Under the pieces are notes generated by a model, which made no database searches, was not told the DNA's origin, and worked only from the letters and a program-made list of their open reading frames with translations. The position numbers and the translations under genes were made by a program. This document shows, piece by piece, positions 1-64,000 of a stretch of DNA of 64,000 nucleotides. Location: NCBI RefSeq assembly GCF_001651875.1, contig NZ_LNQB01000073.1:186001-250000 (forward strand), given 5' to 3'. The number at the start of each line of letters is the position of its first letter. The stretch's first letter is position 1. This DNA is from Sinorhizobium saheli (lineage in GTDB: Bacteria; Pseudomonadota; Alphaproteobacteria; Rhizobiales; Rhizobiaceae).

Positions 1-111
1 GTCTTCGTCTTCCAGAAAGGCATTTCGCCCATGCGTCACACTTTTTTTATTTCCACGCCAAGGTGGAAACTTCTCAGAAAATTGCCGGTTTTTTAAGGCC
101 GATGGCACGAT

Positions 112-2385
112 ATGCAAGTAGATTGGATTTTCGCGCCATGCAAATATCGTCATGGGCAGAACCGTCGGGATGTGAAAGCCGTGCAGGAACCGAGGAAAGA
201 GGACAACCGGCCGAAGAGGCGCCACATCTTCCTCAGGATCGATTCCTGGATCGACTCGACGGTATGGAACGCCGGGTTCAGGCTCGGCGAATGGTGGGAG
301 GACATCACCATCTTCTTCCGCCGCTTCCGCATGCGCGGCTGGAAACGAGTCCTTTTCGAAGTTCTGGGTGAAGGCATGACCTGGGGCACCGTCGGTTCCG
401 TTCTGATGCTGGCGCTCGCCCTTCCCGCCTTCGAGGAGACCAAGGGCAACTGGCGCGCCCAGGGCGACTTCGCGGTCACCTTCCTCGACCGTTACGGCAA
501 CGAGATCGGCCATCGCGGCATCATCCATGAGGATTCCGTTCCGATCGACGAGTTGCCGGATCATCTGATCAAGGCCGTGCTGGCGACCGAGGACCGGCGC
601 TTCTTCGAACATTGGGGCATCGACTTCTTCGGCCTTGCGCGCGCCATGACCGAGAATGCCCGCGCGGGCGGCGTGGTCCAGGGCGGGTCCACCCTCACCC
701 AGCAGCTCGCGAAGAACCTGTTCCTCTCGAACGAGCGCACGATCGAGCGCAAGATCAAGGAGGCCTTCCTTGCCGTCTGGCTCGAATGCAATCTCTCGAA
801 GAAGGAGATTCTCCGGCTCTATCTCGACCGCGCCTATATGGGCGGCGGCACCTTCGGCGCAGCGGCCGCCGCGCAATTCTATTTCGGCAAGGCGATCACC
901 GACATCAATCTTGCCGAGTCCGCGATGCTCGCCGGCCTCTTCAAGGCCCCGGCGCGCTATGCCCCGCATGTAAACCTGCCGGCGGCGCGCGCCCGCGCCA
1001 ACGAGGTCCTGAGCAACATGGTCCAGGGCGGGCTGATGACCGAAGGCCAGGTGATCGCCGCCCGCCTCAATCCGGCAACCGTCATTGACCGCGCCCAGGT
1101 CAAGGCCCCGGATTTCTTCCTCGACTGGGCCTTCGAGGAGGTCCAGCGGATCGCCACGCCCTTCGCCCAGCATTCGCTGATCGTGCGCACGACGATCGAC
1201 ATGGGCCTGCAGCAGGCCGCCGAGGAGTCGGTCGAATCGGGACTCAGGCAGTATGGCGAAAGCTACAAGGTGAAGCAGGGCGCGCTGGTGATGATCGAAC
1301 ACGGCGGCGCCGTGCGCGCCATGGTCGGCGGCCGCGACTATGGCGAAAGCCAGTTCAACCGCGCCACCCGGGCGCTGCGCCAGCCGGGCTCGTCCTTCAA
1401 GGTCTATACCTACGCCGCTGCAATGGAAAAAGGCATGACGCCGGAGACGGTCGTCGTCGATGCGCCCATCACCTGGCGCGGCTGGTCGCCGCAGAACTAC
1501 GGCCGCAGCTATGCCGGCCGCGTGACGCTGATGAACGCCCTGGCACGATCGATCAACACGATACCCGTCCGCCTTGCCAAGGATAAGCTCGGCACCGAGA
1601 TCATCGCCGCGACCGCCAAGAAAATGGGCGTCGAGACGCCGATCCGCACCGACAAGACCATGCCCCTCGGCACTTCGGAAGTCACCGTGCTCGACCAGGC
1701 AACGGCCTATGCCGTCTTCCCGGCCGGCGGTTTCCAGGCGCGACGCCACGGCATCAGCCAGATTCTCAACTATGACGGCGACATTCTCTACGATTTCCGG
1801 CGCGACGCGCCGCCGGCGCAGCGGGTCTTGAGCGAGCAGGCGGTGTCGTCGATGAACCGGATCCTGACCCAGATCCCCGTCATCGGCACGGGGCGCCGCG
1901 CCGCCCTCGACAACGGCATCGTCACCGGCGGCAAAACCGGGACGACGCAAGCCTATCGAGATGCCTGGTTCGTCGGCTTCACGGGCGACTACACCACCGC
2001 CGTCTGGTTCGGCAACGATGACTACACCTCGACCGAAGAGATGACCGGCGGCTCTCTGCCGGCCATGACCTTCAAGCGGCTGATGGATTATGCCGAACAG
2101 GGCATCGAGCATCGCCAGATCCCCGGGATCGACCCCGCGCCTTCCGACAGCAAGCGCCAGCCCACTGTGGCCGCCGCAAAGCCGGACGAGAACGCACTGC
2201 CGCCGCTGGTGCGCCCGCGCTCGCTTTCCACGGAAGTGACACGCCTCCTGAAGTCGATCGGCGACGCATTCGAGAAGGCTCCGCCCCTGAAGGCGCGAGA
2301 AAGGACGGGCGGCAGGGTGGCCGCGCTCGACGCGCCGGACGGGGGCACCACGACGCCGCTCCCGACAGATGCGACAAACAATTGA
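112..2385 (+). CDS. Class A penicillin-binding protein (PBP1-type glycosyltransferase/transpeptidase)
   Basis: Bifunctional peptidoglycan synthase of 757 residues: it polymerises lipid II and cross-links stem peptides at the outer face of the inner membrane. A basic cytoplasmic N-terminus precedes a membrane anchor near residues 90-110. The GT51 domain shows EDRRFFEHWGID (about residue 160) and QGGSTLTQQLAKN (about 190). The transpeptidase domain shows SSFK with nucleophile Ser427, a later SIN motif, and KTGT at about 608-611. All catalytic motifs are intact. The C-terminal 90 residues are proline- and charge-rich and probably disordered. The start is uncertain: a GTG at 172 would give a protein beginning KAVQEPRKED, which resembles a normal basic N-terminus better than the residues before it. 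The gene stands alone in front of the DUF1214/DUF1254 pair. Confidence 0.95.
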   Translation: MQVDWIFAPCKYRHGQNRRDVKAVQEPRKEDNRPKRRHIFLRIDSWIDSTVWNAGFRLGEWWEDITIFFRRFRMRGWKRVLFEVLGEGMTWGTVGSVLMLALALPAFEETKGNWRAQGDFAVTFLDRYGNEIGHRGIIHEDSVPIDELPDHLIKAVLATEDRRFFEHWGIDFFGLARAMTENARAGGVVQGGSTLTQQLAKNLFLSNERTIERKIKEAFLAVWLECNLSKKEILRLYLDRAYMGGGTFGAAAAAQFYFGKAITDINLAESAMLAGLFKAPARYAPHVNLPAARARANEVLSNMVQGGLMTEGQVIAARLNPATVIDRAQVKAPDFFLDWAFEEVQRIATPFAQHSLIVRTTIDMGLQQAAEESVESGLRQYGESYKVKQGALVMIEHGGAVRAMVGGRDYGESQFNRATRALRQPGSSFKVYTYAAAMEKGMTPETVVVDAPITWRGWSPQNYGRSYAGRVTLMNALARSINTIPVRLAKDKLGTEIIAATAKKMGVETPIRTDKTMPLGTSEVTVLDQATAYAVFPAGGFQARRHGISQILNYDGDILYDFRRDAPPAQRVLSEQAVSSMNRILTQIPVIGTGRRAALDNGIVTGGKTGTTQAYRDAWFVGFTGDYTTAVWFGNDDYTSTEEMTGGSLPAMTFKRLMDYAEQGIEHRQIPGIDPAPSDSKRQPTVAAAKPDENALPPLVRPRSLSTEVTRLLKSIGDAFEKAPPLKARERTGGRVAALDAPDGGTTTPLPTDATNN

Positions 2386-2485
2386 CTTCGCAGCCGGAAA
2401 TCCGTTTTCTGGGCTGCGAAGCAGGTGCCGCCCTGACGCCCGCTGCCGCAAGGGTAAACGACACATCATTCCATAGAGCCGCCTC

Positions 2486-3073
2486 TTGTTCCGAGTTCCC
2501 CTCCTTGTCGCCGTTGCCCTGATCGCCACGTTTGGCGGCGGCATCGCTTCGGTCCTGTGGGCACTGAAGGCGACCGTCGGCTTCGGCTCGATCGCGATCG
2601 GCCCATGGGTGGCGTTCCCCGAAGCGCAAACGCTCGCGGCCGACCCCTACGCCAAGGCCCACCGCGCCCGCGCCGGCGAATTGCTATACGGCGGCGCCGA
2701 AGGGCTGATGTTCACCGCCGCAACCGACGACAGCGGCGCCAGTCTGTCGGCCGCCTGCTCCTACGACATTTCGGGCGTCACGCCGCCGGCGCGCTTCTGG
2801 ACCCTTTATGCGACCGCGTCGAACGGCGCAGCGCTGCGGCCTGGGCCGGACGTGCCCTCGGCGATCAATTCCTGGACTGTGCTTCGCGCCGCCGACAGCA
2901 GCTTCGTCATTCACGCGTCCCCCATCGCCCAGCCAGACAACTGGCTCGCCATCCGCCACACCGGCAATTTCAGGCTGGTCTTGACCTTGCTCGATACGCC
3001 GACCGCCGGCTCGTCCGGCCTGATCGACCTTGCCATGCCGAAGATCGTCAAGACCGGGTGCGGACATGCGTAG
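2486..3073 (+). CDS. DUF1214 domain protein, membrane-anchored
   Basis: A 195-residue protein with one N-terminal transmembrane segment or signal anchor (residues 3-28), then a compact domain with the aromatic and Asn-Trp pattern of DUF1214 (PARFWTLYA, INSWTV, NWLAIRHTG). In rhizobia a DUF1214 gene is commonly followed by a DUF1254 gene, as here: the next start codon lies inside this gene's last codons (8 bp overlap), indicating translational coupling. The start is a TTG with only a weak ribosome-binding site. No biochemical function is established for this small version, and I infer only an envelope location. Confidence 0.8.
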   Translation: MFRVPLLVAVALIATFGGGIASVLWALKATVGFGSIAIGPWVAFPEAQTLAADPYAKAHRARAGELLYGGAEGLMFTAATDDSGASLSAACSYDISGVTPPARFWTLYATASNGAALRPGPDVPSAINSWTVLRAADSSFVIHASPIAQPDNWLAIRHTGNFRLVLTLLDTPTAGSSGLIDLAMPKIVKTGCGHA

Positions 3074-3611
3074 CGTGCTCTTCGCCGTCCTCGTCGGCCT
3101 GATCGGGGCGGCGCTTCTGCACATCGTCATCGTGCTCACCCTCCCTCAGTTTACCGGCCGGGACGCCTATACGCGCGTGCTCGGCCTGCTCGAGATGGAC
3201 AGCTTCTTTCCCCTGACGATGGAGCCGGGTCCGACCGGCCTTGACAACAACGATCCGTTTCTGCGCACCGCCGTCTGCAGCTTTTCGGTGGCCGAGGGGC
3301 CGGCGCGCTTCCTCGCCCGCGGCGCCGTGCCGTTCTGGTCGCTTTCGATCTTCGACAGCGGTTCGAACGAGGTCTTCAGCATGAACGACCAGACGGCAGT
3401 GAACGGCAATCTCGATCTCGTCGTTGCGACGCCGATTCAGCTCGTCGAACTGCGCAAGTCGCCGCCAGAAGCACTGGCGCAAACGATCATGATCGAGATG
3501 AAGGACGAGGAGGGATATGCCGTTCTTCGCGCCTTGGCCCCCCTCGACAGCTTCGAAGAGCAGGTTCGCAGCTTCCTCACCGAGTCGAGATGCGAGCCCT
3601 TCCAGAGATAG
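3066..3611 (+). CDS. DUF1254 family membrane protein
   Basis: A 181-residue protein with an N-terminal transmembrane helix (residues 4-25) and a periplasmic DUF1254-like domain (FPLTMEPGPTGLDNNDPF, then FWSLSIFDSGSNEVFSMND). It overlaps the upstream DUF1214 gene by 8 bp, so the two are probably made together and may form a complex. I chose ATG 3066 because the in-frame ATG at 3030 would put 12 unrelated residues before the membrane helix and deepen the overlap. The stop codon (3609-3611) directly abuts a MITE-like repeat. Function unknown. Confidence 0.8.
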   Translation: MRSVLFAVLVGLIGAALLHIVIVLTLPQFTGRDAYTRVLGLLEMDSFFPLTMEPGPTGLDNNDPFLRTAVCSFSVAEGPARFLARGAVPFWSLSIFDSGSNEVFSMNDQTAVNGNLDLVVATPIQLVELRKSPPEALAQTIMIEMKDEEGYAVLRALAPLDSFEEQVRSFLTESRCEPFQR

Positions 3612-3714
3612 CAAGGGCATTTTGCAGTCAGGTGGAATTACCTGACGTCGCACAAATGCGGCGAAACAAACGGAAAAAGCGGTGGCGGGAACGCTGCGAG
3701 CGCGTGCCGCTGTA
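3609..3714 (+). repeat. MITE-like palindromic repeat, family 1 (copy 1, diverged)
   Basis: First of eight copies of an element of about 100 bp. It contains the hallmark inner palindrome (TCAGGTGGAATTACCTGA), the CGTCGCACAAATGCGGC segment and a degraded right end (CGCGTGCCGCTGTA). The left end overlaps the stop codon of the DUF1254 gene. It resembles the rhizobial intergenic mosaic elements (RIME) in size and organisation; that family assignment is from memory. Confidence 0.75.
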
Positions 3715-3821
3715 GGTGAATGGGGTGAGGACGTGGGGTTCGGGTAAGCCGCATTCGGCTTGGCGACGGCGTGCGGCCGCGCCGGGGCACCCGGACGGGT
3801 GCTGTCGCCCTTCTCCGGAGG

Positions 3822-3995
3822 CTACTGCTTCTTGATCCGCCGGCCCGCCGGAGCGCTGGGCTGGGGTCCGCGGCCGTCGAGACGTTCGTAGCGGATGCCG
3901 GTGAAGAACAACACTTTAGCGCCACCCGCCGCGACAGGGAGTCTTCGTCGCGGTCGCTTGACCTTGCGGTCCTGCATTCTGATTACGTCTGCCAT
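3822..3995 (-). CDS. Small basic protein of unknown function
   Basis: A 57-residue protein starting MADVIRMQDRKVKRPRRR, with a hydrophobic middle (GGAKVLFFTGIRYERLD) and a basic, proline-rich tail. The ATG at 3995 has a good ribosome-binding site (GGAG with six bases to the start), whereas the upstream in-frame ATG does not. The protein is Arg/Lys-rich and could bind nucleic acid or ribosomes, but no domain is recognised. Small proteins with the same look occur in rhizobia as far as I recall. It lies alone between two repeat copies. Confidence 0.6.
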   Translation of the reverse strand: MADVIRMQDRKVKRPRRRLPVAAGGAKVLFFTGIRYERLDGRGPQPSAPAGRRIKKQ

Positions 3996-4320
3996 GCTCG
4001 TCTCCATACATTCACGAGACGGATGAACTACCGTACAGATTTTCACCCTGCCCGATCACGGGCTGGCGCATTGTCGGGGATGCCCCGGCAGACGCGCCCA
4101 TCTCACCCACTCCTTCTTCCGGCTGACCCGGATGTCGTCGTTTCGGTCATCAGATGCAAAGTCGATAATAGCGTGCCCGCCTCGATTGAGCCACAGCGCG
4201 GTTAACGGTTTCTTAATCCGGACGTCGGCGCATTAACCTCCGTCAATTCCGCACCCCGAGGGCGGGCAAAGTTCGACGGTCGCGCCGTTCGCCGGGCTGC
4301 TTCGCGCGTCGGGGGCGCCC
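3996..4320. other. Intergenic stretch without recognised gene
   Basis: About 325 bp between the small basic protein gene and repeat copy 2. It should hold the promoter of the small gene. I see no convincing open reading frame, tRNA or terminator in it. Confidence 0.5.
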
Positions 4321-4421
4321 AGAGCATTGCAGTCAGCTGGAATCACCTGACGTCGCACGAATGCGGCAAAAACAGACAGGTAGTGCGGTGGCACGAACGC
4401 ATGTGAGTGCATCCCGCTCTA
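4321..4421 (+). repeat. MITE-like palindromic repeat, family 1 (copy 2, full)
   Basis: Full-length copy running from AGAGCATTGCAGTCAG to GCATCCCGCTCTA. The right-end TA/CTA provides, on the minus strand, the TAG stop codon (4419-4421) of the DUF883 gene. Confidence 0.85.
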
Positions 4422-4703
4422 GCGCCGCGCAAGCAAGCCGAACAGGAAGGCGACGCCGGCGACCGTCAGCAGCGTCGAGATCGGTTCTTCGCGAACGCGC
4501 TCCCGCACACGCTCGGCCATCAGCTCCGCTTCGCCTTGCACGACCGCCTTCGCGCCGCTGCCGATGGCCGTGACCGTATCGGTCAGCCGGCTGATCTCGG
4601 CCCTGAGCTCCGCGATCTGCGTCTCGAGTTCGACTTGTGTCTGGGTTGGTTGCTTTTCGGTATCCGGTTCGAGGCCCACTGCCGCCAATTTCTTCTCCGC
4701 CAT
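4419..4703 (-). CDS. DUF883/ElaB-like membrane-anchored protein
   Basis: A 94-residue protein with a polar N-terminus, a predicted coiled coil (residues about 25-60, ELETQIAELRAEISRLTDTV), an amphipathic linker rich in Glu/Arg, and a single C-terminal transmembrane helix (STLLTVAGVAFLFGLLARR). This is the layout of DUF883 proteins such as ElaB and YqjD of E. coli, which sit in the inner membrane and associate with ribosomes in stationary phase. The start MAEKKLAAVG was chosen because upstream in-frame residues look unrelated. The stop codon lies inside repeat copy 2. Confidence 0.75.
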   Translation of the reverse strand: MAEKKLAAVGLEPDTEKQPTQTQVELETQIAELRAEISRLTDTVTAIGSGAKAVVQGEAELMAERVRERVREEPISTLLTVAGVAFLFGLLARR

Positions 4704-4962
4704 CTTTCCATTCCTCTCCGTTACGCGGTTTTTCAAACGCGTCGGAATCGGAATGGTTCCCACCGGCGGAAAGGCAATTCTTCGGGCCCGCGAGAAGGCG
4801 GCCGGCTCGCATCGGATCGACCAGACGTGGACTGGAACGATCACGATCCGACGTGCCTACGGCGCCGCGCGTCCGGTCAGACGCACGGCGCTGCAGATCG
4901 AGGGCTGCAGTGCGGGTCGCGGCGCGAGCCCCGGCCCCGCGCCCGTCGCCCGCCTATCCCTC

Positions 4963-5637
4963 CTACTCAGTTCTGCACGGAAAGTCCTTGTAGGTGCATT
5001 CCCCCATCGGCCGCGGAACATGACGGCGCTCGCGGTTCTCACCCTGCCATTCACCGCGTCCATCTTCATCGACCCGGCGCCGCCGCTCCCCGTCGTCGCG
5101 ACGGCCTTCCCGCTCCCATTCGCGCCGCTCCCGCGCACGCTCCCATTCGCGCCGCTCGCGCTCGCTCTCCCATTCTCGCCGTTCACGCTGGCGCCGGCGT
5201 TCCCAATCGCGCTCGCGCCGCTCCTCGATCCACTGCGGGTTGCCGCGCCAGCGGTCGCGATCGCGGTAGAAATCGCGTCCGCGGTAATTGCGGTCCCAAT
5301 AGCGGTCGAACTCGAAGACGATCGTCGGAATGCCGAGCGGGCGGTAATATTCCGGTTCGACATAGACCCGGCGGCTGCGATAGGCGGCCTGCACGTATTG
5401 CCCGGCGACCCACCCGCGACCCCCGTAGAAGGAAACATCGCACCACGGGCGGTCGGCCAGGCATCCATGGATTTCCACCGATTCGCCGGCCGGAATGAGG
5501 GTCACGGCCGGATAGCGCGTGCTCGGCCCCGATCGCATATTGACATTGGCAGTCGCAAAGCCTTCAGCCGCCCAGGCAGCCGCGGGCACCGCCAAAGCCG
5601 CACAAATCGCCGCCACCCGCAAAAACGCATTCTTCAC
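4963..5637 (-). CDS. Secreted SH3-domain protein with an Arg/Glu/Trp repeat tail
   Basis: A 224-residue exported protein. The GTG start at 5637 follows a GGGAG ribosome-binding site and gives a clean signal peptide ending ...AAAWA before AEGFA. Residues about 26-90 form a bacterial SH3 domain (NVNMRSGPSTRYP, ...GWVAGQYVQ), which usually binds peptidoglycan or other envelope ligands. After an aromatic linker the last 100 residues are low-complexity, with repeated R-E-W-E-R units. The DNA shows matching imperfect tandem repeats (about 5120-5230). Upstream in-frame codons reach 5883 but would bury the signal peptide. The tail is probably extended and charged, with unknown function. Confidence 0.8.
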   Translation of the reverse strand: MKNAFLRVAAICAALAVPAAAWAAEGFATANVNMRSGPSTRYPAVTLIPAGESVEIHGCLADRPWCDVSFYGGRGWVAGQYVQAAYRSRRVYVEPEYYRPLGIPTIVFEFDRYWDRNYRGRDFYRDRDRWRGNPQWIEERRERDWERRRQRERREWESERERREWERARERREWEREGRRDDGERRRRVDEDGRGEWQGENRERRHVPRPMGECTYKDFPCRTE

Positions 5638-6081
5638 AATCGATCTCCCACACGGAAAGCCGCACCCGGCCCCCTCGTTCGGCGAGCGAATCCGCTCTTC
5701 ACCGTCAGCCGGATCAAATAGAAGCGCTTGTGGAGTTTTTATGGCCGAGCGCTGCATCACCGCTCGTGCATATCTCCTTGAATCGGCGGCGATAGAAGGA
5801 CTCGGACATGCAGCAAATTCAAACTGCTGCAGCGACTTTGCGCCCCTGGCGGTGCGAACGGCGCCACGTGGCGCGCTCGTCACGAGAATGACGCAAGGCT
5901 GAATAAAGCCCCAACGGCCATAGTTAATGCTACGCTAACGTTTTCAATCTACTTTCAAGGACGTGTGCCGTTCCGAGCCGTCGGCAATGGCGTCATGCTT
6001 TGCGTACTAGGATATGTCGTGACGAACCGGTTTCGTGAGTTGGAAAGGCCGCAAACGGGCCGGCTGAAGGACGTCGTCTTG
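5638..6081. other. Divergent promoter region
   Basis: About 440 bp between the divergent SH3-protein and DUF2336 genes. It is expected to carry both promoters. The part near 5900-5960 is comparatively AT-rich. No additional gene is evident. Confidence 0.4.
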
Positions 6082-7038
6082 ATGGCGACCGTCACCGGCT
6101 TCGAGAGCCTTCGCATCCCGAGCAAGTCCGACATGAGGCAATTCGCCGAGCTGTTCGAGCCGCTTTTCCTCGGTTCCAGCAACGAAGCCCGCCGCCAGGC
6201 GGCCGCCGCGCTCTCGCAATGCCCTCACGTGCCGGAAGCCGTCGCGCTTCTGATCGGCAACATGCCGATTTCGATCGCCGCCGCCTTCCTGACCCGCTCC
6301 AAGGCGATCTCCGATCGCGCGCTCGTGTCGATCATACGCGAGCAGGGGGCCGCCCATGCCGCCGCGATCGCCCGCCGGGAGAACCTCTCGCCGTCGCTTG
6401 TCGACGCCCTGGTGGAACACCACCAGCCGGCCAGCCTTCCCGAGCGGCCCCGTGCCGGCGCCGCCCCTGCCGCGCAGGAGACACGGGCAGCGGCCTCCGA
6501 CCGCGAAGAAAAGCTGCGCGAGGATATCAAGGCCTTGGCCCGCGCCGGAACGAGGGACAGGGCCAAGACGCCGCGGCTCCAGCCGATCGACGAGCTTCAT
6601 TGCGCATTGCTCATGCGGTTTGCGCGCAATGGCGAGGCCGTTCTTTTCGCAACGGCCCTTGCGGACGCCTTGGGCGCAAGTCGAGACCTCGCGGAGCGGA
6701 TCCTGCTCGATGTCTCCGGCCAGCAACTCGCCGCAACGCTTTCGGCACTGGCCTTCCCCGCCGGCGATATGGATCGCCTGCTCGTCGCCCTCTACCCGCA
6801 TCTTTCCGAGAGGCTCGGCGGCAGCACCCGCGCCGAGGTCCTCATCGAAAATGTGGACCGGCAGGCAAGCGTCGAACGGGTGGAAGCCTGGCTCCGTGCC
6901 GATGCGCATGAGGGTCCCGCCCGCCGCGAGGCCCTGTTCGCGGAGAACCGCCCCGCCGATCCCCGCCGGCAGGAAACCCGCCCCGCACCGACACAGGGCA
7001 CCTCGGCGCAGCCGCAGCGCGGTTTTGGCCGGCGCTAG
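6082..7038 (+). CDS. DUF2336 domain protein
   Basis: A 318-residue soluble alpha-helical protein. It begins with a region of helical repeats (DMRQFAELFEPLF, EARRQAAAALSQCPHVPEAVALLI) typical of the alphaproteobacterial DUF2336 family, whose members look like HEAT-type scaffolds. An Ala/Pro-rich linker (residues about 120-150) separates it from a second helical domain, and the C-terminus is basic and disordered. The start at 6082 (MATVTGFESL) is a judgement: in-frame ATG codons at 5965 and 5995 exist, but the residues between look non-native. The TAG stop is the left terminus of repeat copy 3. Role unknown. Confidence 0.8.
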   Translation: MATVTGFESLRIPSKSDMRQFAELFEPLFLGSSNEARRQAAAALSQCPHVPEAVALLIGNMPISIAAAFLTRSKAISDRALVSIIREQGAAHAAAIARRENLSPSLVDALVEHHQPASLPERPRAGAAPAAQETRAAASDREEKLREDIKALARAGTRDRAKTPRLQPIDELHCALLMRFARNGEAVLFATALADALGASRDLAERILLDVSGQQLAATLSALAFPAGDMDRLLVALYPHLSERLGGSTRAEVLIENVDRQASVERVEAWLRADAHEGPARREALFAENRPADPRRQETRPAPTQGTSAQPQRGFGRR

Positions 7039-7137
7039 AATCTTGCAGTCAGGTGCAATCACCTGACGTCGCACAAATGCGGCAAAAACAAACAGATAGG
7101 GCGGTGGCCCGAACGCGTGTGAGCGCATCCCGCTCTA
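7036..7137 (+). repeat. MITE-like palindromic repeat, family 1 (copy 3, full)
   Basis: Full copy from TAGAATCTTGCAGTCAG to GCATCCCGCTCTA, with inner palindrome TCAGGTGCAATCACCTGA. Its first three bases are the stop codon of the DUF2336 gene. Confidence 0.9.
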
Positions 7138-7151
7138 AGCCAGACCTCGCA

Positions 7152-7511
7152 TCACCGCCGAGCGCCGTCGACGTCGTCCACGACCTCGAACAGACCGTCG
7201 CAATCGTCCAGCTCGATCTCGACGATCCAGCAATCCGGATCGAAGCGGATTTCCGATGAAAGCGCGCTGTCGACGCTCTCGGCCTCGACGTCCCGCAGCC
7301 GGGCCTCGAACTTCCGTGCAGTACCGTCCTCGTCCTCGAAGAAGTTCTGCGGCGCGGGCGCGTAGAGCGTCTCGGTTCCGATCCGGGAGCGCTGGCGGAT
7401 GAAGATCGCGCCGGCCTCTTCCGCCCCCTTGCGCAGCACGGCTGCGTAGCCCCCCCGCACAAAGGCGTTCCGCAGCAGCGAGGAGACGAAGATCTGGGAT
7501 TTCAGGCGCAT
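7152..7511 (-). CDS. DUF1491 family protein
   Basis: A 119-residue cytoplasmic protein starting MRLKSQIFVSSLLRN, followed by GGYAAVLRKGAEEAGAIFI and a conserved acidic C-terminal half (FDPDCWIVEIE). This is the conserved pattern of the alphaproteobacterial DUF1491 family, of unknown function. The in-frame codons upstream of MRLK are few and unlike the family start. It is followed on the same strand, further left, only by repeat copy 3. The gene upstream on the same strand is the peptidoglycan-binding-domain protein. Confidence 0.8.
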   Translation of the reverse strand: MRLKSQIFVSSLLRNAFVRGGYAAVLRKGAEEAGAIFIRQRSRIGTETLYAPAPQNFFEDEDGTARKFEARLRDVEAESVDSALSSEIRFDPDCWIVEIELDDCDGLFEVVDDVDGARR

Positions 7512-7638
7512 GCGAGCCTGATACACGCCGGGCCGGAGAGACGCAACCGCGCGCCGGTCCGCGGATTTCGGGCTGATAGCGGCTTCAGCTTAGAGGCGTT
7601 AGCGAAAAGCGGATCTGCGAAAGCGCGCGCGCTTCTCA

Positions 7639-8592
7639 TCAGAGCGCGCCGATCTCCTTCAGCTTCTTCAAGACCTTGGCGTTGGGCTCGCCGGTCTGGG
7701 GAAGCCGGTAGTGCTTCTCGAAACGGCGGATGGCCGCGCGCGTCTGCTCGCCGGCGACGCCATCGACGACGATTTCCGCATAGGCGAGATTGCTGAGCCC
7801 CTTCTGGATATTCATGACCATTTCGCTCGAAACCGGCACGGTCGCCGGCGGCACGAGATCGTTGTCCTTCTCGGCGCTGCGGATCGCCGCCGCGACGGGG
7901 TCCGCTTCGGCGGGCACGGCCTTCGGATCGGCATAGGGCCGGTTGCCGGGGGTCGCGACCGCCGGCCGGGCGCTGTTTGCGCCGCGCAGCGCCTGCAGCA
8001 GATCGGCGCTCGGCGTGCCGGTCTCCACCCGGCCCGCCTGTTTCTCGAAGCGCAGGATCGCGGCCGAGGTCATCGGACCGCTGCGGCCGTCCGCCAAGCC
8101 CTCGTAAAGACCGAGGCGCAGCAGCTCCTTCTGGATATCGGCGACCATGATCGAGCCCGCCTGACCGGGCGCGTCCGACGGCGGTGCGTGCCGTTCGGCC
8201 GGCATCGTTTCTCCGGCTGCCGCCTCATCGGTCTTCCCGGCCTTCGCCTCGCCTTCGCGTTCTATGACGAAGGTCGTCACCTTGCGCGGCTCGACCGCCT
8301 CCCCCTTGGCGGCGGCAAGGCGCGCGGCAACTTCGGGGCCGACGAGGGGCACACGGGTGCGCATGAGCGGCGAGGGATGGGCGCCGTGCTGATACCAGAT
8401 GGCATTGGCGGCGACGAAACTGAAGACAACGGCGAAGGCCGCCGTGCCGCCGGCGCCGATTGGATAGCGGGCGATCAACCGACCGGCGAGCACGAGGCCA
8501 CGACCGGCGAACGCGATTGTGCGCAGGCCAAGGCCCGCGCCCGGTCGCGCCGCTCGTTTCCGCTCAGGCTGTTTTCGCTTGCGCGGCGCCAT
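7639..8592 (-). CDS. Membrane protein with two peptidoglycan-binding (PG_binding_1) domains
   Basis: A 317-residue protein with a very basic cytoplasmic N-terminus (MAPRKRKQPERKRAARPG), one or two membrane segments (residues about 45-65), a long linker, and two PG_binding_1 repeats: about 145-205 (VADIQKELLRLGLYEGLADG) and about 255-315 (VMNIQKGLSNLAYAEIVVDG). Such domains bind cell-wall glycan or peptide in the periplasm. There is no catalytic domain. The start overlaps the end of the upstream kinase gene by 29 bp, so the two genes are almost certainly cotranscribed, which is an attractive physical link between a cell-cycle kinase and the wall. Confidence 0.85.
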   Translation of the reverse strand: MAPRKRKQPERKRAARPGAGLGLRTIAFAGRGLVLAGRLIARYPIGAGGTAAFAVVFSFVAANAIWYQHGAHPSPLMRTRVPLVGPEVAARLAAAKGEAVEPRKVTTFVIEREGEAKAGKTDEAAAGETMPAERHAPPSDAPGQAGSIMVADIQKELLRLGLYEGLADGRSGPMTSAAILRFEKQAGRVETGTPSADLLQALRGANSARPAVATPGNRPYADPKAVPAEADPVAAAIRSAEKDNDLVPPATVPVSSEMVMNIQKGLSNLAYAEIVVDGVAGEQTRAAIRRFEKHYRLPQTGEPNAKVLKKLKEIGAL

Positions 8593-10159
8593 GTCCCCCT
8601 TCCCTGCCCTTTGCTTCGCCTTCAGGAGCCGTCGCCGGCACAGGCCTCGCCTGATCGCTCCTTCCCTCGCCTCGTTCCTTCAATCGCGGCGGAAACTCGA
8701 CCGTAACGGCGCTTGCGTGGCCCGCCTCGGCGCCGTCGGAACCCGCGCGCGGAATCGACACCACGACCACGGTCCCCTCGCCTTCCGAGCTCCGGATCGA
8801 GACATCGCCGCCATGCAGTTCCGTCAGCCCCTTGACCAGCGACAGGCCGAGCCCGGTGCCCTCATAGCGGCGCGTATAGTCATTCTGAATCTGGACGAAA
8901 GGTTGGCCCAGCATCTTGAGCTTGTCCTCGGCGATGCCGATGCCGGTATCGCTGACGGTGAGCCTCAGCATCGCGCCTTCGAGCTCGGCATCGACGGTGA
9001 CCAGACCGCCTGCATTCGTGAACTTGATCGCATTGCCGACGAGATTGATGAGGATCTGCTGGAACGCGCGCTGGTCCGCGTTGATCTCGCCGACCGAGCG
9101 CGTGACGCGGCTCGTCAGTCGCACGCCCTTTTCGCGCGCCTGATGCGACAGCATCGCCTCGCAGGCGGCAATCGCCTCGGCCACGCGGAACGGCTCGCGC
9201 ACGAGTTCGTAGCGTCCGGACTCGATCTTGCTCATGTCGAGCATGGTGTTCACCACGGAGAGGAGATGCGTGCCGGAGCGATGGATCAGCGATACATATT
9301 CGCGCTGACGATCGTTCTCGAGCTTGCCGAAATACTCTCCTGCGAGGACATCGGAAAAGCCGAGAATGGCATTGAGCGGCGTGCGCAGCTCGTGGCTGAC
9401 GGCGGCGAGGAACCGGGACTTGGCATCGTTTGCCGATTCGGCATGGGCTGCCTTCGCCGCTGCCTCGGCGCGCAGGCGCGCCTCTTCGGAGACATCGCGC
9501 GACTGGGCGATGATCGCGAGCAATCGCCCGTCGACGCTCCGAAGCGGCGTCATCTCGCAGCGCATGTGCGCGAATTGAGCGCCGTCTGCCGGCACCGGCA
9601 GGCGTTCGAGCCGGAAGTCGACGGCGGCGCTTTCCGCCTCCTGCCGCAGCGAATCGATGGCGCTCAGAAAGGCGATGCGATCCGACACGTGAATCTGCTC
9701 GAGGAAGCCGCGCCCGTGGGGATCGCGCATTAATTGCAGATGCTCGGGCGCATCGCGGCCATGGACGGAAAGCACGTGACCGCGACCATCATGGATGGTC
9801 ACGAGACCGGCAAATAGATCGCAGGCGGCCGAGAGGTCGGGCAAATTCGCAGGCGACACCGGTTCCGCCTCCTCTGCCGTCGGCGGCGTGCCGCGGCCGG
9901 CAATCGCCGCGGCTGCCGCAAGCAGGGAAGCCGAAGCCCACAAAGCGGTTCCGACCGGCAGGGCCGCCGATACCGGCAATGCCGTCGTCAGGATCAGCGG
10001 AACGATCGGCAGCGCGGTCAGGGCGACCGCGGCGACGGCGCGCAGGCGCCCGAGGTCGCGGCGTGAAAGCGCAAGACCCGCGCTGCGTGGCGTCCAGGAT
10101 GCGGCCGTTTCACCCACGCGGGATGCCCATTTGCCAGCCATGTCACGCAATACACTCAC
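8564..10159 (-). CDS. divJ: Membrane histidine kinase, DivJ-like
   Basis: A 531-residue hybrid-free sensor kinase. Two hydrophobic segments (about 40-60 and 65-90) anchor it; a PAS-like region follows (about 110-235); HisKA carries SHELRTPLNAILGFSD with the phospho-accepting His; and HATPase_c has the N box (NLVGNAIKFT), G1 (DTGIGI) and G2 (GTGLGLSL). All kinase motifs are intact. The H-box family is that of DivJ/PleC, which phosphorylate DivK in alphaproteobacterial cell-cycle control. From memory, S. meliloti divJ (SMc00059) lies beside mucR (SMc00058), which matches this neighbourhood; the name is therefore an inference from both type and synteny. The start is GTG 10159, with an in-frame ATG six codons later. 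A Pro/Glu-rich tail follows the ATPase domain. Confidence 0.85.
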   Translation of the reverse strand: MSVLRDMAGKWASRVGETAASWTPRSAGLALSRRDLGRLRAVAAVALTALPIVPLILTTALPVSAALPVGTALWASASLLAAAAAIAGRGTPPTAEEAEPVSPANLPDLSAACDLFAGLVTIHDGRGHVLSVHGRDAPEHLQLMRDPHGRGFLEQIHVSDRIAFLSAIDSLRQEAESAAVDFRLERLPVPADGAQFAHMRCEMTPLRSVDGRLLAIIAQSRDVSEEARLRAEAAAKAAHAESANDAKSRFLAAVSHELRTPLNAILGFSDVLAGEYFGKLENDRQREYVSLIHRSGTHLLSVVNTMLDMSKIESGRYELVREPFRVAEAIAACEAMLSHQAREKGVRLTSRVTRSVGEINADQRAFQQILINLVGNAIKFTNAGGLVTVDAELEGAMLRLTVSDTGIGIAEDKLKMLGQPFVQIQNDYTRRYEGTGLGLSLVKGLTELHGGDVSIRSSEGEGTVVVVSIPRAGSDGAEAGHASAVTVEFPPRLKERGEGRSDQARPVPATAPEGEAKGREGGHGAAQAKTA

Positions 10160-10751
10160 GCCTTGCCCTGCTGCCTTTGTTGTTCTTTCGAGGCGGCTCC
10201 GGGAGCCTTCCGCCTTTTTTCGCGGGGCGCAGGCGGATCGCCTCGTGATGGTCCGAATCTCGCATCCCCGACTTAATGAAAGAATAAGCGGGCGCCCCCG
10301 GAAGGCGCCCCGGACGGGCGAATGTTCCCGTTTTGACGCAATCCGGGCGAGCTTCGTCCGTTGTGGTTAACGGGGCGTAAGCGGCGGATTTTCGTGCATT
10401 TTCCGGTTCGCATTAACGATTTGGGCAGGGACCGCCGATGCCGGTGCCGGCCGCTCAAGGTTCGGCAGGACGAGCCCTGCCACGAACCTTAACGGCAATC
10501 GCTAAAATGCGAGGAAAAGGGGGTGCGGGAAGGCTCAGAACCGGCGGTTCGCTAAAATTTGAAACAAACCCGATTGTTTTTGGAAAAGCCGCTTTGTGAT
10601 TCCCGCTCTAGGGTCGAGACCAACGACATGGCCGGGCCCGAAACGACAGGTGCCCACCATGGCAAATGGGCGCTAAACGCATCAGCGGATGCACGAGCGC
10701 TCTGCCGACAGCGGCAAATCCGGCCGCCGGCAAACAGAGGATGGGCAGACG
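10160..10751. other. Long intergenic region with two hairpins
   Basis: A 590 bp gap between the divergent kinase and DUF5330 genes. It contains a hairpin followed by six T on the plus strand (10191-10220) and a GC-rich hairpin at 10290-10310 (GGGCGCC, 7-base loop, GGCGCCC). Neither follows a gene on the strand it would terminate. No coding sequence is convincing. It could host a small RNA. Confidence 0.4.
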
Positions 10752-11189
10752 ATGTGGTTTCTCGTAAAGGCGACATTCTGGTTCTCGCTGGTGCTGGTGC
10801 TGCTGCCGTTCCTGGATCCTTCGAGCAGCGCCAAGCTCGAGCACGCTCCGAAGGTGGAGATCGGCGATACCTTCTCGGCCGCCAACGAGGCTTTCCAATA
10901 TATCAGCGCGATCTGCATCCAGAAGCCGGACGTCTGCGAGAAGGGCGGGGAGACCTTCGTCGCCCTCGGCCACCGTGCCCGCGAGGGTGCGAGGATCGCC
11001 TACGAGTTTCTCAACACCCAGTTTGCGGAAACCGAGACGGGCGCACCGGATGCCAAGGTCATGACCGGTACGGTCGCCCCGGCGGCGAACGTCCCCGCCG
11101 AAGACCCGGCAAGCGAAGCCGTGCCGACCTTCAAGCGCACGCCGGTGCCGGAAAGGCGCCTCGACCCCAAAGCCGCCGCAACCAGATAG
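10752..11189 (+). CDS. DUF5330 family membrane-anchored protein
   Basis: A 145-residue protein with an N-terminal membrane helix (MWFLVKATFWFSLVLVLLP) and a small conserved domain with paired cysteines (ISAICIQKPDVCEKGGE) and FVALGHRAREGARIAYEFLN. This is the rhizobial DUF5330 pattern. The C-terminal third is Ala/Pro-rich and probably unstructured. The ATG at 10752 puts the membrane helix at the extreme N-terminus; an upstream in-frame ATG (10689) adds 21 polar residues and is less likely. Function unknown. Confidence 0.8.
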   Translation: MWFLVKATFWFSLVLVLLPFLDPSSSAKLEHAPKVEIGDTFSAANEAFQYISAICIQKPDVCEKGGETFVALGHRAREGARIAYEFLNTQFAETETGAPDAKVMTGTVAPAANVPAEDPASEAVPTFKRTPVPERRLDPKAAATR

Positions 11190-11382
11190 CAGCGCCGAGC
11201 GACCGTTCCACGCCTCTTGGGCCATGCCAGTCCGAACGGGCCAAATGCCGATTGGCTGTTCTCTTTGCGCCCAGCATCTCCTATATGAAGTGAATGGATC
11301 CCGTTTTCTTGAGCCGCGGGGTCGAGGAGGCGCGCGTGACGCGGACGACGGTCGTCCGCAGCCGCCGGCAACCGGACCAGCC

Positions 11383-11805
11383 ATGACTTCACTTGAGCAG
11401 ATCATCGACGACTTCGCCTTCCTCGACGAGTGGGAAGACCGCTATCGCTATGTGATCGAGCTGGGCAAGAGCCTGCCGGAAATGCCGGAGGCCTTGAGAA
11501 CGAGCGAGAACAAGGTTCAGGGCTGCGCAAGCCAGGTCTGGCTGGTGACGCGCACCGCCGGCGAACCCGAAGACCCGGTCCTTACCTTCGAGGGGGAATC
11601 GGACGCCCATATCGTCCGCGGCCTCGTCGCCATCGCCCTGGCCATCTTCTCGGGCAAGCGGGCATCCGAGATCGCCAGGACCGACGCCCTCGACATCTTC
11701 GGCCGGATCGGCCTCATCGAACACCTTTCGTCGCAGCGCGCCAACGGCCTCCGGTCGATGATCCGGCGCATCAAGAGCGAGGCCGAGCTCCGGCTGCCGG
11801 CCTGA
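11383..11805 (+). CDS. sufE: SufE family cysteine desulfuration protein
   Basis: A 140-residue sulfur-acceptor protein that takes persulfide from the SufS desulfurase and passes it to the Fe-S scaffold. The start MTSLEQIIDDFAFLDEWEDRY and the motif NKVQGCASQVWL are characteristic; Cys48 corresponds to the sulfur-accepting Cys51 of E. coli SufE. The length matches the family. It is not next to other suf genes here, a separated arrangement that is common in rhizobia. A hairpin downstream (11847-11872) probably ends the transcript. Confidence 0.93.
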   Translation: MTSLEQIIDDFAFLDEWEDRYRYVIELGKSLPEMPEALRTSENKVQGCASQVWLVTRTAGEPEDPVLTFEGESDAHIVRGLVAIALAIFSGKRASEIARTDALDIFGRIGLIEHLSSQRANGLRSMIRRIKSEAELRLPA

Positions 11806-11846
11806 CGATGATGGGCGCTGCAGGGGCGTCGTGCCCCGCACATGAA

Positions 11847-11872
11847 AAAGGCCGGACTGTCCGGCCGGCCTT
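11847..11872 (+). terminator. Terminator-like hairpin after sufE
   Basis: Arms AAGGCCGG and CCGGCCTT around a nine-base loop, 42 bp after the sufE stop. The T-run is short (TT), so termination efficiency is uncertain. The hairpin is nearly symmetrical and could also stop transcripts arriving from mucR. Confidence 0.55.
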
Positions 11873-12040
11873 CCAATTCGATGAAGCGCAGTTCGCATTT
11901 AGCGCAGGCACCGGTTAAGGGCACCGGTCAAGCGCCTCTGCGAAATTCTCCCGGGCGGACACGCGGCGACGAGCGCCGCGTCGGCAGGCACACCCTCAAG
12001 CCGTTGCGGCTGAGGAACGGCTGGGCCGAGCCGAGTGGGC

Positions 12041-12472
12041 TCACTTGCCGCGGCGCTTGCGACGCTGTCCGAGGCCCATTTCCTTGGCGAGCCGCGAGCG
12101 GGCTTCCGCATAGGCCGGCGCGACCATCGGGTAGTCCGCGGGCAGATCCCATTTTTCGCGATATTCTTCCGGCGAAAGATTGTGGTGGGTCATCAGGTGC
12201 CGCTTCAGCGACTTGAAGGTGCCGCCACATTCGAGGCAGGTGATCTGGTCGTCCTGCACGGACTTGCGCACCGAAACCGCAGGCTTCGGCTTTTCGACCG
12301 GAACCACCACGGGCGCGGGAGCCGTCGTGTTGTTCAACGCCGAATGAACGTCGGCTATGAGTGTCGGAAGCTCGGCAACAGGAACCACATGGTTGCTTAC
12401 ATAGGCGGCGACGATCTCCGCCGTAAGCTCAACCAGGAGTTCATTGCTCGCGCCGAGCGAAGTCTCTGTCAT
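12041..12472 (-). CDS. mucR: MucR, Ros/MucR-type zinc-finger transcriptional regulator
   Basis: A 143-residue DNA-binding regulator. The C2H2-like finger has ligands Cys79, Cys82, His92 and His96 or His97 ([19 protein letters not shown]). The N-terminal half carries the oligomerisation region and the C-terminus is basic (GQRRKRRGK). From established knowledge, MucR controls exopolysaccharide (succinoglycan and galactoglucan), motility, cell-cycle and symbiosis genes in Sinorhizobium and binds AT-rich DNA, including its own promoter. The protein is recognisably near-identical to S. meliloti MucR. The ribosome-binding site (AGGAGAAAG) is strong. The leader contains a terminator-like hairpin 30-50 bp before the start. 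Confidence 0.97.
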
Positions 12473-12502
12473 TTCTTTCTCCTATCGGAATCTGCAACAA
12501 AA

Positions 12503-12521
12503 CCTGAAACGCCGTTTCAGG
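12503..12521 (-). promoter_or_regulatory. Hairpin with T-run in the mucR leader
   Basis: A perfect 19 bp palindrome. On the mucR strand it reads CCTGAAAC-GGC-GTTTCAGG followed directly by TTTTG, and lies 31-49 bases before the mucR start. It has the shape of an intrinsic terminator and may act as an attenuator, or serve as a protein-binding site. Confidence 0.5.
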
Positions 12522-12879
12522 GGGAGGATGCGCAAAGTGCCGCCGAATGGCGCTTCCCACCTCGGAACCCACCGCTAAACCGCGTCGCGGAGACCGTAGT
12601 TTCGCCACTACATCAAGGCTCGAATTGTGACAGGGAAACCCGTTACCAAGGCACCGTGACGGCCAGCACCTCAAAGCAACGGAAAAGCATCACAACTCAA
12701 ACTGGAATTCCGCGTCAAAGTATATTCCATAACGACACTTTGCGGTTACTGCATTAACACTGATCGGCGAAAAGTCCAAACATAATTTTTGTCAGCACGC
12801 AGCAACTTTATTCCAATCTGCTAAAATTGTCGTGAGCCGGAAAATTGTGCTGAAAATACAGAAACAGAAATGCAGCCAA
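12522..12879. other. mucR promoter and leader region
   Basis: About 360 bp of comparatively AT-rich DNA between the mucR leader hairpin and the end of the mrp operon. A TATACT on the minus strand (12719-12724) is a candidate -10 box, giving a leader of roughly 240 bases. MucR is known to bind AT-rich DNA and repress its own gene, so this is the likely site of autoregulation. No coding sequence is seen. Confidence 0.45.
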
Positions 12880-13230
12880 TCAATGGCGCCGCGCCTCTTC
12901 CTTCTGCGGAAGCTGATCTATCACCGACAGTTTCGTCATCCTGTAGCCCGCCTGGTGCGCGGCTTTCGCCAAGAGATGGGCAGAGATCGGCGCGGTCAGC
13001 ACAAAGAAAACGAACCCCGCAATCGCCCGGGCGAAGATGGCGCCGTCGAGAGAGTGCAGTCCGGCGGCGAAGAGCAGCAGGCCCGAGCCGATGGTTCCCG
13101 CCTTGGAGGCCGCATGCATGCGCGTATAGAGGTCCGGAAACCGGAGGAGACCGAGTGCCGCAAGCAGCGAGAAGCACGCGCCGATCACCATGATCAGCGC
13201 CACGACGACGGCGTTGACCTCGTCCACCAT
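12880..13230 (-). CDS. mrpG: Mrp/Pha Na+(K+)/H+ antiporter subunit G
   Basis: A 116-residue subunit with three membrane helices and the family motif [19 protein letters not shown]. It is the last gene of the seven-gene operon, overlapping the end of mrpF by one base (TGATG). Subunit G is needed for assembly and activity of the complex. The final polar tail ([10 protein letters not shown]) is cytoplasmic. Confidence 0.92.
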
Positions 13231-13607
13231 CAGCGAGCCCTCCTGCGTTTGCGCCGGCCGGCGGGCCCCGGCCTCGCGCCCTTCGCCGACGGTTCCGCCG
13301 GCGACGCGCCCGTTTGCCGGTGTTCCGGCGCGAGGCCGCGCACCAGGATGAAACGGGAAAAGGCGACGGTCGCGAGAAAGCCGACGAGCCCGAGGGCGAT
13401 GGCAATGTCGATATAGAGGTCGAAGCCGGTGCGGATGGCGATCACCGCGATGAAGCCGATCGCGACCGCCACCAGCATGTCGAGGCCGAGCACCCGGTCG
13501 GCCAGCGTCGGTCCGCGAACGATCCGCAACACCGTCAGGAGCAGCGCGACCGAGAGGAGGAGGAGCGCCAGGCCGACAGCCGCGCTCAGGATCGTGGCAG
13601 CCATCAT
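13230..13607 (-). CDS. mrpF: Mrp/Pha antiporter subunit F
   Basis: A 125-residue subunit with three membrane helices. It carries the conserved [18 protein letters not shown] segment with the functionally important Asp found in MrpF proteins. The C-terminal 35 residues are Pro/Arg-rich and longer than in Bacillus MrpF. The gene overlaps mrpE by 4 bp and mrpG by 1 bp. Confidence 0.92.
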
Positions 13608-14080
13608 CTTTCAAAGGCCTCCCGGATGCGCCGTTCGAAGCCCCGGGCAATATCCTGCCGCAAAGCGCCGGGATCGGCGCAATCGAGCGCATGGACATAG
13701 AGGGTCTTGCGGTCATCGGAGACGTCGACGGACAGCGTGCCCGGCGTCAGGGTGATGAGGTTGGCGAGCAAGGTGATCTCGAAGTCGCTCTTGACCGTCA
13801 ACGGATAGGCGAAGATGCCGGGCTTCAGCGCCATCTTCGAGCGCAGGACCAGGATGGCGACCTTGGTCGCGGAAACGGCGAGTTCCTTGAAGAACAGCAA
13901 GGTGAGCAGCAACAGCCGCAACGGCCGCACGGGATAGGTGACGGGGCGCAGTTCGCGCCGGATCAGCCAGAGCGACAGGGCACCGACGGCAAAGCCGAGA
14001 AGAAGGTTGGCGGGCGTCAGGCTGGCGCTGATCGCCGCCCAGACAAGCGTGAAGATCAGATTGATCGCCAGGAACTTCAT
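13604..14080 (-). CDS. mrpE: Mrp/Pha antiporter subunit E
   Basis: A 158-residue subunit: two or three N-terminal membrane helices and a cytoplasmic C-terminal domain with the motif [17 protein letters not shown] typical of MnhE/MrpE. It overlaps mrpD by 4 bp (ATGA), evidence of translational coupling throughout the operon. Confidence 0.93.
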
Positions 14081-15636
14081 TGCGAACCTCCCGCGGGAAA
14101 GACCGAATTCAGATAGGCGGACGGCTCGGCGAGCCCGGCGGCCGCGCTCTGGATCGCCGCCAGCAACGGTTCAGGATAAAGGCCGATCAGCAGTGCCGCG
14201 AGCGCGAGCGCAGCAAGCGGCCCCAGGGTCGCCGCCGAAAGCGGCGCCGTCTCGCCCGCGGTATCCGCCCCCTCCCGCCAGTAGGCGAGGAGGAACAGGC
14301 GGCCGGTGACGATCATGGTGAGAAAGCCGGTGAGAAGGAGTGCGGCGGCGAGCCACCAGGCGCCGATATCGAGCGCTGCCTTGACCAGCATGACCTTGGG
14401 CCAGAAGCCGGAAAAGGGCGGCAGGCCGGAGACGGCGAAGCACAGCATGAGGGTGAGCGCGGCGAATCCCGCATGCCGGCGGTAGAGGCCGGCGAGCGTC
14501 GCGATAGAGGTGCTTGCGCCGAGACGGATGGCAATCCCCGAGGCGAAATAGAGGCCGGTCATCACCAGCATCGAATGGAGCGCATAGAAGATCGCACCGC
14601 CGGTGCCGCCCGGGCCGCCGATGGCGATGCCGGCGATGATGGAGCCGATGCCCGAAACGATGAGATAGCCGAGGATCCGACGAAAGTCCGTCTGCGCCAG
14701 CGCGCCGAAAACGCCGACGAGCATCGTCACGGCGCCGGCGAGCGCGAGCACGAAGCTCAGTTCCTCCCTTTCGACCGGGAAAAGCATGACCGTCACCCGG
14801 ATCAGCGCATAGATGCCGACCTTGGTGAGCAGGCCGGCAAAGAGCGCCGAAACCACGACGCGCGGCGTGTGGTAGGAGGCCGGCAGCCAGAAGTTCACCG
14901 GAAAGGCTGCCGCCTTCATGGCGAAGGCGAGCACGTAGAGCCCGACCAGCGTCATCAGCGGGGCGCTGTCACGCAGGTTTTCCGCCTTGCGGGCGATATC
15001 GGCCATGTTGAGCGTGCCAAACACGGCGTAGAGATAGCCGGTCGTCACCAGGAACAGCGTCGTGGCGACGAGGTTGAGGAAACCGTACTTCACCGTCCCG
15101 TCGATCTGCTCGCGCTCGGAGCCCAGCACGAGAAGCCCGAAGGACGAGATCAGCAGAACCTCGAACCAGACGTAGAGGTTGAAGATGTCGCCGGTCAGGA
15201 AGGCTCCGGAAACGCCTGCCATCAGCACCATGAGCAGCGGATAGAAGCCGTAACGCCGGCCGCTGTCGTTGATGTCGACGAGCGAGAAGATGCCGGCTGC
15301 GAGCGCGACGGTCGCCGCGACAAGGGCGAACAGCGCCCCGGTCATGTCGACGGTGAAGGCGATGCCGAAGGGCGGCAGCCAACGCCCCATCACCATGGTC
15401 GCCGGTCCGTTCGCCGCGACATGGGTGAGAAGCAACCCGTCGATCAGCACTAGGCCGGCGAGCCCGGCGATGGCGATGCCCGGTTGAAGGCCGAGCGAGC
15501 GACGCAGCATGACGAGCAATGCGCCGACGCCCAGACACCAGGCAACGGGCAGGATCACCAGCCATTCGGCCATGGTCGGCGATGCGAGCACCAGCGCGGC
15601 GGAAAGATCGGCGGGAGGGGAGAAAGAAGCGGCCAT
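14077..15636 (-). CDS. mrpD: Mrp/Pha antiporter subunit D
   Basis: A 519-residue polytopic protein of the proton_antipo_M family, homologous to the NuoM/NuoN subunits of respiratory complex I. It has about 14 membrane helices, with VVVSALFAGLLTKVGIYALIR containing the conserved channel lysine. It forms a proton-translocating unit of the antiporter. The start is placed at 15636, seven bases after the mrpC stop; an internal ATG at 15573 (MAEWLVILPVAW) also begins at a membrane helix and is a credible alternative. Confidence 0.93.
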   Translation of the reverse strand: MAASFSPPADLSAALVLASPTMAEWLVILPVAWCLGVGALLVMLRRSLGLQPGIAIAGLAGLVLIDGLLLTHVAANGPATMVMGRWLPPFGIAFTVDMTGALFALVAATVALAAGIFSLVDINDSGRRYGFYPLLMVLMAGVSGAFLTGDIFNLYVWFEVLLISSFGLLVLGSEREQIDGTVKYGFLNLVATTLFLVTTGYLYAVFGTLNMADIARKAENLRDSAPLMTLVGLYVLAFAMKAAAFPVNFWLPASYHTPRVVVSALFAGLLTKVGIYALIRVTVMLFPVEREELSFVLALAGAVTMLVGVFGALAQTDFRRILGYLIVSGIGSIIAGIAIGGPGGTGGAIFYALHSMLVMTGLYFASGIAIRLGASTSIATLAGLYRRHAGFAALTLMLCFAVSGLPPFSGFWPKVMLVKAALDIGAWWLAAALLLTGFLTMIVTGRLFLLAYWREGADTAGETAPLSAATLGPLAALALAALLIGLYPEPLLAAIQSAAAGLAEPSAYLNSVFPAGGSQ

Positions 15637-15643
15637 GACGCGA

Positions 15644-16021
15644 TCAATACCCCAAGGGCGGCGCCGGCTCATTCACCGGTTCGGCAACGCGCATCTCATC
15701 GGTGTTGTCGGTCGCAAGGTCGTCATAGGCGCGCCAGGCAAGGACAAGCAGGAAGGCGAAGAAGGAGAAGGAAATGACGATCGCGGTCAGGATCAGCGCC
15801 TGCGGCAGGGGATTGGCGGCAGGCCCGGCCAGGACATCCGCACCCCCGGTTATGACCGGCGGGACTTCGCGCGTCAGGCGTCCGCCGGTGAAGATCAGAA
15901 GATTCACGGCATTTCCGAGAACCGCGACGCCCAGGAGCACGCGGATGATGAACTTCGACAGGAGCAGATAGACGGCGACCGCAAAGAAGATGCCGACGAG
16001 CAGGGAAAACCAGGCCTCCAT
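15644..16021 (-). CDS. mrpC: Mrp/Pha antiporter subunit C
   Basis: A 125-residue subunit homologous to NuoK, with three membrane helices and the conserved GVAVLGNAVNLLIF and PLPQALILTAIVISF segments. ATG 16021 overlaps the mrpB stop by one base (TGATG). Upstream in-frame codons encode a shadow of mrpB. Confidence 0.93.
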   Translation of the reverse strand: MEAWFSLLVGIFFAVAVYLLLSKFIIRVLLGVAVLGNAVNLLIFTGGRLTREVPPVITGGADVLAGPAANPLPQALILTAIVISFSFFAFLLVLAWRAYDDLATDNTDEMRVAEPVNEPAPPLGY

Positions 16022-16440
16022 CACGACCCTCCCCGCTCTTCGAGCGAAAGCGCGACCGAGCCGATGGCGCCGATGACGACCAGATAGACACCCGTATCGA
16101 ACAGCATGACGGTGGAGAGCGGTATCTCGGTGCCGAGGACCGACGGATAGATCCACAGCCCCGTCATGAACGGCACCCGTGCAACGAGCGAGACCAGGCC
16201 CGCGATCGTCGCCGCGAAGAGCCCTGCCCCGGCAATCGCCATCGGATGAAAGAAGATTGCCCGCCGCACCGTCTCGACGCCATGGGCGATGCCGTAGATC
16301 GCCAGAGCCGAGACGGCGATCAGTCCGCCGATGAAGCCTCCTCCGGGCGCGTTATGGCCGCGCAGCAGCACGAAGATCGAGAAGAGCACCATCAGGCCCG
16401 TCAGGAAGGGCGCGACCGTGCGGAAGATGACCGACCTCAT
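16021..16440 (-). CDS. mrpB: Mrp/Pha antiporter subunit B
   Basis: A 139-residue subunit with four membrane helices and the diagnostic [17 protein letters not shown] motif of MnhB/MrpB. It overlaps mrpA by 4 bp. Its presence as a separate gene, with the MrpA C-terminus also complete, gives a seven-gene layout rather than the fused AB form found in some rhizobial pha clusters. Confidence 0.94.
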
Positions 16441-18824
16441 GCCCGTTCCTCCCTCTTCGCTTCCTCGGCGGCAATTTCGACGGGCTCGCCGCGCTGGAGC
16501 GACCCTGCCCTCAGCCGCACGAGCGAGAGGATGGCGAGGCCGGCGATCATCACGACGGCGATTTCGCCGAGCGTGTCGGTGCCACGGAAATCCACGATGA
16601 TGACATTGACGACATTCTCGCCGTGCGCAACCGCCTTGGAATAGCGATTGAAGAAATCCGTCAGCGTCGCGTCGAACGGTGCGGCCGTGACCTTGAGAAG
16701 GAACAGGCCGAAGCCGAGCCCGCAGGCAAGCGCGAGCGCGAAGTCAGGCAGCTTCTCGCCGAGCGGACGGTGGTCCGAGGGCGACAGCCGCAGGCGGGTC
16801 ATCACCAAAGCCAGCACGACGACGGAGAGCGTCTCGATCATGAACTGGGTGAAGGCGAGGTCCGGCGCGCCGTAGAGCAGGAAAATCATGGCGACGGCAA
16901 AACCCTGGATACCGAGCGAAACGATCGCCGTCAGCCGGTCGGCGGCGAGCACCACGGCGAAGAGGCCGGCGACCGCAATCGCCATGATCGCGAGTTCGTG
17001 CAGCGGAACGTCCGCGGAGAAGAACGGCGCGCGCGGAAACTCGCCATAGCGGAAGGGCACGGCCAGGAGGACGACGGCAACCAGTACGAAGGTCGCCGTC
17101 ATGTAGACGTCGAGACGACCGCCCTGCAGCCGCCGGGTAACTGCGACGGCGAAGCGCACGAGACCGCGCAGGAACTGGTCGAAGCCACGATCCGGCCCCC
17201 AGCCGATATCGGCGAGGATGACCGTCATCGCGGCGCGCAGCCGCGCGAGATTGAGATAGAAGGCAATGCCGGCAAGCACCGTCAGGCCGGAAAGCACGAG
17301 CGGCACCCCGATGTGCGGCATCAGCGAGACCGAGACGCTCCGCGGCTGGCCGGCGACGGCCGTGGCCATGGGCGAGGTGATCAGCCGATGCGCGAGACCG
17401 GACATCAGCGCCATGGCGAGGCCGGTCACCGCGAGCAGCGCCGGGCCGAGCCAGAGGAGGAGCGGCGCCTCGTGCGCGTGCTTGGGCGTGTGGACCTTCG
17501 GCCCGATGAAGGGCTTCAGCGCGATCGCGAAGGCGACGGCGAACATCAGGGCGTTGCCAAGCATGGTGAGCGCCGCGAAAACCATCGACCGGCGGTCGAA
17601 GCCGGAGAGCGCGGCGTAGATTTCCTCCTTCGCGAGAAAGCCGAAAGAGGGCAGCAGGCCACCCATGGAGAGGGCTGCCAGCAGCGCGATCGCGAATGTC
17701 AGCGGCATGGCCGAGCGCAGGCCGCCGAGACGGGTCAGGTCGCGCAAGCCGGTTTCATGGTCGATGCTGCCGGCCACCATGAAGAGCGCGCCCTTGAAGA
17801 GCGCATGTGCCACGAGATAGAGCGCCGCCGCCTCGAGCGCATGCGGCATGCCGAGCCCGGTGAGCATCACCAGGAGACCGAGCGACGACATCGTCGTATA
17901 GGCCAGCATCAGCTTCAGATCGGTCTGGCGCACCGCGAGGGCCGCGCCGGCGACGAGGGTGGTCACGCCGAAAAGCGGCAGCAGGATCTGCCATTCCGGC
18001 GTGCCGCCGAGAACCGGATTGAGCCGCATCAGCAGGTAGACGCCGGCCTTCACCATCGTCGCGGAATGCAGGTAGGCCGAAACCGGGGTCGGCGCTTCCA
18101 TCGCGTTCGGCAGCCAGAAATGAAACGGGAACTGCGCCGACTTGGTGAAGGCACCGCCGAGCACGAGCAGAAGCACCGCGAGATAAAACGGGCTCTCCTT
18201 CAACTCGCCGCCGAAAGCAGGCAGCAGCGAGAACTGGGTGATGCCGCTGATGTTCCACAGGATGAGGAGCCCGGCGAGCAGCATGAGGCCGCCTCCCCCC
18301 GTCACCACGAGAGCCTGCAGCGCCGCGCGCCGCGCGGCTTCGCGACCGTGATCGAAGCCTATCAGCAGGAAGGAGGTTATCGAGGTCAGCTCCCAGAAGA
18401 CGAAGAGCATCAGGAAGCTGTCGGAAACGACGAGGCCCTGCATCGAGCCCATGAACATCAGGATGAAGGAGAAGAAGCGGCCCTGCTGCGGATGCCCCTT
18501 CAGGTAGCCGCCGGAATAGAGCACGATCAGCGCTCCGATCCCGGAAATCAGCAGCACGAAGGTCAGCGACAGGCCGTCGATCAACCACGAAAAGCTGACG
18601 TTGAACGACGGGATCCAGGCGTAACCGCCGGTGATGATCTCGCCCTTCGCGATTTCAGCCACGAAGCCCGCGAAATGCACGAAGATCGCAAAGGGCGCCA
18701 GCGCCAGGATCCAGGCGGCATTGTGGCCGAGGACGCGCGTCAAGGCCGGCGCGAAGGCAGCCGCGACGAAGGGAAGACCGAGGGCCAGGAATGTCAGGGC
18801 CGCGGCGTCCATCCTTTTCGGCAT
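16437..18824 (-). CDS. mrpA: Mrp/Pha Na+(K+)/H+ antiporter subunit A
   Basis: A 795-residue polytopic subunit, the largest of the complex and homologous to NuoL. The proton_antipo_M core carries [18 protein letters not shown] with the conserved Lys. The C-terminal part (after about residue 600) has the MrpA-specific helices ([20 protein letters not shown]) and [18 protein letters not shown]. It extrudes Na+ or K+ in exchange for protons, supporting pH homeostasis and salt tolerance. It is the first gene of the operon. The start is not certain: ATG 18824 sits very close to its GGAG, and an in-frame ATG lies four codons later. Two inverted repeats upstream (18902-18935) may regulate it. Confidence 0.95.
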
Positions 18825-18901
18825 GCTCCTTCGCTATGTGATCATCCGGTCAAGCTTTCATCGGACATAGAAGAAGGGCGGTTCCGCCTCAAGAGAAATC
18901 A

Positions 18902-18935
18902 GTCGCATATCGGAGTTATGCGACAGTTATACTGT
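18902..18935. promoter_or_regulatory. Paired inverted repeats upstream of mrpA
   Basis: GTCGCATA-TCGGAGT-TATGCGAC (18902-18924) is directly followed by ACAGT-TAT-ACTGT (18923-18935). Both arms are perfect. They lie 78-111 bp upstream of mrpA and 127 bp before msrB. They are candidate operators for either gene; no regulator is identified. Confidence 0.4.
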
Positions 18936-19061
18936 GTAAAAGAGCATCAAGTCCTTCACCACCCCAGAACTTTGCGCAGCTCTGACGCATTGAGGCCGTC
19001 GCATTTGTCGGCCTGCGCTCAGCATCCTATATAATCGCCGCGAAGAAGAAGGAGGGCGACG

Positions 19062-19469
19062 ATGGCCGACAGCAGGACGCGAAAGGTGCAGAAAAGCGAC
19101 GAGGAATGGCGCGCGCTACTCACGCCGGAGCAGTACCGCATCACCCGCGAGCAAGGCACGGAACGCCCCTTCACCGGTCCGTTCCTCGACAACAAGCGGC
19201 ACGGCACCTACCGCTGCGTATGCTGCGGCCGGGCGCTCTTCCGGTCGGACACGAAGTTCGACTCCGGCTGCGGCTGGCCGAGCTATTTCGCGCCGGTCGA
19301 TCCGGAGGCGATCGCCGAATGTGTCGACCGTTCGCATTTCATGGTCAGAACAGAGATCCGTTGCGCCGATTGCGACGCCCATCTCGGCCATGTCTTCCCC
19401 GACGGGCCGCCGCCGACGGGCCTCCGCTACTGCCTCAACGGCACGGCGATGACCTTCGAGGAAGATTGA
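19062..19469 (+). CDS. msrB: Peptide-methionine (R)-S-oxide reductase MsrB
   Basis: A 135-residue enzyme that reduces methionine-R-sulfoxide in oxidised proteins using thioredoxin. The zinc-binding cysteines are Cys52, Cys55, Cys101 and Cys104 ([16 protein letters not shown]), and the catalytic Cys124 lies in RYCLNG. The length is normal and there is no signal peptide, so it is cytosolic. It has a strong GGAGG ribosome-binding site and is transcribed divergently from the mrp operon. Confidence 0.96.
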
Positions 19470-19624
19470 GTGTTCCTGACGGAACTGCTTGACTCTCGGC
19501 CCCGGTATCGGATGGTCCGCAAACGACAACCGGTTCGATGATGCGGCGCTCTCCGCATCGGGGAATCGGCGCGGCGCCGTGAGGAACGGCGTCAGGTCGA
19601 AGCAAGTCGATAGGACGTCCCCGC

Positions 19625-20125
19625 ATGCGCCGTGCCTTTTTTGCATTCCTGCTTCTGACGGGGTTCGTCGGGCCCGCCGCTGCCGACGACGATTGGCACC
19701 CCTATGCCAATCCCCGCTTCGGCTACACGATCGATATTCCGCCCGGGTTCGAACTGAGCCGGAAGGCCGACAACGGCGATGGCGCGAGCTTCCGCGCCGA
19801 TGACACCGGCGCAACGCTGATGGTGTTCGGCACCCATCCGCTGGACGGCGACTTCGAAACCGATGTGGCCGAAAGGATCGGCTACGAGAAACAGGACGGC
19901 TGGAGAATAATCTTCTCGCGCGTCACCCCGGTCTGGGCGAGCTTCTCCGGCGCGCGCGAGAGCGACGTCTTCTATGCCCGGGCGATTGCGCTCTGCGACG
20001 GCAGCGCCGCCTATTTCCGGCTGCAGTACCGAAAGAGCAAGCTGACGAGTTTCGACGGCGTCATCTCCCGCATGGCCGAGGCGCTGCGGCCCTCGGAAGG
20101 GTGCCATCCGGCGGCGCCTGATTGA
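19625..20125 (+). CDS. Exported protein of unknown function
   Basis: A 166-residue protein with a signal peptide (cleavage after ...GPAAA, near residue 20) and a compact secreted domain: YANPRFGYTIDIPPGFE, a conserved opening of periplasmic alphaproteobacterial proteins, and later SRVTPVWASFSGARES. Single Cys residues near the C-terminus may be unpaired. It is convergent with the haemolysin III gene (4 bp apart). No enzymatic motif is visible. Confidence 0.75.
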   Translation: MRRAFFAFLLLTGFVGPAAADDDWHPYANPRFGYTIDIPPGFELSRKADNGDGASFRADDTGATLMVFGTHPLDGDFETDVAERIGYEKQDGWRIIFSRVTPVWASFSGARESDVFYARAIALCDGSAAYFRLQYRKSKLTSFDGVISRMAEALRPSEGCHPAAPD

Positions 20126-20129
20126 GCGG

Positions 20130-20789
20130 TCAGGGTGCGGCGGCGCAGATGCAGCTTACGACCGCGGAATAGTGGACGGCGGATCCCGCCACCACAAAGC
20201 CGTGCCAGATGACATTCTGGAAGCGCAGGCGTTCCCAGACATGGAAGATCACGCCGGTCGTGTAGATGATGCCGCCGACGAGGATGAGGACGAGCGTCGT
20301 GCCGCTGAGCGCCGCAAACAGCGACCGCGCGGCAATAATTCCGCCCCAGCCCATCATCAGATAGAGCAGGATCGCCAAGCGGTCGAAGCGGCCGGGCAAC
20401 AGGCATTTGATCGCGATGCCGGCGGCGGCGACGGTCCAGATGCCGATCAGCAGCGCGAAGAGGAAGGGGTCGTCCAAGCCGCGCTGGAGGAACGGCGTGT
20501 AGGTCGCAGCGATCAGGATGAAGATCGCCGAATGGTCGAGCCGGCGCAGCAGCCACTTGGTCCGGGAAATCGGGTAGAGATTGTAGAGGAAGGAGATCGA
20601 CAGGGCGACGATGAGTCCGGCCCCGTAAATCCAGGCTGCCGCGAGCTGGCCCGAGCTACTCCACACCGTTGCGTAGAAGATGAGCGCCGTGACCCCGACG
20701 AGCGCGGCGCCAAGGCCGATCCCATGGACAATTCCGTCGGCGATCAGTTCCGAGCGGTCGTAGTTCCATTTGACGCCGCTGATATCCAC
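20130..20789 (-). CDS. Haemolysin III / PAQR-type membrane protein
   Basis: A 219-residue protein with seven membrane helices. The PAQR/HlyIII motifs are present: an N-terminal His in VHGIGLGAAL, RLDHSAIFILIAATYTPF, and a C-terminal metal-binding His pair (IFHVWERLRFQNVIWHGF). Such proteins are putative metal-dependent membrane hydrolases; the haemolysin name is historical. I chose the GTG at 20789 because a GGGAGGGG ribosome-binding site precedes it, while the longer reading frame adds 45 residues of unlikely composition. Confidence 0.88.
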   Translation of the reverse strand: MDISGVKWNYDRSELIADGIVHGIGLGAALVGVTALIFYATVWSSSGQLAAAWIYGAGLIVALSISFLYNLYPISRTKWLLRRLDHSAIFILIAATYTPFLQRGLDDPFLFALLIGIWTVAAAGIAIKCLLPGRFDRLAILLYLMMGWGGIIAARSLFAALSGTTLVLILVGGIIYTTGVIFHVWERLRFQNVIWHGFVVAGSAVHYSAVVSCICAAAP

Positions 20790-21064
20790 GCGGCCCCTCC
20801 CGCCTTGCTCCGATATCCGCCTGCGTGGCGCCGGAACGACGCCGATGTCCCCGGTTGCATGTTTCACGCCAAAGCTGCCGATCGAAACAGTACGAAACAC
20901 CGCACGGAACCGGGAACGCCGCAACGCGTCCCCCTCCCCTTATCCTTTCATCGTGCCACAGGGCCGGCCGCCGGCAAAGCGCCGGATCGGGGCGAAAGGA
21001 TCAATTTCTGCAACGCATTACAACAGTCCCGCGACTCCGGTTTCGAGCCGCTCGCCGCTCCTCG

Positions 21065-21409
21065 CTACCGCCCGCCCGAGGCAAGTTCCGCGGCGCAGGC
21101 CTGGCACAGCGGGGCATGCGGCACGGCACGCAATCTTTCAGGCGAAATGGGGTCGCCGCAACGCGCGCAGATGCCGAAGGTTCCGGCCTGGATGCGGTCG
21201 AGTGCAGCGTCGATCGCGCGGATTTCGCCCTGCCCTGCAAGGCCAAGGCCCTCCAGCACCTCGTCGTTTTCCCGTTCCGTGACGCGGTCCGGCACGTCGG
21301 CATTCATCGGTTGATCGAGGTCTTCCTCTATCTTCACCAGACGGCCGTAAAGTTCGCGTTTGCGGCGCAGAAGCAGTTCGCGAAAATCTTCAAGCGCGTA
21401 CTTATCCAT
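21065..21409 (-). CDS. DksA/TraR-type zinc-finger protein
   Basis: A 114-residue protein with a helical hairpin (DFRELLLRRKRELYGRLVKIEEDL) and a C-terminal four-cysteine finger (CARCGD ... CQAC). DksA-type proteins enter the RNA polymerase secondary channel and modify promoter responses, often with ppGpp. This one is shorter than E. coli DksA and resembles the small DksA/TraR variants. The start MDKYALEDF follows GAAGGAG. It lies 58 bp downstream of the universal stress protein gene, so the pair is probably one transcript. Confidence 0.88.
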   Translation of the reverse strand: MDKYALEDFRELLLRRKRELYGRLVKIEEDLDQPMNADVPDRVTERENDEVLEGLGLAGQGEIRAIDAALDRIQAGTFGICARCGDPISPERLRAVPHAPLCQACAAELASGGR

Positions 21410-21467
21410 TGCGGGGCTCCTTCGCAATGCGGCGCAGTTCGACTGCGCCGCCTTCTTGTTATTGGCG

Positions 21468-21890
21468 TTACCGATCAACGAGGACGGCGCAGGGGCAGTG
21501 GCTGACGACGCGGCTGGCGGTCGAACCGATGAAATAGTCGATCAGGCCCGGACGATGCGACGCGATGATCACAAGGTCGGCATTCTCCTCCTTGGCGAGC
21601 GCGTTGATGGTACCGGCCGCTCCGCCGGTGCGGATCTCGATGCGCCCTTTGATCCCGTGCTTGTTCTTCAGCGCTTCGAGCGTCTTGACCGCGTGCTTGC
21701 GCGATTCCTCGATCATCTCCAGCGGAAAATCGACGATCATATAGCCCTGAGCATAGGCGTTCAGATCCTCGACGACGTTGAGCAGGATGATTTCCCCGCC
21801 TTCGTCGATCAGCTTCTCCGCGATGCCGAGCACGGACTCGCCGTGTTCCAACTGATCCATGGCGATCGGGACGATGATCTTCCTGTACAT
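21468..21890 (-). CDS. Universal stress protein (UspA family)
   Basis: A 140-residue single Usp domain starting MYRKIIVPIAMDQLEHGE. The nucleotide-binding loop SHRPGLIDYFIGSTASRV keeps the C-terminal GS but has Ser in place of the first Gly of the G-2x-G-9x-G(S/T) signature, so ATP binding is possible but not certain. It is cotranscribed with the DksA-like gene. A FixK/FNR-like box lies about 180 bp upstream, which would fit induction under oxygen limitation. Confidence 0.9.
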   Translation of the reverse strand: MYRKIIVPIAMDQLEHGESVLGIAEKLIDEGGEIILLNVVEDLNAYAQGYMIVDFPLEMIEESRKHAVKTLEALKNKHGIKGRIEIRTGGAAGTINALAKEENADLVIIASHRPGLIDYFIGSTASRVVSHCPCAVLVDR

Positions 21891-22067
21891 GGATTTGCGT
21901 TCCTTTTCTTTCCGTTCCCGCGTCGCCGGCGCGGGTGAGACAAATCGCCCAAAAGGATAATCCCGGGTCGAACCGACTGAGGATCCGGAGCGGGATACGC
22001 GGACGACCGCCTCATGCTCCCTCTTCCCGCACCGACCCGAAACTGTGCCGATGCTGCGATTCCAGCA

Positions 22068-22081
22068 TTGATTGAGGTCAA
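22068..22081. promoter_or_regulatory. Possible FixK/FNR box
   Basis: TTGATTGAGGTCAA matches the TTGA-N6-TCAA anaerobox used by FixK and FNR proteins, with one mismatch from the ideal TTGAT-N4-ATCAA. It is roughly midway (about 180-190 bp) between the divergent universal stress and VOC genes. Confidence 0.45.
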
Positions 22082-22273
22082 ATCGGCCGCTGCGCCCGCA
22101 CTCGCATCGCCCTATGATGAATTAGGGCACCTGCCATGACTGTCAACGTTCATCGAACACAACATCAAGTAATATAATGGCTTTCATGAACATCTTCACG
22201 TGCTCATATTGAGTTACGTACAAGGGTATCAGGCGGTCATTCCGGGCGCCGACCCGCCCGAAAGGCTCAGCTC
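22082..22273. other. AT-rich promoter region of the VOC gene
   Basis: Together with 21891-22067 this forms a 380 bp divergent intergenic region. The right half (22130-22220) is distinctly AT-rich and should hold the promoter of the VOC gene. No gene is evident. Confidence 0.4.
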
Positions 22274-23161
22274 ATGACAGAGACGATACAGAAACAGGAA
22301 ACCACTCTCCCGGTCGACCACGCGGTCGTAATGCCGGCCTTCGTCGAACGGTCGCATCTCATCGTCCACGACCTGCCGGCGGTCTCGGCCTGGTACCAGC
22401 GGATCATCGGCCTGTCGCCGATCGAAACGGGCATGAGCGGCGTGACGCTCGGCGTCGCCGGAAGACCGTTGCTGACCTTGACGAGCGACGGTAGCGCGGC
22501 GAAGGCGCCGCGCAATGCGCCGGGGCTCTTTCATCACGCCTTCCTGGTTCCCGATCGCGAGCAGCTCGGCCGCTGGCTGGTGCATGCCGCGGCGAACGAC
22601 GTGCGCCTGCAGGGTGCATCCGACCACCTGGTCAGCGAGGCGATCTATCTTGCCGACCCGGAGGGCAACGGCATCGAGATCTATCGCGACCGCCCGCGCG
22701 AGGAATGGCGCTACCAGACGGACGGCATGGTGGAGATGAACACGCTGCCGCTCGACCTGCAGGCCCTCTACGACGAGGCGCCGAAGGGCGATTGGAGCGG
22801 GCTCGCCGCCGGCACGACGATCGGCCATATCCACCTCCAGGTTTCGGACATTCCCGAAGCGGACGCGTTTTTCCGCGATGTGCTGGGGCTCGACCTCATG
22901 GCGCGCTATCCGGGCGCAAGCTTCTTTGCCACCGGCCGCTACCACCACCATGTCGCGGCGAACATCTGGAACTCGCGCCGCGCCCCGAAACGCCAGGGCA
23001 ACATGACCGGGCTCGCCGACTACACGATCCGCTTCAGGGATGCGAAGAGACACGCCGCGGCGCTGCGCAAGCTCGATGCACTCGAAATAGCGGTGAGCGT
23101 GGAGGACGGCGTCCATCGCCTCACCGACCCGTGGGGCCTCGGCCTCAAGCTCGCCGTCTAG
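22274..23161 (+). CDS. VOC-superfamily dioxygenase/glyoxalase-like protein, two-module
   Basis: A 295-residue protein with two vicinal-oxygen-chelate modules: residues about 25-140 (SHLIVHDLPAVSAWYQRIIGL, FHHAFLVPD, DPEGNGIEIYRD) and about 180-290 (GHIHLQVSDIPEADAFFRDVLGL, ATGRYHHHVAANIW). The layout matches Bacillus CatE-like catechol 2,3-dioxygenases. The His and Glu metal ligands of the family appear to be present, but the substrate cannot be read from sequence. Confidence 0.85.
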   Translation: MTETIQKQETTLPVDHAVVMPAFVERSHLIVHDLPAVSAWYQRIIGLSPIETGMSGVTLGVAGRPLLTLTSDGSAAKAPRNAPGLFHHAFLVPDREQLGRWLVHAAANDVRLQGASDHLVSEAIYLADPEGNGIEIYRDRPREEWRYQTDGMVEMNTLPLDLQALYDEAPKGDWSGLAAGTTIGHIHLQVSDIPEADAFFRDVLGLDLMARYPGASFFATGRYHHHVAANIWNSRRAPKRQGNMTGLADYTIRFRDAKRHAAALRKLDALEIAVSVEDGVHRLTDPWGLGLKLAV

Positions 23162-23313
23162 GCCATAGCCTTGCGTTTCGCCGGCGCGGCCAGATGTGGA
23201 GGAGAAGCACTCCCGTCGGACACCCGCCGGTAGCCGACGGCTTTCCGCTTGATCGTCGGGATGGCGGCCTCTATCTCATTGTCTCCTCATGAGATTGATC
23301 CCGGAGACATGCC

Positions 23314-25422
23314 TTGTCCGTATTCAAGAACCTGCCCGCCGCTCCCGTCGCCTCGAAGAAGCCGGTTGCGGATACCCGCCACGGCATAACCCGAACGGAT
23401 GACTATGCCTGGCTCCGGGCCGAGAACTGGCAGGCGATGTTCAAGGATCCGTCGATTCTCGATCCCGAGATCCGCCGCCATCTCGAAGCGGAAAACGAGT
23501 ACATGAATGCCGCCATGGCGGACACGAAGGAGCTGCAGAAGACGCTCTTCGCCGAGATGCGCGGCCGCATCAAGGAGGACGATTCGTCGGTCCCGATGAA
23601 GGACGGCGTCTTCGCCTACGGGACGTTCTACGTGACGGGCGGCGAACATCCGCGCTATTTCCGCATCCCCCGCGACGGCGCGGCCGGCGACGAGGCGATC
23701 CGCCAGGTGCTGCTCGACGGCGACAAGGAGGCAGAGGGGAAGGCCTATTTCCGCATCGCGGGTCTCGACCATTCGAGCGACCATTCGCGCGGGATCTGGG
23801 GCTATGACGACAAGGGCTCCGAATATTTCACGCTGAAGGTGCGCGACCTTGCGACCGGCGTCGACCTCGACGACGTGATCGAGAACACCGGCGGCGGCGG
23901 CGCCTGGGCGCCGGACGGCAAGAGCTTCTTCTACACCGTGCTCGACGAGAACCATCGGCCCTCGAAGATCTTCCACCACGTCATCGGCACGCCGCAGGCG
24001 GACGACCGGCTCGTCTACGAGGAGGCCGATCCGGGCTTCTTCATGTCGGTCGGCGGCTCGCTCCTCGACGACTTCATCTACATCGACATCCACGATCACG
24101 AGACGAGCGAATACCGGCTCATCCCGACCAGTGAGCTTGGCGCCGAGCCGCAGATCGTGGCGAAGCGCGTCACCGGCATCGAATATTCGATGACCGAGGG
24201 CGGCGAGGTGTTCTACATCCTCACGAATGCCGACGGCGCCAAGGATTTCAAGATCATGGAAGCGCCGGTCCAGGCACCGCAGAAGGAAAACTGGCGCGAG
24301 GTGGTACCGCATCGGCCGGGGACGCTGATCCTGAGCCACATGGCCTATGCCCGCCATCTCGTCTGGCTGCAGCGCCGCAACGGCCTGCCGGAAATCGTCG
24401 TCCGTGACCGCAAGACCGGCGAGGAGCACGCGATCGCCTTTGCCGAGGAGGCCTATTCTCTCGGGCTCTCGGGTGCGGCCGAATACGACACCGACGTCAT
24501 CCGCTTTTCCTACTCCTCGATGACGACGCCGTCGCAGCTCTTCGACTACAATATGAGCACGCGCGAGCGCACGCTGCTCAAGACCCAGGAAGTACCCTCC
24601 GGCCACGATGCCGCCGACTACGTCACCCGCCGGGTCTTCGCCCCGGCTCCGGACGGCGCCGAGATTCCGGTGACCCTCCTCTATCGCAAGGATACGCCGC
24701 TCGACGGCTCGGCCCCGTGCCTGCTCTATGGCTACGGCGCCTACGGCATCACCATTCCGGCGGGGTTCAACACCAATTGCCTTTCGCTCGTCGATCGCGG
24801 CTTCGTCTATGCCATCGCCCATGTGCGCGGCGGCAAGGACAAGGGCTTCCAATGGTACGAAGACGGCAAGATGGCCAAGAAGACCAATAGCTTCAAGGAC
24901 TTCATCGCGGCCGCTGATTATCTGAATCAGGAGGGGTTCACCTCCTACGCGAACATCGTCGCCGAGGGCGGCTCGGCAGGCGGCATGCTGATGGGCGCGA
25001 TCACCAATATGGCGCCCGAGAAGTTCAAGGGTATCATCGCCGCCGTCCCATTCGTCGACGTCCTGAACACCATGCTCGACGACACGCTGCCGCTGACGCC
25101 GCCGGAATGGCCGGAATGGGGCAACCCGATCGAGAGCGCGGAGTTCTACAACATCATCGCCAGCTACTCGCCTTACGACAATGTCACGGCCAAGCCCTAT
25201 CCGGCGATCCTGGCACTCGGCGGGCTGACCGACCCGCGGGTGACCTATTGGGAACCGGCGAAATGGGTGGCGAAGCTGCGCGAGAAGACCACGGGCGGCG
25301 AGCCGATCCTGCTGAAGACCAACATGGACGCCGGCCACGGCGGCGCCTCCGGCCGTTTCCAGCGGCTGGAGGAAATCGCCTTCGAATACGCCTTTGCCAT
25401 CAAGGTCGCCGGCAAGATGTAG
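23314..25422 (+). CDS. S9 family oligopeptidase (oligopeptidase B-like)
   Basis: A 702-residue serine peptidase: a seven-bladed beta-propeller (residues about 75-430) gates a C-terminal alpha/beta-hydrolase. The catalytic triad is Ser554 (EGGSAGG), Asp640 (LTDPRV) and His675 (AGHGG). The family cleaves short peptides after basic or prolyl residues; the length and the RGG pattern (HVRGGKDKGFQWYEDGK) point to oligopeptidase B. It is cytosolic. The start is TTG with GGAG upstream; the nearby ATG is out of frame. The next gene follows after 11 bp. Confidence 0.93.
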   Translation: MSVFKNLPAAPVASKKPVADTRHGITRTDDYAWLRAENWQAMFKDPSILDPEIRRHLEAENEYMNAAMADTKELQKTLFAEMRGRIKEDDSSVPMKDGVFAYGTFYVTGGEHPRYFRIPRDGAAGDEAIRQVLLDGDKEAEGKAYFRIAGLDHSSDHSRGIWGYDDKGSEYFTLKVRDLATGVDLDDVIENTGGGGAWAPDGKSFFYTVLDENHRPSKIFHHVIGTPQADDRLVYEEADPGFFMSVGGSLLDDFIYIDIHDHETSEYRLIPTSELGAEPQIVAKRVTGIEYSMTEGGEVFYILTNADGAKDFKIMEAPVQAPQKENWREVVPHRPGTLILSHMAYARHLVWLQRRNGLPEIVVRDRKTGEEHAIAFAEEAYSLGLSGAAEYDTDVIRFSYSSMTTPSQLFDYNMSTRERTLLKTQEVPSGHDAADYVTRRVFAPAPDGAEIPVTLLYRKDTPLDGSAPCLLYGYGAYGITIPAGFNTNCLSLVDRGFVYAIAHVRGGKDKGFQWYEDGKMAKKTNSFKDFIAAADYLNQEGFTSYANIVAEGGSAGGMLMGAITNMAPEKFKGIIAAVPFVDVLNTMLDDTLPLTPPEWPEWGNPIESAEFYNIIASYSPYDNVTAKPYPAILALGGLTDPRVTYWEPAKWVAKLREKTTGGEPILLKTNMDAGHGGASGRFQRLEEIAFEYAFAIKVAGKM

Positions 25423-25433
25423 GGGACGAGCCG

Positions 25434-25961
25434 ATGCCGATCTATGTGGCGCTGCTCAGGGCAGTCAATGTCGGCGGCACCGGCACGCTGCCGATGGCGG
25501 AACTGAAGGCCATTTGCGAGAAGCTCGGCTTCGCGGATGTCAGAACCTATATCCAGAGCGGCAACGTTCTCTTCCGCTCCGGGCTCGGCGAGACGGAAGT
25601 GCGGGAAAGGATCGAGGCAGCGCTTGCGGAACGGATGGGCAAGGCGCCGGGCGTGCTGCTGCGCAGCCGCCGCGAGCTCGAGGCGGTACTGTCGGAGGCG
25701 CCCTTTCCCGAGGCCAAGCCCAACTTCCTGCTCATCACCTTCCTCCCCGAGCCGCCTGCCGCCGACGCGCTCGCCAGGCTGGTCGCGCCCGACGGAGAAG
25801 AGGTGCAGGTCCGCGGCCGGGAAATCTACATCCATTATCCGAACGGATCCGGGCGGTCGAAGCTCAAGCTTCGGGCGTTGAAGCCCGGTACGGCACGCAA
25901 CCTCAACACCGTGCGCAAGCTTGCGGAACTGGCGGCGGCGATGGAGGACAAATCCGTTTAG
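25434..25961 (+). CDS. DUF1697 family protein
   Basis: A 175-residue soluble protein with the family opening MPIYVALLRAVNVGGTGTLPMAELKAI, then YIQSGNVLF and the C-terminal RNLNTVRKLAEL segment. DUF1697 proteins are widespread and uncharacterised. It lies 11 bp after the oligopeptidase gene, in an apparent operon. Its TAG stop is the left end of a truncated family 1 repeat. Confidence 0.88.
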   Translation: MPIYVALLRAVNVGGTGTLPMAELKAICEKLGFADVRTYIQSGNVLFRSGLGETEVRERIEAALAERMGKAPGVLLRSRRELEAVLSEAPFPEAKPNFLLITFLPEPPAADALARLVAPDGEEVQVRGREIYIHYPNGSGRSKLKLRALKPGTARNLNTVRKLAELAAAMEDKSV

Positions 25962-26000
25962 ACATTTTGCCGTCAGGTGAAGTCACCGGACGTCGCACCG
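25959..26000 (+). repeat. MITE-like repeat, family 1 (left-end fragment)
   Basis: TAGACATTTTGCCGTCAGG onward through CACCGGACGTCGCACCGG matches the left 40 bases of the full repeat. The rest is missing. Its first three bases form the stop codon of the DUF1697 gene. Confidence 0.75.
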
Positions 26001-26202
26001 GCCTGCCCGGCGGGCTCAACGGCAGGCGCACCATAGGCGCGGTCAACCACCCGTCGCCTGAATTCTGCGGCAAGTTCCTTATGTTACATCCGCCTGCGAC
26101 GAATTCGGCCATAGTGTGCCGCAATCTTGCTAATTTAGCCGATCATAAAAAAGGCAAAAACCCATCCCGCCAGGGAACGCAGAGGTAACACAGGAGGGAA
26201 AG

Positions 26203-27171
26203 ATGGAACAGCAACTCGCCAAGTACAGACACAATCTCCCGTTCTCACGTAGAGGCACATTCCTGAGCGACGGGGGCATGGAAACGGCGCTGATCTTTCA
26301 CGAGGGAGCCGAGCTGCCCCATTTCGCATCCTTCGTCCTTTTGTCCTCGTCGGAGGGCCGCCGGCAGCTCTTGCGTTATTACACGCGCTACCTGGAGATT
26401 GCCCGCTGCCACGACGTCGGCTTCGTGCTCGACACGGCCACTTGGCGTGCCAATGCGGACTGGGGCGAGAAACTTGGATACGACGCCGAGGCGCTGAGAC
26501 AGGTCAACCGTGACGCGGTCTATCTGCTGACCGAATTGCGCGCCCTTTATGAGCGACCGCAGATGCCGATCGTGTTCAACGGCGTCATCGGCCCGCGCGG
26601 CGACGGCTACAAGGCCGGGCACATGAATGCGCAGGAAGCGGAGGACTATCACACCGCCCAGGTCGCCGCCTTCGCCGACAGCGAGGCCGACATGGTCACC
26701 GCGGTTACGCTCACGAATATCGACGAGGCGATCGGCGTAACGAGGGCCGCCAAAAGCCACGGCATGCCCTGCGCCATTTCGTTCACCGTCGAAACCGATG
26801 GGCGGCTCGTCACCGGCCGCTCGTTGCGCGACGCGATCGAGACCGTGGACGCGGAAACGGAGGGCTATCCGCAGTATTACATGATCAATTGCGCCCATCC
26901 GAGCCATTTCGAGAACAGCCTTGACCACGGCCAGGCATGGATGCGCCGGATCGGCGGCATTCGCGCCAATGCCTCGACGAAAAGCCATGCGGAACTCGAC
27001 GACAGCGAGACGCTCGATATCGGCGACATCGGCGATCTCGCGCGGCGCTATCGCAGATTGGCCGGCCGCATGCCGCATCTGCGCGTGCTGGGCGGCTGCT
27101 GCGGCACCGACCATCGCCACATCGCGGCGATTTGCGAAGCCTGCCTGCCGCCTTCCGCGCTCAGCGCCTGA
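26203..27171 (+). CDS. Homocysteine S-methyltransferase family protein
   Basis: A 322-residue zinc-dependent methyltransferase. It opens with LSDGGMETALIF (family DGGxET signature) and has zinc ligands in NCAHP and the C-terminal GGCCGTDHRH. Members move a methyl group from S-methylmethionine or S-adenosylmethionine (MmuM type) or betaine to homocysteine. The ribosome-binding site is excellent (AGGAGG). No riboswitch could be recognised upstream. The substrate is not determined by sequence; the betaine-producing operon in this window makes a betaine-linked role tempting but unproven. Confidence 0.87.
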   Translation: MEQQLAKYRHNLPFSRRGTFLSDGGMETALIFHEGAELPHFASFVLLSSSEGRRQLLRYYTRYLEIARCHDVGFVLDTATWRANADWGEKLGYDAEALRQVNRDAVYLLTELRALYERPQMPIVFNGVIGPRGDGYKAGHMNAQEAEDYHTAQVAAFADSEADMVTAVTLTNIDEAIGVTRAAKSHGMPCAISFTVETDGRLVTGRSLRDAIETVDAETEGYPQYYMINCAHPSHFENSLDHGQAWMRRIGGIRANASTKSHAELDDSETLDIGDIGDLARRYRRLAGRMPHLRVLGGCCGTDHRHIAAICEACLPPSALSA

Positions 27172-27299
27172 CGACGCACATCCCTGCCCTTCCGCCGCGG
27201 CGGCGGGAGGGCAGATCCCCGACCCTCGCGAAACGTGGACGGCTCGTGTAGACTTGTCGGGAAAGGGCGGTCCGCATTCTCTCAGCACGGGGCCGCTGG

Positions 27300-28808
27300 A
27301 TGATGATGAATGATGCACCCCCGCCGCCAACCGAGACGGCGCCGTTCCCCTTCGACAACAGCTATGCGCGGCTGCCGGCGAATTTCTACGCGCGCGTCGA
27401 ACCGACGCCGGTCGCCGAGCCCTGGCTGATCAAGCTCAACCGGCCGCTTGCCGAAGAGCTCGGGCTCGATGTCGAGGCGCTCGAACGGGACGGGGCGGCG
27501 ATCTTCTCCGGCAACAAGGTGCCTGAGGGCGCCGAACCGCTCGCCATGGCCTATGCCGGCCACCAGTTCGGCACCTTCGTGCCGCAGCTCGGCGACGGCC
27601 GCGCGATCCTGCTTGGGGAGGTGATCGACCGGCATGGCCGCCGCCGCGACATCCAGCTCAAGGGGTCGGGCCAGACGCCCTATTCCCGCCGCGGCGACGG
27701 ACGGGCAGCGCTCGGACCGGTATTGCGCGAATATATCGTCAGCGAGGCGATGCACGCGCTCGGGGTGCCTACGACCCGGGCGCTCGCCGCAACCGTCACC
27801 GGACAACCGGTGTACCGGGAGGAGATCCTGCCCGGCGCCGTCTTCACCCGCGTCGCGGCGAGCCATGTTCGCGTCGGCACCTTCCAGTTCTTTGCCGCCC
27901 GCGGCGACATGGAGTCCGTCAGGACGCTCGCCGACCACGTGATCGGCCGCCACTATCCCGAGCTCATGGACGACGAGAAGCCCTACCTTGCGCTCCTCAG
28001 GACGGTTGCCGCCCGGCAGGCGGCGCTGATCGCGCGCTGGCTCAATATCGGCTTCATCCATGGGGTGATGAACACCGACAACATGACGGTGTCCGGCGAG
28101 ACGATCGACTTCGGTCCCTGCGCCTTCGTGGACTCCTACGACCCGAAGACCGTGTTCAGCTCGATCGATCAGTTCGGCCGCTACGCCTATGCGAACCAGC
28201 CGGCAATCGGCCAATGGAATCTTGCCCGTCTCGCCGAGACGCTCGTGACCCTGTTCGATCCGGTCGCCGACACGGCGGTCAACCTCGCGAACGACGCGCT
28301 CACCGAATACGGCACGATCTTCCAGAAGCATTGGCTCGACGGCATGCGCCGCAAGATCGGGCTGTCGACCGCGGAAGACGGGGACCTCGAGCTCATACAG
28401 GCGCTCCTGATGCTGATGCACAAGGGGAAAGCGGATTTCACGCTCACCTTCCGCCGGCTTGCGGCATCGGCCGAGGACGGGGCCGCGGACGCGGAGCTTG
28501 CCGAGCTCTTCGAGGAACGGAAAGGGCTTGCACCCTGGCTCGAGGATTGGCGCCGGCGGCTCGCACGCGAAGGGCAGCAACCGCGTGAACGCGCCCAGGC
28601 AATGCGCAGCGTCAATCCGGCCTTCATCCCGCGCAACCACCGGGTGGAGCAGGCGATCGATGCGGCGGTCCAGGATGCGGATTTCTCACTCTTCGAGGCC
28701 CTTCTCGACGTCACCTCCCGCCCCTATGAGGACCAACCGGAGCGGGCCGCCTATGCCGCGCCACCGAAGCCGGGCGAGGAAGTGATGCAGACCTTCTGCG
28801 GCACTTAG
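27300..28808 (+). CDS. selO: SelO family protein AMPylator
   Basis: A 502-residue pseudokinase-fold enzyme (UPF0061/YdiU) that transfers AMP to Ser, Thr or Tyr of proteins during oxidative stress. Family motifs: AYAGHQFGTFVPQLGDGRAIL, QLKGSGQTPYSRRGDGRA and GVMNTDNMTVSGETIDFGP with the metal-binding Asn and Asp. It ends with the conserved MQTFCGT, where the Cys replaces the selenocysteine of some homologues. The C-terminal residue is followed by a TAG supplied by repeat copy 4. Confidence 0.94.
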   Translation: MMMNDAPPPPTETAPFPFDNSYARLPANFYARVEPTPVAEPWLIKLNRPLAEELGLDVEALERDGAAIFSGNKVPEGAEPLAMAYAGHQFGTFVPQLGDGRAILLGEVIDRHGRRRDIQLKGSGQTPYSRRGDGRAALGPVLREYIVSEAMHALGVPTTRALAATVTGQPVYREEILPGAVFTRVAASHVRVGTFQFFAARGDMESVRTLADHVIGRHYPELMDDEKPYLALLRTVAARQAALIARWLNIGFIHGVMNTDNMTVSGETIDFGPCAFVDSYDPKTVFSSIDQFGRYAYANQPAIGQWNLARLAETLVTLFDPVADTAVNLANDALTEYGTIFQKHWLDGMRRKIGLSTAEDGDLELIQALLMLMHKGKADFTLTFRRLAASAEDGAADAELAELFEERKGLAPWLEDWRRRLAREGQQPRERAQAMRSVNPAFIPRNHRVEQAIDAAVQDADFSLFEALLDVTSRPYEDQPERAAYAAPPKPGEEVMQTFCGT

Positions 28809-28909
28809 AGCGGGATGCGCTCACATGCGTTCGCGCCACCGCCCTTTCTGTTTGTTTTTGCCGCATTTGTGCGACGTCATGTGATTCCGCCTGACTGCAA
28901 AATGCTCTA
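28806..28909 (-). repeat. MITE-like palindromic repeat, family 1 (copy 4, full, inverted)
   Basis: The best-preserved copy, 104 bp, in reverse orientation. Its ends are TAGAGCGGGATGC and AAAATGCTCTA, giving a TA on both flanks and GAGC/GCTC terminal inversions. It contains the inverted core GTGATTCCGCCTGACTGCA. The left terminus doubles as the selO stop codon. Confidence 0.9.
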
Positions 28910-28911
28910 GC

Positions 28912-29035
28912 GTCCGCCCCTCATCCGCCTGCCGGCACCTTCTCCCCGCGAGCGGGGCGAAGGAGATTCGCGGCAGCGCTCCGCCCCAAAATCCCATCTC
29001 AGGTTTACCTCAGGAGAGGGGCAATCGCACTCCGC
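28912..29035. repeat. Palindromic repeat, family 2
   Basis: Starts CGCCCCTCATCCG and contains the CTTCTCCCCGC / GCGGGGCGAAGG hairpin, then a second half ending CAGGAGAGGGGCAAT. The same modules recur at 31571, 36127, 39973, 57905 and 61098. Confidence 0.75.
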
Positions 29036-29191
29036 GCCAGTTTATGGCGGCAAGATATTTCCTCCCCCGCTGAAATTGCAGTCATTGAAAGGCACGCGCT
29101 CCGCGTTAACTTCGAGACGGCGCCGCCGCTTGCGGTCTGCTCTCAGGAACGAGCTGCCGGCGGCGCGTTCTCAACTCGGGAGTTTGAATTC

Positions 29192-31528
29192 ATGCTCGTT
29201 GTCGTGACCGCCATCGTCTTCGCCGTGATCGGTCTTGCGACGGCCGCCGGCGGCGCGAAGCTCGTGATGCTTGGCGGCAGCCCCTATTACCTCATCGCCG
29301 GAATAGGTTTCCTTCTCACCGCAATCCTGCTCTTCCGCCGGAAAGGCGCAGCGCTCTGGGTCTATACACTGGTCGTCGTCGGCTCGCTCGCCTGGGCGAT
29401 CTGGGAAGTGGGCTTCGACTGGTGGCAGCTCGGGCCGCGCGGCGGCGTCATCATCCTGCTCGGGCTCTGGCTGCTCACGCCGCGGATCCGGCGGCCACTC
29501 GGTTTCGTCAGCCCCTCCGGCGAACATTATGGCGCGCGCGCCTGGCCGCTTGCCCTTGCCTGCCTTCTGTCGATCGGCGTCGCGGTCTATTCGGTGACGC
29601 AGGATCCGCACGATATCCGCGGCAACCTGCCAGGCGATGCTGTTGCGGCCAATCCCGCTCTCGGCGGCAACGTGCCGCCCGGCGAATGGCATCAATACGG
29701 CCGCACGCCCTACGGCCAACGCTATTCGCCGCTCGACCAGATTCACCGGGAGAACGTCGCGAGCCTCCGGGTGGCCTGGCAGTACCAGACCGGAGACGTG
29801 AAGCTGCCGGAAGACGTCAGCGAAACCACCTACCAGGTCACGCCGCTCAAGGTGAAGGACACGCTCTATCTCTGCACGCCGCACAATTGGGCGATCGCGC
29901 TCGACGCGGCGACGGGCAAGGAGAAGTGGCGGTACAATTCCAATTCCGGCATGAACCCCGACCGCCAGCACCAGACCTGCCGCGGCGTCACCTATTGGGC
30001 CGACCCGGGCGCCGCTCCCGGCAGCCCCTGCGCCGAGCGCGTCTATCTGCCGACATCGGACGCGCGCCTGATCGCGCTCGATGCCGCGAACGGTGAAGTC
30101 TGCAGCGGCTTTGCCGACAATGGGGTGCTGCGCCTCGAACAGGGCATGCGGTACAATCCGGCCGGCTACTATTACTCGACATCGCCGCCGGTCGCGGTCG
30201 CCGGCAAGATCATCATCGGCGGCGCGGTCAACGACAACTATTCGACCCAGGAACAATCCGGCGTCATTCGCGCCTTCGATATCAATAGCGGCGCGCTCAT
30301 CTGGAACTGGGACAGCGGCAATCCGGAGCAGACGGCACCGCTGCCGCCCGGTGAGTTCTACACCACGAACTCGCCGAACAGCTGGTCGGTCTCATCGGTC
30401 GACGAAAGCCTCGGGCTGATCTATGTGCCGCTCGGCAACCAGGTGCCCGACCAGCTCGGCATGGGGCGCAGCGAGCCTGTGGAGAAATATTCCTCCTCGA
30501 TCGTCGCGCTCGACGTCAACACCGGCGCGGTGCGCTGGGTGCGCCAGACCGTGCATCACGACCTATGGGACATGGACGTGCCCGCCCAGCCGGCACTCGT
30601 CGACATCACGAAAGGCGACGGAACGACCGTGCCGGCGCTGGTCGGCCCGACCAAGCAGGGCGACGTCTACGTCCTCGACCGGCGAAACGGCGAGCCGATC
30701 ATCCCGGTCGAGGAAGTGCCCGCCCCCGGCGGCGCCATCCCCGAGGATTTCACGGCGCCGACCCAGCCCGTTTCCGGGCTCACCTTCATGCCGGCGCCGC
30801 TCACCGAGCGCGACATGTGGGGCATCACGATGTTCGACCAGCTCGCCTGCCGCATCGAATTCCGGTCGCTGAAATACGCGGGACGCTACACGCCGCCGTC
30901 GCTCGAAGGGACGATCGTCTATCCGGGCAATTTCGGCGTCTTCAACTGGGGCTCGGTCGCCGTCGATCCGGAACGGCAGGTGATGTTCGGTATGCCGACC
31001 TATCTCGCCTTCACCTCACGCCTCGTCCCGCGCGAGGAGATCCCGCCGAAGGGCGCGGACGAAAAGGGCAGCGAGCAGGGCCTCAACCGCAACGAAGGCG
31101 CGCCCTATGGCGTCTATATGGGACCCTTCCTCGGCCCCTTGCAGATCCCCTGCCAGGCACCGCCCTGGGGCTACGTCGCGGGCGCCGATCTCAGGACCGG
31201 CAGGGTCGCCTACAGGCACAGGAACGGCACCGTCTACGACATGACGCCGCTGCCGCTTCCCTTCAAGCTGGGTGTTCCGGGGATCGGCGGACCGATGATC
31301 ACCAGGGGCGGCCTCGCCTTCCTGGGCGCGACGGTCGACAACTTTCTCAGGGCCTACGACGTCACCACGGGCGACCAGGTCTGGCAAGCACGGCTGCCGG
31401 CCGGCGGCCAGTCGACGCCGATGACCTACATGGCCGGCGACAAGCAATATGTGCTGATCGTCGCCGGCGGGCATGGCTCGATCGGCACCAAGCCGGGCGA
31501 CTATGTCATCGCCTACAGCTTGCCGTGA
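29192..31528 (+). CDS. gcd: Membrane-bound PQQ-dependent glucose dehydrogenase
   Basis: A 778-residue quinoprotein that oxidises glucose to gluconolactone in the periplasm and passes electrons to ubiquinone. The N-terminus has five membrane helices (residues 1-145). The rest is an eight-bladed PQQ propeller with W-motif repeats (ALDAATGKEKWRYN, ALDVNTGAVRWVRQ) and the diagnostic VHHDLWDMDVPAQP. The length matches E. coli Gcd. The cofactor PQQ must come from elsewhere, since no pqq genes lie in this window. Acid production by Gcd solubilises mineral phosphate. The start ATG 29192 has GGGAG ten bases upstream. Confidence 0.96.
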   Translation: MLVVVTAIVFAVIGLATAAGGAKLVMLGGSPYYLIAGIGFLLTAILLFRRKGAALWVYTLVVVGSLAWAIWEVGFDWWQLGPRGGVIILLGLWLLTPRIRRPLGFVSPSGEHYGARAWPLALACLLSIGVAVYSVTQDPHDIRGNLPGDAVAANPALGGNVPPGEWHQYGRTPYGQRYSPLDQIHRENVASLRVAWQYQTGDVKLPEDVSETTYQVTPLKVKDTLYLCTPHNWAIALDAATGKEKWRYNSNSGMNPDRQHQTCRGVTYWADPGAAPGSPCAERVYLPTSDARLIALDAANGEVCSGFADNGVLRLEQGMRYNPAGYYYSTSPPVAVAGKIIIGGAVNDNYSTQEQSGVIRAFDINSGALIWNWDSGNPEQTAPLPPGEFYTTNSPNSWSVSSVDESLGLIYVPLGNQVPDQLGMGRSEPVEKYSSSIVALDVNTGAVRWVRQTVHHDLWDMDVPAQPALVDITKGDGTTVPALVGPTKQGDVYVLDRRNGEPIIPVEEVPAPGGAIPEDFTAPTQPVSGLTFMPAPLTERDMWGITMFDQLACRIEFRSLKYAGRYTPPSLEGTIVYPGNFGVFNWGSVAVDPERQVMFGMPTYLAFTSRLVPREEIPPKGADEKGSEQGLNRNEGAPYGVYMGPFLGPLQIPCQAPPWGYVAGADLRTGRVAYRHRNGTVYDMTPLPLPFKLGVPGIGGPMITRGGLAFLGATVDNFLRAYDVTTGDQVWQARLPAGGQSTPMTYMAGDKQYVLIVAGGHGSIGTKPGDYVIAYSLP

Positions 31529-31570
31529 GGCAAACGAAGGCGGGCGCAAGCAGCTGCAGGGAGGCACGAT

Positions 31571-31645
31571 CGCCCCCGACCCTGGCCCTCTCCCCGCACG
31601 CGGACCGCACGCGGGGAGAAGGTCGCGGCGGCGGGATGAGCCGCA
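31571..31645. repeat. Palindromic repeat, family 2 (partial)
   Basis: Contains CCCTCTCCCCGCACGCGG and its inverted partner GCGGGGAGAAGGTCGCGGCGGCGGGATGAG. It is shorter than the copies in the bet operon. Confidence 0.65.
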
Positions 31646-31705
31646 GCACCGCGCTTGCCGACCGCCCGTTGCGCGACAGCCGGCATCGAGCCGCACAAAT
31701 CCCCG

Positions 31706-31734
31706 TTGACAAATGCGGGGAAATCGACAATCTA
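31706..31734 (+). promoter_or_regulatory. Promoter of the attenuator leader
   Basis: A perfect -35 TTGACA (31706-31711), 17 bp spacer and a weaker -10 AATCTA (31729-31734). Transcription would begin about 31740, exactly at the A of the leader peptide's ATG. Confidence 0.55.
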
Positions 31735-31739
31735 CCCGC

Positions 31740-31790
31740 ATGATCAAGAACGCACCCATTTGCCGCGCGTATTTTTGGCTGTTCCGATAG
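31740..31790 (+). CDS. Aromatic-rich leader peptide (putative attenuator)
   Basis: Sixteen codons, MIKNAPICRAYFWLFR, with Tyr-Phe-Trp-Leu-Phe clustered just before the UAG. There is no ribosome-binding site and the ATG coincides with the expected transcription start, so the peptide would be translated leaderlessly, as described for the S. meliloti trp leader peptide. The codons UAU UUU UGG (31770-31778) sit directly before a hairpin arm (31779-31785), which is where a stalled ribosome would control RNA folding. The peptide is inferred to be a sensor of aromatic aminoacyl-tRNA for the downstream acetyltransferase gene. Confidence 0.6.
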   Translation: MIKNAPICRAYFWLFR

Positions 31791-31844
31791 GAGCGGCCTG
31801 CTGATCATATTCAACAAGGCCGCCATCAGGCGGCTTTTGTTTTT
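31779..31844 (+). promoter_or_regulatory. Attenuator: competing hairpins and terminator
   Basis: Three mutually exclusive pairings are visible. Protector: CUGUUCC (31779-31785) with GGAGCGG (31790-31796), loop GAUA. Antiterminator: GCGGCCU (31793-31799) with AGGCCGC (31817-31823). Terminator: AAGGCCGCC (31816-31824) with GGCGGCUUU (31829-31837), loop AUCA, followed by a UUUUGUUUUU tract ending at 31844. This is the classic 1:2, 2:3, 3:4 arrangement of ribosome-mediated attenuation. Confidence 0.7.
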
Positions 31845-31884
31845 CACGGCACCTGATGGCGGTAAGGACCATGAGGAGCCGAGC

Positions 31885-32388
31885 ATGCTGCAGACCATCA
31901 CCCCCCACCTCCATGCCGTCCCGTCGGTGCGTCCGCCGATGGTGACGATCCGCTGCGCCAAAGCGCGCGACCTTCCAGAACTGCGCGAGATGATCGCCGA
32001 GCTCGCCGCCCATCACGGCGACGCCGCGCCGATCACGACCGCTGAGCTCGAGCGGGATCTCTTCGGGCGGATGCCGTGGATCACGGCGCTCGTCGCCGAA
32101 GCCGGCGGCGAGCTCATCGGCTACGCGATCCTTGTGCCCCAGTACCGGGCGGCCGAAGGCGCCCGCGGCATGGAGCTGCATCACCTCTTCGTCCGCGCCG
32201 CTCATCGCGGCACCGGCATCGGCCGCCATCTCGTCGCCAAGGCGCGCGAACAGGCGAAGATGGCCGGCTGCGAGTACCTTTCCGTCAGCGCCGCCACCGG
32301 CAACTTCCAGGCGCATCGCTTCTACGAGTCCGAACGCTTCGTTCCGCGCCCGGTGACCGGGATGCGCTATCTGCAGAAGCTCAGCTGA
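31885..32388 (+). CDS. GNAT family N-acetyltransferase
   Basis: A 167-residue acetyl-CoA-dependent acetyltransferase. The acetyl-CoA-binding motif A is HHLFVRAAHRGTGIGRHLVAKAREQAK (R-x-x-G-x-G/A) and motif B follows in NFQAHRFYESERFVPR. The N-terminal 20 residues are extra to the domain. The start ATG 31885 has GAGGAG eight bases upstream. It lies 40 bp after the attenuator terminator, so readthrough would be needed for expression from that promoter. The substrate is unknown; the aromatic-rich leader suggests a link to aromatic amino acids or their depletion. Confidence 0.88.
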   Translation: MLQTITPHLHAVPSVRPPMVTIRCAKARDLPELREMIAELAAHHGDAAPITTAELERDLFGRMPWITALVAEAGGELIGYAILVPQYRAAEGARGMELHHLFVRAAHRGTGIGRHLVAKAREQAKMAGCEYLSVSAATGNFQAHRFYESERFVPRPVTGMRYLQKLS

Positions 32389-32401
32389 ACGGGAGGACAG
32401 G

Positions 32402-32998
32402 GTGCGTATCGCGATCGTTCTGACCGAAGACTTCGCCGACTGGGAATGCGCGCTGTTGATGGCCACGGCGCGCGCCGACCTCGGCGTCGATCTCATCATG
32501 GCCTCCCCCGGCGGCACCGTTGTGACGTCGAGAGGCGGGCTTTGCATCACGCCGCACCTGCCGGCGGAAACGCTTGTCCCGGCGGAGTTCGACGGCCTCG
32601 TGCTCTGCGGCGGGCCGATCTGGGAAGCGGCCGCCGCGCCCGATCTTTCCGACGCAATCCGCGCCTTTCATGAGAACGGCCGGGTCGTCGCGGCGATCTG
32701 CGGCGCGACGCTTGCCCTTGCTGCCAGCGGTATTCTGGACGCCACCGAGCACACGGCGAACTCGGCCGCAAGCCTTTCGGCGGTCGCCGGCTACCAGGGC
32801 CACGGGCGCTACCGCGATCAGCCACGCGCGCTTCGCAGCGGCCGCGTGGTGACAGCCGCCGGCACCGCGCCGGTGAGCTTCGCGGCCGAGGTCCTCGCCG
32901 CGCTGGGCTTGGGCTCGAAGGAGCTCGATGCTTATCTCGCGCTCTATGCCGGGGAGCACGCGACCGGCGTGAACGCATGTGAGCCCATGCCGCCCTAA
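32402..32998 (+). CDS. DJ-1/PfpI family protein
   Basis: A 198-residue class I glutamine amidotransferase-like protein with the nucleophile-elbow Cys in AAICGATLALAASGIL and a conserved Glu near the N-terminus (DFADWECALL). Relatives include chaperones, glyoxalases and peptidases. The start is GTG 32402 with GGAGG upstream, 13 bp after the acetyltransferase gene, so it probably shares its transcript and its attenuator. The last ten residues (GVNACEPMPP) and the stop are encoded by the right end of a family 1 repeat, so the native C-terminus has been replaced or extended. Confidence 0.87.
   Translation: MRIAIVLTEDFADWECALLMATARADLGVDLIMASPGGTVVTSRGGLCITPHLPAETLVPAEFDGLVLCGGPIWEAAAAPDLSDAIRAFHENGRVVAAICGATLALAASGILDATEHTANSAASLSAVAGYQGHGRYRDQPRALRSGRVVTAAGTAPVSFAAEVLAALGLGSKELDAYLALYAGEHATGVNACEPMPP
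32962..32998 (+). repeat. MITE-like repeat, family 1 (right-end fragment inside coding sequence)
   Basis: GGCGTGAACGCATGTGAG and the following CCATGCCGCCCTAA match the right end of the full repeat (GGCGCGAACGCATGTGAGCGCATCCCGCTCTAA). It encodes the end of the DJ-1/PfpI protein and, on the other strand, provides the stop of the cytochrome gene. Confidence 0.6.
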
Positions 32999-33909
32999 CG
33001 CGCCGGCAGCGCCTTCAGATAGGCAGCGATCGCTTCGCGGTCGGAGGGCGGAAGCCGCGCCATGTTCTTCTGCACCTCGACCATCAGACCGCCGACGGTG
33101 TCGAAATCCGGCGTGAAGCCGGTTTCGAGATAGGAGGCGATGTCGGATGCGCTCCAGCTGCCAATGCTCTTCGACGCCGGGGTGATGTCGGGAATGCGCC
33201 CCTGGCCCTCCGGGTTCGGCGCGCCGGCCAGCCACATGCCCGGCTCGAACCCGCCAAGCGTGTTGCGCGGCGTATGGCATTCGCCGCAATGGCCGAGGCC
33301 TTCGACGAGATATTGCCCGCGCGCGAGCTTCGCGTCGGCGTTATTGACCGCGACGCGCGGCTCGTCCGTGAGGAACAGCAGTTTCCAGCCGCCGAGCGCC
33401 AGGCGGATATTGTAGGGGAAGGACAGGTCGTGCGGCGGCGCCACATTGGCGCTTTTCGGGAGGGTTTGCAGGTATCCCCACAGGTCGTTGACGTCCTTGG
33501 CCGTCAACCGGGCATAGGAACCGTAGGGAAACGAGGGGTAGAGATGCTCACCGTCCTTGCCGACGCCGCGCGTGATGGCGTTGCCGAATTCCGCCAGCGT
33601 CCAGTCGCCGATGCCGGCGGTCTCGTCCGGCGAGATGTTCGGCGCGTGGAAAGTACCGAACGGGCTCTTCAGCGCCCGGCCGCCGGCGAGCACGAGCCGC
33701 TGGTCATCCGGCGCACCCGGAGCGGCATGGCAGCTGGCGCAGCCACCTGCCCAGAAGACCTGTTCGCCATTCGCGAGATCCGGCTCACCGAGCCCCTCCC
33801 AGTGCGCCGCATCCCAGGCCCTCGGCTTCGTCAGCCACCAGGCGGCGCCGGCGCCGGCCAGGGCCATGAGGATGACACCGGAGATCAGCTTTCTCGTATG
33901 CCGGCCCAT
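32995..33909 (-). CDS. Membrane-anchored dihaem cytochrome c
   Basis: A 304-residue periplasmic electron carrier with one N-terminal membrane anchor (residues 8-27) and two cytochrome c domains. The haem sites are CASCH (about residue 57) and CGECH (about residue 209). Domains of this type serve as subunits for dehydrogenases such as alcohol or gluconate dehydrogenases; here no catalytic partner is adjacent. Its TAG stop (32995-32997) overlaps the TAA of the convergent DJ-1/PfpI gene, so the two genes end on the same four bases. The upstream c-type cytochrome gene is 94 bp away on the same strand. Confidence 0.92.
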   Translation of the reverse strand: MGRHTRKLISGVILMALAGAGAAWWLTKPRAWDAAHWEGLGEPDLANGEQVFWAGGCASCHAAPGAPDDQRLVLAGGRALKSPFGTFHAPNISPDETAGIGDWTLAEFGNAITRGVGKDGEHLYPSFPYGSYARLTAKDVNDLWGYLQTLPKSANVAPPHDLSFPYNIRLALGGWKLLFLTDEPRVAVNNADAKLARGQYLVEGLGHCGECHTPRNTLGGFEPGMWLAGAPNPEGQGRIPDITPASKSIGSWSASDIASYLETGFTPDFDTVGGLMVEVQKNMARLPPSDREAIAAYLKALPAR

Positions 33910-34003
33910 CGCTACCCTTCCCCCTCAGACAAGAATGCGCCAGCCGAGCCAGCGCATTTGCATGTACGTTCTCAATAGAAAATTTGGCGGGAGACGGGCC
34001 TCG

Positions 34004-34450
34004 TCAGTCGTTCTTCAGGCGATAGCTCTCATGACAGCTCGCGCAGTCCTTGCCGAGAATACCGAGCGCCGCGCCGACGCCGGCCTGATCCGCAGGCAGT
34101 TCGGCGAGGATCTTCTCCGCATCGCCGCCAAGCTTGGCGGCCTTCGCCTTGAAGTCCTCCATGTTTTGCCAGATCTTCGGGCTCGCCTCGGTCTCCATCC
34201 CGGTTTCCGAGCCCGGCGGAAAATGATTCGGGAAGATCTTCACGGTCTCGCTGATCGTCGACAGCGATGCCTTGACGATCTCGGCATCATAGGGCTTCTG
34301 GCCCTTGGCGATGCCGTTCAGCGCACCGGCGGCCTCCCCGACCTTCTTCATCAACTGCTGGCGCACCGCTTGCGGCTCGCCGGCCGCGGTGACGGCGGTG
34401 ACGCCCACGCCCGCTATGACGGCAGCAAGCACAAGAACTCTCATCTTCAT
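34004..34450 (-). CDS. Cytochrome c' / c556 family protein
   Basis: A 148-residue periplasmic monohaem cytochrome. The signal peptide (MKMRVLVLAAVIAGVGVTAVTAAG) is followed by a four-helix domain with the haem site CASCHESYR at the C-terminus, as in cytochromes c' and c556. It may bind NO or shuttle electrons. Two adjacent ATG codons fit the GGAG; I chose the second (34450). It lies upstream of, and in the same orientation as, the dihaem cytochrome gene. Confidence 0.92.
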   Translation of the reverse strand: MKMRVLVLAAVIAGVGVTAVTAAGEPQAVRQQLMKKVGEAAGALNGIAKGQKPYDAEIVKASLSTISETVKIFPNHFPPGSETGMETEASPKIWQNMEDFKAKAAKLGGDAEKILAELPADQAGVGAALGILGKDCASCHESYRLKND

Positions 34451-34609
34451 CATGATCTCCACGTCATTCAAAACCCGCTTCCGCGACACGTCCCTTCGAA
34501 GCGCCGGCATGATGGCATTTCGGCTTTTTGACGGAAGTAACATTTTGTTGATGTGCTTGTCATTCCAGCATAATTCGCCCGCAATAGCCGGACGCCGCTG
34601 CTTCCGAGT

Positions 34610-34644
34610 TCAGGTGATTCCACCTGACTGCAAAATGATTTTTA
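34610..34644 (-). repeat. MITE-like repeat, family 1 (left-end fragment, inverted)
   Basis: The minus strand reads TAAAAATCATTTTGCAGTC, then AGGTGGAATCACCTGA, matching the left 35 bases of the full repeat. The TAA is the stop codon of the LysE family gene. Confidence 0.7.
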
Positions 34645-35277
34645 GCGGGCGTTCCAGCCCTGCCATAAGGTGAAGGCCGCGACGACGACCAGCAGGATAC
34701 CGGCGGCGCGGCCGATCGCGACCGTCGCGCCGGGACTGCCGACGATGAGATCGCGGCCACGGCCTGCGGCAAGCGCAAGGCCGCCATAGACCGCGAGTTG
34801 CGTCAGCGCGATCATCAGCGCCATGACTGCCGCCTGCGACCAGACCGGGCCGAACTGTGGCTTCAGGAACTGCGGATAGATGGCCAGCATGAAAAGGTAG
34901 GCCTTGGGGTTCATCACGCTCGTCAGTGCTCCCTGGCGAAAGCTTGCCCAGTGCGACAGCCGCCGCCCGCTCTCGACACTGCTGATGGTGATCGAACTGC
35001 GGAGGAGCGTCAGGCCGATCCAGGCGATATAGGCGGCGCCGGCGACAAGCAGCAGATCGAAGAGCTGCGGCACGAGATGCAGGACGACGCTGACGCCGAG
35101 GGCGCCATAGAGCGTGTGCAGCAGTCCGCCCGCCATGATCCCCGCCGTCGCCGAAAGGCCGGAGCTACGCCCGCCGGTCAGCGCATTGGCGAGAACGAAG
35201 ACCATGTCCATGCCGGGGACGATGATGATGCCGAAGAGAAGGGTGAAGAAGAGCCAGAGGTTTTCCGCGTAGGTCAT
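34642..35277 (-). CDS. LysE/RhtB family amino-acid exporter
   Basis: A 211-residue inner-membrane exporter with six predicted helices. The family motif is GMDMVFVLANALTGGRSSGLSATAGIMAGGL (the classic PGP-type loop appears as IVPGMDM), with MNPKAYLFMLAIYPQF in the middle. Substrates are usually amino acids or homoserine lactones. It is divergent from a WYL-domain regulator with a 131 bp shared promoter containing a palindrome (35356-35381), so that regulator probably controls it. Confidence 0.9.
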   Translation of the reverse strand: MTYAENLWLFFTLLFGIIIVPGMDMVFVLANALTGGRSSGLSATAGIMAGGLLHTLYGALGVSVVLHLVPQLFDLLLVAGAAYIAWIGLTLLRSSITISSVESGRRLSHWASFRQGALTSVMNPKAYLFMLAIYPQFLKPQFGPVWSQAAVMALMIALTQLAVYGGLALAAGRGRDLIVGSPGATVAIGRAAGILLVVVAAFTLWQGWNAR

Positions 35278-35355
35278 GTCAGTTGCTCATTGGTTTCGGA
35301 TAAGGTGCGAAAACCGGATTGCTGATTTTTCAATCCGTTGGCACATGCTATATCG

Positions 35356-35381
35356 CTGTCCAACTGACAGGGTCTTGTCAG
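35356..35381. promoter_or_regulatory. Overlapping inverted repeats between lysE-like and WYL regulator genes
   Basis: CTGTC-CAACT-GACAG (35356-35370) overlaps CTGACA-GGGTCT-TGTCAG (35364-35381). The perfect arms and position, 28-53 bp before the regulator start, suggest the operator of the adjacent regulator. Confidence 0.55.
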
Positions 35382-35408
35382 GAGCATTCGGGCGGTGGAG
35401 GTCCTGCC

Positions 35409-36122
35409 ATGCGCAAGGCATCGCGGCTTTTCGAGATCATCCAGATATTGCGGCTTGCCGGAAAGCCGGTGACCGCGGCCGAGATCGCCGAGGCTCTGGA
35501 GGTGACGCCGCGCTCGATCTATCGCGACATTGCCGCGTTGCAGGGGATGCGCGTGCCGATCGAGGGCGAACGCGGCATCGGCTATATCCTGCGGCCCGGC
35601 TTCGACCTGCCGCCGCTGATGTTCTCGATCGAGGAGACGGAGGCGATCGTGCTGGCGCTGGCCCTGCTCGCCCGAACCGGCGACGAGGAACTGAAGGCGG
35701 CGGCACGCCGCGTCAGCCAGAAGATCACCGGCGCCGTGCCGGAGCCCTTGCGCAAGACATTCCGCTCACAGGCGCTGCATGCCTGGGGCACGGTCGCCAC
35801 ACCGCCGCCGGCCGCCGATCTCGCCATGATCCGCCGCGCGATCCGCGACGAGCAGAAACTCGCGCTCGACTATCGCGACGAACTCGGACGGGCGACGGAA
35901 CGCACGGTCAGGCCGCTGGCACTGATCTATTATTCCGAACACGCGATGATGGTCGCCTGGTGCGAGTTGCGCCAGGACATCCGCAACTTTCGCGCCGACC
36001 GGGTGGAACATTGCGAGCCGCTCGGCGCCCATTTCCGCGGCGAAGGCAACCGGCTGCGGCAATTGTGGATTGCCGGGTGGAAGACGAACAGCGTCGAGCC
36101 TTTGGAGATGGGAGAGGTTTAA
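35409..36122 (+). CDS. YafY-type transcriptional regulator (HTH + WYL)
   Basis: A 237-residue regulator: an N-terminal winged HTH_11 (residues 5-60, VTAAEIAEALEVTPRSIYRDIAAL) and a C-terminal WYL ligand-binding domain (about 135-220; LALIYYSEHAMMVAWCELRQDIRNFRADR). WYL domains often sense nucleotides or small metabolites. The ATG at 35409 has GGAGG seven bases upstream. It is divergent from the LysE exporter, its likely target along with itself. Confidence 0.9.
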   Translation: MRKASRLFEIIQILRLAGKPVTAAEIAEALEVTPRSIYRDIAALQGMRVPIEGERGIGYILRPGFDLPPLMFSIEETEAIVLALALLARTGDEELKAAARRVSQKITGAVPEPLRKTFRSQALHAWGTVATPPPAADLAMIRRAIRDEQKLALDYRDELGRATERTVRPLALIYYSEHAMMVAWCELRQDIRNFRADRVEHCEPLGAHFRGEGNRLRQLWIAGWKTNSVEPLEMGEV

Positions 36123-36126
36123 AATA

Positions 36127-36262
36127 TCCGCCCCTCAACCGGCCTGCCGGCCACCTTCTCCCCGCAGGCGGGGCAAAGGGGACTCGCGGCGCCGCCCCGG
36201 TCCCTCTCCCCGTTCTTCCGCGTTCTTCCGGGGAGAGGGTTAGGGTGAGGGGCAATCCACCG
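36127..36262. repeat. Palindromic repeat, family 2
   Basis: Both modules are present: CTTCTCCCCGCAGGCGGGGCAAAGG, and CCCTCTCCCC...GGGGAGAGGGTTAGGGTGAGGGGCAAT. It fills the gap between the WYL regulator gene and the sodB terminator. The loop contains a short direct duplication (GTTCTTCC twice). Confidence 0.75.
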
Positions 36263-36314
36263 ACCTCCCCGCAAAGCACAACGCCAGCCATCAACTCAGT
36301 TACGAGCCTGCAAG

Positions 36315-36344
36315 CAAAAAGGCCCGGCGCAAGAGCCGAGCCTT
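36315..36344 (-). terminator. Rho-independent terminator of sodB
   Basis: On the minus strand AAGGCTCGGC-TCTTGC-GCCGGGCCTT is followed by a TTT run. One mismatch occurs in the stem. It lies 26 bp after the sodB stop. Confidence 0.75.
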
Positions 36345-36369
36345 CCTTCTGCAGCGAATGAAATCGCGT

Positions 36370-36972
36370 TTACTTCGTGGCCGTTTCGTAGAGTTCGAGC
36401 ACGTAGTCCCAGTTGATGAGATTGTCGACGAAGGCTTCGAGGTACTTCGGGCGGGCGTTGCGGTAGTCGATGTAGTAGGAGTGTTCCCAGACGTCGACGC
36501 CGAGGATCGGCGTTGCGCCGTGGACGAGCGGGTTCTCGCCGTTCGGGGTCTTCGAGATTTCGAGCTTGCCGTTCTTCACCGAAAGCCATGCCCAGCCGGA
36601 ACCGAACTGCGCGGTGCCGGCGGCGATGAAGTCGGCGCGGAACTTGTCGTATCCGCCGAGGTCCGACTTGATCGCGGCGTCGAGCCTGCCCGGCAGGCCG
36701 GTGCCGCCGCCGCCCTTCTTCATCCACTTCCAGAAGTGGACGTGGTTGTAGTGCTGGCCGGCATTGTTGAACAGCGGCTGATTGGTGCCGTAGGATTTCT
36801 TGACGATTTCCTCGAGCGAAAGGTTGGAAAGTCCGGCGTCTTCGGCGAGCTTGTTGCCGTTGGTCACATAGGCGAGGTGATGCTTGTCATGATGATATTC
36901 GAGCGTTTCGCGCGACATGTAGGGCGCGAGCGCGTCGTAGTCATAGGGAAGGTTCGGCAATTCAAAAGCCAT
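36370..36972 (-). CDS. sodB: Superoxide dismutase (Fe/Mn family)
   Basis: A 200-residue cytosolic enzyme that dismutates superoxide. The metal ligands are His27 (YHHDKHH), His77 (AGQHYNHVHFW) and the Asp and His of DVWEHSYYIDY. Gln73 in the N-terminal half is the outer-sphere residue arrangement of Fe-type enzymes, though rhizobial members can use Mn. There is no signal peptide. ATG 36972 begins MAFELPNLPYDYDAL, the standard family start, with AGGAG upstream. A clear terminator follows. Confidence 0.96.
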   Translation of the reverse strand: MAFELPNLPYDYDALAPYMSRETLEYHHDKHHLAYVTNGNKLAEDAGLSNLSLEEIVKKSYGTNQPLFNNAGQHYNHVHFWKWMKKGGGGTGLPGRLDAAIKSDLGGYDKFRADFIAAGTAQFGSGWAWLSVKNGKLEISKTPNGENPLVHGATPILGVDVWEHSYYIDYRNARPKYLEAFVDNLINWDYVLELYETATK

Positions 36973-37217
36973 TGTGGCATCTCCTCTTGCATGGATCTCG
37001 TGACGGAAATCTGTGAGCGGGAACATAGGCATCGCCTTGTCGCGAAGCAACCGATGCGGTGCCAAAATTTCCCTGACGCACGCAAAATACTTTCATCGCA
37101 CGAGCGCCGTCGGCGAGGGTCCCGCCGAGTGGCGCAGCGCAACTTTCTTCGCCTCTCTTCGTTTATACCCTGCCAACGACGCCTCTGCCGTCACGGGCCC
37201 CGGATTGGAGACAGGCA

Positions 37218-37628
37218 ATGGAGTTCCATCAGGGAAGGCTCATCGACCACGTGCATCTGCGCGTCAGGGATCTCGCCGCCAGCAGGCGCTTCTACAAGGC
37301 GGTGCTCGGCGCCCTCGGCCACCGCCCCACCTATGAGACCGACAAGCTCTTCGCCTTCGACGAATTCTTCGTCGACGCGGCGGATGACTACCGCACCCGC
37401 GTCCATCTGGCCTTCCAGGCGACCGGCCCGGACGCGGTGCATCGCTTCCACGACGCGGGCCTCGCCAATGGCGGCACCGATAACGGCGCGCCCGGCGAGC
37501 GCAGCTACCATCCGGGCTATTACGCCGCCTTCCTGCTTGATCCGGACGGCAACAATGTCGAGGCCGTCTATCACGGCCCGAGCACCCGTTCGGCACCCGA
37601 CGTCGTCGTGCGCCCGATCGAGAGTTGA
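37218..37628 (+). CDS. VOC family (glyoxalase-like) protein
   Basis: A 136-residue single VOC module pair: IDHVHLRVRDLAASRRFYKAVLGALG at the N-terminus, RVHLAFQA in the middle and FLLDPDGNNVEAVYHG near the C-terminus. The metal-ligand His and Glu positions are present. Substrate unknown. It is divergent from sodB and convergent with the aminotransferase gene (16 bp between stops). Confidence 0.88.
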   Translation: MEFHQGRLIDHVHLRVRDLAASRRFYKAVLGALGHRPTYETDKLFAFDEFFVDAADDYRTRVHLAFQATGPDAVHRFHDAGLANGGTDNGAPGERSYHPGYYAAFLLDPDGNNVEAVYHGPSTRSAPDVVVRPIES

Positions 37629-37644
37629 GCCCGGCGCGAAAGCC

Positions 37645-38526
37645 TCACAGGTCGCCGCTCGAATGCGCCCAGTCCATGTAGAGGTCGCGGGCCTTGGCGG
37701 TGATCGGGCCGGCCTCGAGGTTGCGTTCGTCGAGCCGGATCACCGGCAGCACCTTGGAGTAGTTGCCGGTGGTGAAGATCTCGTCGGCCGCCTCGAAGTC
37801 GGCCATGGTCAGCGTCGCTTCGATCACCTCGAAGCCGGCCTCGCGCAGGAGGCCGGTGACGCGCGCGCGGGTGATGCCGGCAAGGAAGGTCTTGTTCGCG
37901 GCCGGCGTGAAGACGACGCCGGCCTTCACCATGAAGATGTTGGAGGAGCCGGTCTCGGCGATGTTGCCGAGCATGTCGCGCACCAGCGCGTTGTCGAAGC
38001 CGCGCGAGCGCGCCTCCTGGAGAATGCGGGCGTTGTTGGGATAGAGGCAGCCGGCCTTGGCGTCCGTCGGCATGCATTCGATCGTCGGCCGGCGGAAGGG
38101 CGAGAGCGTCAGCGACGAGCCGGCATGGCCGTTGTTCATCGGCGCCTCGAACAGGCAGAGGGCGAAACGGGTCGATTCCGGGTCGACCGCGACGACGCTC
38201 CAGGAGCCGTGCTCGCCCCAATACATCGGCTTCACGTAGATCGCCGTCCTGCCGTCGAACTTCTTCACCCCTTCCCAGGTCAGCGCCTCGATCTCCTCGG
38301 CCGCCATCGTCGGCTTGAGGCCGAGCGCTTCCGCCGAACGGTTGACGCGCTGGCAGTGGAGATCGAGATCGGGCGCGATGCCGTCGAACCAGCGGGCGCC
38401 GTCGAACACGGTCGAGCCGAGCCACATCGCATGCGACGTCGGGCCGATCAGCGGCGGGTTGCCGGAGAGCCATTCGCCATCGACATAGGTCCAGGTGGTG
38501 GAGCGGGGGGATGTATCGACGGCCAT
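37645..38526 (-). CDS. Class IV aminotransferase (branched-chain aminotransferase-like)
   Basis: A 293-residue fold-type IV PLP enzyme. Near the middle, TDAKAGCLYPNNARILQEA holds the PLP-binding Lys, and AETGSSNIFMVKAGVVFTP the conserved Glu region. The N-terminal MWLGSTVFDGARWFDG matches the family. The likely reaction is transamination of branched-chain or related 2-oxo acids; D-amino acid or 4-amino-4-deoxychorismate activity cannot be excluded. Rhizobia carry several paralogues, so the ilvE name is withheld. Confidence 0.87.
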   Translation of the reverse strand: MAVDTSPRSTTWTYVDGEWLSGNPPLIGPTSHAMWLGSTVFDGARWFDGIAPDLDLHCQRVNRSAEALGLKPTMAAEEIEALTWEGVKKFDGRTAIYVKPMYWGEHGSWSVVAVDPESTRFALCLFEAPMNNGHAGSSLTLSPFRRPTIECMPTDAKAGCLYPNNARILQEARSRGFDNALVRDMLGNIAETGSSNIFMVKAGVVFTPAANKTFLAGITRARVTGLLREAGFEVIEATLTMADFEAADEIFTTGNYSKVLPVIRLDERNLEAGPITAKARDLYMDWAHSSGDL

Positions 38527-38670
38527 CGGCGTCTCCTTCTCGTCTCGTCACGCGCCGTCCCGGTGTAGCGGGAAAAAGCAGCACTGGGGTGAATGGGTCC
38601 ATCAAAAATTGTCATGAAGGCGATTCTGGAGCAGCGTGATAGGCCACGCCAGAACGACAAGGGGATACCG

Positions 38671-39711
38671 ATGAGAGCGATGTATTACGACGCCTTCGAA
38701 AAGACGCCGGAGGTGCGGACGTTGCCCGATCCGACGCCTACGGAGAACGGCGTCGTCATCAAGGTCGAGGCGACCGGGCTCTGCCGCAGCGACTGGCACG
38801 GCTGGATGGGGCATGACCCGGACATCCGCCTGCCGCATGTACCGGGCCACGAACTCGCGGGTACCATCGCCGCGGCCGGACGCGGCGTCGTGCGCTTCAA
38901 GGTCGGCGACCGGGTGACCGTGCCCTTCGTTTCCGGCTGCGGACGCTGCAACGAATGCCGCTCCGGCAACCAACAGGTCTGCGAGGCGCAGTTCCAGCCG
39001 GGCTTCACCCATTGGGGTTCCTTCGCCGAATATGTGGCGATCGACTTCGCCGACCAGAACCTCGTGCACCTGCCGGAAAGCATGGATTTCGCGACGGCCG
39101 CGAGCCTCGGCTGCCGCTTCGCCACCTCCTTCCGCGCGATCGCCGACCAGGCCCGCGTGGAAGGCGGCGAATGGGTGGCGGTGCACGGCTGCGGCGGCGT
39201 CGGGCTTTCGGCGATCATGATCGCCGCGGCGCTCGGCGCCAAGCCGATCGCGATCGACATCTCCGCGGAAAAGCTTGCCTTCGCCCGGAGCCTCGGCGCC
39301 GTCGCCGCGATCAACGGGCGCGACACCGACGACGTCGCCGGCGCCGTCAGGGAGATCACGCAAGGCGGCGCGCATGTCTCGATCGACGCGCTCGGCTCGC
39401 CCGTCACCTGCTTCAACTCGATCCGGAACCTGCGCCGCCGCGGCCGTCACGTCCAGGTCGGGCTGATGCTCGGCGAGCACGCCACGCCCCAGATCCCGAT
39501 GGCGCAGGTGATCGGCCATGAGCTCGAAATCTACGGCAGCCACGGCATGCAGGCCTGGCGCTACGACGCGATGCTGTCGATGATCGCCGCCGGCAAGCTC
39601 GAGCCGAGAAAGCTCATCGGCCGGGAGATTTCGCTGGACGAGGCCGTGCCGGCGCTTGTGGCGATGGACCGCGCGACCGACCTCGGGATAAGCGTGATCA
39701 CGCGGTTCTGA
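38671..39711 (+). CDS. Zinc-dependent alcohol dehydrogenase
   Basis: A 346-residue MDR enzyme. The catalytic zinc ligands are in [10 protein letters not shown] (Cys) and PGHELAG (His, Glu); the structural zinc site is [15 protein letters not shown]. The Rossmann fold shows [13 protein letters not shown] and binds NAD(P). The start at 38671 follows AAGGGG; a longer in-frame start at 38593 adds 26 residues lacking homology character. Substrate uncertain. A family 3 repeat follows. Confidence 0.92.
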
Positions 39712-39744
39712 GGTGGCGACAGGGCGGCTCGGAAGGCCTCTAAA

Positions 39745-39912
39745 AAAGACCCCTCCCCAACCCCTCCCCACAGGTGGGAGGGGCTTAACCTGCCGCGCCG
39801 CTACTGCCTCGCTTGGTCGTAGCGGCAGGCTTCGAGCTTGGTGAATGGCAGTCGGGCGCAGCGGCGCCAAAGCCCCTCCCCCTTGTGGGGAGGGGTTGGG
39901 GAGGGGTCTTGC
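39745..39912. repeat. Repeat family 3 (about 165 bp, copy A)
   Basis: Outer arms AGACCCCTCCCCAACCCCTC and its inverse GGGGTTGGGGAGGGGTCTT enclose CACAGGTGGGAGGGGCTTAA, a CG-rich centre, TGGCAGTCGGGCGCAGCGGCGCCAAAG, and CCCTCCCCCTTGTGGGGAGG. The whole is a long imperfect palindrome. A second copy lies at 62949-63112. Confidence 0.8.
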
Positions 39913-39972
39913 ATGCGGATCGGAAGGGGTATTGCCGCCCGGATCACGCCGCACGGCGCCAGGTGAAGACGC

Positions 39973-40040
39973 TGCCCTCATCCGCCCGCCGGCACCCTCT
40001 CCCCGTCAGAACGGGGAGAGGACCAGGGTGAGGGGCAAAC
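39973..40040. repeat. Palindromic repeat, family 2 (partial)
   Basis: CTGCCCTCATCCGCCCGCCGGCACCCTCTCCCCGTC with the inverse GACGGGGAGAGG-type partner and AGGGTGAGGGGCAA. It lies 60 bp after the family 3 repeat. Confidence 0.65.
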
Positions 40041-40137
40041 CCGAGGAGAGCGGCAATTCTCCAGTCACCCGGGATTCCGATCGTTCCCTCGCGCTGGTAT
40101 CCTGACCGTGACCAAGGCGAATCAGGGAGGTCCCGTC

Positions 40138-40689
40138 ATGGCGCTTGCGGCCCAGGCCACGGAAAGCGAACTCTACCCGCCCGTTCTCGGCGCCAATCCG
40201 GCCCATCCGGGCGGCTGGCCGGTGCGCGTGATCGTGAGCTCGCAGACCGAGGCGCGGCACAATCGCGCCGTCTGGGCGCCGACGCATCTCATTTCCATCC
40301 GCGCGCCGGCGACACGGCTGCTGTCGATGATCGAGCTGCCGCCCGAGCGGCATCTGGAACTCTTTTTCGGTGACGCCACCGACCCGGATGCGCCGGACGC
40401 GGCGCGTGCCGAGGCGGTCGAGGCGACGTTCGCCTTCATCGACCGGCTGCCCGCGGATGCGCATCTGCTGATCCATTGTCTCCGGGGAATCGGCCGGTCG
40501 ACGGCGCTGACGCTCGGCGTGCTGGCGCGCTATATGTCCCCGGAACAGGCAGCGGCCGCCCTGCACGCGCTCCGGCCCGAGGCCAAGCCGAACCGGCACG
40601 TGGTGAACCTCTGCGACACGGTGCTCGGCCTCAAGGGCAAGCTCGCCAAACAGGCGCTGCGCTTCCCGGCAAAGGTCTGGAAAGGCTGA
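40138..40689 (+). CDS. Dual-specificity/tyrosine phosphatase-like protein
   Basis: A 183-residue protein with a cysteine-based phosphatase loop, HCLRGIGRST (HC-x5-R-S/T), preceded by ADAHLLI and with an upstream Asp-containing loop (FFGDATDPDAPDA) that could supply the general acid. The fold matches rhizobial tyrosine phosphatase-like proteins. ATG 40138 has GGGAGG seven bases upstream; the GTG at 40108 lacks that. Its substrate is unknown. Confidence 0.85.
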   Translation: MALAAQATESELYPPVLGANPAHPGGWPVRVIVSSQTEARHNRAVWAPTHLISIRAPATRLLSMIELPPERHLELFFGDATDPDAPDAARAEAVEATFAFIDRLPADAHLLIHCLRGIGRSTALTLGVLARYMSPEQAAAALHALRPEAKPNRHVVNLCDTVLGLKGKLAKQALRFPAKVWKG

Positions 40690-40838
40690 ACGAGGCAGGA
40701 TGACGAGAGGCATTGTGCAGCGCACAAAGTTTTGACATGATCCGCTAAAAAGAATGGAGAAAAGCGACACGTATCGTCGCAACAGCCATCGTCCGGCGCG
40801 CTGTTCCACCGCCGGCGGCGGAAAGACGGGAGAGTTCG

Positions 40839-41501
40839 ATGTCCTACGCGGCCTATGTGTTCGACGCCTACGGCACGCTTTTCGACGTGCATGCGGCCGT
40901 GCGCCGGCATGCGGAAGCGATCGGGCCGGACGGCCAGGCCTTTTCGGAGCTCTGGCGCGCCAAGCAGCTCGAATATTCCTGGGTGCGCTCGCTGATGGGC
41001 GCCTATGCGGATTTCTGGCAATTGACCGAGCAGGCGCTCGACTACGCGTTCGAGCGCTTTCCCTCGGCGGATCCGAAACTCAAGAAGCCGCTGCTCGACG
41101 CCTACTGGAAGCTCGACTGCTACCCGGAAGTGCCCGCCGTGCTCAGGGGCCTGAAGGAGCGCGGTGCCCGCATCGCCATCCTCTCCAACGGCTCGCCGGC
41201 GATGCTCGCCTCGGCGGTCAAGAATGCCGCGCTCGACATCATCATCGATGACGTTTTCTCGGTCGATACGGTCAGGACGTTCAAGACGGCACCCGCCGTC
41301 TATGATCTGGTGACGACCACCTACCGGCTCTATCCGCGCGCGGTCTCGTTCCAGTCGTCGAACCGCTGGGATATTGCCGGCGCGACGCGATTCGGCTTCC
41401 GTACGGTCTGGATCAACCGCGCCGACATGCCGGACGAGTACAAGGATCATGGGCCGTCGCTCATTCTCCCCTCGCTCGAAAGCCTGCAGTTCGGCATATG
41501 A
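40839..41501 (+). CDS. Haloacid dehalogenase, type II
   Basis: A 220-residue HAD-superfamily enzyme that hydrolyses L-2-haloacids. It has nucleophile Asp9 (VFDAYGTLFD), the haloacid-binding LWRAKQLEYSW segment with the conserved Arg, LSNGSPAML, the catalytic Lys in TFKTAPAVY and SSNRWDIAGA. These residues together are specific for 2-haloacid dehalogenases rather than phosphatases. It is followed after 12 bp by the tam gene. Confidence 0.92.
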   Translation: MSYAAYVFDAYGTLFDVHAAVRRHAEAIGPDGQAFSELWRAKQLEYSWVRSLMGAYADFWQLTEQALDYAFERFPSADPKLKKPLLDAYWKLDCYPEVPAVLRGLKERGARIAILSNGSPAMLASAVKNAALDIIIDDVFSVDTVRTFKTAPAVYDLVTTTYRLYPRAVSFQSSNRWDIAGATRFGFRTVWINRADMPDEYKDHGPSLILPSLESLQFGI

Positions 41502-41513
41502 AGGAGCACGCCG

Positions 41514-42314
41514 ATGTCCTGGTCGGCAGCGCAGTACGTCAAGTTCGAGGATGAACGTACGCGCCCGGCGCGCGATCTCCTGGCCCAGGTGCCCGAGCTG
41601 CCGGACGGGCCCGCCTTCGACTTGGGCTGCGGCCCGGCCAATTCGACGGAACTGATCCTCGCGCGATTTCCGGACAACCCGCTGACGGGGATCGACAGCG
41701 ACAAGGACATGCTGTCGGCGGCGCGCAAGCGGCTGCCGCATGTGCACTTCGAGAAGGCCGACCTCGGAAGCTGGGCGCCGCCGGCGGGGGCCGCGCTCTT
41801 CTTCGCCAACGCCGTCTTCCAATGGCTGCCGAAGCACATCGACGTTCTCGAGCGGCTCATGAACGCGCTCGCGCCCGGGGGAACGCTTGCGGTGCAGATG
41901 CCCGACAACCTTGACGAGCCGATCCACCGGCTGATGCAGGAAACGGCCGAAGAGCGGGCATTCGCCGAGACGTTCGCCGGCCGGGCGTTCCCGCGGGCGC
42001 CGCTTCCCGCGCCGAAGATCTATGTCGAGCGGCTCGCCGCGAAAGCGGCGCGCATCGACGTCTGGCACACGGCCTATTACCACCAGCTCGCCAGCGCCAA
42101 TGCCATCGTCGAATGGGTGAAGGGCACGGGCTTGCGCCCCTATCTCGACGCGCTGCCGAGCGAACGGCGGGCAGAGTACCTTGCCGCCTATGCCGAAAAG
42201 ATCCGCAAGGCCTACCCGGCGATGGCGCATGGCCGCGTGCTGCTGCGCTTTCCCCGGCTGTTCATCGTCGCGACGAGAACGGTCGATTCCCGTGCGTCCA
42301 GCCCGCCGGCTTGA
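41514..42314 (+). CDS. tam: Trans-aconitate 2-methyltransferase
   Basis: A 266-residue SAM-dependent methyltransferase that esterifies trans-aconitate, a by-product that inhibits aconitase. It starts MSWSAAQYVKFEDERTRPA, as in rhizobial Tam, and has the SAM motif FDLGCGPANSTELIL and LFFANAVFQWLPKH. The tail (VDSRASSPPA) is about ten residues longer than usual. It lies 12 bp after the dehalogenase gene, probably the same operon. Confidence 0.93.
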   Translation: MSWSAAQYVKFEDERTRPARDLLAQVPELPDGPAFDLGCGPANSTELILARFPDNPLTGIDSDKDMLSAARKRLPHVHFEKADLGSWAPPAGAALFFANAVFQWLPKHIDVLERLMNALAPGGTLAVQMPDNLDEPIHRLMQETAEERAFAETFAGRAFPRAPLPAPKIYVERLAAKAARIDVWHTAYYHQLASANAIVEWVKGTGLRPYLDALPSERRAEYLAAYAEKIRKAYPAMAHGRVLLRFPRLFIVATRTVDSRASSPPA

Positions 42315-42375
42315 AGCCTCGCCCGACCGCGACAAGTATAAGGGGTCTTCCCCTCCGTCCGATCGAGGAACCCCC

Positions 42376-43206
42376 ATGCACGCAGTCAGTTCCAACGGCG
42401 CCAATATTCCCGCTCTCGGCTTCGGCACCTTCCGAATGTCCGCAGCCGAAGTGCTGCGCATCCTGCCCGAGGCCCTGAGACTGGGCTTTCGCCATGTGGA
42501 TACGGCCCAGGCCTACGGCAACGAGGCCGAGGTGGGCGAGGCCATCCACGCGTCCGGCATCCCGCGCGCGGACATCTTCGTGACGACGAAGGTCTGGGTC
42601 GACAAGTATCGCCACGACGCCTTCATCGCCTCGGTCGACGAGAGCCTCAAGAAGCTCAGGACCGACCATGTCGATCTGTTGCTCCTGCACTGGCCGGGCG
42701 GCAGCGACGTGCCGATGGCCGAGCGCATCGGGACGCTCAACGAGGTCAGGAAGGCCGGCAAGGTGCGCCACATCGGCATCAGCAACTTCAACACCGCGCA
42801 GATGGAAGAGGCGACACGCCTGAGCGAGGCGCCGATCGCGACCAACCAGGTGGAATATCATCCCTATCTCGATCAGACGAAGCTGCTGCAGACGGCGCGC
42901 CGGCTCGGCATGTCGCTCACCGCCTATTATGCCATGGCCAACGGCAAGGTGCCCGCCGATCCGCTGCTTGCCGACATCGGCGCCCGCCACGGCAAGACGG
43001 CGGCGCAGGTGGCGCTGCGCTGGCTGGTGCAGCAGCCGGACGTGGTGGTGCTCTCAAAGACCGCGACGCAGGCGCGACTGAAGGAGAATTTTTCGATCTT
43101 CGACTTCGCCCTGACGCGCGAAGAGATGGCGGCCATCCGCCAGCTTGCGCGCCCGGACGGCCGGATCGTCAACCCTGCAGGCCTGGCGCCGGAGTGGGAT
43201 GTTTGA
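42376..43206 (+). CDS. Aldo/keto reductase
   Basis: A 276-residue TIM-barrel NADPH oxidoreductase. The tetrad residues are visible: Asp and Tyr in HVDTAQAYGNE, Lys in VTTKVW and His in LLLLHWPG. Cofactor-binding signatures are IGISNF and VVVLSKTATQARLKENF. It resembles 2,5-diketo-D-gluconate reductase-type enzymes. GAGGAA precedes ATG 42376. It probably belongs to the tam operon (61 bp gap). Confidence 0.92.
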   Translation: MHAVSSNGANIPALGFGTFRMSAAEVLRILPEALRLGFRHVDTAQAYGNEAEVGEAIHASGIPRADIFVTTKVWVDKYRHDAFIASVDESLKKLRTDHVDLLLLHWPGGSDVPMAERIGTLNEVRKAGKVRHIGISNFNTAQMEEATRLSEAPIATNQVEYHPYLDQTKLLQTARRLGMSLTAYYAMANGKVPADPLLADIGARHGKTAAQVALRWLVQQPDVVVLSKTATQARLKENFSIFDFALTREEMAAIRQLARPDGRIVNPAGLAPEWDV

Positions 43207-43221
43207 GAGAGCGCGAAAGTC

Positions 43222-43251
43222 ACCCCCTCCGGCCGGCAGGCCAGCGGGGGT
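43222..43251. terminator. Bidirectional terminator-like hairpin
   Basis: ACCCCC (43222-43227) pairs with GGGGGT (43246-43251); an inner GGCC-GGCA-GGCC stem lies in the loop. It sits between convergent aldo/keto reductase and DUF2267-like genes. T-runs are short. Confidence 0.5.
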
Positions 43252-43260
43252 TCTCGCGGT

Positions 43261-43653
43261 TCAGACGAACTGGCTGAGGCCCGGGACGGAGGCGACCACC
43301 TCGTCGACCACCTCGTCGCCGGCCTTTTCCTTGGCGAAGGCGATCGTCTCCCTGGCAAGCGCGGTGATCTCGCCCATGCCGAGGCCCTGGCTCATCAGCT
43401 GCTGGCCGAGCGCCATGACGCCGCCGCCGCCGATCGCCGACATCAGCCCGCCGAGCAGCCCGCCGCCATTGCTGCCTTCGCCATTGTACTGGGCGACCAG
43501 TTCCGACGCGCCGGGAATCGCCTCGATCATCCTGGCGACCGGGCCTTCCGCCGCTTCACGCTGCAGGAAACCGAGGATCATCCCCACCGCCTTCTCGGCC
43601 GTGGCGGCCTCGATGCCGACATTTTCCGCCACGCGCGTGACCAGTTCACTCAT
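43261..43653 (-). CDS. DUF2267/DUF2780-like small helical protein
   Basis: A 130-residue protein: helical N-terminus (ELVTRVAENVGIEAATAEKAVGMILGFL), a glycine-rich hinge (GSNGGGLLGGLMSAIGGGG) and a helical C-terminus (DEVVDEVVASVPGLSQFV). This matches small DUF2267/DUF2780-type proteins of unknown role. A MerR-type palindrome lies 22 bp before its start codon, so its expression is probably regulated. Confidence 0.7.
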   Translation of the reverse strand: MSELVTRVAENVGIEAATAEKAVGMILGFLQREAAEGPVARMIEAIPGASELVAQYNGEGSNGGGLLGGLMSAIGGGGVMALGQQLMSQGLGMGEITALARETIAFAKEKAGDEVVDEVVASVPGLSQFV

Positions 43654-43674
43654 GGAAATCTCCTCGCTTGATTT

Positions 43675-43690
43675 TTGACGTTGACGTCAA
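43675..43690. promoter_or_regulatory. MerR-type 16 bp palindrome
   Basis: TTGACGT-TG-ACGTCAA, perfect 7 bp arms, 22 bp upstream of the DUF2267-like gene. The pattern resembles operators of the LiuR/QorL-like branch of the MerR family (from memory). No MerR regulator gene is found in the window. Confidence 0.5.
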
Positions 43691-43957
43691 GGTAAATGAT
43701 CGATTCCGAAATGACAAGGGCGCCCGGCATGGATGGCGACACCCTCGCCTCATCGTTTTGCCCCGCCCGTGCCGCCATCGTTTCACGGCGCCCGGCCGCT
43801 GGCAATCCGGGCCTTTCCCGATCGCCTGCGATGTTGCCCGGTGCAGGCGCACGGCCTATAACAGATGCCGACGATATTTCGATGACCGCATGCGTGCGAC
43901 ATGCGGGAAATGCCCGCTTTCATTAAGAAAAATCGATAGGACGGAGACGAAGCCCCC

Positions 43958-45514
43958 ATGCTGCAACAAGGCAAGCTCTATATCGGGACCAGCCGCAAGC
44001 CGGACGATTCGATCAACAAGGGCGAATATCTGGAACTCAAGTTCGGCAACCGCCACGGGCTGATCACCGGCGCCACCGGCACCGGCAAGACCGTGACCCT
44101 GCAGATCCTTGCCGAAGGATTCTCGAATGCCGGCGTTCCGGTCTTCTGCGCCGATGTGAAGGGCGACCTTTCGGGCATCGGCGCGATGGGCGATCCCAAG
44201 GATTTCCTTGTCAAGCGGGCCGAGCAGATCGGCCTTCAGCCCTACGACTTCCAGGAATTCCCGGTGATCTTCTGGGATCTCTATGGCGAGAAGGGGCACC
44301 GGGTCCGCACCACCGTCTCGGAGATGGGGCCGCTCCTCCTGTCGCGGCTGATGAACGCCAGCGACGCGCAGGAAGGCGTGTTGAACATCGCCTTCAAGAT
44401 CGCCGACGAGGGCGGCCTGCCGCTGCTCGACCTCAAGGACCTGCAGGCGCTGCTCAACTACATGGGCGAGAATGCGAGCGAGCTTTCCAACCAGTTCGGC
44501 TTCATCTCCAAGTCCTCCGTCGGGTCGATCCAGCGTGAGCTGTTGATCCTGGAGCAGCAGGGGGCGGAGAATTTCTTCGGCGAGCCGGCGCTGAAGATCA
44601 CCGACATCATGCGCACCACCAATGACGGGCGCGGCGCGATCTCGGTGCTTGCCGCCGACAAGCTGATGATGAACCCGCGCCTCTACGCCACCTTCCTGCT
44701 CTGGCTCCTGTCGGAGCTTTTCGAGGAACTGCCGGAGGTCGGCGATCCGGACAAGCCGAAGCTGGTGTTCTTCTTCGACGAGGCGCATCTGCTCTTCAAC
44801 GACGCGCCGAAGGTGCTTGTCGAGCGCGTCGAGCAGGTCGTCCGCCTGATCCGCTCGAAGGGCGTCGGCGTCTATTTCGTCACCCAGAACCCGCTCGATG
44901 TGCCGGAAACCGTGCTCGCCCAGCTCGGCAACCGGGTCCAGCATGCGCTGCGCGCCTATTCGCCGCGCGAGCAGAAGGCGGTCAGGACCGCGGCCGACAC
45001 GTTCCGGCCCAACCCGGATTTCGATTGCGCCGCGGTGATCACCAATCTCGGCACCGGCGAGGCGCTGGTCTCGACGCTCGAAGGCAAGGGCTCGCCGTCG
45101 ATGGTCGAGCGAACGCTGATCCGCCCGCCGGCCTCGCGCCTCGGCCCGCTGACGGAGGCGGAACGGCAGAACATCATCAACGTCAGCCCGGTACGCGGCC
45201 TCTACGACGAGGATTTCGACCGGGAATCGGCCTACGAGATCCTCAGCAAACGCGCGGCCCAGGCGGCCGCACAGGCGGAAGCCAAGGAGGCGGAGGAGCA
45301 GGCAGGCGAAGAGACCTCCGGCCGGAGCCGCTGGACCCTCCCCGGCTTCGGCGACGATGCGGAGGAAACGTCGGGCAAACAGGCGCGGCCGCGTTCTTCC
45401 GGGTATCAGCGGGAAACGATCATGGAAGCGGCGATGAAGTCCGTCGCCCGCACGGTTGCGACCCAGGTGGGACGCGCTTTGGTGCGCGGCATTCTCGGCA
45501 GCCTGAGGCGGTAG
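43958..45514 (+). CDS. HerA-like ATPase (DUF853, YjgR family)
   Basis: A 518-residue P-loop ATPase of the HerA/FtsK superfamily. Walker A is GATGTGKT (residues 38-45) and Walker B is LVFFFDEAHLLF (about 268-279), with a sensor-like VYFVTQNPLDVPETVLAQLGNRVQHALRAYSP region. After residue 430 the protein has an Ala/Glu-rich linker and a basic C-terminal helix. These proteins are probably DNA-handling or translocating ATPases, but the E. coli homologue YjgR is still poorly defined. No NurA-type nuclease is adjacent. 300 bp upstream holds its promoter. Confidence 0.9.
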   Translation: MLQQGKLYIGTSRKPDDSINKGEYLELKFGNRHGLITGATGTGKTVTLQILAEGFSNAGVPVFCADVKGDLSGIGAMGDPKDFLVKRAEQIGLQPYDFQEFPVIFWDLYGEKGHRVRTTVSEMGPLLLSRLMNASDAQEGVLNIAFKIADEGGLPLLDLKDLQALLNYMGENASELSNQFGFISKSSVGSIQRELLILEQQGAENFFGEPALKITDIMRTTNDGRGAISVLAADKLMMNPRLYATFLLWLLSELFEELPEVGDPDKPKLVFFFDEAHLLFNDAPKVLVERVEQVVRLIRSKGVGVYFVTQNPLDVPETVLAQLGNRVQHALRAYSPREQKAVRTAADTFRPNPDFDCAAVITNLGTGEALVSTLEGKGSPSMVERTLIRPPASRLGPLTEAERQNIINVSPVRGLYDEDFDRESAYEILSKRAAQAAAQAEAKEAEEQAGEETSGRSRWTLPGFGDDAEETSGKQARPRSSGYQRETIMEAAMKSVARTVATQVGRALVRGILGSLRR

Positions 45515-45613
45515 CCCCGGCAGCAAAGCGCTGCCGCCCTATCCCCGCGCCTGATCCGATCCGCGGCTCTGGAGGCCGGCTTGCGCCAGCGCCTGCCGCG
45601 GATTAAGGAGGCC

Positions 45614-45710
45614 TGGAGCATTTGCAGTCAGGTGGAATCACCCGCACAAATGCGGCAAAAACAAACAGATAGAGCAGTGGCGCGAACGTGTGTGAGCGCA
45701 TTCCGCTCTA
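45614..45710 (+). repeat. MITE-like palindromic repeat, family 1 (copy 5, with internal deletion)
   Basis: Runs from TGGAGCATTTGCAGTCAGG to GCGCATTCCGCTCTA. It lacks about seven bases (the CTGACGT after AATCACC) relative to other copies. This copy is not at a gene end: the nearest upstream stop is 100 bp away. Confidence 0.88.
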
Positions 45711-45767
45711 ACGCGGCTCGGCTCCGGCATGCCGCCCGAGAGATTGTTGCCGTCTGAAAGGATCGAC

Positions 45768-45980
45768 ATGGAAGTCAAGGATTCGAACGGCGCCATCCTG
45801 AAGGATGGCGACAACGTCACGCTGATCAAGGATTTGAAGGTGAAGGGCACCTCCACGACGCTGAAGCGCGGCACGCTGGTCAAGGGCATTCGCCTGACGG
45901 ACGATCCGGACGAGGTCGAATGCCGCGTGGAAAAGATCAAGGGACTGGTGCTGCGCACCGAGTTTCTCAAGAAGGCCTGA
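45768..45980 (+). CDS. PhnA/YjdM-type zinc-ribbon-less small protein
   Basis: A 70-residue protein, MEVKDSNGAILKDGDNVTLIKDLKVKG..., ending GLVLRTEFLKKA. It corresponds to the C-terminal PhnA domain (alkylphosphonate utilisation operon protein, misnamed historically), without the N-terminal zinc ribbon. The ribosome-binding site AAAGGA precedes the ATG by five bases. Function unknown. Confidence 0.85.
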   Translation: MEVKDSNGAILKDGDNVTLIKDLKVKGTSTTLKRGTLVKGIRLTDDPDEVECRVEKIKGLVLRTEFLKKA

Positions 45981-46086
45981 AACGGCCGCGCGCTCCGCGT
46001 GGAACATGTCTCTCGGATAGCCATGCGGCGCTCGAAGGGGGCCCGCGACCCCGACCGATGACCGGCCGGAGTTCCCCGCGGGGAAC

Positions 46087-46111
46087 TAGCCCGGAGCACC
46101 GCTCCGGGCTA
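46087..46111. terminator. Perfect hairpin between convergent phnA-like and ohr genes
   Basis: TAGCCCGGAGC-ACC-GCTCCGGGCTA, an 11 bp perfect stem with a three-base loop, between convergent genes. It has no T-run beyond the stem, so it could be a bidirectional transcription stop or an mRNA end stabiliser. Confidence 0.55.
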
Positions 46112-46129
46112 CCGCTTTCGGCAAGGCCT

Positions 46130-46552
46130 TCAGGCTACCGTCAATTTGACGTCGACATTGCCCCTCGTCGCATGGCTGTAGGGGCAAACGATATGCGCCT
46201 TCTGGACGAGGTCCTCGAGAACGGCCTTGTCGACGCCGGGCGAGGAGATTTCCAGCGCCGCATCGATGTAGAAGCCCGTGCCGTCGTCGCGCGGGCCGAT
46301 GCCGACCGTGCCCGTCACCTTCGTGTCTTCCGGAAGCTTTACCTTCTCCTTGCCGGCGACGAATTTCAGCGCGCCGAGGAAGCAGGCGGAATAGCCGGCG
46401 GCAAAGAGCTGCTCGGGATTGGTGCCGCGTGCGCCGTCGCCGCCGAGTTCCTTCGGAAGGGTGAGCGTGACGTCGAGGACGCCGTCGGTGCTCTTGGCCT
46501 GGCCGGCGCGGCCGCCGGTCGCGGATGCGGTGGTGCGATAGAGGATGGGCAT
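46130..46552 (-). CDS. ohr: Organic hydroperoxide resistance protein Ohr
   Basis: A 140-residue thiol peroxidase that reduces organic hydroperoxides. The two catalytic cysteines are Cys57 ([11 protein letters not shown]) and Cys123 ([11 protein letters not shown]), and an Arg of [10 protein letters not shown] completes the site. It starts [14 protein letters not shown], the family start. It is divergent from the OhrR repressor gene, with a near-perfect operator palindrome between them. Confidence 0.96.
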
Positions 46553-46598
46553 GGCAGTCTCCTTCTCTGGTGGGTTGATCGACAGGCATCTTAATAGC

Positions 46599-46630
46599 GC
46601 AAAATTAAATTGCGCGCAAATTAATTTTGC
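46599..46630. promoter_or_regulatory. OhrR operator palindrome
   Basis: A 32 bp inverted repeat: GCAAAATTAA, then ATTGCGCGCAAA, then TTAATTTTGC, with a single mismatched pair. It lies between ohr (47 bp from its start) and ohrR (38 bp from its start), and is strikingly AT-rich for this genome. A MarR-family OhrR dimer would be expected to bind it and repress both genes. Confidence 0.85.
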
Positions 46631-46667
46631 AAATTGCATTGCCGTCCTGAATTTGCGACAATGCATC

Positions 46668-47144
46668 ATGACCACGAAAGCGGCAAAATTCGATACTCCC
46701 ACCGATGAGGCCCTGGCGCTCGGCCGCCAGCTTTGCTTTGCGGTCTATTCGGCCGCCCACGCCTTCAATCGCACCTACAAGCCGATGCTCGACCGCTTCG
46801 GCCTCACTTATCCGCAATATCTGGTGCTGCTCGCCCTCTGGCAGCAGGACGGGATGACGGTGAAGCGGATCGGCGAAGAACTGGGTCTCGATTCGGGCAC
46901 GCTTTCGCCCCTGCTCAAGCGGCTGGAAGCCGCCGGCTATATCGGCCGCATGCGCGACCCGGCCGACGAGCGGCAGGTCATCGTCAGCCTGACCGAGAGC
47001 GGCCGCAGGCTGAAGACCGAGGCCTTCACGATCCTGGCTCAGATCGGCAAGGCGACCGGATGCAGCCTCGAGGAGATCGGCGAGCTGCGCGACGCGCTGC
47101 AGCGGCTGACGCGGCGGCTCGCCGACAATCCGCAAGGAGACTGA
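46668..47144 (+). CDS. ohrR: OhrR, MarR-family peroxide-sensing repressor
   Basis: A 158-residue winged-helix repressor. The sensing Cys23 lies in [18 protein letters not shown], and the DNA-binding region spans about residues 60-110 ([33 protein letters not shown]). Oxidation of the Cys by organic hydroperoxide releases DNA. ATG 46668 overlaps the operator region closely. The extra C-terminal helix ([18 protein letters not shown]) is the dimer interface. Confidence 0.95.
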
Positions 47145-47175
47145 CCGGTCGAAGCGTCCGGGTTTCCCCTTAATC

Positions 47176-47228
47176 AAAGACCCCTCGCCAACCCCTCTCC
47201 TTGCGGGGCCGTTGTGGGGAGGGGTGCT
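47176..47228. repeat. Repeat family 3 fragment
   Basis: AAAGACCCCTCGCCAACCCCTC followed by CTTGCGGGGCCGTTGTGGGGAGGGGT. This resembles the two ends of the family 3 repeat with the centre deleted. Confidence 0.6.
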
Positions 47229-47240
47229 GGCCTCCGACGG

Positions 47241-48005
47241 TCAGATGACCAGAATCGGCGCCTTGCCGCGCACCCGGTCGTAGAGATCGATGACGTCCTG
47301 GTTGATCATGCGGACGCAACCGGACGAGACCGCCTTGCCGATCGACTGCCATTCCGGCGTTCCATGGACGCGATAAAGCGTATCCTGCCCGTTCTGGAAG
47401 ATGTAGAGCGCGCGCGACCCGAGCGGATTGTCGAGGCCCGGAGGCATGCCGCCATTGCTCGCCGAATATTTCGCCAGCACGGGCTGGCGGGCGATCATCG
47501 TGTCCGGCGGCGTCCATCGCGGCCACTTCTGCTTCCATTGGATCACGCCGCGGCCCGACCAGGCGAAGCCCTCGCGGCCGAGACCGACGCCGTAGCGCGT
47601 GGCGCGGCCTCCGGATCCGATGAGATAGAGATAGCGGTCGGCCGTATCGACGACGATCGTGCCGGGCGCCTCGCCGAACGGATCGGCGACCTCCTGGCGA
47701 TAGAAGCGCGGATCGATCTGCCGATAGGGCACCGCCGGAACCAGGAAGCCGCCATCCTCCTTCGCCGCGTAGACGTCGGCGTAATGGGCATCCTGCGGCG
47801 GAAGGCCGACCGGGTCCTCGGGGACGACTTCGCCGGGCTCGACCCAGCGGTTTTCAAGCGCGGGATTGCGGTAGACCGGCATTGTCTCCTGGCGAAAACG
47901 GTCGGTATTCATCGAGGAGGTGCAGCCCGCAAGCCCGGCGGAGGCAATTGCGAGTCCGGATGTGCGGAGAAACTGGCGTCGGGATAAAACAGGCAGCGAT
48001 GACAT
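47241..48005 (-). CDS. L,D-transpeptidase (YkuD) lipoprotein
   Basis: A 254-residue envelope enzyme. A twin-arginine-like start (SRRQFLRTSG) and lipobox LAGC suggest export and lipidation; the catalytic YkuD motif is RVHGTPEWQSIGKAVSSGCVRM with His and Cys nucleophile. L,D-transpeptidases make 3-3 cross-links or attach proteins to peptidoglycan. The N-terminal 110 residues are a linker region with DPRFYRQEV. It is divergent from the glutathione transferase gene. Confidence 0.93.
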   Translation of the reverse strand: MSSLPVLSRRQFLRTSGLAIASAGLAGCTSSMNTDRFRQETMPVYRNPALENRWVEPGEVVPEDPVGLPPQDAHYADVYAAKEDGGFLVPAVPYRQIDPRFYRQEVADPFGEAPGTIVVDTADRYLYLIGSGGRATRYGVGLGREGFAWSGRGVIQWKQKWPRWTPPDTMIARQPVLAKYSASNGGMPPGLDNPLGSRALYIFQNGQDTLYRVHGTPEWQSIGKAVSSGCVRMINQDVIDLYDRVRGKAPILVI

Positions 48006-48320
48006 CGAACTCTAACGGGTTTGAGTGGGGCGCCGGGGTGAGAGCGGCGCGACATCGTGTCTGCAATCCGCGTGCTCCGCTCCGATGGCGAGATCAACGT
48101 GGCCCAGGATTGAATCACTCCGAAGCCATCCTGATGGTTACCGACAAGTCGGAGTGGGACGCAAGCGGAAACCGCTCTTCGCTTCTCGTCCAAGCTTCGT
48201 ATCTACGGGTGGCGTCGGCCTCGCATCAAAAGATTTCATGCGATCCATCAATGTCCGACGCTTCTGCCGATGGCGACCATTGCTTAAAACGAAAGCCATC
48301 GCTGGTGCAGGAGGCCCGAC
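48006..48320. other. Divergent intergenic region, no gene seen
   Basis: About 315 bp between the L,D-transpeptidase and glutathione transferase genes. It contains GTCGGAGTGGGACGCAAGCGG, then AAACCGCTCTTCGCTTCTC, a segment reminiscent of another rhizobial repeat (AGCGGAAAACCGCTT type). No open reading frame looks genuine. Confidence 0.4.
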
Positions 48321-48980
48321 ATGCTGACGATCTATGGCGTTTACCGCTCGCGCGCGTCGCGCAACTACTGGATGGCGCGCGAACTTGGCATTCCCTTCAA
48401 ATCCGTGCCGGTGATCCAGGCGCGGCGGCTCGAGGACCCGCTCGCCGCAGACGCACCGTTGAACACGAAATCGCCGGGCTTCCTTGCCGTCAATCCCATG
48501 GGGCTCATCCCCGCGATCGACGATGACGGGCTGGTGCTGACCGAGTCGCTCGCCAACAATCTCTATCTCGCCCGCAAGCATGGCGGGCCGCTGGCGCCGG
48601 CCGACATTGCCGAGGAGGGCCGGATCGGCACCTGGACCGTGTGGGCGGCGACCGAGGTCGAGCCGCACGCCGTGAAGATCATCCTCGCCTATGACGGCGG
48701 CACCGAGAACACGCCGGAGGGCCGGGCGTTGATAGCCGCCTGCGCCCGCTCGCTCGAGAAAGCCTTCGGCGTGCTCGAGGCCCACCTTGCGAAGAACGAT
48801 TACATCGTCGGCAACCGCTTCACCGTCGCCGATCTCAACCTCGCGGAAGTCTTCCGCTACACGATGAGCCAGACCGCCCTTTTCGAAACCCACCCGCGCG
48901 TGAAAGCCTGGCTCGCACGGTGCCAGTCGCGGCCGGCCTTCAAGGCGATGATGGAGGAACGGATGAAGGAGCCGGAATAG
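48321..48980 (+). CDS. Glutathione S-transferase family protein
   Basis: A 219-residue protein: a thioredoxin-fold N-domain ([47 protein letters not shown] with cis-Pro and Glu-Ser glutathione contacts) and a helical C-domain ([17 protein letters not shown]). The catalytic Ser or Tyr of the family is not clear. Substrate unknown. Its 3' end overlaps the convergent LysR-type gene by 41 bp, which could give antisense interference. Confidence 0.9.
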
Positions 48981-49851
48981 CGGCAAGCTGCCGCATTCCC
49001 TCTTCCACTTCGTCGCGCACCCAGCGCTTGAAAGCAATGACGGCCTTGCTTTCGCGTCGCAAAGCGGAGGTGACGAAGTAATGGGCGAAGCCGGTCCTGG
49101 CGCATATGCCGAACGGCGCCACCAGGCTGCCCTTCATCACCGCGTAGCCCGCCAGCGTCTGCCAGGCGATCATCACGCCCTGGCCGGCAATGGCCGCATC
49201 GAGCGCGAGCGAGGCATCGTTGAAGGTATGGCGCACGGTCATCCGGGCGCCGGAAAGACCGGCTGCCTTCAGCCATACCTCCCAGGAAAACATCGCATGC
49301 TCGTCGATGACGGCCGGCAGTTTCAAAATGTCGGCCGGAACCCGCAATCCGGCAGCGAGCGCCGGTGAGCAGACGGGAAAGACCTCCTGTTCGAGAAGCA
49401 GCTCGGAGCGCACGCCGGGCCAGCCGCCCGAACCGACGCGGATGGCGAGATCGACGTCGGAAGCGTCGAGGTTGGCGAGCTTTGTCGTCGCGTCGATTCT
49501 GAGCCGGATTTCCGGATGGCGCTCGGCAAAGCCGTTCAGCCGATAGACCAGCCAGCGAGCCGCAAACACCGGCGCCACCGACACCGTCAGCACCGACTCG
49601 TCGCGCCGCCGCGCCTGCACGACGGCCTCTGCGAGTTCCGCAAAGGCGGTCGACAGCCGCGCGAGCAGCGGCCGGCCGGCATCGGTGACCACAAGCCCGC
49701 GCGGCGACCGCTCGAAGAGCACCCGCCCAAGCTGCGCCTCCGTCTTGGCAATCTGCTGGCTGACGGCGCCGGGCGTGACGCCGAGCTCCTCGGCGGCGGC
49801 GGCGAGCGAGCCCAGGCGGCCGGCCGCCTCAACCGCACGCAAGCCGTTCAA
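48940..49851 (-). CDS. LysR-type transcriptional regulator (GcvA-like)
   Basis: A 303-residue regulator: winged HTH at residues about 1-60 ([27 protein letters not shown]) and a LysR substrate-binding domain (about 85-290). It resembles the GcvA/AmpR branch. The annotated TTG start at 49851 lacks the usual five residues before the HTH; the in-frame upstream codons read L-N-T-V-H, so the true start may lie upstream at a non-standard codon. It is convergent with the glutathione transferase gene. Confidence 0.88.
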
Positions 49852-50024
49852 ATGGACCGTGTTCAGTCTTTCATATAGTTTTTCTAAACATCGAACGCGG
49901 CAATCTCAATTGCAAACTGCGCCCGACACGCAGATTCTACTGACAATCCCCCGGCGATCGAGGGGCATTGGCGCGGCCTTCGCCGCGCCGGCCGCAGATA
50001 TGCGGCGTCGAAAGGACGGCCCTC

Positions 50025-50222
50025 ATGCTGAAGGTTTTCTCTATGCTGAAACGTGCCGCAATCCCCTCCGGCGATCCAGCGGAAGCGCCCGCCGACTGGC
50101 TCAAGGACCCGCTGCAGCATCCCGTTCTCGCGCGCATGGACGAACGCGCGCTTGCGGACCTGCCGTTTCCGGGATGGCCATGGCCGCGCGTCGGGATGAG
50201 CGAACCTTGCGATTGCAGGTGA
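50025..50222 (+). CDS. Small protein with DUF1127-like C-terminus
   Basis: A 65-residue protein (MLKVFSMLKRAAIPSGDPAEAP...). The middle, HPVLARMDERALADLPF, resembles the L-x-x-D-x-R-x-L-x-D pattern of DUF1127 proteins, but the Arg-rich YRR-type core is missing. AAAGGA lies eight bases before the ATG. The Cys-containing tail (SEPCDCR) is unusual. Function unknown; DUF1127 proteins in Rhizobiales influence RNA handling and phosphate metabolism. Confidence 0.5.
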   Translation: MLKVFSMLKRAAIPSGDPAEAPADWLKDPLQHPVLARMDERALADLPFPGWPWPRVGMSEPCDCR

Positions 50223-50276
50223 TCGGCGGCCGTTGCCGAGGTATCATTCCTCCCTCTCCAAACGGCGGACCGACAC

Positions 50277-50642
50277 ATGGCGGATGACATGGAGCGTTCT
50301 TTCGAGCGTGTACGGCGGCTGGCGGAGGCCGCCGGGCTGCCGGAAACGACCGTCGGCACGTCCTACGGAACGCCGGCGCTGCTCGTCAAAGGCAAGAGCT
50401 TCGCCCGCATGAAGGACGCCGAAACGCTGGTCGTCATGAGCGCGCTTGAAGAAAAGGAGATGCTGATGGAGCTCGATCCGTCGCGCTTCTTCGAGACCGA
50501 TCACTACAAGGGCTGGCCGGCGATGCTCGTGCGGCTCGCCATTATCGACGACGAAGCGCTGACGCAAAGGCTGATCGCCGCCTGGCGCGAAAAGGCGCCG
50601 AAGCGGCTTGCAGAGCGTTTCGCTTCCACCGCGCCGACCTGA
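50277..50642 (+). CDS. MmcQ/YjbR family protein
   Basis: A 121-residue protein of the MmcQ/YjbR family (DUF419), with a CyaY-like fold and suggested DNA binding. Visible conserved segments are FARMKDAETLVVMSALEEKEMLM, FFETDHYKGWPAMLVRLA and AWREKAPKRLAERF. It stands 54 bp after the small protein gene and is convergent with a glutathione transferase gene. Confidence 0.88.
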   Translation: MADDMERSFERVRRLAEAAGLPETTVGTSYGTPALLVKGKSFARMKDAETLVVMSALEEKEMLMELDPSRFFETDHYKGWPAMLVRLAIIDDEALTQRLIAAWREKAPKRLAERFASTAPT

Positions 50643-50655
50643 CCCGAGTCTTCTT

Positions 50656-51279
50656 CTAGGCCCGCACCTGCGCCAGCACCCTGGCGACCGCCGGCCGCTC
50701 GGCCATTCGATTGCGATGGTCGAGGATTTTCGGAAATTGGCCCGGATCGACGCCGTCGGCCTCCAGCCAGCCGGCAATGGTGAAGAGGTAGGGATCGGCG
50801 ATCGTATAGGTCCCGCCCATGACGAAAGGCCCGGCGAACATCGAGGCTTCGACGAGCGCGAAGCAATCGGCCATGTTCTGCGGCACCTTCGCCTTCATCG
50901 CCTCGTGAGCGGCCGGATCGTCGGCCCAACGCGCGCCGCGCCGCGCATGCGCATGGGCGACATGCACCGTCGAGCAGAGATAGCTCAGGAACGACTGCAG
51001 CCGTGCAAACTCGAACGGATCGTCGAGCGGCGCAAGCCGCGCCTCCGGGAAGCTCTGGGCGATAAAGGCGAGGATCGCCGGCGTCTCGGTCAAGGTGCCG
51101 CGCTCGGTCGCGAGCGCAGGCACCCGCCCCTTCGGATTGACCGCGAGATAGTCGGGCTTCGTCTGCTCGGCCCTGGAAAAATCGACGCGACAGGCCTCAT
51201 ATGGCACGCCGACCTCCTCGAGCGCGATATGCGAGGCGAGCGAACAGGTTCCGGGCGCATAGAACAGTTTCATCATCAT
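50656..51279 (-). CDS. Glutathione S-transferase (beta class)
   Basis: A 207-residue enzyme with the beta-class start MKLFYAPGTCSLASHIALEEVG, where Cys and Ser-Leu occupy the glutathione-activating site, and NPKGRVPALATERGTLTETPAIL. C-domain helices follow (GGTYTIADPYLFTIAGWLE). The first three residues are all Met, so the exact start may be any of them. It is upstream of the asparaginase gene's end on the same strand (40 bp). Confidence 0.92.
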   Translation of the reverse strand: MMMKLFYAPGTCSLASHIALEEVGVPYEACRVDFSRAEQTKPDYLAVNPKGRVPALATERGTLTETPAILAFIAQSFPEARLAPLDDPFEFARLQSFLSYLCSTVHVAHAHARRGARWADDPAAHEAMKAKVPQNMADCFALVEASMFAGPFVMGGTYTIADPYLFTIAGWLEADGVDPGQFPKILDHRNRMAERPAVARVLAQVRA

Positions 51280-51319
51280 TCTGCCTCCTGCTGTTGCGGC
51301 GGCGGTCGCAGCCGTCGAG

Positions 51320-52327
51320 CTACGCCGCGAGGGCGTCGGTTACGCGCACGTCGCCGACATGCATGCGGTTCCAGTTGCGTATCGAATGGTTGGCCTGAGC
51401 CATCAGGCCCGCATGGATTTCCGGCTCATCCGCAAAGAAGCGCGCGAGCGTTGCCGCGACCATCGCCTCGGCGGCGCGGGTCGCTCCATCCTCGCATTTG
51501 AGCGCGATGCCGATGCCCTTCTCCGGGATCGCGGCGCAGAAGACCCCCTCGGCGCCGGTCTTGGCAAAGATGCGGCCGGGCGCGAGCTTCATCAGCCGCG
51601 TGCAGGCGCGTTTGGTGCCGGCGACGTAGAAGGGCTCGGCCATGCAGGCGTCGATGAGCCGCCTCGAGGCACGGGCCCGCCCCGGCCCGAGGCCTATGCC
51701 GGTCGCCATCCTGGCGAAACCATGGGCAAGCCCCTTCAGCGGTACGGCATAGGTCGGGATCGAGCAGCCGTCGACGCCGCAATTGTCGCGCGCGAGGATC
51801 GCTCCGGTCAGGCTCGCCATGACGCCGCGGATTTCCTGCTGGAGCGGATGATCGTAGCCGATATAGCCGCTCACCTCGGTGCCGGAATGGCAACAGGCAC
51901 AGATGAAGCCGGCATGCTTGCCGGAGCAATTGTTGTGAAGCGCGCTCGGGGCTTCGAGCGAACGCGCCTGCGCAATCAGCGTCTTCTGGTCCGAGGACCA
52001 ATGAGCGCCGCATTCGAGCGCATGGTGGTCGCGCCCGGCCGCCGCCAGCATCTCGGCCGCGAGCGCCACGTGTTCCGGCTCGCCCGAATGCGAGGAGCAG
52101 GCAAGCGCCAGAGCCTTGGCGCCGAAGCCGTAGGCGTCGGCCGCGCCGCTCTCCACCAGGGGCAGGGCCTGCATCGCCTTGCAGGCGGATCGGGGGAAGA
52201 CGGCGGCGTCCGTTTCACCAAGCGAGAGCAGCGTCCTGCCGTCACCGTCGACGGCGACGACCGTGCCGCGATGGCGGCTTTCGACCAGGTTTCCGCGCGT
52301 CACTTCGACCAGAACGGGATTCGACAT
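51320..52327 (-). CDS. L-asparaginase, class 3 (Rhizobium etli ReAV type)
   Basis: A 335-residue enzyme hydrolysing asparagine to aspartate and ammonia. It is of the Rhizobium etli asparaginase II type, unrelated to E. coli AnsA/AnsB and built on a serine-lactamase-like fold. The catalytic residues are in place: Ser47 and Lys50 (PRSACKAMQ), Ser79 or Ser81 in CSSHSGE, and zinc-site residues Cys134, Lys137 (NNCSGKHAG) and Cys188 (GVDGCSIP), one number below their ReAV equivalents (48, 51, 80, 135, 138, 189 from memory). Free-living rhizobia use it to grow on asparagine. The ansA/ansB naming differs among strains, so no symbol is given. Confidence 0.94.
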   Translation of the reverse strand: MSNPVLVEVTRGNLVESRHRGTVVAVDGDGRTLLSLGETDAAVFPRSACKAMQALPLVESGAADAYGFGAKALALACSSHSGEPEHVALAAEMLAAAGRDHHALECGAHWSSDQKTLIAQARSLEAPSALHNNCSGKHAGFICACCHSGTEVSGYIGYDHPLQQEIRGVMASLTGAILARDNCGVDGCSIPTYAVPLKGLAHGFARMATGIGLGPGRARASRRLIDACMAEPFYVAGTKRACTRLMKLAPGRIFAKTGAEGVFCAAIPEKGIGIALKCEDGATRAAEAMVAATLARFFADEPEIHAGLMAQANHSIRNWNRMHVGDVRVTDALAA

Positions 52328-52487
52328 GCCCTGCCCTCAATTTTCCAAGTTTTAGCTACTGCATGATTCTCTCAATCGGAATCAATTTACGCAGCCATTC
52401 AAAGTGCTTCTGGACCTTTGCGCGTTCGATAAACGAGCGGCGCTCCATGCATCTATCAGGATTCAACCGGAAGAAAAGTCATCGGTC

Positions 52488-53225
52488 ATGAAATACGCCC
52501 GCAGGCTCTTCCTCGCCTTCGCCATGGTCTATCTGCTTCCCGCCCTGACATCGGCCGGTTTCTGGTATTTCAAGGAGCGCCCGCAGAGCTGGCGGGAGGC
52601 AGACTGGTCATCGGCGGGTGTTCTCCCCAAGGCCTCCCTCACCCAGGGGGCGGCGATATACGTCCTTTCGGCCACGACCGGCGGGATGAAGGGCGCGGTG
52701 GCGAGCCATGCATGGATCGTCACCAAGGAGGAAGGAGCACCCGCCTATAGCCGCTATGAAAAGGTCGGTTGGGGCAGGCCGATCCGCAAGAACGCCTATG
52801 AGGCGGATGGCCGCTGGTACTCGAACGAACCGCGCATCGTCGTCGCCCTCAGGGGCGAGGTCGCGAAGCGGCTGATTCCGAAGGTCGAGCGGGCGATAGC
52901 CACCTACCCCTATTCGTCGCCCGGCGCCTACCGCCTCTGGCCGGGGCCGAACTCCAACACCTTCGTGGCCCACGTGCTGCGCTCGGTGCCCGAGCTCGAT
53001 GCCGTGCTGCCGCCGGACGCGGTCGGGCGCGACTATCTGCCCGAGGGGCGGTTCTTCGCGATCGATGCCGATGGCCGCGACCTGCATGCGACGCTTTACG
53101 GGCTCGCCGGCATTTCCGCCGGCTGGCGCAGCGGCCTGGAAGTGCATTTCATGGGACTGGTGGCGGGCTTCGACATTGCGAGGCCCGGCGTAAAGATACC
53201 GGCGATCGGCCGGGTCGGGATTTAG
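52488..53225 (+). CDS. DUF3750 domain protein
   Basis: A 245-residue protein with an N-terminal signal anchor (residues 5-26) and a domain with conserved AIYVLSATTGGMKGAVASHAWIVTKEEG and WPGPNSNTFVAHVLRSVPEL, the pattern of DUF3750. The conserved His, Asn and Cys-like positions recall a peptidase-like fold, but I cannot support an activity. Start MKYARRLFLAF at 52488. It is divergent from the asparaginase gene (160 bp). Confidence 0.85.
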   Translation: MKYARRLFLAFAMVYLLPALTSAGFWYFKERPQSWREADWSSAGVLPKASLTQGAAIYVLSATTGGMKGAVASHAWIVTKEEGAPAYSRYEKVGWGRPIRKNAYEADGRWYSNEPRIVVALRGEVAKRLIPKVERAIATYPYSSPGAYRLWPGPNSNTFVAHVLRSVPELDAVLPPDAVGRDYLPEGRFFAIDADGRDLHATLYGLAGISAGWRSGLEVHFMGLVAGFDIARPGVKIPAIGRVGI

Positions 53226-53236
53226 CCGTGAAAAGG

Positions 53237-53262
53237 AAAAGGGCCGCGTTAGCGACCCTTCC
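53237..53262 (-). terminator. Terminator on the minus strand
   Basis: On the minus strand AAGGGTCGC-TAAC-GCGGCCCTT (53239-53260; one C-A mismatch) is followed by TTTTCCTTTT. It ends a transcript containing the 23-codon frame at 53317-53388 and/or the quinone oxidoreductase gene. Confidence 0.6.
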
Positions 53263-53316
53263 ATGAGTTTTGGCCCTGTGAATGGCTGGGCCGGGCGGGC
53301 CCAAGGAAGGTGGGGA

Positions 53317-53388
53317 TCAAGCCGAGGGCTGCCTCGACTCCTTCACCTCTCCGATGCCTGTCACGAGGTCCGAAATCTCATTAGACAT
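53317..53388 (-). CDS. Possible very small protein (23 residues)
   Basis: Frame MSNEISDLVTGIGEVKESRQ plus PSA, stop TGA. The ATG at 53388 has a strong ribosome-binding site, AGGAAGGTGAT, five bases upstream. A terminator lies 55-80 bp downstream. The reading frame is hydrophilic after residue 13. It is 82 bp after the stop of the quinone oxidoreductase gene and could be cotranscribed or have its own promoter. No homology is recognised; the evidence is purely the arrangement. Confidence 0.4.
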   Translation of the reverse strand: MSNEISDLVTGIGEVKESRQPSA

Positions 53389-53470
53389 TGGATCACCTTC
53401 CTTTCTGTTGTTGCCTATCGCTCCAACGTAAGCCGTTCCGGCGCGAATACAAGGGCGGCCATCGTCTTTA

Positions 53471-54472
53471 TCAGGCGATCCGCATCACGATTTTGCCGAT
53501 ATGGCCGCCTTCCTCCATCAGGCCGTGGGCTTCGGCAATCTCCTCGACCGGCAGGACCGCGTGAATGACCGGGGCTACTTCGCCCGATTCCAAGAGCGGC
53601 CAGACGTTTGCCGCGAGGCCGTCGCGGATCGCCTGTTTTTCGGCCGCCGTGCGTGGCCTGAGGGCCGAGCCCATCACATGCAGCCGCTTCGTCAGGATCG
53701 GCGCGATGTTGACATTCTCGACGCGGGCGCCGCCGAGAAAGGCGATGATCGACAGCCGCCCGCCCCTCGCGAGCGAGCCGATATTGCGGTCGAAGTAGCC
53801 CCCGCCGACCATGTCGAGGATGACGTCGATCCCGCGACCGCCGGTTTCCTCGAGGATGACGGCCTTGAAATCCTCCTCGCGATAGTTGATCGCCCGCTTC
53901 GCCCCGAGCGTTTCGCAGGCCGTGCACTTGGCGGCGCTTCCCGCCGTCGCGAAGACCTCCGCACCAAAAGCCTTGGCAAGCTGGATCGCCGCGGTGCCGA
54001 TGCCGCTCGTGCCGCCGTGGACGAGGATCGTTTCGCCCCGTTTCAACCCGGCCATGTCGAAGACGTTGGCCCAGACGGTGAAGAGCGTCTCGGGCAGTGC
54101 CGCCGCCTTCACCGCGTCGTAGCCGCTCGGCCAGTGAAGCGCCTGCGTCGCCGGCACCGCGCAATATTCCGCATAGCCGCCGCCATTGGCGAGCGCGCAG
54201 ACCTTGTCGCCGAGCGAGAAGCCCGTCGCCCCTTCGCCGAGCGCGGCGACTTCCCCCGCGACTTCGAGGCCGAGAACGGGGCTCGCGCCCGGCGGCGGCG
54301 GATAGTCGCCCTTTCGCTGCAGCACGTCCGGCCGGTTGATGCCGAATGCCTCGACGCGGATCAGGATGTCGCCCTCATTCAGCGGCGGCAGCGGCCCGCG
54401 CGCGAGAACCATGTTCTCCGCGCCGCCCGGGCTCGGCAGGTCGACATAGGTCATTTCGGTCGGGAGGGTCAT
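53471..54472 (-). CDS. NAD(P)H quinone oxidoreductase (PIG3-like, MDR family)
   Basis: A 333-residue zinc-less MDR oxidoreductase. The substrate-domain motif [19 protein letters not shown] and cofactor loop [16 protein letters not shown] are typical of quinone reductases of the TP53I3/PIG3 branch. Starting at 54472 ([11 protein letters not shown]) places GAGG eight bases upstream; a longer frame begins at 54496. Probably acts in quinone or enal detoxification. Confidence 0.91.
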
Positions 54473-54629
54473 GGCGGCATCCTCGAAAAGCGGCAATCCG
54501 CCTATACCTAACGCATGCCGCGCAGAGTCCGCAGCGGTTTTCTGATAAGGACATGCATAAAGCGCATCGCACCGATCCGTCCAACGCGACGCGCTTTGAG
54601 CCCCTGAAAGATCGCCTTCGACGCGCCGC

Positions 54630-56429
54630 TCAATCCCGGTCGAGCGGCTCCAGCACGAGGCCGTCTTCGCTCGCCTTGGCGCGCGCCTTTATCTCGGCGA
54701 TCCGCTTGCTCACCATCTGGCTGTCGGAGAGGATGAAGCCTTCCGGAAGCTCGAGCACGGCGATGGAACAGCGCATCAGCGGGAAGTCTCGCGTGATGCC
54801 GTCGCGGCCGTAGCCGCTGATTCCGCCCGCGGCCTGATGCTCCGGCGTGTAGAGCTGGCGGACGTCCAAGCGGAAATCGTCGATGAGGCGCATCAGGACC
54901 GTGCGGATTTCCTCCTCGGAGAAACCGCTGACACCGACGAAGAAGTCGTCGCCGCCGACATGGCCGAGGAACTTCTCCTCGCCGATGAAGTGGCGACGCA
55001 AGAGCGCCGCGAACAGGGTGATCGCCAGATCCCCCTTCTGGAAGCCGTAGGCATCGTTGAAGGGTTTGAAATCGTCGAAGTCGCAATAGCAGAAATAGCG
55101 CGTCTGATCGCCGTCGAGGATTGCATCTTGGACATAGTCGCGGATCGCGCGGTTGCCCGGAAGGCCGGTCAGCGGGTTCTGCTCCTGGGCCATCTTGAGC
55201 TGTTTTTCGTTGATGATCTTCAAGAGCGACGAGGCGGAAAGGATGCCGGCGTAGCGCATGTTCTCCGTCAGGATGACGCAGTCGCTGCCGTCCATGCCGG
55301 CGAAAATCTTCAGCATCTCGTCGGCCGGTGTGTCGAGATCAGCGATCGGCGCCGGCGTGACGAAATGCGAAATGCGGCGCTGATAGATGCGGTTCTTCAA
55401 AAGGTCGCGGCCGAAGGGGTGATAGATCATCTCCTTCACGTGATACTCGTGCAGGATGCCGCGCGGCTCGCCATTGGCGTTCAGCACCGGAAAGAAGGCC
55501 CGGCGCGGATTGAGGCGGAAGAGATCGAAGACGGAGTCAAGGTCGTCGCGTTCCTTGACCGCCGGCAGCTGCTCAATCTCCTTCCTGATCAGGATGCTGT
55601 CGAGCGTCGACGAGGGGCGCCGTATGCTGCCTGCCGGTTCGAGATGAGCATAGGTCGGCTGCAACTCGGTGAGATGCGTGGTTGGACGGGCGACGAAATA
55701 GCCCTGCATCAGATCGCAGCCGAGATCGCGGCAGACGAGAAACTCCGCCTCGGTCTCGACGCCCTCGGCAATCACCCGGGTGCCGAGCACATGGGCCATA
55801 TTGACCGTGTGGCGAACGAGGTGGCGCTTGCGGGGATCTGCCTCGATGCCGGAGACGAAATGCCGGTCGATCTTCACATAGTCGACCGGCTGGTCGCAGA
55901 GCAGTTGCAGACCGTTGAAGCCGGCGCCGAAATCATCGATCGCCAGCTTGAAACCGGCAAGCCGTAACTGCCGCACAAGCGCGGAGAAATCCGGCATCTT
56001 GCCGCTGTCGAACCGTTCCGACAGCTCGAAACAAATGGAGGACGGGGCAATGTTGGAACGCTTCAAATGGTTGACGAGGCGCTCGACGATGTCCCCCTCG
56101 CCGCCGACGAGCCGCGAATCGAAATTGAGGAACAGCGTGCGCGCGGAGAAATCCGGAAGCGTTGCAAAGGCAGCGACCGCACGGCTGTTGATCAGGTGCT
56201 CGAGCGCCAGCAACTGCCCCGCGCCCTCGGCCTTGTCGAGCAGTTCGAGCGGCGAGGCAAAGCCCAGGCGCTCGAAGCCTCGCACCAGAGACTCGTAGCC
56301 GAAGACCGCCCCGGTCGTCGCCTCCACGATTGGCTGAAAAGCATTTTCGATCACGAGTTTGGCGAGCGTTATGATCTGGTCGTCGCCGAAGCGGCGAAGC
56401 GACAGGACTTCTACGGGGGCGGCCGACAT
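54630..56429 (-). CDS. EAL-CBS-GGDEF protein (cyclic di-GMP turnover or sensing)
   Basis: A 599-residue cytosolic protein with an unusual order: EAL (about 20-260), tandem CBS-like region (about 280-410) and GGDEF (about 415-570). EAL signatures remain: ESLVRG in place of [32 protein letters not shown] and EGVETEAE, so phosphodiesterase activity is plausible. In the GGDEF domain the site is GGDDF ([10 protein letters not shown]), a permitted variant, and the RxxD inhibitory site is absent. The CBS pair probably senses adenine nucleotides. The net direction of cyclic di-GMP metabolism cannot be set by eye. Confidence 0.92.
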
Positions 56430-56590
56430 GCGGGCTCCAGGGAAAAGATATACGGACGCGCGCCAGCATCGAAGTCATGCGTCAACGAAATCTTTCGCGA
56501 ATGTGAAAGTTTGATGAAGGTTCGGCGCTCGAAGTAGAGCGCGCCGAAACGCACTCGCTTGGGTTGCCGCGATTGTGCGCGCCCGGCGGC

Positions 56591-57139
56591 TCAGCCCCGG
56601 ACGAGAACGCCGAAGGCGATCGCGGCAAGCCCCTGCATGACGAGATCGACCGCCAGGAACAGGCCCAGGATCCAGAGGCTGTCGACCGGCCAGCCGGGGG
56701 CGATGACGAGGCCCGCGAGCAAGGTAACGATCCCACCGATGACCATCCACCCCCAGCCGTGGAGCGGCCGGAGCTTGAACCCGACCCAGATGCGGAAACA
56801 GCCGGCAACGATCAACGCCACCGCCAGGAGGAAGGTCAGGACGGAGGAGGCAAGCAGCGGGTTGACGAAGGCGAAGAGACCCGCTGCCGTATAGAAGGCG
56901 CCGCTCAGCACCCAGTATAGAACGCTCTCCCAGCCCTTGACCTGAAAGGCATGGAGAAGATTGAGCAGGCCGCCGATCAGCATGACGATGCCGACATAGT
57001 AGACGGAAGCGACCGTGGCCATCAGCAGATTGCCGAAGGCAATGCCGCCGAACATGATCAGCAGCACGCCGAGCGCGACGAACCATCCCCATTTTCCGGC
57101 CACGCCCTCTCTGGCGGCCGGATCGTATGCATGGGCCAT
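56591..57139 (-). CDS. HdeD family membrane protein
   Basis: A 182-residue protein with six membrane helices in three repeated pairs (WGWFVALGVLLIMFGGIAFGN, YVGIVMLIGGLLNLLHAF, WVLSGAFYTAAGLFAF), matching the DUF308/HdeD acid-resistance family. The start is ATG 57139 with GGAGG upstream. It is divergent from betI with 144 bp between them. Confidence 0.88.
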   Translation of the reverse strand: MAHAYDPAAREGVAGKWGWFVALGVLLIMFGGIAFGNLLMATVASVYYVGIVMLIGGLLNLLHAFQVKGWESVLYWVLSGAFYTAAGLFAFVNPLLASSVLTFLLAVALIVAGCFRIWVGFKLRPLHGWGWMVIGGIVTLLAGLVIAPGWPVDSLWILGLFLAVDLVMQGLAAIAFGVLVRG

Positions 57140-57233
57140 TTTCAACCTCCAGCCCTTCCGGGAAGCATCGATGCCACCTCGTGATTGAGCCGGATTTTCA
57201 AGCAAAAAGAAAGGAAAAAGCGGCAAATTTTTA

Positions 57234-57253
57234 TTGATTGATGAATCAATCAA
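57234..57253. promoter_or_regulatory. BetI operator palindrome
   Basis: TTGATTGAT-GA-ATCAATCAA: perfect 9 bp arms, 31 bp before betI. TetR-family BetI repressors bind such sites to control choline-to-betaine genes, released by choline. It may also affect the divergent HdeD-like gene. Confidence 0.8.
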
Positions 57254-57283
57254 AAATAGACTGTGCCGTGAGAGGAGCTTGGC

Positions 57284-57871
57284 ATGCCGAGAATTGGAAT
57301 GGAGCCGGTGCGCCGCAAGGCGCTGGTCGATGCGGCGCTGCGCGTGATCGGCGACCAGGGCACGCTCGCCGTCACCATGTCCGAGATCGCCCGGACGGCC
57401 GGCGTCTCGCCGGCGCTCGCGCATCACTATTTCGGCAGCAAGGACCAATTGCTGATCGCGACGATCCGCAGCCTTCTGGCAAAGCTCCGCGACGATGCGG
57501 TGGGCGCGCTGGAGGCGGCGGCAACGCCGCGCGAAAGGGTCAGCGCGCTGATTCGCGTGAGCTTCCGCGCCGACCAGTTCGCTCCCGAAACGGTCGCCGC
57601 CTGGCTCGCCTTCTATTCCGAGGCGCAGCGTTCGGAGGATGTCCGCCGCCTGCTCGTCATCTACGCGCGGCGGCTGCGCTCCAATCTGCTTGCAAGCCTC
57701 AGGACCCTTTGCCCGGCCGATGACGCGGAGCGGATCGCCGAAGGCGCGGCGGCGATGATCGACGGGCTTTACATCCGGCAAAGTCTGAAGTCGGCGCCGA
57801 TCAGCATCGAGGCCTCGATCGCGCTCACGGAAGATTATGTGAATGCGCATTTGCGGGCGAACGGAGGGTGA
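57284..57871 (+). CDS. betI: BetI, choline-responsive TetR repressor
   Basis: A 195-residue TetR-family repressor of the bet genes: HTH at about residues 27-50 (VTMSEIARTAGVSPALAHHYFGSK, the BetI signature) and a helical choline-binding C-domain (VAAWLAFYSEAQRSEDVRRLL). It starts MPRIGMEPVRRKALVDAA, a sequence shared with other BetI proteins. It is the first gene of a betI-betC-betB-betA series, separated from betC by a repeat. The operator palindrome lies upstream. Confidence 0.96.
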   Translation: MPRIGMEPVRRKALVDAALRVIGDQGTLAVTMSEIARTAGVSPALAHHYFGSKDQLLIATIRSLLAKLRDDAVGALEAAATPRERVSALIRVSFRADQFAPETVAAWLAFYSEAQRSEDVRRLLVIYARRLRSNLLASLRTLCPADDAERIAEGAAAMIDGLYIRQSLKSAPISIEASIALTEDYVNAHLRANGG

Positions 57872-57904
57872 GTTGGAGATGAACCTGCCGTTCCTGCAAG
57901 CGGC

Positions 57905-58035
57905 CGCCCCTCATCCGGCTGCCGCCACCTTCTCCCCGCAAGCGGGAGAAGGGATATGCCGCGCCGCCCAAGTCCCCTCTCGCCGCGTGCGGGGAGAGGG
58001 GTAGTCCCCGCGTCAAACCCGGGGAGAAGGGCAAG
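57905..58035. repeat. Palindromic repeat, family 2, between betI and betC
   Basis: GCCCCTCATCCGGCTGCCGCC, ACCTTCTCCCCGCAAGCGGGAGAAGG, then CCCCTCTCGCCGCGTGCGGGGAGAGGGG and GGGGAGAAGGGCAA. Two hairpins are separated by about 25 bp. It lies inside the presumed bet transcript. Confidence 0.8.
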
Positions 58036-58081
58036 ACGCTAACAATCAGGACGCAAATCCAGCCTTCGAGGGACCAACGAC

Positions 58082-59620
58082 GTGACCACCGGAAAGCCGA
58101 ATATCCTGATCATCATGGTCGACCAATTGAACGGAAAGCTCTTTCCGGACGGCCCCGCCGATTTTCTGCATGCGCCGAACCTGAAGGCGCTGGCCGCGCG
58201 CTCGGCGCGCTTCCGCAACAACTACACCTCTTCGCCGCTCTGCGCGCCCGCCCGCGCCTCCTTCATGGCGGGCCAACTGCCGAGCCGCACCCGCGTCTAT
58301 GACAACGCGGCCGAATACCAGTCCTCGATCCCGACCTATGCGCATCACCTGCGGCGGGCCGGCTACTACACCGCCCTTTCCGGCAAGATGCATTTCGTCG
58401 GGCCGGATCAGTTGCACGGCTTCGAGGAACGGCTGACGACCGACATCTACCCGGCGGATTTCGGCTGGACGCCGGATTATCGCAAGCCCGGCGAGCGCAT
58501 CGACTGGTGGTATCACAATCTCGGTTCGGTGACCGGCGCAGGCGTCGCCGAGATCACCAACCAGATGGAATATGACGACGAGGTGGCGTTCCTGGCGAAC
58601 CAGAAGCTCTATCAGCTATCGCGCGAGAACGACGACGACGATCGTCGCCCCTGGTGCCTGACGGTCTCCTTCACCCACCCGCACGATCCCTACGTGGCGC
58701 GGCGCAAGTTCTGGGATCTCTGCGAAGACTGCGAGCACCTCCTGCCGGAGGTGGATGCCATCCCCCTGGAAAATCAGGACCCGCATTCGCAGCGCATCAT
58801 GCATTCCTGCGATTACCGGAACTTCGAGTTGACGGAGGAGAATATCCGCCGCTCACGCCGCGCCTACTTCGCCAATATCTCCTATCTCGACGAAAAGGTC
58901 GGGGAGCTTGTCGATACGCTGACGCGGACGCGGATGCTCGACAACACGCTCATCCTTTTCTGCTCCGACCATGGCGACATGCTCGGCGAGCGCGGGCTGT
59001 GGTTCAAGATGAACTTCTTCGAAGGCTCGGCGCGCGTGCCGCTGATGGTGGTCGGACCGGGCGTCACCGCTGGCCTGCACCTGACACCGACCTCGAACCT
59101 CGACGTGACGCCGACGCTTGCCGATCTGGCCGGCATCTCGATGGACGAGGTGAAGCCCTGGACCGACGGCGTCAGCCTCCTGCCGATGATCAACGGTGCG
59201 GAGCGGACGGAGCCGGTGATGATGGAATACGCGGCCGAGGCTTCCTATGCACCGCTCGTCGCCATCCGCGAAGGCAAGTGGAAATATATCCACTGCGCGC
59301 TCGATCCGGACCAGCTCTACGACCTCGAAGCCGATCCGCTGGAGCTTACCAACCTGGCGGAGAAGCCACGCGGCCCCGTCGATCAGGCGACGCTCACCGC
59401 CTTTCGCGACATGCGCGCCGCCCATTGGGACATGGAGGCCTTCGACGCCGCCGTGCGCGAAAGCCAGGCGCGGCGCTGGGTGGTCTACGAGGCGCTCAGG
59501 AACGGCGCCTATTACCCCTGGGATCACCAGCCGCTGCAGAAGGCATCCGAGCGCTACATGCGCAACCACATGAACCTCGACAATCTCGAGGAATCCAAAC
59601 GCTATCCGCGAGGAGAATGA
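58082..59620 (+). CDS. betC: Choline sulfatase BetC
   Basis: A 512-residue sulfatase hydrolysing choline-O-sulfate to choline and sulfate, the entry point to glycine betaine from this osmolyte. Cys54 in LCAPARASF (C-x-P-x-R) is converted to the catalytic formylglycine; metal ligands appear in IIMVDQ and [10 protein letters not shown]. The C-terminus [15 protein letters not shown] matches S. meliloti BetC, whose Cys54 was demonstrated. GTG start with GAGGGA. It ends one base before betB. Confidence 0.97.
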
Positions 59621-59621
59621 C

Positions 59622-61085
59622 ATGAGAGCCCAACCAAAAGCCTCGCACTTCATCGATGGCGAATATGTCGAGGATGCCGCCGGCACGGTGATCGAGAGCA
59701 TCTACCCGGCGACCGGCGAAGTGATCGCCCGGCTGCATGCGGCAACGCCGGCGATCGTCGAGAAGGCGATCGCCGCCGCCAAGCGGGCGCAGCCGGAATG
59801 GGCGGCGATGAGCCCGACGGCGCGCGGCCGCATCCTGAAGCGCGCCGCCGAAATCATGCGCGAGAAGAACCGCGAGCTCTCCGAACTCGAGACGCTCGAC
59901 ACGGGCAAGCCGATCCAGGAGACGATCGTCGCCGACCCGACCTCGGGCGCCGACAGTTTCGAGTTCTTCGGCGGCATCGCTCCCGCAGCGCTTAACGGCG
60001 ACTATATCCCGCTCGGGCAGGATTTCGCCTATACGAAGCGGGTGCCGCTCGGCGTCTGCGTCGGCATCGGCGCCTGGAACTACCCGCAGCAGATCGCCTG
60101 CTGGAAGGGGGCGCCGGCCCTCGTCGCCGGCAATGCGATGGTCTTCAAGCCGTCGGAGAACACCCCGCTCGGGGCGCTGAAGATCGCCGAGATCCTGATC
60201 GAGGCGGGCCTGCCCAAGGGCCTCTACAACGTCATCCAGGGCGATCGCTCGACAGGGCCGCTGCTCGTCAACCATCCGGACGTCGCCAAGGTGTCGCTGA
60301 CCGGCTCCGTTCCGACCGGCAAAAAGGTAGCGGGGGCGGCCGCGGCCGAACTCAAGCACGTCACCATGGAGCTCGGCGGCAAGTCGCCGCTGATCGTCTT
60401 CGACGATGCCGATCTCGAAAGCGCCATCGGCGGCGCCATGCTCGGCAATTTCTATTCGACCGGCCAGGTCTGCTCGAACGGCACCCGCGTCTTCGTGCAG
60501 CGGAAGATCAAGGACGCCTTTCTCGCCCGGCTCAAGGCACGCACCGAGGCGATCGTCATCGGCGACCCGATGGACGAGGCGACGCAACTCGGGCCGATGG
60601 TCTCGCGCGCGCAGCGCGACAAGGTCTTCGCCTATATCGAGAAGGGCAAGGCCGAAGGCGCGCGGCTGGTCACCGGCGGCGGCATCCCCAACCATGTGAG
60701 CGGCGAAGGCACCTATATCCAGCCGACCGTCTTCGCCGACGTCACCGACGAGATGACGATCGCGCGCGAGGAGATCTTCGGCCCGGTCATGTGCGTGCTC
60801 GACTTCGACGACGAGGCGGAGGTCGTCGCCCGCGCGAATGCGACCGAGTTCGGCCTCTCCGCCGGCGTCTTCACCGCCGACCTCACCCGTGCCCACCGGG
60901 TGGTCGACCAACTCGAGGCCGGCACGCTGTGGATCAACACCTATAATCTCTGCCCGGTCGAAATTCCCTTCGGCGGCTCGAAGCAATCCGGCTTCGGCCG
61001 CGAGAATTCGGCCGCGGCGCTCAATCACTATACCGAGCTCAAGACCGTCTATGTCGGCATGGGGCCAGTGCAGGCGCCGTACTGA
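59622..61085 (+). CDS. betB: Betaine aldehyde dehydrogenase BetB
   Basis: A 487-residue NAD(P)-dependent enzyme converting betaine aldehyde to glycine betaine. Catalytic Glu250 lies in [11 protein letters not shown] and Cys284 in [13 protein letters not shown]. The Rossmann motif is [15 protein letters not shown] 59622 is one base after the betC stop (TGACATG), giving strong coupling. Confidence 0.97.
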
Positions 61086-61097
61086 GATTTGCAATTT

Positions 61098-61255
61098 TGC
61101 CCCTCACCCTAACCCTCTCCCCGCTCGCGGGGAGAGGGGACTAAGGCAGCTCGGCGAGCGCTTTCTTCGCAAGCGTCAGAGGGAGCGAGACCGCCACCAC
61201 AAGTCCCTTCTCCCCGCGAGCGGGGAGAAGGTGGCGGCAGCCGGATGAGGGGCAA
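61098..61255. repeat. Palindromic repeat, family 2, between betB and betA
   Basis: Left hairpin CCCCTCACCCTAACCCTCTCCCCGCTCGCGGGGAGAGGGG and right hairpin CTTCTCCCCGCGAGCGGGGAGAAGGTGGCGGCAGCCGGATGAGGGGCAA; the right half is the inverse of the left half of the betI-betC copy. The two ends (CCCCTCA...TGAGGGGC) are inverted. Confidence 0.8.
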
Positions 61256-61282
61256 TCCTCGACATACAGAAAGACAACGCTT

Positions 61283-62932
61283 ATGCAGGCAGATTTCGTC
61301 ATCATCGGTTCCGGCTCGGCCGGCTCGGCGCTCGCCTACCGCCTGTCGGAGGACGGCAAGCATTCGGTCATCGTGCTGGAGTTCGGCGGTTCGGACGTCG
61401 GCCCGTTCATCCAGATGCCGGCCGCACTCGCCTGGCCGATGAGCATGAGCCGCTACAATTGGGGCTATCTCTCCGAACCGGAGCCGAACCTCAACAACCG
61501 GCGCATCACGGCGCCGCGCGGCAAGGTGATCGGCGGCTCCTCCTCGATCAACGGCATGGTCTATGTGCGCGGCCATGCGGAAGACTTCAACCGCTGGGAG
61601 GAGCTCGGCGCCCATGGCTGGGCCTATGCGGACGTGCTGCCCTATTTCAAGCGGATGGAACATTCGCATGGCGGCGAGGACGGCTGGCGCGGCACCGATG
61701 GCCCGCTGCACGTCCAGCGCGGTCCGGTCAAGAACCCCCTCTTCCATGCCTTCATCGAGGCGGGAAAGCAGGCCGGCTTCGAAGTCACTGAGGACTATAA
61801 CGGTTCGAAGCAGGAAGGCTTCGGCCTCATGGAGCAGACGACCTGGCGGGGCCGCCGCTGGTCGGCCGCGTCAGCCTACTTGAAGCCGGCGCTGAAACGC
61901 GCCAATGTCGAGCTCGTCCGCTGCTTCGCCCGTCAGGTCGTCATCGAGAACGGCCGGGCGACCGGCGTCGAGATCGAGCGCGGCGGCCGCGTCGAGGTGG
62001 TGAAGGCCAATCGCGAGGTAATCGTCTCGGCCTCCTCCTTCAACTCCCCGAAACTCTTGATGCTCTCCGGCATCGGCCCGGCGGCGCACCTCAAGGACAT
62101 GGGCATCGAGGTGAAGGCCGACCGTCCCGGCGTCGGCCAGAACCTGCAGGACCACATGGAGTTCTATTTCCAGCAGGTAAGCACCAAGCCGGTGTCGCTC
62201 TATTCCTGGCTGCCGTGGTTCTGGCAGGGGGTCGCCGGCGCACAATGGCTGTTCTTCAAGAGGGGCCTCGGCATTTCCAACCAGTTCGAGTCCTGCGCCT
62301 TCCTGCGCTCCGCACCGGGCGTCAAGCAGCCGGACATCCAGTACCACTTCCTGCCGGTGGCGATCAGCTATGACGGCAAGGCGGCGGCGAACACCCACGG
62401 CTTCCAGGTCCATGTCGGCTACAACCTGTCGAAGTCGCGCGGTAGCGTCACGCTCCGCGCCGCCGATCCGAAGGCCGATCCGGTGATCCGCTTCAACTAT
62501 ATGAGCCACCCGGAGGATTGGGAGAAATTCCGCCATTGCGTGCGCCTCACGCGCGAGATCTTCGGCCAGAAGGCCTTCGACCTCTATCGCGGGCCGGAAA
62601 TCCAGCCGGGCGAGAAGGTCCGGACGGACGAGGAGATCGACGCCTTCCTGCGCGAGCACCTCGAAAGCGCCTATCACCCCTGCGGCACCTGCAAGATGGG
62701 TTCGAAGGACGATCCGATGGCGGTGGTCGACCCGGAAACGCGGGTGATCGGCGTCGAGGCCCTGCGCGTCGTCGACTCCTCGATCTTCCCGCACATCACC
62801 TACGGCAACCTCAACGCCCCGTCGATCATGACCGGCGAGAAGGCCGCCGACCACATCCTCGGCAAGCAGCGGCTCGCCCGCTCGAACCAGGAGCCATGGA
62901 TCAATCCGCGCTGGGCGGTGAGCGACCGGTAG
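61283..62932 (+). CDS. betA: Choline dehydrogenase BetA
   Basis: A 549-residue FAD-dependent GMC-family enzyme oxidising choline to betaine aldehyde at the membrane face. The FAD-binding GSGSAGS lies near residue 9, the GMC signatures are [14 protein letters not shown] and [15 protein letters not shown], and the catalytic His is in HPCGTCKMG / [14 protein letters not shown]. It is separated from betB by a 200 bp repeat gap, so transcription through the repeat is expected. It completes the pathway choline sulfate to choline to betaine. Confidence 0.97.
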
Positions 62933-62948
62933 ATCACAAAAGAGAGTA

Positions 62949-63112
62949 AGACCCCTCCCCAACTCCTCCGCACAGGTGGGAGGGGTTAATTTGCCACCCC
63001 CACTCCGCCTTCTGGATCGTTCCAGCGCGGGTCGAACTTGGAATTGGCAGTCGGGCGCGGCTGGCACCAAAGCCCCTCCCACCTGTGGGGAGGGGTTGGG
63101 GAGGGGCTTTTC
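62949..63112. repeat. Repeat family 3 (about 165 bp, copy B)
   Basis: Left AGACCCCTCCCCAACTCCTC, inner ACAGGTGGGAGGGGTTAAT, TGGCAGTCGGGCGCGGCTGGC, right AGCCCCTCCCACCTGTGGGG then AGGGGTTGGGGAGGGGCTT. It corresponds module by module to copy A at 39745-39912, with about ten base changes in the modules I compared. Confidence 0.8.
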
Positions 63113-63140
63113 TCAGGCGAGGCGTTGATGCCCGCTTTCG

Positions 63141-63623
63141 CTACTCCAGCAGGAAGCCGATCCATCGGCCGGCGACGACGGCGCCGGGCCAGATCATCAA
63201 GGATAGCCATGCCGAGAGGCGTACCCTCGAGGAGAGCGGTCCGCCCCTGACGGCGGCGCGCCACTGCGGCGCCAGCTGCAACAGGACCGCGTTGGCGACG
63301 CCGAGGGCGAGCAGCGTCATCTTGGCGAGGAAGGCGGGATTGCCGGCATACTCACGCGGATTGACACTGAAGAGGCAGAAGCCGGTGGCGATCGCCAGCG
63401 CAACCCCGACGGCTGCTGCGCGCGAAAGGAACGGCCCGATCACTTCGACAGGCACTTTCCCGAAGAGGCCGATCAGCCGCAGGTCCAGCGGCAGGATCGA
63501 GCCGATGATGATCCCGATCGACAGGATATGCGCAGCATTGACGAAGATGTAGAGGGTTGCCGAGCGCCGTATCGCCACCGCGAAGGGCAGCGCCCCGATC
63601 CCCTCGAGTAGATCCGCCCCCAT
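63141..63623 (-). CDS. Four-helix membrane protein of unknown function (DUF2214/DUF6644-like)
   Basis: A 160-residue protein with four membrane helices, including LYIFVNAAHILSIGIIIGSILPLDL and LAKMTLLALGVANAVLLQL. A His within the helix (AHIL) recalls DUF2214 or DUF6644 membrane proteins, which may bind haem or copper. It starts two bases after the stop of the upstream exported protein gene, clearly one operon. Function is unassigned. Confidence 0.75.
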   Translation of the reverse strand: MGADLLEGIGALPFAVAIRRSATLYIFVNAAHILSIGIIIGSILPLDLRLIGLFGKVPVEVIGPFLSRAAAVGVALAIATGFCLFSVNPREYAGNPAFLAKMTLLALGVANAVLLQLAPQWRAAVRGGPLSSRVRLSAWLSLMIWPGAVVAGRWIGFLLE

Positions 63624-63625
63624 CG

Positions 63626-64000
63626 TCAGTTCGTCTGTATACGCTCCGGATAGATGTCATAGACCTTTCCGGCCACCGTAATCCGGACGGCCTTCATCCT
63701 TTTCTCGGCCCCGTCCAGCGAGCGGTTGCCGAGCGCGACGATCGGGTCGCCAACTTTCGCGACGCCCTCGACGAAGCCGGAGCGTTCCGTCAGCCGCGGA
63801 TTACCCAGTTCGACCAGCCAAAGGCCGTCATTCTTCGTTTCAACCCTGAGCGTCGGATGCGGCGGCGCCATCGAAATCTCGCGGATCGTGCCGGAGAGCT
63901 CGATCTGGTCGGCCTCCGCCCAGGACCAGCCGTGGTGAGCATAGGCGCCCGTCACCAGAAGCAATCCGAGGACGCTTCCAAGAACGGCGCGACTGGACAA
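63626..64000 (-). CDS. Exported DUF6152-like protein (possibly cut by window edge)
   Basis: A 124-residue frame with a signal peptide (MSSRAVLGSVLGLLLVTGAYA) followed by HHGWSWAEADQIELSGTIREI, the HHGW start of DUF6152 proteins, which are periplasmic and possibly metal-binding. The start is a TTG at the last base of the window (64000), so an upstream ATG may exist outside. It is cotranscribed with the following membrane protein (2 bp gap). Confidence 0.75.
   Translation of the reverse strand: MSSRAVLGSVLGLLLVTGAYAHHGWSWAEADQIELSGTIREISMAPPHPTLRVETKNDGLWLVELGNPRLTERSGFVEGVAKVGDPIVALGNRSLDGAEKRMKAVRITVAGKVYDIYPERIQTN

What the first reader, a model, noticed from the sequence alone, without database searches (positions are those of the whole stretch)
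31706..31884. Possible ribosome-dependent attenuator with an aromatic leader peptide in front of a GNAT acetyltransferase gene
Seen directly: a consensus -35 TTGACA with a 17 bp spacer; an ATG at the expected +1; a 16-codon frame with TAT TTT TGG CTG TTC before its stop; three mutually exclusive pairings (31779-31785 with 31790-31796; 31793-31799 with 31817-31823; 31816-31824 with 31829-31837); and a terminator ending in TTTTGTTTTT. A ribosome stalled at UAU-UUU-UGG would cover the first arm and free the antiterminator, allowing readthrough into the acetyltransferase and, 13 bp beyond it, the DJ-1/PfpI gene. The design copies the S. meliloti trp leader, including leaderless translation (from memory). 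I know of no description of this locus, and the coupling of an aromatic-sensing leader to a GNAT enzyme is unexpected. The terminated leader of about 105 nt could also act in trans.
Basis: partly seen in the sequence, partly recalled or inferred. Interest (0 to 1): 0.88.

Follow-up and report, generated by a model that had tools for sequence, protein, structure and literature searches.

The report
Aromatic-starvation switch before an acetyltransferase gene
A short RNA leader in rhizobia appears to sense shortage of tyrosine, phenylalanine and tryptophan and then switch on an acetyltransferase gene of unknown job; related leaders in other alphaproteobacteria sit before tyrosine and tryptophan genes with matching codons, so the sensing idea is well supported, though untested at the bench.

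Summary
The 16-codon leaderless ORF (31740-31790) and its terminator precede orthologues of the GNAT gene in 79 of 80 named loci, the 80th being truncated, and in 38 of 38 further loci, one a repeat. TTGAC[AT] lies 34-39 nt before the ATG in 120 of 120 distinct leaders. I add three. The 5' end pairs with the spacer between arms 2 and 3. The terminator loop pairs with an element downstream of the U-tract. That element also pairs with the GNAT ribosome-binding site. All three show compensatory changes.

The strongest support for codon sensing is related leaders elsewhere: Tyr codons before tyrosyl-tRNA synthetase and prephenate dehydrogenase, Trp-Trp before tryptophanyl-tRNA synthetase, Trp-Tyr-Phe before other GNATs. 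So it is most likely a ribosome-mediated attenuator of a broad alphaproteobacterial family that I found undescribed, probably with a translational second lock. Stalling, readthrough and the GNAT substrate are unshown. The leader-linked synthetases checked are additional copies, which hints at inhibitor or antimetabolite stress.

The parts
31706..31711 (+). -35 hexamer TTGACA
   Evidence: Sequence; TTGAC[AT] 34-39 nt upstream of the leader ATG in 120 of 120 distinct leaders
31729..31734 (+). Weak -10-like site AATCTA (17 bp spacer)
   Evidence: Sequence; not found by the sigma-70 scan
31740..31790 (+). Leaderless leader-peptide ORF MIKNAPICRAYFWLFR*
   Evidence: no Shine-Dalgarno-like motif before the ATG in 120 of 120 leaders
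31770..31778 (+). Tyr-Phe-Trp codons TAT TTT TGG, proposed stall site
   Evidence: TATTTT in 117 and TACTTT in 3 of 120 distinct leaders; TTT is 51 of 453 Phe codons in long high-GC3 ORFs of the window
31740..31746 (+). 5'-end arm of pairing P0 (includes the leader start codon)
   Evidence: Pairs with 31802-31808; mean longest helix 6.37 against 4.19 for shuffled spacers, largest shuffled mean 4.38 (129 leaders)
31802..31808 (+). 3' arm of P0
   Evidence: matching changes on both sides in L166, L168 and L170
31777..31785 (+). Arm 1
   Evidence: Pairs with 31790-31798
31790..31798 (+). Arm 2 (pairs with arm 1, or with arm 3 through 31793-31799)
31816..31824 (+). Arm 3 (31817-31823 pairs with arm 2; 31816-31824 with arm 4)
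   Evidence: sixth 2:3 pair standard in 57 of 75, shuffled mean 43.6, maximum 53
31829..31843 (+). Arm 4 and U-tract of the terminator
31820..31830 (+). Terminator loop and flanks, CCGCCATCAGG
   Evidence: Complementary to 31852-31862; own 8.83 pairs against cross 7.26, 0 of 5000 permutations reach it
31847..31862 (+). Element 5: 31852-31862 pairs with the terminator loop; 31847-31854 pairs with the GNAT ribosome-binding site
31874..31881 (+). Element 6, AGGAGCCG, holding the GNAT Shine-Dalgarno sequence
   Evidence: 5:6 pairing own -9.9 against cross -7.1 kcal/mol over 26 distinct arms, 0 of 5000 permutations reach it
31885..32388 (+). GNAT acetyltransferase, 167 aa, SSAT/thialysine-acetyltransferase-like fold
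32402..32998 (+). DJ-1/PfpI family gene, optional operon partner
   Evidence: adjacent in 42 of 80 loci

Best explanation
It is a ribosome-mediated transcription attenuator with a leaderless leader peptide that reads the supply of aromatic aminoacyl-tRNAs, above all Tyr and Phe, nearly always Trp as well. With enough charged tRNA the ribosome reaches the stop codon, covers arms 1 and 2, and the 3:4 terminator forms. If the ribosome stalls at UAU-UUU-UGG, arm 1 is covered, 2:3 forms first, the terminator is blocked and the GNAT is transcribed. If no ribosome loads, P0 and 1:2 form and termination follows. The conserved pairings imply a second lock. In RNA that leaked through a formed terminator, element 5 pairs with the GNAT ribosome-binding site. 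In antiterminated RNA the freed loop captures element 5 as it emerges and the ribosome-binding site stays open. Shown computationally: ORF, codons, -35 position, pairings and covariation, family with gene-matched codons. Inferred: stalling, antitermination, the second lock. Unknown: what the GNAT acetylates; my guess is that it relieves a stress that lowers aromatic tRNA charging.
For: 79 of 80 named loci and 38 of 38 further loci (one a repeat) carry the leader; the exception is truncated. 120 of 120 leaders have the -35 at a leaderless distance and none has an SD-like motif. 2:3 has at least 5 pairs in 130 of 134 leaders and 3:4 at least 6 in 134 of 134. P0, loop:5 and 5:6 covary. Related leaders found by covariance model have codons that fit their genes: Tyr before tyrS and prephenate dehydrogenase, Trp-Trp before trpS, Trp-Tyr-Phe before other GNATs. 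A permuted aromatic order in L177 argues for codons rather than a peptide shape. Four leaders of one genus lack the U-tract yet keep the ribosome-binding-site complementarity, as expected if the translational arm matters by itself. Loop:5 forms in 71 of 75 leaders when 2:3 is enforced and the RNA ends after element 5.
Against: No expression data. At equilibrium the full RNA folds with 3:4 and 5:6 in each state tried; enforcing 2:3 still leaves the SD paired, and adding loop:5 costs about 6 kcal/mol. Opening the second lock therefore needs kinetic trapping during transcription. A first test of loop:5 by duplex energy was mixed: own mean -21.6 against cross -19.0, but the own region ranked first for only 3 of 10 loop types. 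The sixth 2:3 pair fails in 18 of 75. In the relatives the ribosome-binding-site pairing is individually better than 95% of shuffles in only 6 of 20. One leader lacks Trp (L166). The gene has no known role in aromatic metabolism, and its fold is that of polyamine and thialysine acetyltransferases. The -10 is weak. Sequences are related by descent, so permutation counts are not probabilities.
Confidence: 0.82

Rival explanations
1. A plain transcription attenuator: the terminator does all the work, and the pairings of element 5 with the loop and with the ribosome-binding site have another role, such as mRNA stability, or no role.
For: Equilibrium folding never opened the ribosome-binding site in the native full-length RNA in the states tried, nor with 2:3 enforced. 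Own regions rank first for only 3 of 10 loop types by duplex energy.
Against: Both pairings covary, and the ribosome-binding-site complementarity persists in four leaders without a U-tract and on average in the relatives (5.45 against 4.07 for shuffled).
Confidence: 0.3
2. A nascent-peptide sensor: the conserved end of the peptide arrests the ribosome in response to a small molecule, for example a polyamine (the GNAT has an SSAT-like fold) or a ribosome-targeting antibiotic.
For: The YFWLFR/WYFTLLP motif is strongly conserved and the GNAT fold matches polyamine acetyltransferases.
Against: Relatives swap codons to match their genes (Tyr-Tyr, Trp-Trp), and order and C-terminal residues vary (WFYY, YFW, WYFT; R, P, L, Q or S at the end), which an arrest peptide would not tolerate easily (established knowledge of SpeFL and TnaC, recalled). 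The rare codon TTT is kept in 120 of 120.
Confidence: 0.1
3. The released leader is mainly a trans-acting sRNA, as rnTrpL is in S. meliloti; its terminator loop could pair with element 5 of its own mRNA.
For: rnTrpL/RcsR1 is a precedent (passages of PMC7143759); loop and element 5 are complementary and covary.
Against: Covariation is explained in cis as well; I made no target search; the loop is only about four bases when the terminator is formed.
Confidence: 0.1
4. Chance similarity, no regulatory function.
For: Short ORFs are common.
Against: Conservation, covariation and the gene-matched relatives.
Confidence: 0.01

Closest known systems
S. meliloti trp attenuator trpL/rnTrpL (Rfam RF02552, RcsR1)
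   Same: Leaderless leader ORF and aromatic codons; the model of this leader weakly finds a trpL copy (L226, MIKTLNIANWWWAR; 29.9 bits), which Rfam calls RcsR1. The 1:2, 2:3, 3:4 design of trpL is recalled.
   Different: Other codons, other gene, no Rfam match in the window. I know of no description of a ribosome-binding-site lock in trpL (recalled, not searched).
Enterobacterial multivalent attenuators such as ilvGMEDA, and the pheA/pheST leaders (recalled)
   Same: Leader codons for the end products; mutually exclusive stems.
   Different: Here the codons cover the aromatic amino acids and the gene is not a known biosynthetic gene. Rfam Phe_leader scores 16.5 bits against a cut-off of 55.
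Streptomyces auxiliary trpRS1 under ribosome-mediated attenuation (Vecchione and Sello 2010, recalled; the DOI I tried is not held)
   Same: A second, inducible aromatic tRNA synthetase behind a codon-reading leader, as for the tyrS and trpS relatives here.
   Different: Another phylum; no GNAT; homology not tested.
B. subtilis trp leader with TRAP (recalled)
   Same: Terminator plus a hairpin that hides the ribosome-binding site in readthrough RNA.
   Different: TRAP protein is the sensor there, not a translating ribosome.

Membership tests
Ribosome-mediated transcription attenuator | Short ORF with regulatory codons just before arm 1 | tested here: met
Ribosome-mediated transcription attenuator | Mutually exclusive 1:2, 2:3 and 3:4 pairings with an intrinsic terminator | tested here: met
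   4 leaders of one genus lack the U-tract
Ribosome-mediated transcription attenuator | Regulatory codons match the pathway of the regulated gene | tested here: inconclusive
   Met for the relatives (tyrS, prephenate dehydrogenase, trpS); GNAT substrate unknown
Ribosome-mediated transcription attenuator | Stalling on low aminoacyl-tRNA raises readthrough | not testable with these tools
   Needs experiment
RcsR1/rnTrpL (RF02552) | Match to the Rfam covariance model | tested here: not met
   No match at gathering threshold nor among matches to E 5
Phe_leader (RF01859) | Match to the Rfam covariance model | tested here: not met
   16.5 bits against a cut-off of 55
Arrest-peptide leader (SpeFL/TnaC type) | Fixed residues and order in the peptide | tested here: not met
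   Order permuted in L177 and codons swapped in relatives
SSAT/thialysine acetyltransferase fold (the GNAT) | Fold similarity | tested here: met
   TM 0.74 to 3bj7_A and 0.77 to 2fe7_B, 28% identity each; activity not testable here

The most novel reading that the evidence does not exclude
An undescribed alphaproteobacterial regulon for loss of aromatic tRNA charging: homologous leaderless attenuators, each with codons fitted to its gene, control additional copies of tyrosyl- and tryptophanyl-tRNA synthetase, prephenate dehydrogenase, free-standing TyrRS-like S4 proteins and GNAT enzymes. The GNATs would detoxify natural inhibitors of aromatic tRNA synthetases or aromatic amino-acid analogues. 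The terminator loop is also the key that frees the downstream ribosome-binding site, so that only properly antiterminated mRNA is translated.
Probability: 0.25. Interest if true: 0.88.

Novelty: new variant of a known kind. Interest (0 to 1): 0.74.

Why it matters
It extends codon-reading attenuation to an enzyme with no known place in aromatic metabolism and shows one RNA architecture whose codons were rewritten to fit different genes, a natural test of the attenuation model. If the second lock is real, it shows how a ribosome-mediated attenuator silences its own leaky transcripts. It also gives a concrete lead to the function of a widespread orphan GNAT and to a possible inducible defence against inhibitors of aromatic tRNA charging.

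Tried and rejected
RcsR1/SmelC587 as the identity of this leader: rejected, it is trpL (passages of PMC7143759; Rfam). Equilibrium folding as proof of the second lock: it does not support opening, so I kept that step as inferred. A first covariation test of loop:5 by duplex energy was mixed (own rank first in 3 of 10 loop types); the helix-length test on 75 peptides was clear. DJ-1/PfpI as part of the core unit: adjacent in only 42 of 80. My first test of the ribosome-binding-site pairing in the relatives, with G-U pairs allowed, was muddied by the U-tract (6.25 against 5.51); I repeated it with Watson-Crick pairs only. RNAalifold on alignment A1 returned only the terminator, with little covariation. 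Weak full-length model matches in Rhizobiaceae (L222-L224, L227-L231) look, by eye, like ordinary terminators or gene ends, not leaders; L225 is a partial match; nine further weak partial matches were not fetched. L243 and L258 are unassigned or spurious, and L244 was not looked into further. L184, a remote GNAT (37%), has a leaderless ORF and a ribosome-binding-site complementarity but no aromatic cluster; in L185-L187 I saw no such leader. Of the loci of the housekeeping tyrS and prephenate dehydrogenase genes of this genome (L246, L247) I printed one stretch each and did not search them for a leader; at E <= 0.001 the model finds one match in this genome.

Dropped rows: 5 of 134 leaders and 5 of 133 (L220, L240-L242, L245), whose arm 2 the pattern did not recognise. 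One duplicate reading of L051 was removed but not. The pattern behind the 120 leaders (built) requires Tyr-Phe, a length limit and GCCGC downstream, so these are fixed there by construction; searches used broader criteria.

Full report
What was checked. The leader RNA 31740-31846 folds better than all 200 shuffles (z -4.79). The -35 is consensus; the -10 is weak and the sigma-70 scan finds no promoter.

Conservation. The GNAT occurs in 33 of 33 genomes of the genus at E <= 1e-40 and in 68 of 297 of the family at E <= 1e-25. Among 80 named loci kept of 113 relatives, 79 have the leader ORF and one (L139) is too short upstream to tell. In 38 further loci (GNAT 43-72% identical) 38 have it; one of them, L142, repeats named locus L121. 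The leader pattern is absent from the loci of four paralogous GNATs of the same genome. In 120 distinct leaders TTGAC[AT] lies 34-39 nt before the ATG in all, none has an SD-like motif before the ATG, TATTTT occurs in 117 and TACTTT in 3, and Trp, Tyr and Phe are all present in 119. In window ORFs of at least 250 codons with GC3 above 0.75, TTT is 51 of 453 Phe codons and TAT 164 of 305 Tyr codons, so keeping TTT in 120 of 120 is notable. The dipeptide Tyr-Phe is required by the pattern; broader scans gave one exception, L177, with Trp-Phe-Tyr-Tyr.

Pairings. Arms were measured, G-U allowed, in 134 leaders (one read twice): 1:2 has at least 5 pairs in 132, 2:3 at least 5 in 130, 3:4 at least 6 in all. 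The sixth pair of 2:3 is standard in 57 of 75 distinct peptides, against a shuffled mean of 43.6 and maximum of 53. New pairings: P0 joins the 5' end, with the start codon, to the spacer after arm 2 (6.37 pairs against 4.19 for shuffled spacers in 129 leaders), and follows changes of the 5' end in L166, L168 and L170. The terminator loop pairs with element 5 (8.83 pairs own, 7.26 cross, 5.17 shuffled; 0 of 5000 permutations; 75 peptides), with distinct loop types such as ATCAGG/CCTGAT, GTCAGG/CCTGAC, GCAAGG/CCTTGC and CCTTCGG/CCGAAGG. An earlier test by duplex energy over 10 loop types in 99 leaders was less clear: own mean -21.6, cross -19.0, own region first in 3 of 10. Element 5 pairs with the GNAT ribosome-binding site (own -9.9, cross -7.1 kcal/mol, 26 distinct arms, 0 of 5000), including repair of one A-A mismatch from either side (L036 and L041 on one, L095 on the other). 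By Watson-Crick pairs alone the mean is 5.30 against 3.85 for shuffled in 40 Rhizobiaceae leaders and 5.45 against 4.07 in 20 relatives, of which 6 are individually better than 95% of their shuffles and several are not convincing (for example L219, L240, L241, L259).

The second lock. Element 5 can serve either the loop or the ribosome-binding site. At equilibrium 3:4 and 5:6 win in each state tried, and with 2:3 enforced the SD stays paired. When RNA ends just after element 5, before element 6 exists, and 2:3 is enforced, loop:5 is in the minimum-energy fold in 71 of 75 leaders. Opening would thus depend on the order of synthesis, which I infer. Four leaders of one genus (L159, L165, L167, L169) have lost the U-tract but keep the complementarity CGUCCC/GGGACG at the ribosome-binding site.

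Relatives. A covariance model of 53 leaders hits 83 of 297 family genomes at E <= 1e-3, among them all 68 with the GNAT, many of them in its training set; the other 15 have only weak matches. Four genomes hold a second strong match with Tyr-Tyr codons (L218-L221): before an intact tyrS in two, a tyrS fragment in one, and without tyrS in one. In the order 20 of 397 genomes match at E <= 1e-4; of the 11 outside the family, six lie before tyrS (L235-L237, L241, L242, L245; the L237 copy has one internal stop), three before a prephenate-dehydrogenase-like gene (L238-L240; Pfam over, NCBIfam under cut-off) and two are unassigned. In the class 12 of 385 match; besides the window's own, tyrS once (L250, one Tyr and one Phe codon), GNAT five times with Trp-Tyr-Phe (L251-L254, L257), trpS once with Trp-Trp (L256), prephenate dehydrogenase once with Tyr-Tyr (L260, where the frame starts with GTG and runs on to 25 codons), short S4/TyrRS-like ORFs twice (L255, L259; S4 at E 0.0013, below its cut-off, and 3.6e-7), one spurious (L258). 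These GNATs are 29-37% identical to the window's over the aligned parts. The leader-linked synthetases checked stand beside others: a second tyrS in G184, G245, G590, G644, G615, G437 and G588, and in G524, whose leader-linked copy has the internal stop; in G914 and G887 three genes over the cut-off of the joint Tyr/Trp synthetase family where two would be expected.

The enzyme. Pfam gives GNAT. The AlphaFold2 model (mean pLDDT 82.4) is closest to SSAT and related thialysine/diamine acetyltransferases. This does not explain an aromatic sensor. Because relatives control additional synthetases, and because a second TrpRS in Streptomyces is inhibitor-resistant and attenuated (recalled; not held), I favour stress on aromatic tRNA charging as the context; this is a guess.

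Literature. Ten searches showed me no description of this leader, nor of tyrS leaders of this kind, in the held library; I ran no search for tyrA or trpS leaders. Beyond listings and abstract openings I saw passages only of PMC7143759, PMC5977203, PMC5082802, PMC10117765 and PMC2873474. The library is partial, and supplements, where the leader could be listed as a small RNA or small ORF, were not open to me.

Noticed in passing
L218-L221; L235-L242, L245, L250, L256, L260: Homologous leaders with gene-matched codons before additional copies of tyrS or trpS and before prephenate dehydrogenase; one tyrS copy is a fragment (L220) and one is gone (L221).
   Followed up: partly
L255 and L259: Aromatic leaders (WYFTLHT, AYFTSSK) before short free-standing ORFs resembling the S4/C-terminal domain of TyrRS.
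   Followed up: partly
L159, L165, L167, L169: Leaders of one genus without a U-tract after the terminator hairpin but with the ribosome-binding-site complementarity kept, as if control had become purely translational.
   Followed up: partly
31770-31775: The rare Phe codon TTT is kept in 120 of 120 distinct leaders; slow decoding or an RNA-level constraint (for example a cleavage site) could explain it.
   Followed up: no
L184: A remote GNAT (37%) from another family has TTGACA, a leaderless ORF MNLVQNHLNSYHRRLN and a ribosome-binding-site complementarity, but no aromatic codon cluster.
   Followed up: no
29192-34543: The unit lies between a PQQ-dependent dehydrogenase gene (+) and cytochrome c genes (-); the DJ-1/PfpI gene follows the GNAT in 42 of 80 loci.
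   Followed up: partly
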